A DNA stretch of 18,754 bases, taken from positions 1 to 18,754 of the forward strand of contig JAEZTQ010000053.1 in assembly GCA_023443625.1 (NCBI GenBank), read 5' to 3'. The stretch comes from Bacillota bacterium. GTDB taxonomy: Bacteria; Bacillota_A; Clostridia; Lachnospirales; Lachnospiraceae. Under the pieces are notes generated by a model. It saw nothing but the letters and a program-made list of their open reading frames with translations, was not told the origin of the DNA and made no database searches. Position numbers and translations under genes: made by a program. Of this stretch, positions 1 through 18,754 are shown piece by piece; position 1 is the stretch's first letter, and each line of letters opens with the position of its first letter.

Positions 1-1
1 T

Positions 2-127
2 AAAAGAAAAAGAGGAATAAGGAGTTGAAAATAATTTCGAAATGATTATAATGATGATAAATAAGTCTAAGTTTATCATCAAAGGGTAATTCTACCCATT
101 AAAATCCTAAGCTAACTAAACGCAATC
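2..127 (+). repeat. Left copy of 126-bp inverted terminal repeat
   Basis: This stretch matches the reverse complement of the last 126 bases of the window with one difference (C at 38). Similarity stops at 127/128, where unique sequence begins. Inside are two dyads: a 9-bp stem around GATGATAAA/TTTATCATC and GGGTA/TACCC. Reading inward there is also TTGAAA (25-30), 16 bases, then TATAAT (47-52), a possible inward promoter. Repeats that coincide with both ends of a sequence are typical of assembly contigs stopping at a dispersed repeat such as a region flanking rRNA operons; I cannot tell which repeat this is. No transposase is nearby. Confidence 0.9.
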
Positions 128-144
128 AATTTCATATGATCCTA

Positions 145-172
145 TTGACAAATAATTAACAATGTGTATAAT
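145..172 (+). promoter_or_regulatory. Strong sigma-A type promoter, plus strand
   Basis: A perfect -35 TTGACA (145-150) and a perfect -10 TATAAT (167-172) are separated by 16 bases, with TGTG directly before the -10. Transcription should start near 179. It lies just inside the left inverted repeat and is the only convincing plus-strand promoter in the window. No protein gene follows it; an intrinsic terminator comes about 110 bases after the predicted start. Confidence 0.8.
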
Positions 173-178
173 GAGATA

Positions 179-320
179 TGTAGTTACAGAATTCATCGGT
201 ATGGTTCCTTACTCTTTTATGTATCAGGACATGTTATCCGTGTAGATGACGGTGCCGTCATCTAATAATTGACTATATTTGCGTTAAAAAGTGTGGCAGT
301 TAATATGCCACACTTTTTTT
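179..320 (+). ncRNA. Candidate small structured RNA between promoter and terminator
   Basis: The unit runs from the predicted start after the consensus promoter to the T-tract of a strong intrinsic terminator, about 140 nt. It holds a near-perfect hairpin at 243-264 (TAGATGAC/GTCATCTA around GGTGCC). A possible closing helix pairs about 177-185 with about 270-278. The only ORF is a 14-codon one from the ATG at 201, without a ribosome binding site. I do not recognise a known riboswitch, 6S RNA or T-box motif in it. It could be a small RNA, an orphan leader, or the tail of a transcript coming from outside the window. The promoter and terminator are seen directly; the RNA itself is inferred. Confidence 0.5.
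286..320. terminator. Bidirectional intrinsic terminator
   Basis: The stem AAAAAGTGTGGCA (286-298) pairs with TGCCACACTTTTT (306-318) around a 7-base loop. On the plus strand it ends in seven T; read on the minus strand it also ends in a T run. It can therefore end both the plus-strand small transcript and the minus-strand sigma-factor operon whose last gene stops at 363. Confidence 0.9.
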
Positions 321-362
321 GTTATTAGGACACTTGGGTTTATTTATCCCATTATCCTCATA

Positions 363-926
363 TTACAAGATAGGAGTTTTTAAGCCAACATATCCATTCA
401 ATGCAGCTAAAGCTAAAATCCCACAATTCATTATGATAAATGCTCCAAAAAATCGCCATCCTTTTAATTGTGCAAATTCCCTCAAATATACAAAATAAAG
501 AAGTGCTTTCCAAAGAAGTATTCCCACAAAAACGCTACTTGCCAACATACCCCATATACTGCTATTCCAAAACACAAAGAAAAACACTTCTGTTATCCCT
601 ACGGCCAAAGAACAAATAACATTAGGGAAATATGAAATTCCCCAGGCATTTATATGGTTCATCAGAGTAACCTTACTCCCAAAACATTTACATACTGCCC
701 AAAAAATAATGCAGATGGTAATATAGGACAAAATACCATAGCCAGTAATTTTTAACATCCTAAGCCAATCAAAGGTTGAAGAACCAACACCATAAAAATG
801 CTTTAGTATAGGCTCAAAAACTGTGTTTATCAATATTGTAATTATAACAATACACCATGAAACAATTTTATTTTCTTTCTTAAAAGCAACCGCCGGATGA
901 TTTAGTGCTTCCATAAATAATCTCAT
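363..926 (-). CDS. Yip1-like multipass membrane protein
   Basis: A 187-residue integral membrane protein with about five hydrophobic segments (roughly residues 22-38, 62-82, 100-120, 126-148 and 159-178) and little soluble sequence. The N-terminal 'EALNHPAVAFKKE' followed by a membrane bundle resembles Yip1-domain proteins, which in Firmicutes are often encoded next to ECF sigma factors or transporters. It starts four bases after the stop of the upstream gene, with GGAGGA placed correctly before the ATG, so it is the last gene of the sigma-factor operon. A role in sensing or buffering envelope stress is inferred from context; the family's biochemical function in bacteria is not established. 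Confidence 0.6.
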   Translation of the reverse strand: MRLFMEALNHPAVAFKKENKIVSWCIVIITILINTVFEPILKHFYGVGSSTFDWLRMLKITGYGILSYITICIIFWAVCKCFGSKVTLMNHINAWGISYFPNVICSLAVGITEVFFFVFWNSSIWGMLASSVFVGILLWKALLYFVYLREFAQLKGWRFFGAFIIMNCGILALAALNGYVGLKTPIL

Positions 927-929
927 ATA

Positions 930-1199
930 TTATCCTCCGAAGTAAGTAAGAAATAGATTGGTATATTTTGTTCCAAATATTATAGTAAAAACAGCTGTTT
1001 GAATTACCGATACTGTAAAAGCAAATCTCCATGGGTAGGTAATTACTAAATTTTTAATTCTTACGAGCCCAGAGGTATTTTCCCTATTACATTCTTTCAA
1101 GATTTGTTCTAGCATTATGTCTTTTTGTTGTTGGGTAGGCAATTTCGTCTTTTTCAATGTCAAAAAAGCCCTTTCCAACTGATTATCCAATTTAGGCAT
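930..1199 (-). CDS. Small one-pass membrane protein, possible anti-sigma factor
   Basis: An 89-residue protein: a charged, helical cytoplasmic-looking part (residues 1-55, rich in K, E and Q) followed by one transmembrane segment (about 58-76) and a short tail. Its ATG shares one base with the stop codon of the ECF sigma gene (TAATG), the tight coupling usually seen for sigma/anti-sigma pairs. No HxxxCxxC zinc motif is present, so it is not a classical ZAS-type anti-sigma factor. The anti-sigma role is inferred from position, topology and coupling, not from a recognised domain. Confidence 0.55.
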   Translation of the reverse strand: MPKLDNQLERAFLTLKKTKLPTQQQKDIMLEQILKECNRENTSGLVRIKNLVITYPWRFAFTVSVIQTAVFTIIFGTKYTNLFLTYFGG

Positions 1200-1747
1200 T
1201 ATAATTCCTCCTTTTCCTCATATTGCGAATAACTTTTTATGAATGCTATTTTCGCTCTTTGCAGTATGCTCTCAACCGCTTTCGGTGATTTTCCCACAAT
1301 GTAAGCTATATCCTTTACACTTTTCTCATCTATATATTTGAGAATGAGTACTAGTTTATATTGCTCTAACAATCCATTTAAGCAAATACGTACTTTTTCT
1401 CGTTCAAATGTTTTGATCATAGCATCTTGAATATTCTGAGACGGGTCATAAAGTTGTTCTGCAAGTTCACTGTCAATTTCGATTAGCTCTATTTTTTTGC
1501 TATATTGCCTTCTATAAAAGTCATTGAGCTTATTTTTGGCAATCTTGTACACCCAAGTTCTCTCGGAGCATAAACCCTTAAAACCCGATAAGCCTTTATA
1601 AACAGCTATAAAGATTTCCTGTGATATGTCCTCTGCAAGAGCTTGATTTAAACCTGTTCGCAAGTAGACATATTGATATATTTCATCAATATAAGTGCGA
1701 TACAGAGATATAAATTTTTGCTCCCTATCTTCATTGAAAATACTCAT
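1199..1747 (-). CDS. ECF-type RNA polymerase sigma factor
   Basis: A 182-residue protein with only regions 2 and 4, the hallmark of ECF (group IV) sigma factors. Region 2 is seen at about residues 12-80, including AEDISQEIFIAVYKGL and the promoter-melting stretch RTWVYKIAKNKLNDFYRR. Region 4, a helix-turn-helix that reads the -35 element, spans about 127-172 (KYIDEKSVKDIAYIVGKSPK, then AVESILQRAK). It follows the lipoprotein gene by 10 bases; the lipoprotein TGA is part of its ribosome binding site (TGAGGTAG). It is coupled by one shared base to the downstream membrane protein. It probably switches on envelope-related genes, perhaps its own operon; the regulon cannot be read here. Confidence 0.9.
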   Translation of the reverse strand: MSIFNEDREQKFISLYRTYIDEIYQYVYLRTGLNQALAEDISQEIFIAVYKGLSGFKGLCSERTWVYKIAKNKLNDFYRRQYSKKIELIEIDSELAEQLYDPSQNIQDAMIKTFEREKVRICLNGLLEQYKLVLILKYIDEKSVKDIAYIVGKSPKAVESILQRAKIAFIKSYSQYEEKEEL

Positions 1748-1757
1748 AAAATCTACC

Positions 1758-2159
1758 TCATTGGATTTTTAGCTCCTTAGTAAGCAATACAGTATCCTTA
1801 TATATTACTTCCACCTTTAACGTACCTGCCAAGGCTTGTTTTGCATCCAGCTCATATACAACAACATCCTTCATATCATTAACTGTCTTTTTTGTCTCTG
1901 TCTTGATTTCAGTTCCATTAAGATACCACTTTACGGTATATTCCATACCTTTGGGGGATTCTATAAAGTGAATGCTTGCATATACTTTCTCATTGGCAGT
2001 CAAGTTATCAGGTTGTGAAGCCAAATCCAAATCCTTCTGTGAAGAATAACTCGTATTCGAGATAATGCAACTTTGAATGGTATCATCCTTATCACCACAA
2101 CCAGCCAGAACAACGGCTGCCATCACAGTAATAGCTAATAGCATAATTAATTTTTTCAT
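1758..2159 (-). CDS. Secreted lipoprotein, first gene of the sigma-factor operon
   Basis: A 133-residue protein with a clear lipoprotein signal peptide: MKK, a hydrophobic stretch, then the lipobox LAGC with Cys21 as the lipidated residue. The mature part is a beta-rich domain of about 110 residues, including an alternating 'YTVKWYLNGTEIKTETKK' stretch, reminiscent of immunoglobulin-like folds. Maturation by Lgt and signal peptidase II and attachment to the outer face of the membrane follow from the lipobox. I do not recognise the family. Leading an ECF operon suggests an envelope sensor or a target of the regulon. GGGAGG lies 9 bases before the ATG. Confidence 0.75.
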   Translation of the reverse strand: MKKLIMLLAITVMAAVVLAGCGDKDDTIQSCIISNTSYSSQKDLDLASQPDNLTANEKVYASIHFIESPKGMEYTVKWYLNGTEIKTETKKTVNDMKDVVVYELDAKQALAGTLKVEVIYKDTVLLTKELKIQ

Positions 2160-2185
2160 AAGAATTTGCCTCCCTATTCACCATA

Positions 2186-2253
2186 ATTATATTCATAATG
2201 CTAATTTTCAATTTTGCCAAAAGATTTTGAAAGGTTTTGTGTCTTAAGCACAA
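2186..2253 (-). promoter_or_regulatory. Promoter region of the lipoprotein-sigma operon, with upstream dyad
   Basis: On the minus strand, TTGGCA (2215-2220) is 17 bases from TATGAA (2192-2197), and a better -10, TATAAT, sits at 2186-2191 but with poor spacing. Upstream, 2237-2253 carries a dyad with TTGTG/CACAA arms around CTTAAG that could be an operator. The rest of the gap up to 2390 has no ORF; it holds an AT-rich 12-bp hairpin (2322-2333 with 2350-2361). Whether the operon is driven by the housekeeping sigma or by its own ECF factor cannot be decided. Confidence 0.4.
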
Positions 2254-2390
2254 ATTGATTCATTTTTATTCACCATCCTTTCTTAGCAGTTGTTTTACTG
2301 TTTCAAAAAGGTAGTCGTAGAATAAATAAAATTCCTTCGCTAAAATTAAAATTTTATTTATCTATTTCTTTGATCTAAATGGCTAGGAGC

Positions 2391-2462
2391 AAAAAGACCT
2401 GAGACGGGGCGGTGAAGTGAACGGCTTTTTTGTTCATTGCCCTATCTAGGTCTGAATTTTTT
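2391..2462. repeat. Terminator-like hairpin repeat, copy A
   Basis: The outer stem AGACCT (2395-2400) pairs with AGGTCT (about 2448-2453), continued by AGA/TCT and GGGC/GCCC, and is flanked by A5 on one side and T6 on the other, so it can act as an intrinsic terminator in both directions. It lies 20 bases after the stop of the GrpB-family gene. The same outer arms, with a shorter loop, recur at 14107-14162 in the same orientation. This copy has an extra inner stem (AGTGAAC/GTTCATT). Confidence 0.75.
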
Positions 2463-2481
2463 ATTATTTCTTTCTAGCAGC

Positions 2482-3072
2482 TTATAAGTTCTTTAACTTA
2501 TATCGTTCTCCATACTGTAATTTTGCTATTTCAGAGTACTTACCAACAAATTCTTCTTTTGCATCCGTATAAGCATCTCTATTATGTTCAAACCTGTCCT
2601 TTAACTGTATCTTAAGTTCAACATATTCCCTTGCAGCCTCTGGATGCTCAATCAAATAATCTCTAAAATATAACTCACTCCAATCATCACCATATCCTAC
2701 GTGGAGATGATATACTTTCTCTTCAAATCCATATTTCGTATAACCTTTATTATAGGTTTGTTTGAAAGTCGGTTTATCTGAATAGCACATCAAACCCCAT
2801 TGCATTGATTGTAATTTATCTGATAATTGGTCAATATCACTTGTATAAGATATTTCCATTAGAATATCTATAGTTGGCTTTGAAACGATACCAGGTACTG
2901 CAGTGCTTCCTATATGACTGATCCTTACAATGGTCCCGTCATCAAATTGCTCTACTAGTTTTTCTCTCTCTATTTCGTACCAGTTTGGATATTCAGGATT
3001 ATATTCCTTCAGTATAATGGGAAACAACTCCCACAGTTCCTCTAAGGTCATTTCTGATAATTCCTTTACCAT
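2482..3072 (-). CDS. GrpB/UPF0157 family nucleotidyltransferase-fold protein
   Basis: A 196-residue protein carrying the family signature HIGSTAVPGIVSKPTIDIL (about residues 53-71), in which GS and the downstream acidic residue correspond to the nucleotidyltransferase active-site loop, plus the HLHVG stretch after it. Length fits the family (about 170-200 aa). Family members are predicted nucleotidyltransferases with poorly known substrates, sometimes fused to dephospho-CoA kinase; an exact reaction cannot be given. The start is supported by AAGGA seven bases before the ATG. It is the last gene of the accessory array and is followed by terminator repeat A. Upstream it abuts an ANT(6) gene fragment. 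Confidence 0.85.
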   Translation of the reverse strand: MVKELSEMTLEELWELFPIILKEYNPEYPNWYEIEREKLVEQFDDGTIVRISHIGSTAVPGIVSKPTIDILMEISYTSDIDQLSDKLQSMQWGLMCYSDKPTFKQTYNKGYTKYGFEEKVYHLHVGYGDDWSELYFRDYLIEHPEAAREYVELKIQLKDRFEHNRDAYTDAKEEFVGKYSEIAKLQYGERYKLKNL

Positions 3073-3140
3073 TATTTATTCCTTCGCATTCCCTTGTATT
3101 TCGTTGTCATATATGGAGCATGTATTTTCTGGTGTGTGGG

Positions 3141-3449
3141 CTAATACATTTTTTTTGCGTTCTTTGGCAATATCTTTACATCTTTTAGATATTGCAAGCT
3201 ATTCCTCGCTTCTATCTCCTTGTATTCAAATTTCATATTATATGCCACTTCTTTTGCTATCGAATCAAACATATCACACATGATAAAAACCGATTTCCAG
3301 ATATCGCTAACGTCTCCTGATGAGTATGTACAAATAAAGGTATCCCATTTTTCTTTCTCCAGATAGTGTTTCATATACTTACCTGACTTGCCAATACTGA
3401 CGCGATAGGATGTTTCATAACCAATCTTCCATCCAAGTATCCGTATTGC
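3141..3449 (-). pseudogene. 3' fragment of an ANT(6)/AadK-like aminoglycoside nucleotidyltransferase
   Basis: An open frame of 102 residues runs from a TAA at 3450-3452 down to the stop at 3141. It begins AIRILGWKIGYETSYRV, includes GKSGKYMKHYL and DVSDIWKSVFIMCDMF, and ends LPKNAKKMY, which is the C-terminal third of ANT(6)-type streptomycin adenylyltransferases. The N-terminal catalytic domain with its DxD motif is absent, so it cannot be an active enzyme. The longest ATG-started part is only 77 codons. The fragment begins about 12 bases after the stop of the HIT gene and in the same reading frame. It is distinct from the longer ANT(6)-like gene at 5194-6102. Confidence 0.85.
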
Positions 3450-3461
3450 TTAGCGCTTGGC

Positions 3462-3920
3462 TTATAACAATTTATTTAATTCTTTTAAAATCTTATCCTT
3501 CAATTCATTAAGTTCTTCATCTGTTGGTCTAGTAGCCTCATCAAACATCTTTTCTTTAGGATACCACCATACCGGTCCTTTTCCATTCATACCATACTCA
3601 TCTAAATCATTCTTTCTTCTCGGGAAAAGGTGCCAGTGCATATGTGCATCACCGTTACCTAACAATTCGTAATTCATCTTTTCAGCACCAGTTGCATTTT
3701 GTACTGCTTCAGCAACAACTGACATTTCTTCCAGAAACTTTACCTTAAATTCTCTATCAAGCATACTCAGTTCTGTTTTATGAATTTTGCATAGGAATAA
3801 CGTATATCCTTTAAACAATTGATTATCTCCGATAACTACATAACCTGTTTCTAATTCCTTAACAAAATACTTATTTGTCCCGTTATTTATCATCGAAATT
3901 CTATCGCATACAAAACACAT
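3462..3920 (-). CDS. HIT-domain nucleotide hydrolase/transferase
   Basis: A 152-residue histidine-triad protein. The catalytic motif HMHWHLF is at about residues 93-99, giving HxHxH; the middle histidine is the nucleophile that attacks the alpha-phosphate of nucleotide conjugates. The N-terminal CFVCDRI resembles the CxxC metal site of many HIT proteins, though its second pair is not evident. Likely substrates are AMP-lysine-type phosphoramidates or dinucleoside polyphosphates; which one cannot be read here. The G-rich ribosome binding site six bases before the ATG lies inside a degenerate piece of an aminoglycoside phosphotransferase gene, and a truncated ANT(6) gene follows its stop. Confidence 0.9.
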   Translation of the reverse strand: MCFVCDRISMINNGTNKYFVKELETGYVVIGDNQLFKGYTLFLCKIHKTELSMLDREFKVKFLEEMSVVAEAVQNATGAEKMNYELLGNGDAHMHWHLFPRRKNDLDEYGMNGKGPVWWYPKEKMFDEATRPTDEELNELKDKILKELNKLL

Positions 3921-4019
3921 TTAATTCCCCCCATTCACTGTTTCAATATAATATTTTTTATCTCCTGACATGCCTTTCTTTATTGGCTTAATATATCCTT
4001 AGCCTGTTCCTCCAGAAAA
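3921..4019 (-). pseudogene. 5' remnant of a second aminoglycoside phosphotransferase-like gene
   Basis: Between the GNAT stop and the HIT start, the minus strand reads GYIKPIKKGMSGDKKYYI followed by ETVNGGN and a stop. This is closely similar to the N-terminus of the intact phosphotransferase gene at 6285-7187 (KIEPITKGISGDQKYYI, then ETVDGK), including at the DNA level (3930-4000 against 7092-7157). A frameshift separates it from an upstream ATG-started piece (MVDFLEEQAKD). Everything after about codon 35 is gone, and the HIT gene takes over exactly at the stop codon, using the glycine codons as its ribosome binding site. Confidence 0.75.
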
Positions 4020-4454
4020 TCAACCATCTAAACAGGATGACTTTGAAACCTCTTCTCTAGCTCTCCCCATATAGAGATTTCCGCCTTCTACAAATCCATA
4101 TTTCCGATAAAAGTCGTGTGCATCGCGAGTAAGCAGAATTCCTCGTAATGAAGATAATTCTTTATTATCATGTATAGCATCCAACATTGCTTTTCCTATT
4201 CCCAAGCCTCGATACTGTTCATCTACAATCACATCACAGATATAATAGGTTGTTGCATAATCTGTAATTACTCGTGAAAATCCTATTTGCTTACCGTCGT
4301 CTTTCAGAAATGCACCGTAGCACAATGAATTATCAATAGATTTCTTTATTATTCCAATATCACGTTTGTCTGCCCAGTAAGTCTGTTCTAGCAGCTTTTT
4401 AATATCATCAATTTGCATTGCTTCTCTTCCAGATTTTATTGAATATAAAAGCAT
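4020..4454 (-). CDS. GNAT family N-acetyltransferase
   Basis: A 144-residue acetyltransferase of the Gcn5 superfamily. Motif A is VIVDEQYRGLGIGKAMLDAI (about residues 75-94), with RGLGIG forming the acetyl-CoA pyrophosphate loop; motif B includes FYRKYGF (about 115-121). The substrate is not predictable. The first ATG is preferred because AGGGA precedes it and the N-terminus (YSIKSGREAM, then TYWADKRD) matches the usual start of this GNAT subgroup. The last 14 residues (EEVSKSSCLDG) look like read-on sequence into the adjacent phosphotransferase remnant rather than a native C-terminus. It lies 30 bases downstream of a histidine phosphatase fragment. Confidence 0.88.
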   Translation of the reverse strand: MLLYSIKSGREAMQIDDIKKLLEQTYWADKRDIGIIKKSIDNSLCYGAFLKDDGKQIGFSRVITDYATTYYICDVIVDEQYRGLGIGKAMLDAIHDNKELSSLRGILLTRDAHDFYRKYGFVEGGNLYMGRAREEVSKSSCLDG

Positions 4455-4484
4455 TTATTTCATTCCCTTCTATCAAACATGTCT

Positions 4485-4850
4485 TTACAAGATTTTAGCT
4501 CTGTCTAATACATCAGTTTCTTCAATATGTACCAATTCATCTCCCTGAAATGTAAATTTTACAATCCAAGGCATTACGTTTTGTATCTTCTGAAAATCAT
4601 CAAGACCAAATGTTGGCTTAAAATAATTTATAATGGTGCTTAAAGCTGTTCCATGACTACCAATTACAATATTTTTATTCCGGTATTCTTTCAAAATCTG
4701 CATTAGTGCATCAACATTACGAACTTGGACTTCATGTAAACATTCACCATCCGAAAGCTTATAATCGAAATCACTCCATTGTTGCTCTGTAAATCGATTA
4801 AAATCTTCTATCCAAACACTGTGGAGGGCATGGATATCCGTATCTATTAT
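4485..4850 (-). pseudogene. N-terminally truncated histidine phosphatase (phosphoglycerate mutase-like)
   Basis: A 121-codon open frame starts directly after the TGA of the pyrophosphatase-like gene and in its frame. It reads SVWIEDFNRFTEQQWSDF, KLSDGECLHEVQVRN, NIVIGSHGTALSTIINYF and ends DVLDRAKIL. The SHG motif is the second catalytic histidine of the branch; the essential N-terminal RHG motif with the phosphorylated histidine is missing. An internal ATG gives a 72-residue ORF, but no ribosome binding site supports it. It is best seen as the 3' two thirds of a gene cut when the upstream gene arrived. Confidence 0.85.
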
Positions 4851-5201
4851 TCATTTCTTTTCCCGTCTTATTAAAATACCTTTCATATGCTCTGATTCAT
4901 TATGGGTTTTATAAACTATTTCCTTTTCTTCTTCTGTACATCCAATCAAAATCTTAATTTCTGAATCTCGTTTCATCAAATCAACGGTACATATGATTGC
5001 ATCAATTCTCTTTCTTTTATCCATTCCAACCCATACATCGATTCCTGCTCCATCCATAGAGGTAGTATTTTTTAGGAAGCCATAATCCACTTTATAAATT
5101 AAATCCGGGCATCTCGGATGAGCAGTCCCTTTTGGCCTGTCTATTACTATTTCAGATTGCTTTACTAAATTATCTAATGCTGTCCAAAACTCATTATTCA
5201 T
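4851..5201 (-). CDS. Small inorganic pyrophosphatase-like protein
   Basis: A 116-residue protein beginning MNNEFWTALDNLVKQSEIV, with RPKGTAHPRCPDLIYKVDYG, SMDGAGIDVWVG, ICTVDLMKRDSEIKILIGC and NESEHMKGILIRR. It resembles short clostridial proteins annotated as inorganic pyrophosphatase; the Y-x-VDYG and D-G-x-G-IDVW stretches are reminiscent of the soluble pyrophosphatase active site, though it is much shorter than classical PpaA. The start at 5201 is chosen over an upstream in-frame ATG because GGAGGG lies six bases before it. It overlaps the end of the ANT(6)-like gene by eight bases, so the two were translationally coupled. A beheaded phosphatase frame follows its stop. Confidence 0.7.
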   Translation of the reverse strand: MNNEFWTALDNLVKQSEIVIDRPKGTAHPRCPDLIYKVDYGFLKNTTSMDGAGIDVWVGMDKRKRIDAIICTVDLMKRDSEIKILIGCTEEEKEIVYKTHNESEHMKGILIRREKK

Positions 5202-6102
5202 TTTTTCCCTCCGCATTTTTATAATTAGATGATGCATAAAACTCTTTCATATTCAATTTCCTCTGCGACAAAAATTCCCTTACCCTTTTTGTCTCTTCTT
5301 TGTCACAGATATAATTAAAATGTTTCGCAACCTCCGATTCCAGTTCTTCGAAATAATCATACATAAGAAAAAGCTTATCCCATATATCTTCATAATCTCC
5401 ATTTGGAAAAATACCTTGTACTCGTTTCATTTCTTCTTCTGTAAGATACCTTTTTAAGTACTAGCTATGCCCTCCACTTGTTACCTTAAAATCATAGCGT
5501 ATACCAATTTTCCAATTTAGCATTTTTATGAACATTTCCATAATAAGAACATCAAAACTGTATTTGGCATAATAGAATTCTTCTCTACATAATCCCTTCG
5601 ATATGTAAATAGACAGCCATCGAAATTCATTGCTAATGTTATAGAACTCCATCTCTGCTGGTGGCTTTATATAAAATGCGTTTTCACTCTCAATTGGTAT
5701 CAGCTCTTTATAGTTGTCTTTGTTCAACAGAATGATTCTTGGCTCATCCCTATCTTTTTCCTTATCTATATTGCATATATCTACAATCGACAGGTCAATT
5801 CGATTACCGTCTGCAAATTGAATTAGATATGCAAATGTATTTTTACTGCTATAGTCATACGGGTGCGAATACCAATCCATTGGATATTGAACAATCAATA
5901 TATCTCCAAAACACTTAACCCAACTCTTATCTTTTGTAAATTCACGTACATCTCTGACAAAATAGACAATATCAAAGTCACTATATTGGTCATGAACAGC
6001 ATTTCTATTAGCTTTTGAACCATCCATGGCAACAGCACGAATTCTATCATCCTTAATTGCCTTGCTCATAATTAAATCCATCATCTCTGCTTCTGTACGC
6101 AT
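5194..6102 (-). pseudogene. ANT(6)/AadK-like aminoglycoside nucleotidyltransferase interrupted by one amber codon
   Basis: Two ORFs of 213 and 78 residues belong to one continuous frame of 302 codons broken only by TAG at 5461-5463. The first half has the nucleotidyltransferase core: RIRAVAMDGSKANRN, DQYSDFDIVYFV with its DxD metal ligands, and DGNRIDLSIV. After the amber the frame continues YLKRYLTEEEMKR and DYEDIWDKLFLMYDYF, the expected C-terminal domain. Relatives have GK at this point, so AAG to TAG is the likely change. ANT(6) enzymes adenylylate streptomycin. Without suppression only a 213-residue product lacking the C-terminal domain is made. GAGGTGA precedes the ATG. It overlaps the pyrophosphatase-like gene. 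Confidence 0.88.
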
Positions 6103-6284
6103 AAATTATTCACCTCAATAGAACTTAGTAATCCTTTTCACCGTTATCTTCTATGCATCTATGCAATTATCATTTTACGCTCTTTAAATATCACATTTTT
6201 AAGTTCGTATTTGTCTGCTAACTTTAGTTGTAGTCTCATAACAGAACGCTAATTTAAATTCTGATTTCTGGTCCAAAAATAATC

Positions 6285-7187
6285 TTACTCAGTAAAATCC
6301 TTAAAATACCATGTTGGAAGAGGATTTTTCATTTCATCAAACCAATGAAGTATGTCTGTATTCATTTTTATAATAGAAGGTAGTTCATCCGGAGCAAAAT
6401 ATTTTGCCCACACTATGGAAGTTATGGCGCTTGCTGAAAGGTAATACATTAATAGTTTCCAAAACTTTTCTGGTACTTCATTGTTGAAATAACCATTAAT
6501 CTGCCCTGAAGCAAACTCCCCGCACTCAATACCGATACGATTGAACTCATACCATGGGTCTCCATAATTATCAAAATCAACAGTATGCCAATCAATAATC
6601 GATAAATGTCCAGATGCTGTTAATATCATATTGCCCATATGGTAATCTCCGTGATGACGGCACTGTGGACGGTTGTCTAATAATTCTCTATTCCTTTCAA
6701 GATAATCCAAAATAATGGTATCTCCGGGAAAAGGAACACCTTCGGAGTGAAATGCTTCTATGCGAGGATTTATAACAGAGTAGTATCGCTCAGACCAGTC
6801 AGGAACAACATCTCTTGCCTGAACTGTATGTATCTTTCTAAGAATTTCACCTGATTCTAAACCCATATGATATTGTTCTTTCGGCGATAGCGTAGATAAG
6901 ATAGATTCCACTTCAACTCCCTCAATCCAACTCAGCAGCGTGTACACAGATTTCCCATTTTCACAAATACCAAAATCAATAGGGGAAGGCATGGGCACAT
7001 TACGTGCAACCATTTCTTTCATAGCCTCAAACTCAGTCTTTTTCTGTGAATACTCAGAAGAATCTGCAATACGGAGTAATAGATGTTTCCCATCGACTGT
7101 TTCAATATAATATTTTTGATCTCCTGAAATGCCTTTTGTAATTGGCTCAATCTTAGCAAATGTGTCATATGTGGGAATATCTTTCAT
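6285..7187 (-). CDS. Aminoglycoside phosphotransferase (APH)-family kinase
   Basis: A 300-residue protein-kinase-fold phosphotransferase. Visible parts: the N-lobe glycine region KGISGDQKYYI (about 18-28), the lysine-equivalent segment HLLLRIA, the catalytic loop HHGDYHMGNMI (about 178-188, Asp181 as base and Asn186 as Mg ligand) and the metal-binding IIDWHTVDFDNYGDPWYEF (about 197-215). Family members phosphorylate aminoglycosides, macrolides, choline, homoserine or sugars; the substrate is not clear, so resistance should not be assumed. The ATG is preceded by AGAGGAATG. After its stop an in-frame tail (ending FKERKMIIA) looks like a further gene scrap. A near copy of its 5' end lies at 3921-4000. 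Confidence 0.88.
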   Translation of the reverse strand: MKDIPTYDTFAKIEPITKGISGDQKYYIETVDGKHLLLRIADSSEYSQKKTEFEAMKEMVARNVPMPSPIDFGICENGKSVYTLLSWIEGVEVESILSTLSPKEQYHMGLESGEILRKIHTVQARDVVPDWSERYYSVINPRIEAFHSEGVPFPGDTIILDYLERNRELLDNRPQCRHHGDYHMGNMILTASGHLSIIDWHTVDFDNYGDPWYEFNRIGIECGEFASGQINGYFNNEVPEKFWKLLMYYLSASAITSIVWAKYFAPDELPSIIKMNTDILHWFDEMKNPLPTWYFKDFTE

Positions 7188-7309
7188 AGTTCCATTCCTC
7201 TCATTATTTTTCTATACAAACTATATGTATCATCATTCAAAATGAAAGTTAATTTATTCAAAATTCCAGATAAATTCGAGTTAATACTTTATACAAGAGG
7301 AATAACGAT

Positions 7310-7900
7310 TTATGACAACATATTAGCTAGTTGGATAAAATCGGTAACAGTATTGCCTTCAAATTGAATATTTCTACTATTGAACAAAACTGTATTCATG
7401 CCAACTTTCCTTGCCGCTTCCAGATTACCCTCTCTGTCATCTACATATAAACAATCTTCTGGCTTACAACCCAATTGTTCTATTGTAAGCTGGAAGATAC
7501 CCTCATCTGGCTTTTGAATTTTCAAATCACCACTAATGCTAATCACATCAAAGTATTTATTTATATCAAACTTCTCTCGAAGATATTTACTCCATCGGCT
7601 GGAATCATTTGATATAATAGCCATCTTGTAGTGTTTGCTTATAGAGGATGCAAAATCAAGTAAACCATCATTTATTTCTATCGTATCTAAATACTCTTTT
7701 TCAATTTTCACTAAATCGCCTTTAAAGCCAAGACTTTCCCACACCTCTAAGGAGGTTAATTCTCCCACATCAGCTTTGAACCAGGGAGTGTATATTTCTT
7801 CTGGCTTTAGATTAGGAAATGTCCGTTGAATATATGGTACAAAGTCATCTCCCGTTTGTTTTACTATTACACCATACATATCTAAGATTATAGCTTTCAA
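7310..7900 (-). CDS. HAD-superfamily hydrolase, subfamily IA
   Basis: A 196-residue HAD hydrolase. Motif I is IILDMYGVIV (Asp7 nucleophile; Tyr in place of the usual second Asp, as in the DxYG variants), motif II is AIISNDSSRW, motif III includes the lysine of KIQKPDEGIF, and motif IV is LYVDDREGNLEAARKVGM. The helical cap lies between motifs I and II. It probably dephosphorylates a small metabolite; the tyrosine also occurs in haloacid dehalogenases, so the exact chemistry is open. The start codon is TTG, supported by GGAAAGGA ten bases upstream; the next ATG would remove the nucleophile. Confidence 0.88.
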   Translation of the reverse strand: MKAIILDMYGVIVKQTGDDFVPYIQRTFPNLKPEEIYTPWFKADVGELTSLEVWESLGFKGDLVKIEKEYLDTIEINDGLLDFASSISKHYKMAIISNDSSRWSKYLREKFDINKYFDVISISGDLKIQKPDEGIFQLTIEQLGCKPEDCLYVDDREGNLEAARKVGMNTVLFNSRNIQFEGNTVTDFIQLANMLS

Positions 7901-7939
7901 AATTATGTATCCTTTCCAGCAAACTTTGACTTGTCTGCC

Positions 7940-8035
7940 TTATCCACTATTATTGGATTTATAGTTCTTCAATTTATTCTCATAATCTCCGAAAAACTTA
8001 TTTACTTGCCAACAATTTCTTGGCTGAGGTATTCA
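7940..8035 (-). pseudogene. Short 3' gene fragment after the metallo-beta-lactamase stop
   Basis: Immediately after the TGA of the metallo-beta-lactamase gene a second in-frame TGA is followed by 30 sense codons: IPQPRNCWQVNKFF, then GDYENKLKNYKSNNSG and a stop. The composition (aromatic, Lys/Asn-rich tail) looks like the C-terminus of a real protein rather than random intergenic DNA, but I cannot name the family. Its position repeats the pattern seen after the HIT and pyrophosphatase-like genes. Confidence 0.4.
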
Positions 8036-8848
8036 TCATAACTCTATAACCAAACCTGTGGATAATTGTTGAACCATCTCTCCTAACTCTTCCTGTAAGA
8101 TATCAAATGACCGTTTTCCAGTGCAATGCCCAGTATAAACAACCTCTATTCCTGTCATTTTAATTCTTTTTGCAAGCTCTTTAACTTCCGCTTTTGATTT
8201 ATTGAAAATATGAAAACCACCCACTAAAGCTTTGATTTTCTTATCAGGATAGGTCGCAGCAACTTCATTAATAATATTATCCGCTCCACCATGTGAACAG
8301 CTGTTAAAAATAACAAGACCTGAGGATGTATCAAAAACAAGACTTTGCTCGTGAGAAAAATCATCCGGTTTCCAACCTTTTTCATTACGTATGTACATCA
8401 TGTTCTTCTTACCTATTTCGGATAGTTCTTCTGTTTTATGTGGGATAAGCATTACCTCAGGGAACAAAGTATAATCACCCTTACAATAAACAATGCGCTC
8501 CCTATATTCATCCAGAATATTCTTTGGAATGCCAATATACTTACGGATAAACCATTTTTTCATATAACAGTTTTCGTCACAACCGTCCCGTAGATAAAAC
8601 TTTGCCTTATCATTTGTCTCAAAAAAATTCTTCATACCATCTGCATGGTCATAATGTGCATGAGACAAAACAGCATAATCAATATCTTGAATGTTTAAAC
8701 CAAGTTTTTCTGCATTTCTTAAAAACAGTCCTGAAGCACCTGTGTCAAGCAATATATGCTCATTGTTATACTCTATATATATACATAATCCCCATTCACC
8801 AGCTATATTTTCCTTCGAAATATTATCTACCAATACCGTAGCTTTCAT
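8036..8848 (-). CDS. Metallo-beta-lactamase-fold hydrolase (DHPMR-phosphate synthase-like)
   Basis: A 270-residue MBL-fold protein. The metal-binding motif is LSHAHYDHADG (His63, His65, Asp67, His68); further ligands are suggested by NSCSHGGADNI, GGFHIF and YTGHCTGKR near the C-terminus. The N-terminal VLVDN followed by IEYNNEHILLDTGASG is typical of the group annotated as 7,8-dihydropterin-6-methyl-4-(beta-D-ribofuranosyl)-aminobenzene-5'-phosphate synthase, an archaeal pterin enzyme; in clostridia the real substrate is unknown. AGGGAGA six bases before the ATG supports the start. A 7-bp dyad lies about 95 bases upstream of the start. Confidence 0.88.
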   Translation of the reverse strand: MKATVLVDNISKENIAGEWGLCIYIEYNNEHILLDTGASGLFLRNAEKLGLNIQDIDYAVLSHAHYDHADGMKNFFETNDKAKFYLRDGCDENCYMKKWFIRKYIGIPKNILDEYRERIVYCKGDYTLFPEVMLIPHKTEELSEIGKKNMMYIRNEKGWKPDDFSHEQSLVFDTSSGLVIFNSCSHGGADNIINEVAATYPDKKIKALVGGFHIFNKSKAEVKELAKRIKMTGIEVVYTGHCTGKRSFDILQEELGEMVQQLSTGLVIEL

Positions 8849-8941
8849 TAAGATTCTCCCTTTTTGTTATTCAATAAGCTTCTGTCTTCTGTTAAATAAT
8901 GTCATGTTTGCTGATTGAATGTACTTAATTCAATCTCTTAC

Positions 8942-8957
8942 ATTAGGTACACCTAAT
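8942..8957. promoter_or_regulatory. Perfect dyad, possible operator
   Basis: ATTAGGT and ACCTAAT are perfect inverted arms separated by AC. It sits between the DUF3781 stop and the metallo-beta-lactamase gene, about 95 bases upstream of the latter's ATG. No T-tract follows, so it is not a terminator. A dimeric repressor or activator site is possible; no regulator gene is adjacent and no clear promoter was found beside it. Confidence 0.3.
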
Positions 8958-8969
8958 CTCTCTTCCTCA

Positions 8970-9254
8970 TTATTCACCTGATATTGGTTTTCGCAGCTTA
9001 TGGGCTGTAATAATTGTTAAGCTATGGGCATTTATCGTTATTTCACAACTATTTATATTAACATACCAATTCTTCCCTCTCTTTGTTATAGAAGAATTTG
9101 TATCTTGTATCATATCTCTGCACGCTTGAACCACATCGATCTCTTCCAATGAAAGATTTCTTTTAATTCGTTCTATCCCTAATTTGGTTGTATGCAGCTT
9201 ATTTAAGTTTAAAATCAATTCACTCTTATTCATATCATTTATTCTTGCTTCCAT
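8970..9254 (-). CDS. DUF3781 family protein
   Basis: A 94-residue protein with the family pattern: NKSELILNLNKLHTTKLGI, then ERIKRNLSLE, a mid part CRDMIQDTNSSITKRGKNWYV and the beta-rich end CEITINAHSLTIITAHKLR. The length fits DUF3781, a small clostridial family of unknown function. The extra C-terminal residues PISGE may be read-on sequence. The ribosome binding site is weak (AGG 11 bases before the ATG, with AAGGA further away). It stands alone between a P-loop kinase fragment and the metallo-beta-lactamase gene. Confidence 0.75.
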   Translation of the reverse strand: MEARINDMNKSELILNLNKLHTTKLGIERIKRNLSLEEIDVVQACRDMIQDTNSSITKRGKNWYVNINSCEITINAHSLTIITAHKLRKPISGE

Positions 9255-9334
9255 ATATTAACCTATATTCCTTCTTGTTAATCTTTGTAGGGCCCCAAAG
9301 CATGTATTATATATCCTCGTTCATGACACGGACA

Positions 9335-9392
9335 ATAGTCGTTGGTCGTCAAAAATAGTTATCGGTATCCAAATGAGTATATCCTTATTCAT
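9335..9392 (-). pseudogene. Short fragment of a P-loop kinase gene
   Basis: The minus strand encodes GYTHLDTDNYF, stop, RPT, closely matching GYTHMDTDDYFWQPT of the intact kinase at 11933-12478; the tryptophan codon TGG has become TGA. The DNA matches 12356-12405 at most positions over about 48 bases. The P-loop before and the rest of the gene after are missing. It sits in the 185-base gap after the Nudix gene; nothing else is recognisable there. Confidence 0.7.
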
Positions 9393-9439
9393 AGTTGATT
9401 TTCCATATTAATGCTTCTATTCAGTCCCCTAATAATTGT

Positions 9440-9895
9440 TTATTTACCAACAGATAATTCAGTTATATCTGTATATGAAAACGGATTCTTCCGAAAAGAA
9501 TTACAGTATACTTTTGAATTATTAGCAATCATGTTAGAAAATCTTGATATGTATAAAGGATGGGCTATCATCTTCTTAGCATCATCTACAGAAAACCATC
9601 CTACTTCTACACTTTCATCACTTGTTGAAAGTTCACCTGATTCAAAAGTACATTTAAAGTCTATATTGACAATATCATTTTCAATATTTTTATATATTCC
9701 GATTATTCCATTTATGGTAACTTTAATGCCACTTTCCTCTATAATTTCACGAACTAATGCTTCCTGTAAACTTTCGCCCGATTCAACCATGCCTCCTGGA
9801 AACTCCCACCCCCTCCATGGACTTTTTACAAGCAGCACCTCTTTATCATTATTTGTTACAAATCCTCCGACTGCCACAAAATGATTTTTCTCCAT
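9440..9895 (-). CDS. Nudix hydrolase
   Basis: A 151-residue Nudix protein. The Nudix box is complete at about residues 35-57: G-x5-E-x7-REIIEESGI, with the EE pair binding the Mg or Mn that activates water. The preceding SPWRGWEFPGG fixes the fold. It cleaves a nucleoside diphosphate linked to another group; candidates are oxidised nucleotides or NDP-sugars, not distinguishable here. The start at ATG 9895 is preferred because AGAGG lies about six bases upstream; the longer frame begins at TTG 9925 without a ribosome binding site. It is followed by a kinase gene fragment. Confidence 0.9.
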   Translation of the reverse strand: MEKNHFVAVGGFVTNNDKEVLLVKSPWRGWEFPGGMVESGESLQEALVREIIEESGIKVTINGIIGIYKNIENDIVNIDFKCTFESGELSTSDESVEVGWFSVDDAKKMIAHPLYISRFSNMIANNSKVYCNSFRKNPFSYTDITELSVGK

Positions 9896-10016
9896 ACATA
9901 ACCTCTTTTCTAATCCGAAACACAATTTATTTCAAGTTGCCATTCCATAATTTCATCATTACTCAGTCTCCGTTTATGCTTTATTCCTCACTAAATTATT
10001 TTCTGTTTCCTTATTT

Positions 10017-10361
10017 TTATAGTGAATTACCACAATTAATGTCAAATGGAGCAATCAATAATTTTTGAACATCCTTCAAATAGGTTTCAAAGAACCATTT
10101 TGTTGCTTTGCCATAATTCTCTTTGTTATCAAACTCCCAAAAAGAGTAATATTTAACGCATTTGACAATCTTAGTTAATTCTCTTGGAGCTTCGCCGAGT
10201 TCGACACCATCAATAGTATAGAAACGTTTCATATATTTGATTGTTATACATCCTTGTTGTTTCATTTGTTCTTTCCATATGATATCTGCAATGGTTTCAA
10301 ACTGTTCCAGTTTCTCTGGCTTTACTTGAAAAAGTTTAATTTCAGAAAAAGCTTTTTGCAT
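10017..10361 (-). CDS. Conserved protein, possibly a dimeric alpha/beta-barrel
   Basis: A 114-residue soluble protein: EIKLFQVKPEKLEQFE, then KEQMKQQGCITIKYMKRFY, KIVKCVKYYSFWEFDNKENY and KATKWFFETYLKDVQKLL. The beta-alpha-beta pattern, with a strand-initial segment, a 'collect and resist' helix and a closing YYSFWEF strand, resembles ferredoxin-like dimeric barrels such as antibiotic biosynthesis monooxygenases. I cannot assign an activity. GGGGAGA lies about seven bases before the ATG, and a promoter candidate lies 107 bases upstream. Confidence 0.65.
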   Translation of the reverse strand: MQKAFSEIKLFQVKPEKLEQFETIADIIWKEQMKQQGCITIKYMKRFYTIDGVELGEAPRELTKIVKCVKYYSFWEFDNKENYGKATKWFFETYLKDVQKLLIAPFDINCGNSL

Positions 10362-10467
10362 AAGAATTTCTCCCCATCAATATAATCTGCACATCAGATT
10401 TTCTATAATAACTATAACATTACCGTGTGTCTTAAGTTACTTAATTGGATTGTAAACCCATGGCAAT

Positions 10468-10497
10468 ATTATACAACTAATGTTGTTTTAAGCACAA
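10468..10497 (-). promoter_or_regulatory. Candidate promoter for the 114-residue protein
   Basis: On the minus strand TTGTGC (10492-10497) and a perfect TATAAT (10468-10473) are 18 bases apart; the leader to the ATG at 10361 is about 100 bases. The -35 region overlaps a small dyad (ACAACTAATGTTGT). The rest of the 10362-10620 gap contains an 18-codon scrap ending EALRFNRQ just after the MBL gene stop and no supported gene. Confidence 0.45.
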
Positions 10498-10620
10498 CTT
10501 ATTTATATTCTTGAATATATTCCTATCCCTTTTCTGCGATGGTTTTAAGAAATGATTATTGTCTATTAAATCTTAATGCCTCCAGTCTTTTCCCTTTTTG
10601 TAGCATTTCAACGAAATACA

Positions 10621-11466
10621 CTAATAATTGATTTCCAAACCATCATATGCAAATTCAATTCCGTCTAATTGATTATGTAGATTCATATAATCATCATAGG
10701 ATTTTCCCCAATCCTCTTCTAAATGAGTAACAATCACTCTCTTAATATGATATTTGTTTTTCAGTTCTACAATTTCATCCAATACAAATAACTCATCTCG
10801 TAGCGGATTATCTTTCTCAAGCACGAAACCGTCCTTCAATATATCTCCAACAATTGTGTTACCAATAATCAGACAATCTGCATCCATGAAAACATCATTT
10901 TCAGGAAACGGTTTTACATCACATGGGGCATAAATCACCTTATGAGAACCCTCAATAAAAACGAAAACAGTTATACTTCCCGTTTCGTCAACCTGTATTA
11001 ATTCTATATGGATGGAACTACAGTCCAGACTCGTATATGCCTGAATATTAATTAAATTCATACTTTCATAATAATCCAGTGCGGAGCCATATTTTGTCCC
11101 CTGTGATTTTAAATCTTTAATAATTGATGGTAACGAAGCTACTGTTATTGAATTCTTACATGCTAATCCAACGGATTTGGCCAACCAGTCTAACCTCAAT
11201 TGTTCGATTACCCGCATACCCATGGTATGGTCTGGGTCTATGTGACTGTATAGAATATACTCTACATTCTTGATATCTGCATTATTCAATGCATAGGAAA
11301 CATCTTCTGGCGTATCAATCAATATACCAGCATCCTCAACATATAAACTACAACCACACCTTGCGTATGGAAAGCCTTTTTTCCTTGCTTCAGTACAAAC
11401 ATTACACTGGCATAATGGTTTAGGTATACTGACACAGCCTCCAGAACCAATAATCTTTAATTTCAT
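10621..11466 (-). CDS. PhnP-like metallo-beta-lactamase-fold phosphodiesterase
   Basis: A 281-residue MBL-fold protein. It opens with MKLKIIGSGGCVSIPKPLC and a cysteine cluster CQCNVC, as in PhnP-type proteins where such cysteines bind a structural zinc. The catalytic metal motif is YSHIDPDHTMGM (His75, Asp77, Asp79, His80), followed by late features IYAPCDVK and IVTHLEEDWG. PhnP cleaves phosphoribosyl cyclic phosphate in phosphonate use, but no phn genes are near, so a generic cyclic phosphodiesterase or hydrolase is safer. The start at 11466 is preferred over a longer frame (11523) because GAGGAG lies eight bases before it. Confidence 0.85.
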   Translation of the reverse strand: MKLKIIGSGGCVSIPKPLCQCNVCTEARKKGFPYARCGCSLYVEDAGILIDTPEDVSYALNNADIKNVEYILYSHIDPDHTMGMRVIEQLRLDWLAKSVGLACKNSITVASLPSIIKDLKSQGTKYGSALDYYESMNLINIQAYTSLDCSSIHIELIQVDETGSITVFVFIEGSHKVIYAPCDVKPFPENDVFMDADCLIIGNTIVGDILKDGFVLEKDNPLRDELFVLDEIVELKNKYHIKRVIVTHLEEDWGKSYDDYMNLHNQLDGIEFAYDGLEINY

Positions 11467-11523
11467 AATCATACTCCTCTTTCTACTCTGATTTATATGA
11501 ATCACTTGAGTCCATACCAGCAA

Positions 11524-11872
11524 CTATGCTCCCACCGATAATATTCGAATCGCCAGCTCTACTTCCTCCTCTGTTAATCCGACTGTAGAATCCGTGCTAA
11601 TCTTATATTTTGTTATGTCATTATATAAATCTAAATCGTCCATATAAGAAAGGATTCCACCTCCCTATGTTCATCCAACCATGCAATAACTTCCATCACT
11701 TGAATTAAGCTGAATTTCTTTGTCTTTTTAAGCTCATCATCTGATAAATCTGGAGTTTTGTCATATATTGATATATATACTTGTTGAATAGTTCACTGAT
11801 CTTTTCTGCTTCTTTTCGAACCGGCAGTATTTCCGGTACCACTATCCAATCAAAATACTTCCGTAAAACATC
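11524..11872 (-). pseudogene. Degenerate coding remnants in a 409-base gap
   Basis: From 11872 the minus strand reads KYFDWIVVPEILPVRKEAEK, then ISELFNKYIYQ. A frame change near 11765 restores a long frame: TPDLSDDELKKTKKFSLIQV, then MEVIAWLDEHREVESFL, stopping at 11631. Overlapping it, ATG 11643 opens a 39-codon ORF (YNDITKYKISTDSTVGLTEE, then EVELAIRILSVGA) ending at 11524, with GGGAGG rather far upstream. The helical, acidic sequences look like genuine protein but I do not recognise the family. The first piece lies in the frame of the kinase stop at 11933. I read it as one frameshifted gene plus a possible small ORF. Confidence 0.45.
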
Positions 11873-11932
11873 TTATCTTAATCTAATCCCACATAACACT
11901 TTATTTGTATTAATCCCAGTATACATATGACA

Positions 11933-12478
11933 CTATTTCAACAAATCCATAGAATGCTTAAGTAATTTCAAGTTAATTTCAACTGGTTTAACACCATCAA
12001 GCATTACCTGCTCACATCGAAGTAGCTTAGACCAATTATCATGCATTGCTTTACTCCTCATATTTTCATCCCCATCATCATATTCTTTTGCCCATTTGAT
12101 AAATGATAAATGCTCTTCATACATATCGCCATGCTCACGTATTCTATTGCCAAATCGCCCATATTCTCTTGCTTCTAATCTATTGATGCGAATTTCCATT
12201 GGTGTAACTATTCTGATAGCCAAGTTGAAAAATGGGATGAAAACATCTCCCCAACCACACAAAGAACCTGATATCACTACTTTTTCGTTTACATCCAAAT
12301 CCTTTTTCATTAAAGCAATTCTCTCACTCAATTCTCTCTTTGCAATAAATGGTGGATTCGTTGGCTGCCAAAAATAGTCATCTGTATCCATATGAGTATA
12401 TCCATATTTTAAAGATATTGCTTTCCCGAGAGTTGTTGTTCCAGCCCCCGAAGCCCCATATATATGTATTACCTTCAT
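11933..12478 (-). CDS. P-loop NTPase, small-molecule kinase-like
   Basis: A 181-residue P-loop protein. The Walker A motif is IYGASGAGTTTLGKAI (about residues 6-21), followed by the substrate-site-like HMDTDDYFWQPTNPPF (29-44) and an acceptor/lid region MEIRINRLEAREYGRFGNRI rich in arginines, as in adenylate/shikimate-kinase-like AAA_17/18 proteins. The substrate is unknown. The start at 12478 is chosen because AGGAGA lies seven bases upstream; the longer ATG lies within that ribosome binding site. A fragment of a related gene lies at 9335-9392, so this family has been acquired at least twice here. Confidence 0.82.
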   Translation of the reverse strand: MKVIHIYGASGAGTTTLGKAISLKYGYTHMDTDDYFWQPTNPPFIAKRELSERIALMKKDLDVNEKVVISGSLCGWGDVFIPFFNLAIRIVTPMEIRINRLEAREYGRFGNRIREHGDMYEEHLSFIKWAKEYDDGDENMRSKAMHDNWSKLLRCEQVMLDGVKPVEINLKLLKHSMDLLK

Positions 12479-12594
12479 CTTTTCTCTCCTCATTCGATAT
12501 TCATTTCAAATGAAAATGTCTCAATACAGTCGGATACTCATTGCTCTATTTTACTATTTGCCATTAAGATTTTTGCAGATTATTTACAAGGCTA

Positions 12595-13302
12595 CTATTT
12601 CTTTAAAATTAAATGATGAAAAAATGCTATATTTCGAAATTCCATAATCTGAGCAACTCTTAATTCAATCTCTACCATTTTCTCTTGCCAACCTACATCT
12701 TTATGAATGTCTTGGTTTTGTTGTAAATCCCAAAACGTTCTAATTCCAAATGTTTCACATACTTTAAATTTCTCACACCAATCTGTCAAATCAGAATCTT
12801 CATAATAATGAATTGTCCCATAATTAGATGCTGTCCCATCCTTACCATCTAATAGCATATGAGCTTTTTCAAAATTATTTAGCAGAACCACCATTTGCAT
12901 AACTCGTCCTTGCCTATTATGCTTAATAATCGAAAGCATCCCTTCTGGTTTCAATAGCCGGTAAAATTCATTTACAATTTCTTCTCGACCATCAGCGTAT
13001 TCCAAAACATTATGACAAAGAACAATATCAAAAGTTTCATTTTCTAGTTTCTTTAGTATGTCAATACTCCCAACAATCTGTTGGTACTCATAATCGCAGT
13101 ATCTATCTTTTACTGTCTCTTCTGATGGTTCAATAGCAACTACCTCATTATCCTGTGCAAAATAATTTGCAGTAAATCCAGTACCACTACCAAAATCTAA
13201 AATCCTTTTTCCTTTTATGTTACCCAATTGCGTGAGTGAAATTTTTTTAAGAAGTGCTTCCCAAGGTTGCAACTTATCTATATTATGAATATGCATTTTC
13301 AT
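12595..13302 (-). CDS. Class I SAM-dependent methyltransferase
   Basis: A 235-residue methyltransferase. Motif I is RILDFGSGTGFTANYF (about residues 33-48), binding S-adenosylmethionine; the acidic end of strand 2 is VVAIEPSEE, and motif IV is FDIVLCHNVLEYADGREEIV, followed by LLKPEGMLSII. The C-terminal part (HYYEDSDLTDWCEKF and FGIRTFWDLQQ) resembles small-molecule or tRNA-wobble-type (CmoA/SmtA-like) methyltransferases; the acceptor is unknown. The start at 13302 is supported by GGAG six bases upstream; the longer frame would begin with TTG inside that site. A broken methyltransferase lies just upstream. Confidence 0.88.
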   Translation of the reverse strand: MKMHIHNIDKLQPWEALLKKISLTQLGNIKGKRILDFGSGTGFTANYFAQDNEVVAIEPSEETVKDRYCDYEYQQIVGSIDILKKLENETFDIVLCHNVLEYADGREEIVNEFYRLLKPEGMLSIIKHNRQGRVMQMVVLLNNFEKAHMLLDGKDGTASNYGTIHYYEDSDLTDWCEKFKVCETFGIRTFWDLQQNQDIHKDVGWQEKMVEIELRVAQIMEFRNIAFFHHLILKK

Positions 13303-13388
13303 CATTTTCTCCAAATTCTACTTTTCATTTAGTTTACGTTCAAGAAAGCATGTCAAGTTAATAATCGTATTATACTTTTTATGAATAA

Positions 13389-13711
13389 TCATTTTTTGCA
13401 TCTCAAGTTATACATAACTCCCATAGCTCCAACTTTAGCAATAGTTCTATTTGTTTCTTCTATTTCAAAATAATTCTTAGTCATATCCTCAAATTCCAGA
13501 TGCAGTATATCAAATTTATTAGGCTGTCGCATATATTCTTCAATGCTCATCATCACTCGGCCAGTTGGACTTTCGGTGTTTGAAATATTAAGTACGAATT
13601 TTCCGTTAGTTTTATTATATGGTGGGCTTCTTTAATTGTTTTTTTACAAATTTCAAAATACTCAAACACCCCAATACATGCATCTAGAGCTTTTACCTTT
13701 TTGAAATCCAT
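13389..13711 (-). pseudogene. Truncated and frameshifted SAM methyltransferase remnant
   Basis: The frame from 13711 reads KALDACIGVFEYFEICKKTI and KEAHHIIK, which is the motif IV to post-motif region of class I methyltransferases. A one-base shift near 13600 moves the continuation NGKFVLNISNTESPTGR, RVMMSIEEYMRQPNKFDILH and IAKVGAMGVMYNLRCKK to another frame, ending at the TGA at 13389. The SAM-binding motif I is absent, and no ribosome binding site precedes the ATG. It is therefore a 5'-truncated, frameshifted relic. The final part does not look like a standard methyltransferase end and could come from another gene. Confidence 0.7.
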
Positions 13712-13804
13712 ATTTTACTAAAGGTTCAATACTTTAATATCTTGATAATTATTTCCATTTTACACCACATTCTTAATGAGTTCTACTATTAATTGCAGAC
13801 ATTT

Positions 13805-13848
13805 TTAAAAAACCTGTCATGAAAATAAGAGATCCTTAACATGACAGG
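13805..13848 (-). terminator. Intrinsic terminator, minus strand
   Basis: A perfect 9-bp stem CCTGTCATG/CATGACAGG with an 18-base loop is followed on the minus strand by TTTTTT. It ends any transcript reading through from the recR side before it reaches the accessory array. Confidence 0.75.
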
Positions 13849-14104
13849 CTAGCGTAATGATACTACTATCAAACCTGTTCCAGTATTAATTTGTTTTTGG
13901 CTTCATCCTCTGAAATCTTATGGTATCCAAAATACATCTTGCATTATCAATGATTCAGCATCAGTATCCTCAATAGACAAAACTACAATTGGGAAAAGAC
14001 CTGAGAAGCTTGAGAACATGGATGTTTTCTGGGATTCTACTTTTATTTTTTATGGATTTTTCTGTGTTGAATTTTTAGAAGCATTGCGTGGTCTGTGATT
14101 GAAA
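13849..14104. other. Non-coding gap with a possible gene scrap and a partial terminator repeat
   Basis: No supportable gene. On the minus strand two short pieces in different frames, VVLSIEDTDAESLIMQDVFW and YHKISEDEAKNKLILEQV (stop at 13869), may be the frameshifted end of a lost gene. At 13994-14006 AAAAGACCTGAGA repeats the left arm of the terminator repeats at 2391 and 14107, giving a partial third copy. Confidence 0.35.
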
Positions 14105-14106
14105 AG

Positions 14107-14162
14107 GCAAAAAAACAGACCTGAGACAGGGCGGTTTAATGCCTTATCTAGGTCTGAATTTT
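14107..14162. repeat. Terminator-like hairpin repeat, copy B
   Basis: CAGACCT (14116-14122) pairs with AGGTCTG (14150-14156), extended by AGA/TCT and GGC/GCC, flanked by A7 and T5. It can terminate in both directions and is the natural terminator of recR, which ends about 110 bases away. It shares its outer arms and GAGAC(A/G)GGGCGG core with copy A at 2391-2462, in the same orientation; the inner part is shorter here. Confidence 0.75.
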
Positions 14163-14269
14163 TAGATGCTTTCCCATGATTTTCTATTTTATTTTCTACT
14201 GTCGACAAGAATAATCTCGGTTACCTTTTGGATATTGAGGTTTACCTGGCGATACTATTTCCATCATCC

Positions 14270-14866
14270 TTACAGCTCCACTCTTCCTTCAAAGGCTCTT
14301 AGTAGTGTAACCTCATCTATATATTCCAGGTCTCCTCCCACTGGGATTCCGCTGGCTATCCTGCTCACCTTAATCCCTGCAGGCTTGATTAGTTTACTAA
14401 GGTACATAGCGGTAGCCTCACCCTCAAGACTGGAATTAGTTGCAATAATCACTTCGTCTACATCCCCCTGAAGGCGCAGCATAAGCTCCTTGAGTTTAAT
14501 ATCAGCGGGTCCAATGCCAAGCATAGGGGAGATTGCTCCATGAAGAACGTGGTAGACTCCATCAAATTTACCGGTCTTTTCATAAGCCGCCAAATCTCTG
14601 GGGTTCTCCACCACCATAATTTGTTGTTTATTTCTACTTGGAGAGGAACAGATAGGGCAAAGCTCTTTATCTGTAAGAGTTAAGCACTCCTCACAATACT
14701 TGATATTTTTCTTTGCCTCCACGATAGATTCTGACAGAGCAGACACCTGCTCTATGGGCATATTTATTATATGGAATGCCAGTCTCTGTGCTGTCTTTGC
14801 CCCTATTCCGGGAAGTCTTGACAATTCCTCTATTAACTTACTGATCTGTCTGCTGTAATAATCCAT
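14270..14866 (-). CDS. recR: Recombination protein RecR
   Basis: A full-length 198-residue RecR. The helix-hairpin-helix [19 protein letters not shown] lies at about residues 15-33, the zinc finger uses Cys58, Cys61, Cys70 and Cys73 ([16 protein letters not shown]), and the Toprim domain (from VVENPRDL to [19 protein letters not shown]) covers about 83-155. RecR forms a ring that, with RecO and RecF, loads RecA on SSB-coated gaps during recombinational repair. It follows ybaB in the conserved dnaX-ybaB-recR order, but a 346-base gap with strong hairpins separates it from ybaB, so it may be separately regulated. GAGGTAAAGGA precedes the ATG. Confidence 0.98.
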
Positions 14867-14984
14867 TCCTTTACCTCACTTTTATCTTGTTTTATCTTAA
14901 CTTATAAAGTACCTATTTTCAAGCATTTTATCTGGTCTTGAGGCAATATAATTTGACATTTGGGAATAAGAACCCTTTGTACTG

Positions 14985-15174
14985 GAGATGTACAATCTAT
15001 ATACTAAGAGAACCCTAAGATTGGATTTTGTCTAATCTTAGGGTTTCTCTGCTTCTTAGAAATTCTTATTAGAATTATGTTAAATTCATTTCTAATGAAA
15101 GGATGTAATTCATACTAACAGTACATGCCTTCCCTTTGAGTTAGTTTGTGCCGAGGATTACGCAGGCACAAACT
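14985..15174. other. Cluster of strong hairpins in the ybaB-recR gap
   Basis: The 346-base gap has no gene but three stem-loops. The first pairs 15007-15025 with 15031-15050 (AGAGAACCCTAAGATT arm, one-base bulge, 5-base loop). The second pairs TTAGAAAT at about 15056-15063 with ATTTCTAA at about 15094-15101. The third has a perfect 10-bp stem, AGTTTGTGCC (15143-15152) with GGCACAAACT (15165-15174). None has a good T-tract, so they look more like RNA-processing, stabilising or leader structures than plain terminators. They lie in any ybaB-recR transcript. Confidence 0.6.
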
Positions 15175-15212
15175 TCTAAGTGTGAAAATTGCTTTTTAGT
15201 TTCATACTTTCC

Positions 15213-15566
15213 TTAGAAAGGAAAGCCTCCAAGGCCACTGAGTCCACCAGTTACCTGACTCATCACAGCAGAGGATTCCTCTTCCATCTTACGCAAAGCT
15301 TCGTTAGCTGCTGCCACAATTAAATCTTCTAACATCTCTATGTCATCGGGATCTACTACTTCTTTTGAAAGTTTAACGGAAACAATCTCCTTTTTACCGG
15401 ATACTTTTACTGTAACAGCACCACCACCAGCGCTTGCTTCCCATTCCTTTTCTTCAAGCTCCTTGGTTCTATCCTCCATTTGCTTTTGCATCTTTTGAGC
15501 CTGTTTCATTAAATTTCCCATATTTCCCGGAATACCACCACCCGGAAATCCACCTCTTTTAGCCAT
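15213..15566 (-). CDS. YbaB/EbfC family nucleoid-associated protein
   Basis: A 117-residue protein with a glycine-rich N-terminus ([18 protein letters not shown]), the long amphipathic helix [20 protein letters not shown], a beta sheet ([20 protein letters not shown]) and the conserved [20 protein letters not shown], ending in a Gly/Phe-rich tail. YbaB proteins are small dimeric DNA-binding proteins coating the nucleoid and are almost always encoded between dnaX and recR, as here. AAGGAG lies about 11 bases before the ATG. A 338-base gap separates it from dnaX. Confidence 0.95.
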
Positions 15567-15857
15567 CTTAAATAATTCTCCTTATTTGATATATATTTAG
15601 GTATTTTACAGGGATACCTATAAGCCCTTTCTAACTCCCAAAAAAATAGCATATAAAAGAACATCTTAAAGTATTTATCTTAGCTGCCTACTACAAACTA
15701 TAAACCTATCTATTCAAAATACAGTTTCTTTACGAAATTCTACTACATTCCTACCTATCACTATCTTATCTTATTTATAGATTGTATCCTAATGTTCTTA
15801 TTATCACTATATGATATTGCATTCTCTCTTATTATAGAAGAATTCTTACATTTGGAT

Positions 15858-15886
15858 ATTGTAACATTTATATGATTTATTGTAAA
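15858..15886 (-). promoter_or_regulatory. Candidate promoter for ybaB-recR
   Basis: On the minus strand TTTACA (15881-15886) and TACAAT (15858-15863) are separated by exactly 17 bases, beginning 19 bases after the dnaX stop. This would give a leader of about 285 bases before ybaB. The rest of the 15567-15904 gap is AT-rich, with no ORF and no strong hairpin between dnaX and the promoter, so read-through from dnaX is also likely. Confidence 0.55.
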
Positions 15887-15904
15887 TGCTTTGAACCCCT
15901 AATA

Positions 15905-17479
15905 TTATTCATATTCTATGGGCATATTTATTAATTTTGATAGGTCTAAAACCTCTTCCTTTGGTTCCATATTTTTATCTAAATATCTGACATTTACCTG
16001 GACTTGCTTCTGAATTAACTGGGCAATGGTGTCCTTTATTAACTGTATATGAGTATCCCGATCAATCATATCCTTATCAAGTGAATTCTTGACAACGATA
16101 AGTAATCCCTGATTACCATCAATACTGGGTGTTGCTTCTTGAAGCACCGATCCTAGGGCAGGAGATTTTTTTGCTACCTGGGCGATGATGTTCTTCCAGT
16201 TCTTTGCCGCTTCCTTAATATCATCAGGTAATGCCTCTGGAAGGATAACAGGTTTTCTTGCTGCGGGCTTTTCATCTATCTTAGTATTGGTAACTGGAGC
16301 TTCCTTAGCTGCTATTGTAACCCCATGCTCCAGTTTATCTTCAAGAATTTTAAGCCTGGAGGTAATGGAATCGAGATTTTGTTCCATTTCCGGCTTACAA
16401 AGCTTAATTAAGGTTATCTCAATCATTACTCTTTTTCTTGTTGCATAGCGTATCTGATTGGATAGGTCTGATAAAATTCGAATATAACGGATGAGGGCCT
16501 GCTCCTCCATAGTAGCTGCTTCCGCTTTCAGTATTTCAAGATTTTCCGTTGATACTTCTATTATAATATCTGATATCTCCTCCGTGGTCTTAATCAGGAG
16601 AAGATTCCGTAGATACCAAATCAAATCCATGATAAATTGACCAAGCTCCCGACCTGAGCTTTCTATATCTTCCAGAAGTCTTATGCATGCCGCCACATCC
16701 TGCTGTCTGATACAGCTTAAGAGCTTTGCAAACACCTGGGTGTCCACTGCTCCTAATACATCTAGAACATTGTCATAGGTTAGCTTCTTCCCAAGATAAA
16801 AGGAAATGCATTGATCTAAAAGACTTAAGGCATCACGCAGGGAACCGTCTGCCATTCGAGCTACATATCGTAAGGCTTTTTCCTCTGCCTCGATATTCTC
16901 CTCCTCCATTAGCTCCGTTAACCTATCTGTTATAATATCAATGGATATTCTTCTAAAATCATATCTTTGACACCTGGACAGAATGGTTATGGGAATCTTA
17001 TGAACCTCTGTTGTTGCCAGAATAAATATAACATAGGATGGCGGTTCTTCTATGGTTTTTAAAAGGGCATTAAAGGCTCCAGCAGAAAGCATGTGAACCT
17101 CATCGATAATATAGACTTTATATCTACCTTCTGTGGGAGAATAACGTACTTCTTCCACAATTTCACGTACATTATCCACACCATTGTTAGAGGCAGCATC
17201 AATCTCTATTACATTCATGGAGGTTCCTGCTGCAATCCCTTTACACATCTTGCATTCATTACAGGGACTGCCCTCCACCGGACTCTCACAGTTAACTACC
17301 TTAGCCATCAACTTTGCTACCGTAGTCTTTCCCGTACCTCTAGTTCCACAGAAAAGGTATGCATGTCCAATTCTGTTTGCTTTTATTTGATTTTTTAATG
17401 TTGCTACAATGTGCTCCTGCCCCTTAACATCCATGAAGTTATCAGGACGGAATTTCCTATAAAAAGCCGTATATGACAT
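15905..17479 (-). CDS. dnaX: DNA polymerase III subunit gamma/tau
   Basis: A 524-residue clamp-loader ATPase. Domain I has the Walker A motif GTRGTGKTT (about 45-53), a zinc module of Cys64, Cys73, Cys76 and Cys79, Walker B VYIIDEVHMLS (122-132), sensor I ILATTEVHKIP and the SRC motif with arginine finger Arg169. The lid and collar follow (ADGSLRDALSLLDQ at about 210), then a tau-like C-terminal region after residue 380. It assembles the clamp loader that places DnaN on primed DNA. AAAGGAAG lies six bases before the ATG. It starts 22 bases after the HD-GYP gene, suggesting one operon. No slippery A-run for a short gamma form was noticed. Confidence 0.98.
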   Translation of the reverse strand: MSYTAFYRKFRPDNFMDVKGQEHIVATLKNQIKANRIGHAYLFCGTRGTGKTTVAKLMAKVVNCESPVEGSPCNECKMCKGIAAGTSMNVIEIDAASNNGVDNVREIVEEVRYSPTEGRYKVYIIDEVHMLSAGAFNALLKTIEEPPSYVIFILATTEVHKIPITILSRCQRYDFRRISIDIITDRLTELMEEENIEAEEKALRYVARMADGSLRDALSLLDQCISFYLGKKLTYDNVLDVLGAVDTQVFAKLLSCIRQQDVAACIRLLEDIESSGRELGQFIMDLIWYLRNLLLIKTTEEISDIIIEVSTENLEILKAEAATMEEQALIRYIRILSDLSNQIRYATRKRVMIEITLIKLCKPEMEQNLDSITSRLKILEDKLEHGVTIAAKEAPVTNTKIDEKPAARKPVILPEALPDDIKEAAKNWKNIIAQVAKKSPALGSVLQEATPSIDGNQGLLIVVKNSLDKDMIDRDTHIQLIKDTIAQLIQKQVQVNVRYLDKNMEPKEEVLDLSKLINMPIEYE

Positions 17480-17500
17480 AGGCTACTTCCTTTCTATTGG

Positions 17501-18532
17501 TCAAAGGGCTTCTGTTTTCTTTAAAAGCTGCTCTTTGAAACGTATATTTGCTTTCATATATAAATCTACTAAGGACGGGTCAAAGTAACCTCCCTTTCCT
17601 TCTAGAATAATCTGTGTTGTTTTCTCATGAGAATATGCTTCCTTATAAGATCTTTCAGATGTCAGTGCATCATAAACATCCGCCAGAGTAAGCATTCTGG
17701 CATATAGGGGTATTTCCTCTCCCTTTAACCCATTGGGATATCCTTTCCCATCCCATCGTTCATGATGACAATAGGCCATATCTTTAGCAAGGTAAAGCCA
17801 CCTTGTACCACCGGTCTCCTTAATGATCTTCTCAAAAGTCTGTTTGCCTAAGGTTGTATGGGTCTTCATATGTTCAAATTCATGGTAATCAAGGGAGGAT
17901 TCCTTATGAAGTATATCATCCGTTATACCAAGTTTACCGATATCATGAAGGTTTGCAGATCGAATTAGATCTCTGGCATCCTCCTCTAGAATTATGTCCT
18001 TATATAAATCCGATTGCATGGCTTCCTGCAACAGGATTTCAAAATATCTGGTGGTATTTTTTAAATGGCCTCCCGTATCAACATCTCTGCATTCCACTAA
18101 TTCTGCAAAGCTAGTTGAGATGGCATCCTGATAGGTCTCTACATAGGGCCTTTCCTTACGAAGGTCATGAAGCTCCAAAGTATTAGTCACACGGTGAAGT
18201 AAGAGCTGTGGTGATATGGGTAAAGTTATATAGTCTTCTGCCCCAAGAGAAAGAGCTTCGTTCTCCAGCTCTAAATCCTTCTGGTCAGTGACAAAAATGA
18301 TTGGTATCACTGAAGCTTGAGTAAAATTTCTAATTATATCATAAAACTTAAGACTACATGAAAGTGCTTTAGAAATTGTCAGTATACAAAGATCTATGGT
18401 ATTTCCTTCTAGATATTCTGTCAACTTCATTTCCTTAGAAAGAGATGAAGTACTATACTTTCCTTGCAATACCTTTTCACAAAAATGAAACATCTCCCCA
18501 TCCTGATTTGATATTAAGACACGCCTCTTCAT
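17501..18532 (-). CDS. HD-GYP domain protein with degenerate receiver domain
   Basis: A 343-residue protein. Residues 1-120 fold like a response-regulator receiver (MKRRVLISNQDGEMF; ASVIPIIFVTD; GAEDYITLPISP), but the phospho-acceptor position reads LCILTIS, with threonine for Asp, and the conserved lysine before Pro is Leu, so it probably is not phosphorylated normally. Residues 135-335 are an HD-GYP domain: ECRDVDTGGHLKNTTRYF, the HD pair in NLHDIGKLGI (His196, Asp197) and HHERWDGKGYPNGLKGEEIP, then LTLADVYDALTSERSYK. HD-GYP domains hydrolyse cyclic di-GMP. All key metal and GYP residues are present, so catalysis is likely. It has its own promoter and leads into dnaX. Confidence 0.93.
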   Translation of the reverse strand: MKRRVLISNQDGEMFHFCEKVLQGKYSTSSLSKEMKLTEYLEGNTIDLCILTISKALSCSLKFYDIIRNFTQASVIPIIFVTDQKDLELENEALSLGAEDYITLPISPQLLLHRVTNTLELHDLRKERPYVETYQDAISTSFAELVECRDVDTGGHLKNTTRYFEILLQEAMQSDLYKDIILEEDARDLIRSANLHDIGKLGITDDILHKESSLDYHEFEHMKTHTTLGKQTFEKIIKETGGTRWLYLAKDMAYCHHERWDGKGYPNGLKGEEIPLYARMLTLADVYDALTSERSYKEAYSHEKTTQIILEGKGGYFDPSLVDLYMKANIRFKEQLLKKTEAL

Positions 18533-18582
18533 CTAGTCACCTCGCATTTATCTGAAATAGTATTATTTTATATTTCTGCCTC

Positions 18583-18612
18583 ATTATATCACAGCCTTCA
18601 AAATAAAATCAA
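18583..18612 (-). promoter_or_regulatory. Promoter of the HD-GYP-dnaX unit
   Basis: On the minus strand TTGATT (18607-18612) is 18 bases from a perfect TATAAT (18583-18588), preceded by TGA giving an extended -10 (TGATATAAT). It sits between the right inverted repeat and the HD-GYP gene; the leader is about 45 bases, with GAGGTGA before the ATG. Confidence 0.7.
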
Positions 18613-18628
18613 TTATTTGTAGGGGCCA

Positions 18629-18754
18629 GATTGCGTTTAGTTAGCTTAGGATTTTAATGGGTAGAATTACCCTTTGATGATAAACTTAGACTTATTTATC
18701 ATCATTATAATCATTTCTAAATTATTTTCAACTCCTTATTCCTCTTTTTCTTTT
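18629..18754 (-). repeat. Right copy of 126-bp inverted terminal repeat
   Basis: It is the reverse complement of 2-127 with one mismatch and runs exactly to the window end. It contains the same two dyads and the same inward-facing TTGAAA-16-TATAAT, here pointing toward the HD-GYP gene. Unique sequence starts at 18628. Confidence 0.9.

Follow-up and report, generated by a model that had tools for sequence, protein, structure and literature searches.

A row of small accessory genes after recR in a Lachnospiraceae genome, probably the content of a gene-turnover hotspot

Results and Discussion

Thirteen intact small genes, with relics of others in several of the gaps, lie between the DNA-repair gene recR and another operon in the contig analysed here (18,754 nucleotides, hereafter the window). 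We think that this array is probably the content of a gene-turnover hotspot after recR, which small accessory genes enter singly or in short blocks and from which they are lost by deletion that leaves relics behind. It looks like an ordinary hotspot of this type rather than a new cassette-capture system.

The setting and the intact genes of the array

Read along the minus strand, the window encodes a response regulator with an HD domain, dnaX, ybaB, recR, the row of small genes, a lipoprotein-like gene, a sigma factor and a membrane protein. The names dnaX, ybaB, recR, lipoprotein and membrane protein were given by eye; that of RecR is backed by a sequence search, in which the best match found was 92% identical and came from two Herbinix MAGs (Lachnospiraceae). 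In a RecR tree the window groups firmly with genomes G001 and G002 (100/99), the sole firm grouping among the loci discussed here. The window covers the recR side of the interval and ends short of its far edge. Ahead of the lipoprotein-like gene, at 2200-2263, there is a short N-terminal remnant resembling an ABC transporter ATPase (by eye). The core gene and the intact genes of the array are as follows.

14270..14866, minus strand: recR, core gene at the near edge (ORF list; RecR match as above)
12595..13314, minus strand: methyltransferase (Pfam)
11933..12493, minus strand: P-loop kinase (AAA_18, below cut-off; Pfam, NCBIfam; DNA match in G172)
10621..11523, minus strand: MBL-fold protein 2 (Pfam)
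10017..10361, minus strand: 114-aa protein without Pfam match (DNA match in G302)
9440..9925, minus strand: Nudix (Pfam)
8970..9254, minus strand: DUF3781 (Pfam)
8036..8848, minus strand: MBL-fold protein 1, MBL1 (Pfam; DNA match in G302)
7310..7900, minus strand: HAD (Pfam; DNA match in G390)
6285..7187, minus strand: APH (Pfam)
4851..5237, minus strand: pyrophosphatase-like (InPase, below cut-off; Pfam)
4020..4454, minus strand: GNAT (Pfam)
3462..3920, minus strand: HIT (Pfam)
2482..3072, minus strand: GrpB (Pfam)

Each of the 13 intact ORFs is encoded on the minus strand. The first-pass annotation, made from the letters of the window, had described about thirteen small enzymes of different families reading in one direction; this description stands except for its ANT(6) gene, which is broken by an in-frame stop. 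GrpB, HIT, GNAT, APH, HAD, both MBL proteins, DUF3781, Nudix and one methyltransferase score above the Pfam cut-offs, and the pyrophosphatase-like protein and the kinase below them. Against NCBIfam PRK06217 the kinase reaches 198.7 bits, just under the 203-bit cut-off. The 114-aa ORF has no match in the Pfam scan, and 4 of 120 listed relatives of its product carry PF03992. The ANT(6) piece and APH both stay under the NCBIfam cut-offs for resistance, and resistance is thus a matter of family resemblance only. PADLOC, run on 10 array proteins, matched only MBL1 and the methyltransferase, both weakly.

Gene relics in the gaps

Several gaps hold remains of further genes, found by Pfam, by ORF inspection and by comparing the window with itself.

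13315..14108, minus strand: no intact gene in this gap; its open pieces lack Pfam matches (ORF check, Pfam)
11524..11932, minus strand: gap with a 26-nt methyltransferase-like match at 11824-11849 (self-comparison)
9339..9389, minus strand: kinase relic, 51 nt, 86% to 12358-12408 (window self-comparison)
5194..6102, minus strand: ANT(6), interrupted by an in-frame stop (Pfam, ORF check)
4488..4850, minus strand: histidine phosphatase, C-terminal part (94-184 of 194; Pfam)
3930..3992, minus strand: APH relic, 63 nt, 87% to 7089-7151 (window self-comparison)
3144..3449, minus strand: second ANT(6), C-terminal relic (190-279 of 279; Pfam)

The two pieces of the interrupted ANT(6) match positions 1-208 and 223-278 of Adenyl_transf. 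It had been claimed that most gaps hold fragments of genes from similar families, and the relics of a second ANT(6), a histidine phosphatase, APH and the kinase bear this out for several gaps; the methyltransferase relic is based on one 26-nt match of 81%, and Pfam finds nothing in the two larger open pieces at 13392-13714.

The interval after recR varies among relatives

The distance from recR to a conserved gene for a 369-aa protein is 77 bp in G129, 234 bp in G267, 7,500 bp in G347 and 9,682 bp in G101. In G129 and G267 the 369-aa gene is followed by a DUF1256 gene (identified by Pfam in G129 and by tblastn in the other genomes), and in G101 and G347 a DUF5050 gene and other genes lie between recR and the 369-aa gene, the filling of G101 also including Nudix, LUD and two GNAT genes. 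DUF1256 relatives are found downstream of recR in G166 and G146 as well, with two and one intervening ORFs of at least 90 aa, respectively; G172, G302 and G252 have other genes after recR and no DUF1256 match within the stretch examined. Among the nearest relatives, recR is followed by the DUF5050 gene on one contig of G001 (C266), by a GntR/UTRA pair on another (C220, whose recR is 78% identical to that of the window at the DNA level) and by a gene for a 241-aa protein in G002. With stretches that are short in some relatives and differently filled in others, the post-recR interval varies in this group. Two filled borders that we compared have at most 13 identical bases in common. In G347 a piece resembling the reverse transcriptase of a group II intron (by eye; L218:10658-11164) lies between ybaB and recR.

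Relatives of the array genes have other neighbours

The array DNA has matches at E 1e-20 or better in 58 of 397 family genomes. Four of these were compared in detail: MBL1 (82% DNA identity), the 114-aa gene (88%), the kinase (85%) and HAD (75%). On the upstream side each match begins 19 to 52 bases ahead of the start codon; on the downstream side it ends at the stop codon for MBL1, 2 bases past it for the 114-aa gene, and 22 and 59 bases inside the gene for the kinase and HAD, respectively. Since homology extends over one gene plus 19 to 52 upstream bases and the flanks are unrelated, these genes appear to have separate histories, in agreement with the separate origin supposed in the first-pass annotation. 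Selection on coding DNA could also explain match edges that fall near gene edges.

At the protein level (E 1e-6) relatives of two array proteins occurred together in none of 103 loci, of which 80 lie at recR in other genomes, 20 surround MBL1 relatives and 3 are others. The 20 MBL1 regions were taken from a search of 299 genomes with a match in 50, and no region held a relative of a second array protein. A stable gene order across relatives, named earlier as a point that would speak against the cassette reading, was absent from the loci searched. In 5 of 20 loci from the DNA search (L199, L204, L207, L210, L212) two or three of the array proteins have relatives within 20 kb of one another, and some genes may therefore travel together. 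The kinase of G172 adjoins a DUF5050 gene, and it is a DUF5050 gene that directly follows recR in G001, G101 and G347. With part of the array as query, phages gave no match and plasmids only three, weak and confined to single genes; the kinase matched 13 plasmid records, every one under 60% identity. Relatives of the 114-aa protein and of the kinase were absent from viral contigs.

Direction, density and composition compared with other loci

The single direction of the array genes is unremarkable here: 943 of 1259 neighbouring ORF pairs are co-oriented in 78 loci, some of them overlapping, and a run of at least 13 same-strand genes occurs in 12 of the 78. The coding fraction of the array is 75% against a median of 88% for the loci, and its G+C content is 33.7% against 38.5% from recR to the first gene.

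The mix of small-enzyme families, on the other hand, does look special. GNAT (PF00583) accounts for 11 of 77 neighbour ORFs of array-gene relatives (14 loci; 2 of 79 case ORFs were removed for length) and for at most 1 of 79 control ORFs (p 0.002 if 1), the 25 commonest families being listed; the control ORFs were taken near recR in other genomes and include 10 phosphofructokinases, so the control set is not independent. A comparable one-strand row is found in G302 (L200), with four GNAT genes, members of the 2'-5' RNA ligase and adenosine deaminase families and a HAD protein, which matches profile positions 1-135 of 178.

No integron-like signature at the junctions

In integron cassette arrays small single genes stand in a row with a common direction, and the recR array shares this layout. 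The first-pass annotation had considered an unknown acquisition route for detoxification-type genes possible at this site, to be checked by looking for a short sequence or RNA fold that recurs at the junctions and for a dedicated recombinase elsewhere. The junctions give no sign of a dedicated cassette-type route. In 14 gaps, on one strand, the numbers of words of 7, 8, 9, 10, 11 and 12 bases shared by at least three gaps were 92, 12, 2, 1, 0 and 0, values reached by 58, 78, 54, 21, 100 and 100 of 100 shuffles, respectively. Folding of 13 gaps on both strands (a 794-nt and a 30-nt gap were omitted) gave z values of -2.05 to 0.8. A scan of the gaps for attC-like sites found one palindrome, counted on both strands, against a mean of 0.375 and a maximum of 2 in 40 shuffles. 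None of the 299 family genomes sampled, which do not include the window's own, has an IntI (TIGR02249) match above cut-off; tyrosine-recombinase matches below the cut-off occurred in 295 family genomes and in 14 of 14 control genomes. The Pfam scan of the 20 ORFs in the window, which is part of the interval, detected no integrase, recombinase, relaxase, phage or conjugation gene. The earlier remark that no attC-like site, integrase or transposase is visible holds. Rfam gave two matches on the window, both under the family cut-offs and neither on the hairpin element described below.

What survives of the cassette-like acquisition site is thus the separate histories of the genes and the absence of integron or transposon parts; the cassette route itself does not, and the post-recR interval fits an ordinary hotspot. 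A search of the literature, by titles and the starts of abstracts, did not find a description of such an array; PMC11706625, in the part available to us, deals with a different island type.

A terminator-like hairpin at both ends of the array

A hairpin that the first-pass annotation had not reported is present at both ends of the array, after recR and beyond GrpB.

14109..14234, minus strand: terminator-like element, 126 nt, conserved block and hairpin with T-run (fold z -3.3)
2392..2461, minus strand: second hairpin copy, without upstream block, 90% over 30 nt (fold z -4.4; 40.4 bits)

The element also follows recR on two contigs of G001 and in G101 and G347. In G001, G101 and G166 it lies behind degV-like genes (by eye), and G001, G101 and G129 carry it elsewhere too. 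It is low in copy number, the loci carrying it being L102, L117, L118, L218 and L219. Near recR in G129 and G267, the two genomes with a short interval, there is no copy as judged by model R1 on G129 and by the hairpin pattern on both. Across 397 genomes the pattern matched 5 times, in 4 genomes, and a reversed control 3 times, in 3 genomes, which makes the pattern weak when used alone; all 5 of the 5 real matches have the upstream block. It found no match in viral contigs. R1, applied to six genomes, had matches in three and none in G002, G006 and G113; of the 8 strong copies that it found in the sense direction, 6 had served to train it. The simplest reading is that the element is a terminator family; the hairpin might also play a role in insertion. 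In G129 (L118, around position 9942) the element follows two large DUF262-like genes, possibly a defence locus (by eye).

How the genes may have arrived, and rival readings

On the explanation that we favour, the hotspot would be the interval that in relatives extends from recR to the conserved 369-aa and DUF1256 genes. Small accessory genes would come in one at a time or as short blocks, perhaps by recombination in flanking core DNA, perhaps as the cargo carried by a mobile element that later lost its integration genes. Illegitimate deletion would trim them, loss by deletion being suggested by the relics, and their common direction would reflect the habit of the surrounding genome. PMC5635113, in the part available to us, describes horizontal-transfer hotspots that lack recognisable mobile elements and proposes that DNA enters them by recombination in flanking core genes. 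Those hotspots occupy intervals beside core genes, as the array does beside recR, vary in content, as the recR interval does among relatives, and show no integrase, as is the case for the part of the interval in the window; unlike the recR interval, which we compared across related genera and on the recR side, they are defined within clades of sequenced genomes.

The main rival holds that the array is the cargo of an ICE, IME or prophage inserted after recR that has since lost its integrase and transfer genes. It owes its rank to two Lachnospiraceae loci in which small-enzyme genes of the same kinds have a serine-recombinase-like gene (L210) or a relaxase-like gene (L212) nearby, both named by eye. 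We nevertheless regard it as unlikely: neither a recombinase nor a relaxase adjoins the array in the window, its 20 scanned ORFs include no phage gene, part-array queries met nothing in phages and only the three weak plasmid matches, and the two filled borders share so few bases. An integron-like system with attachment sites of an unfamiliar type and a recombinase elsewhere in the genome would account for single genes in one direction that have different neighbours elsewhere. Words, folds and attC-like sites that do not exceed shuffles, the lack of IntI above cut-off in the sampled genomes and the relics within the gaps set the array apart from integrons and make such a system very improbable. 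We find it scarcely credible that the row forms a single operon serving a common detoxification function: its genes are co-oriented and several families are detoxification-like, but the families are unrelated, some members are broken, and the gene order is not conserved in the loci searched.

The hotspot explanation does not account for the hairpin at both ends. In Herbinix-like bacteria the low-copy element, as found at recR and degV-like genes, might be a landing site: incoming DNA with a hairpin copy would recombine with the copy after recR, and genes would gather between two copies with no recombinase encoded nearby. Two copies of the element flank different genes in G001, where 1.6 kb separates them, and in G101, where the distance is 4.7 kb; together with the two ends of the array and the short intervals of G129 and G267 that lack a copy near recR, these pairs are what such a route would predict. 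Several observations run against it and leave it improbable in our view: the second copy in the window has another loop as well as no upstream block, only one copy turned up beside recR in G101 and in G347, the degV-like copy of G001 lies between convergent genes without an island, and a terminator family is the simpler explanation of the copies.

In this group, then, a one-strand row of small enzymes calls for caution against a cassette reading, as such runs are common and relics point to plain gain and loss. The interval from recR to the 369-aa and DUF1256 genes can now be named as a place for a strain-by-strain study of turnover, with the repeated terminator-like element as a candidate boundary. 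Both ends of the contig itself carry a 126-nt inverted repeat (99%; 2-127 and 18629-18754), which looks like an assembly ending in a repeat.
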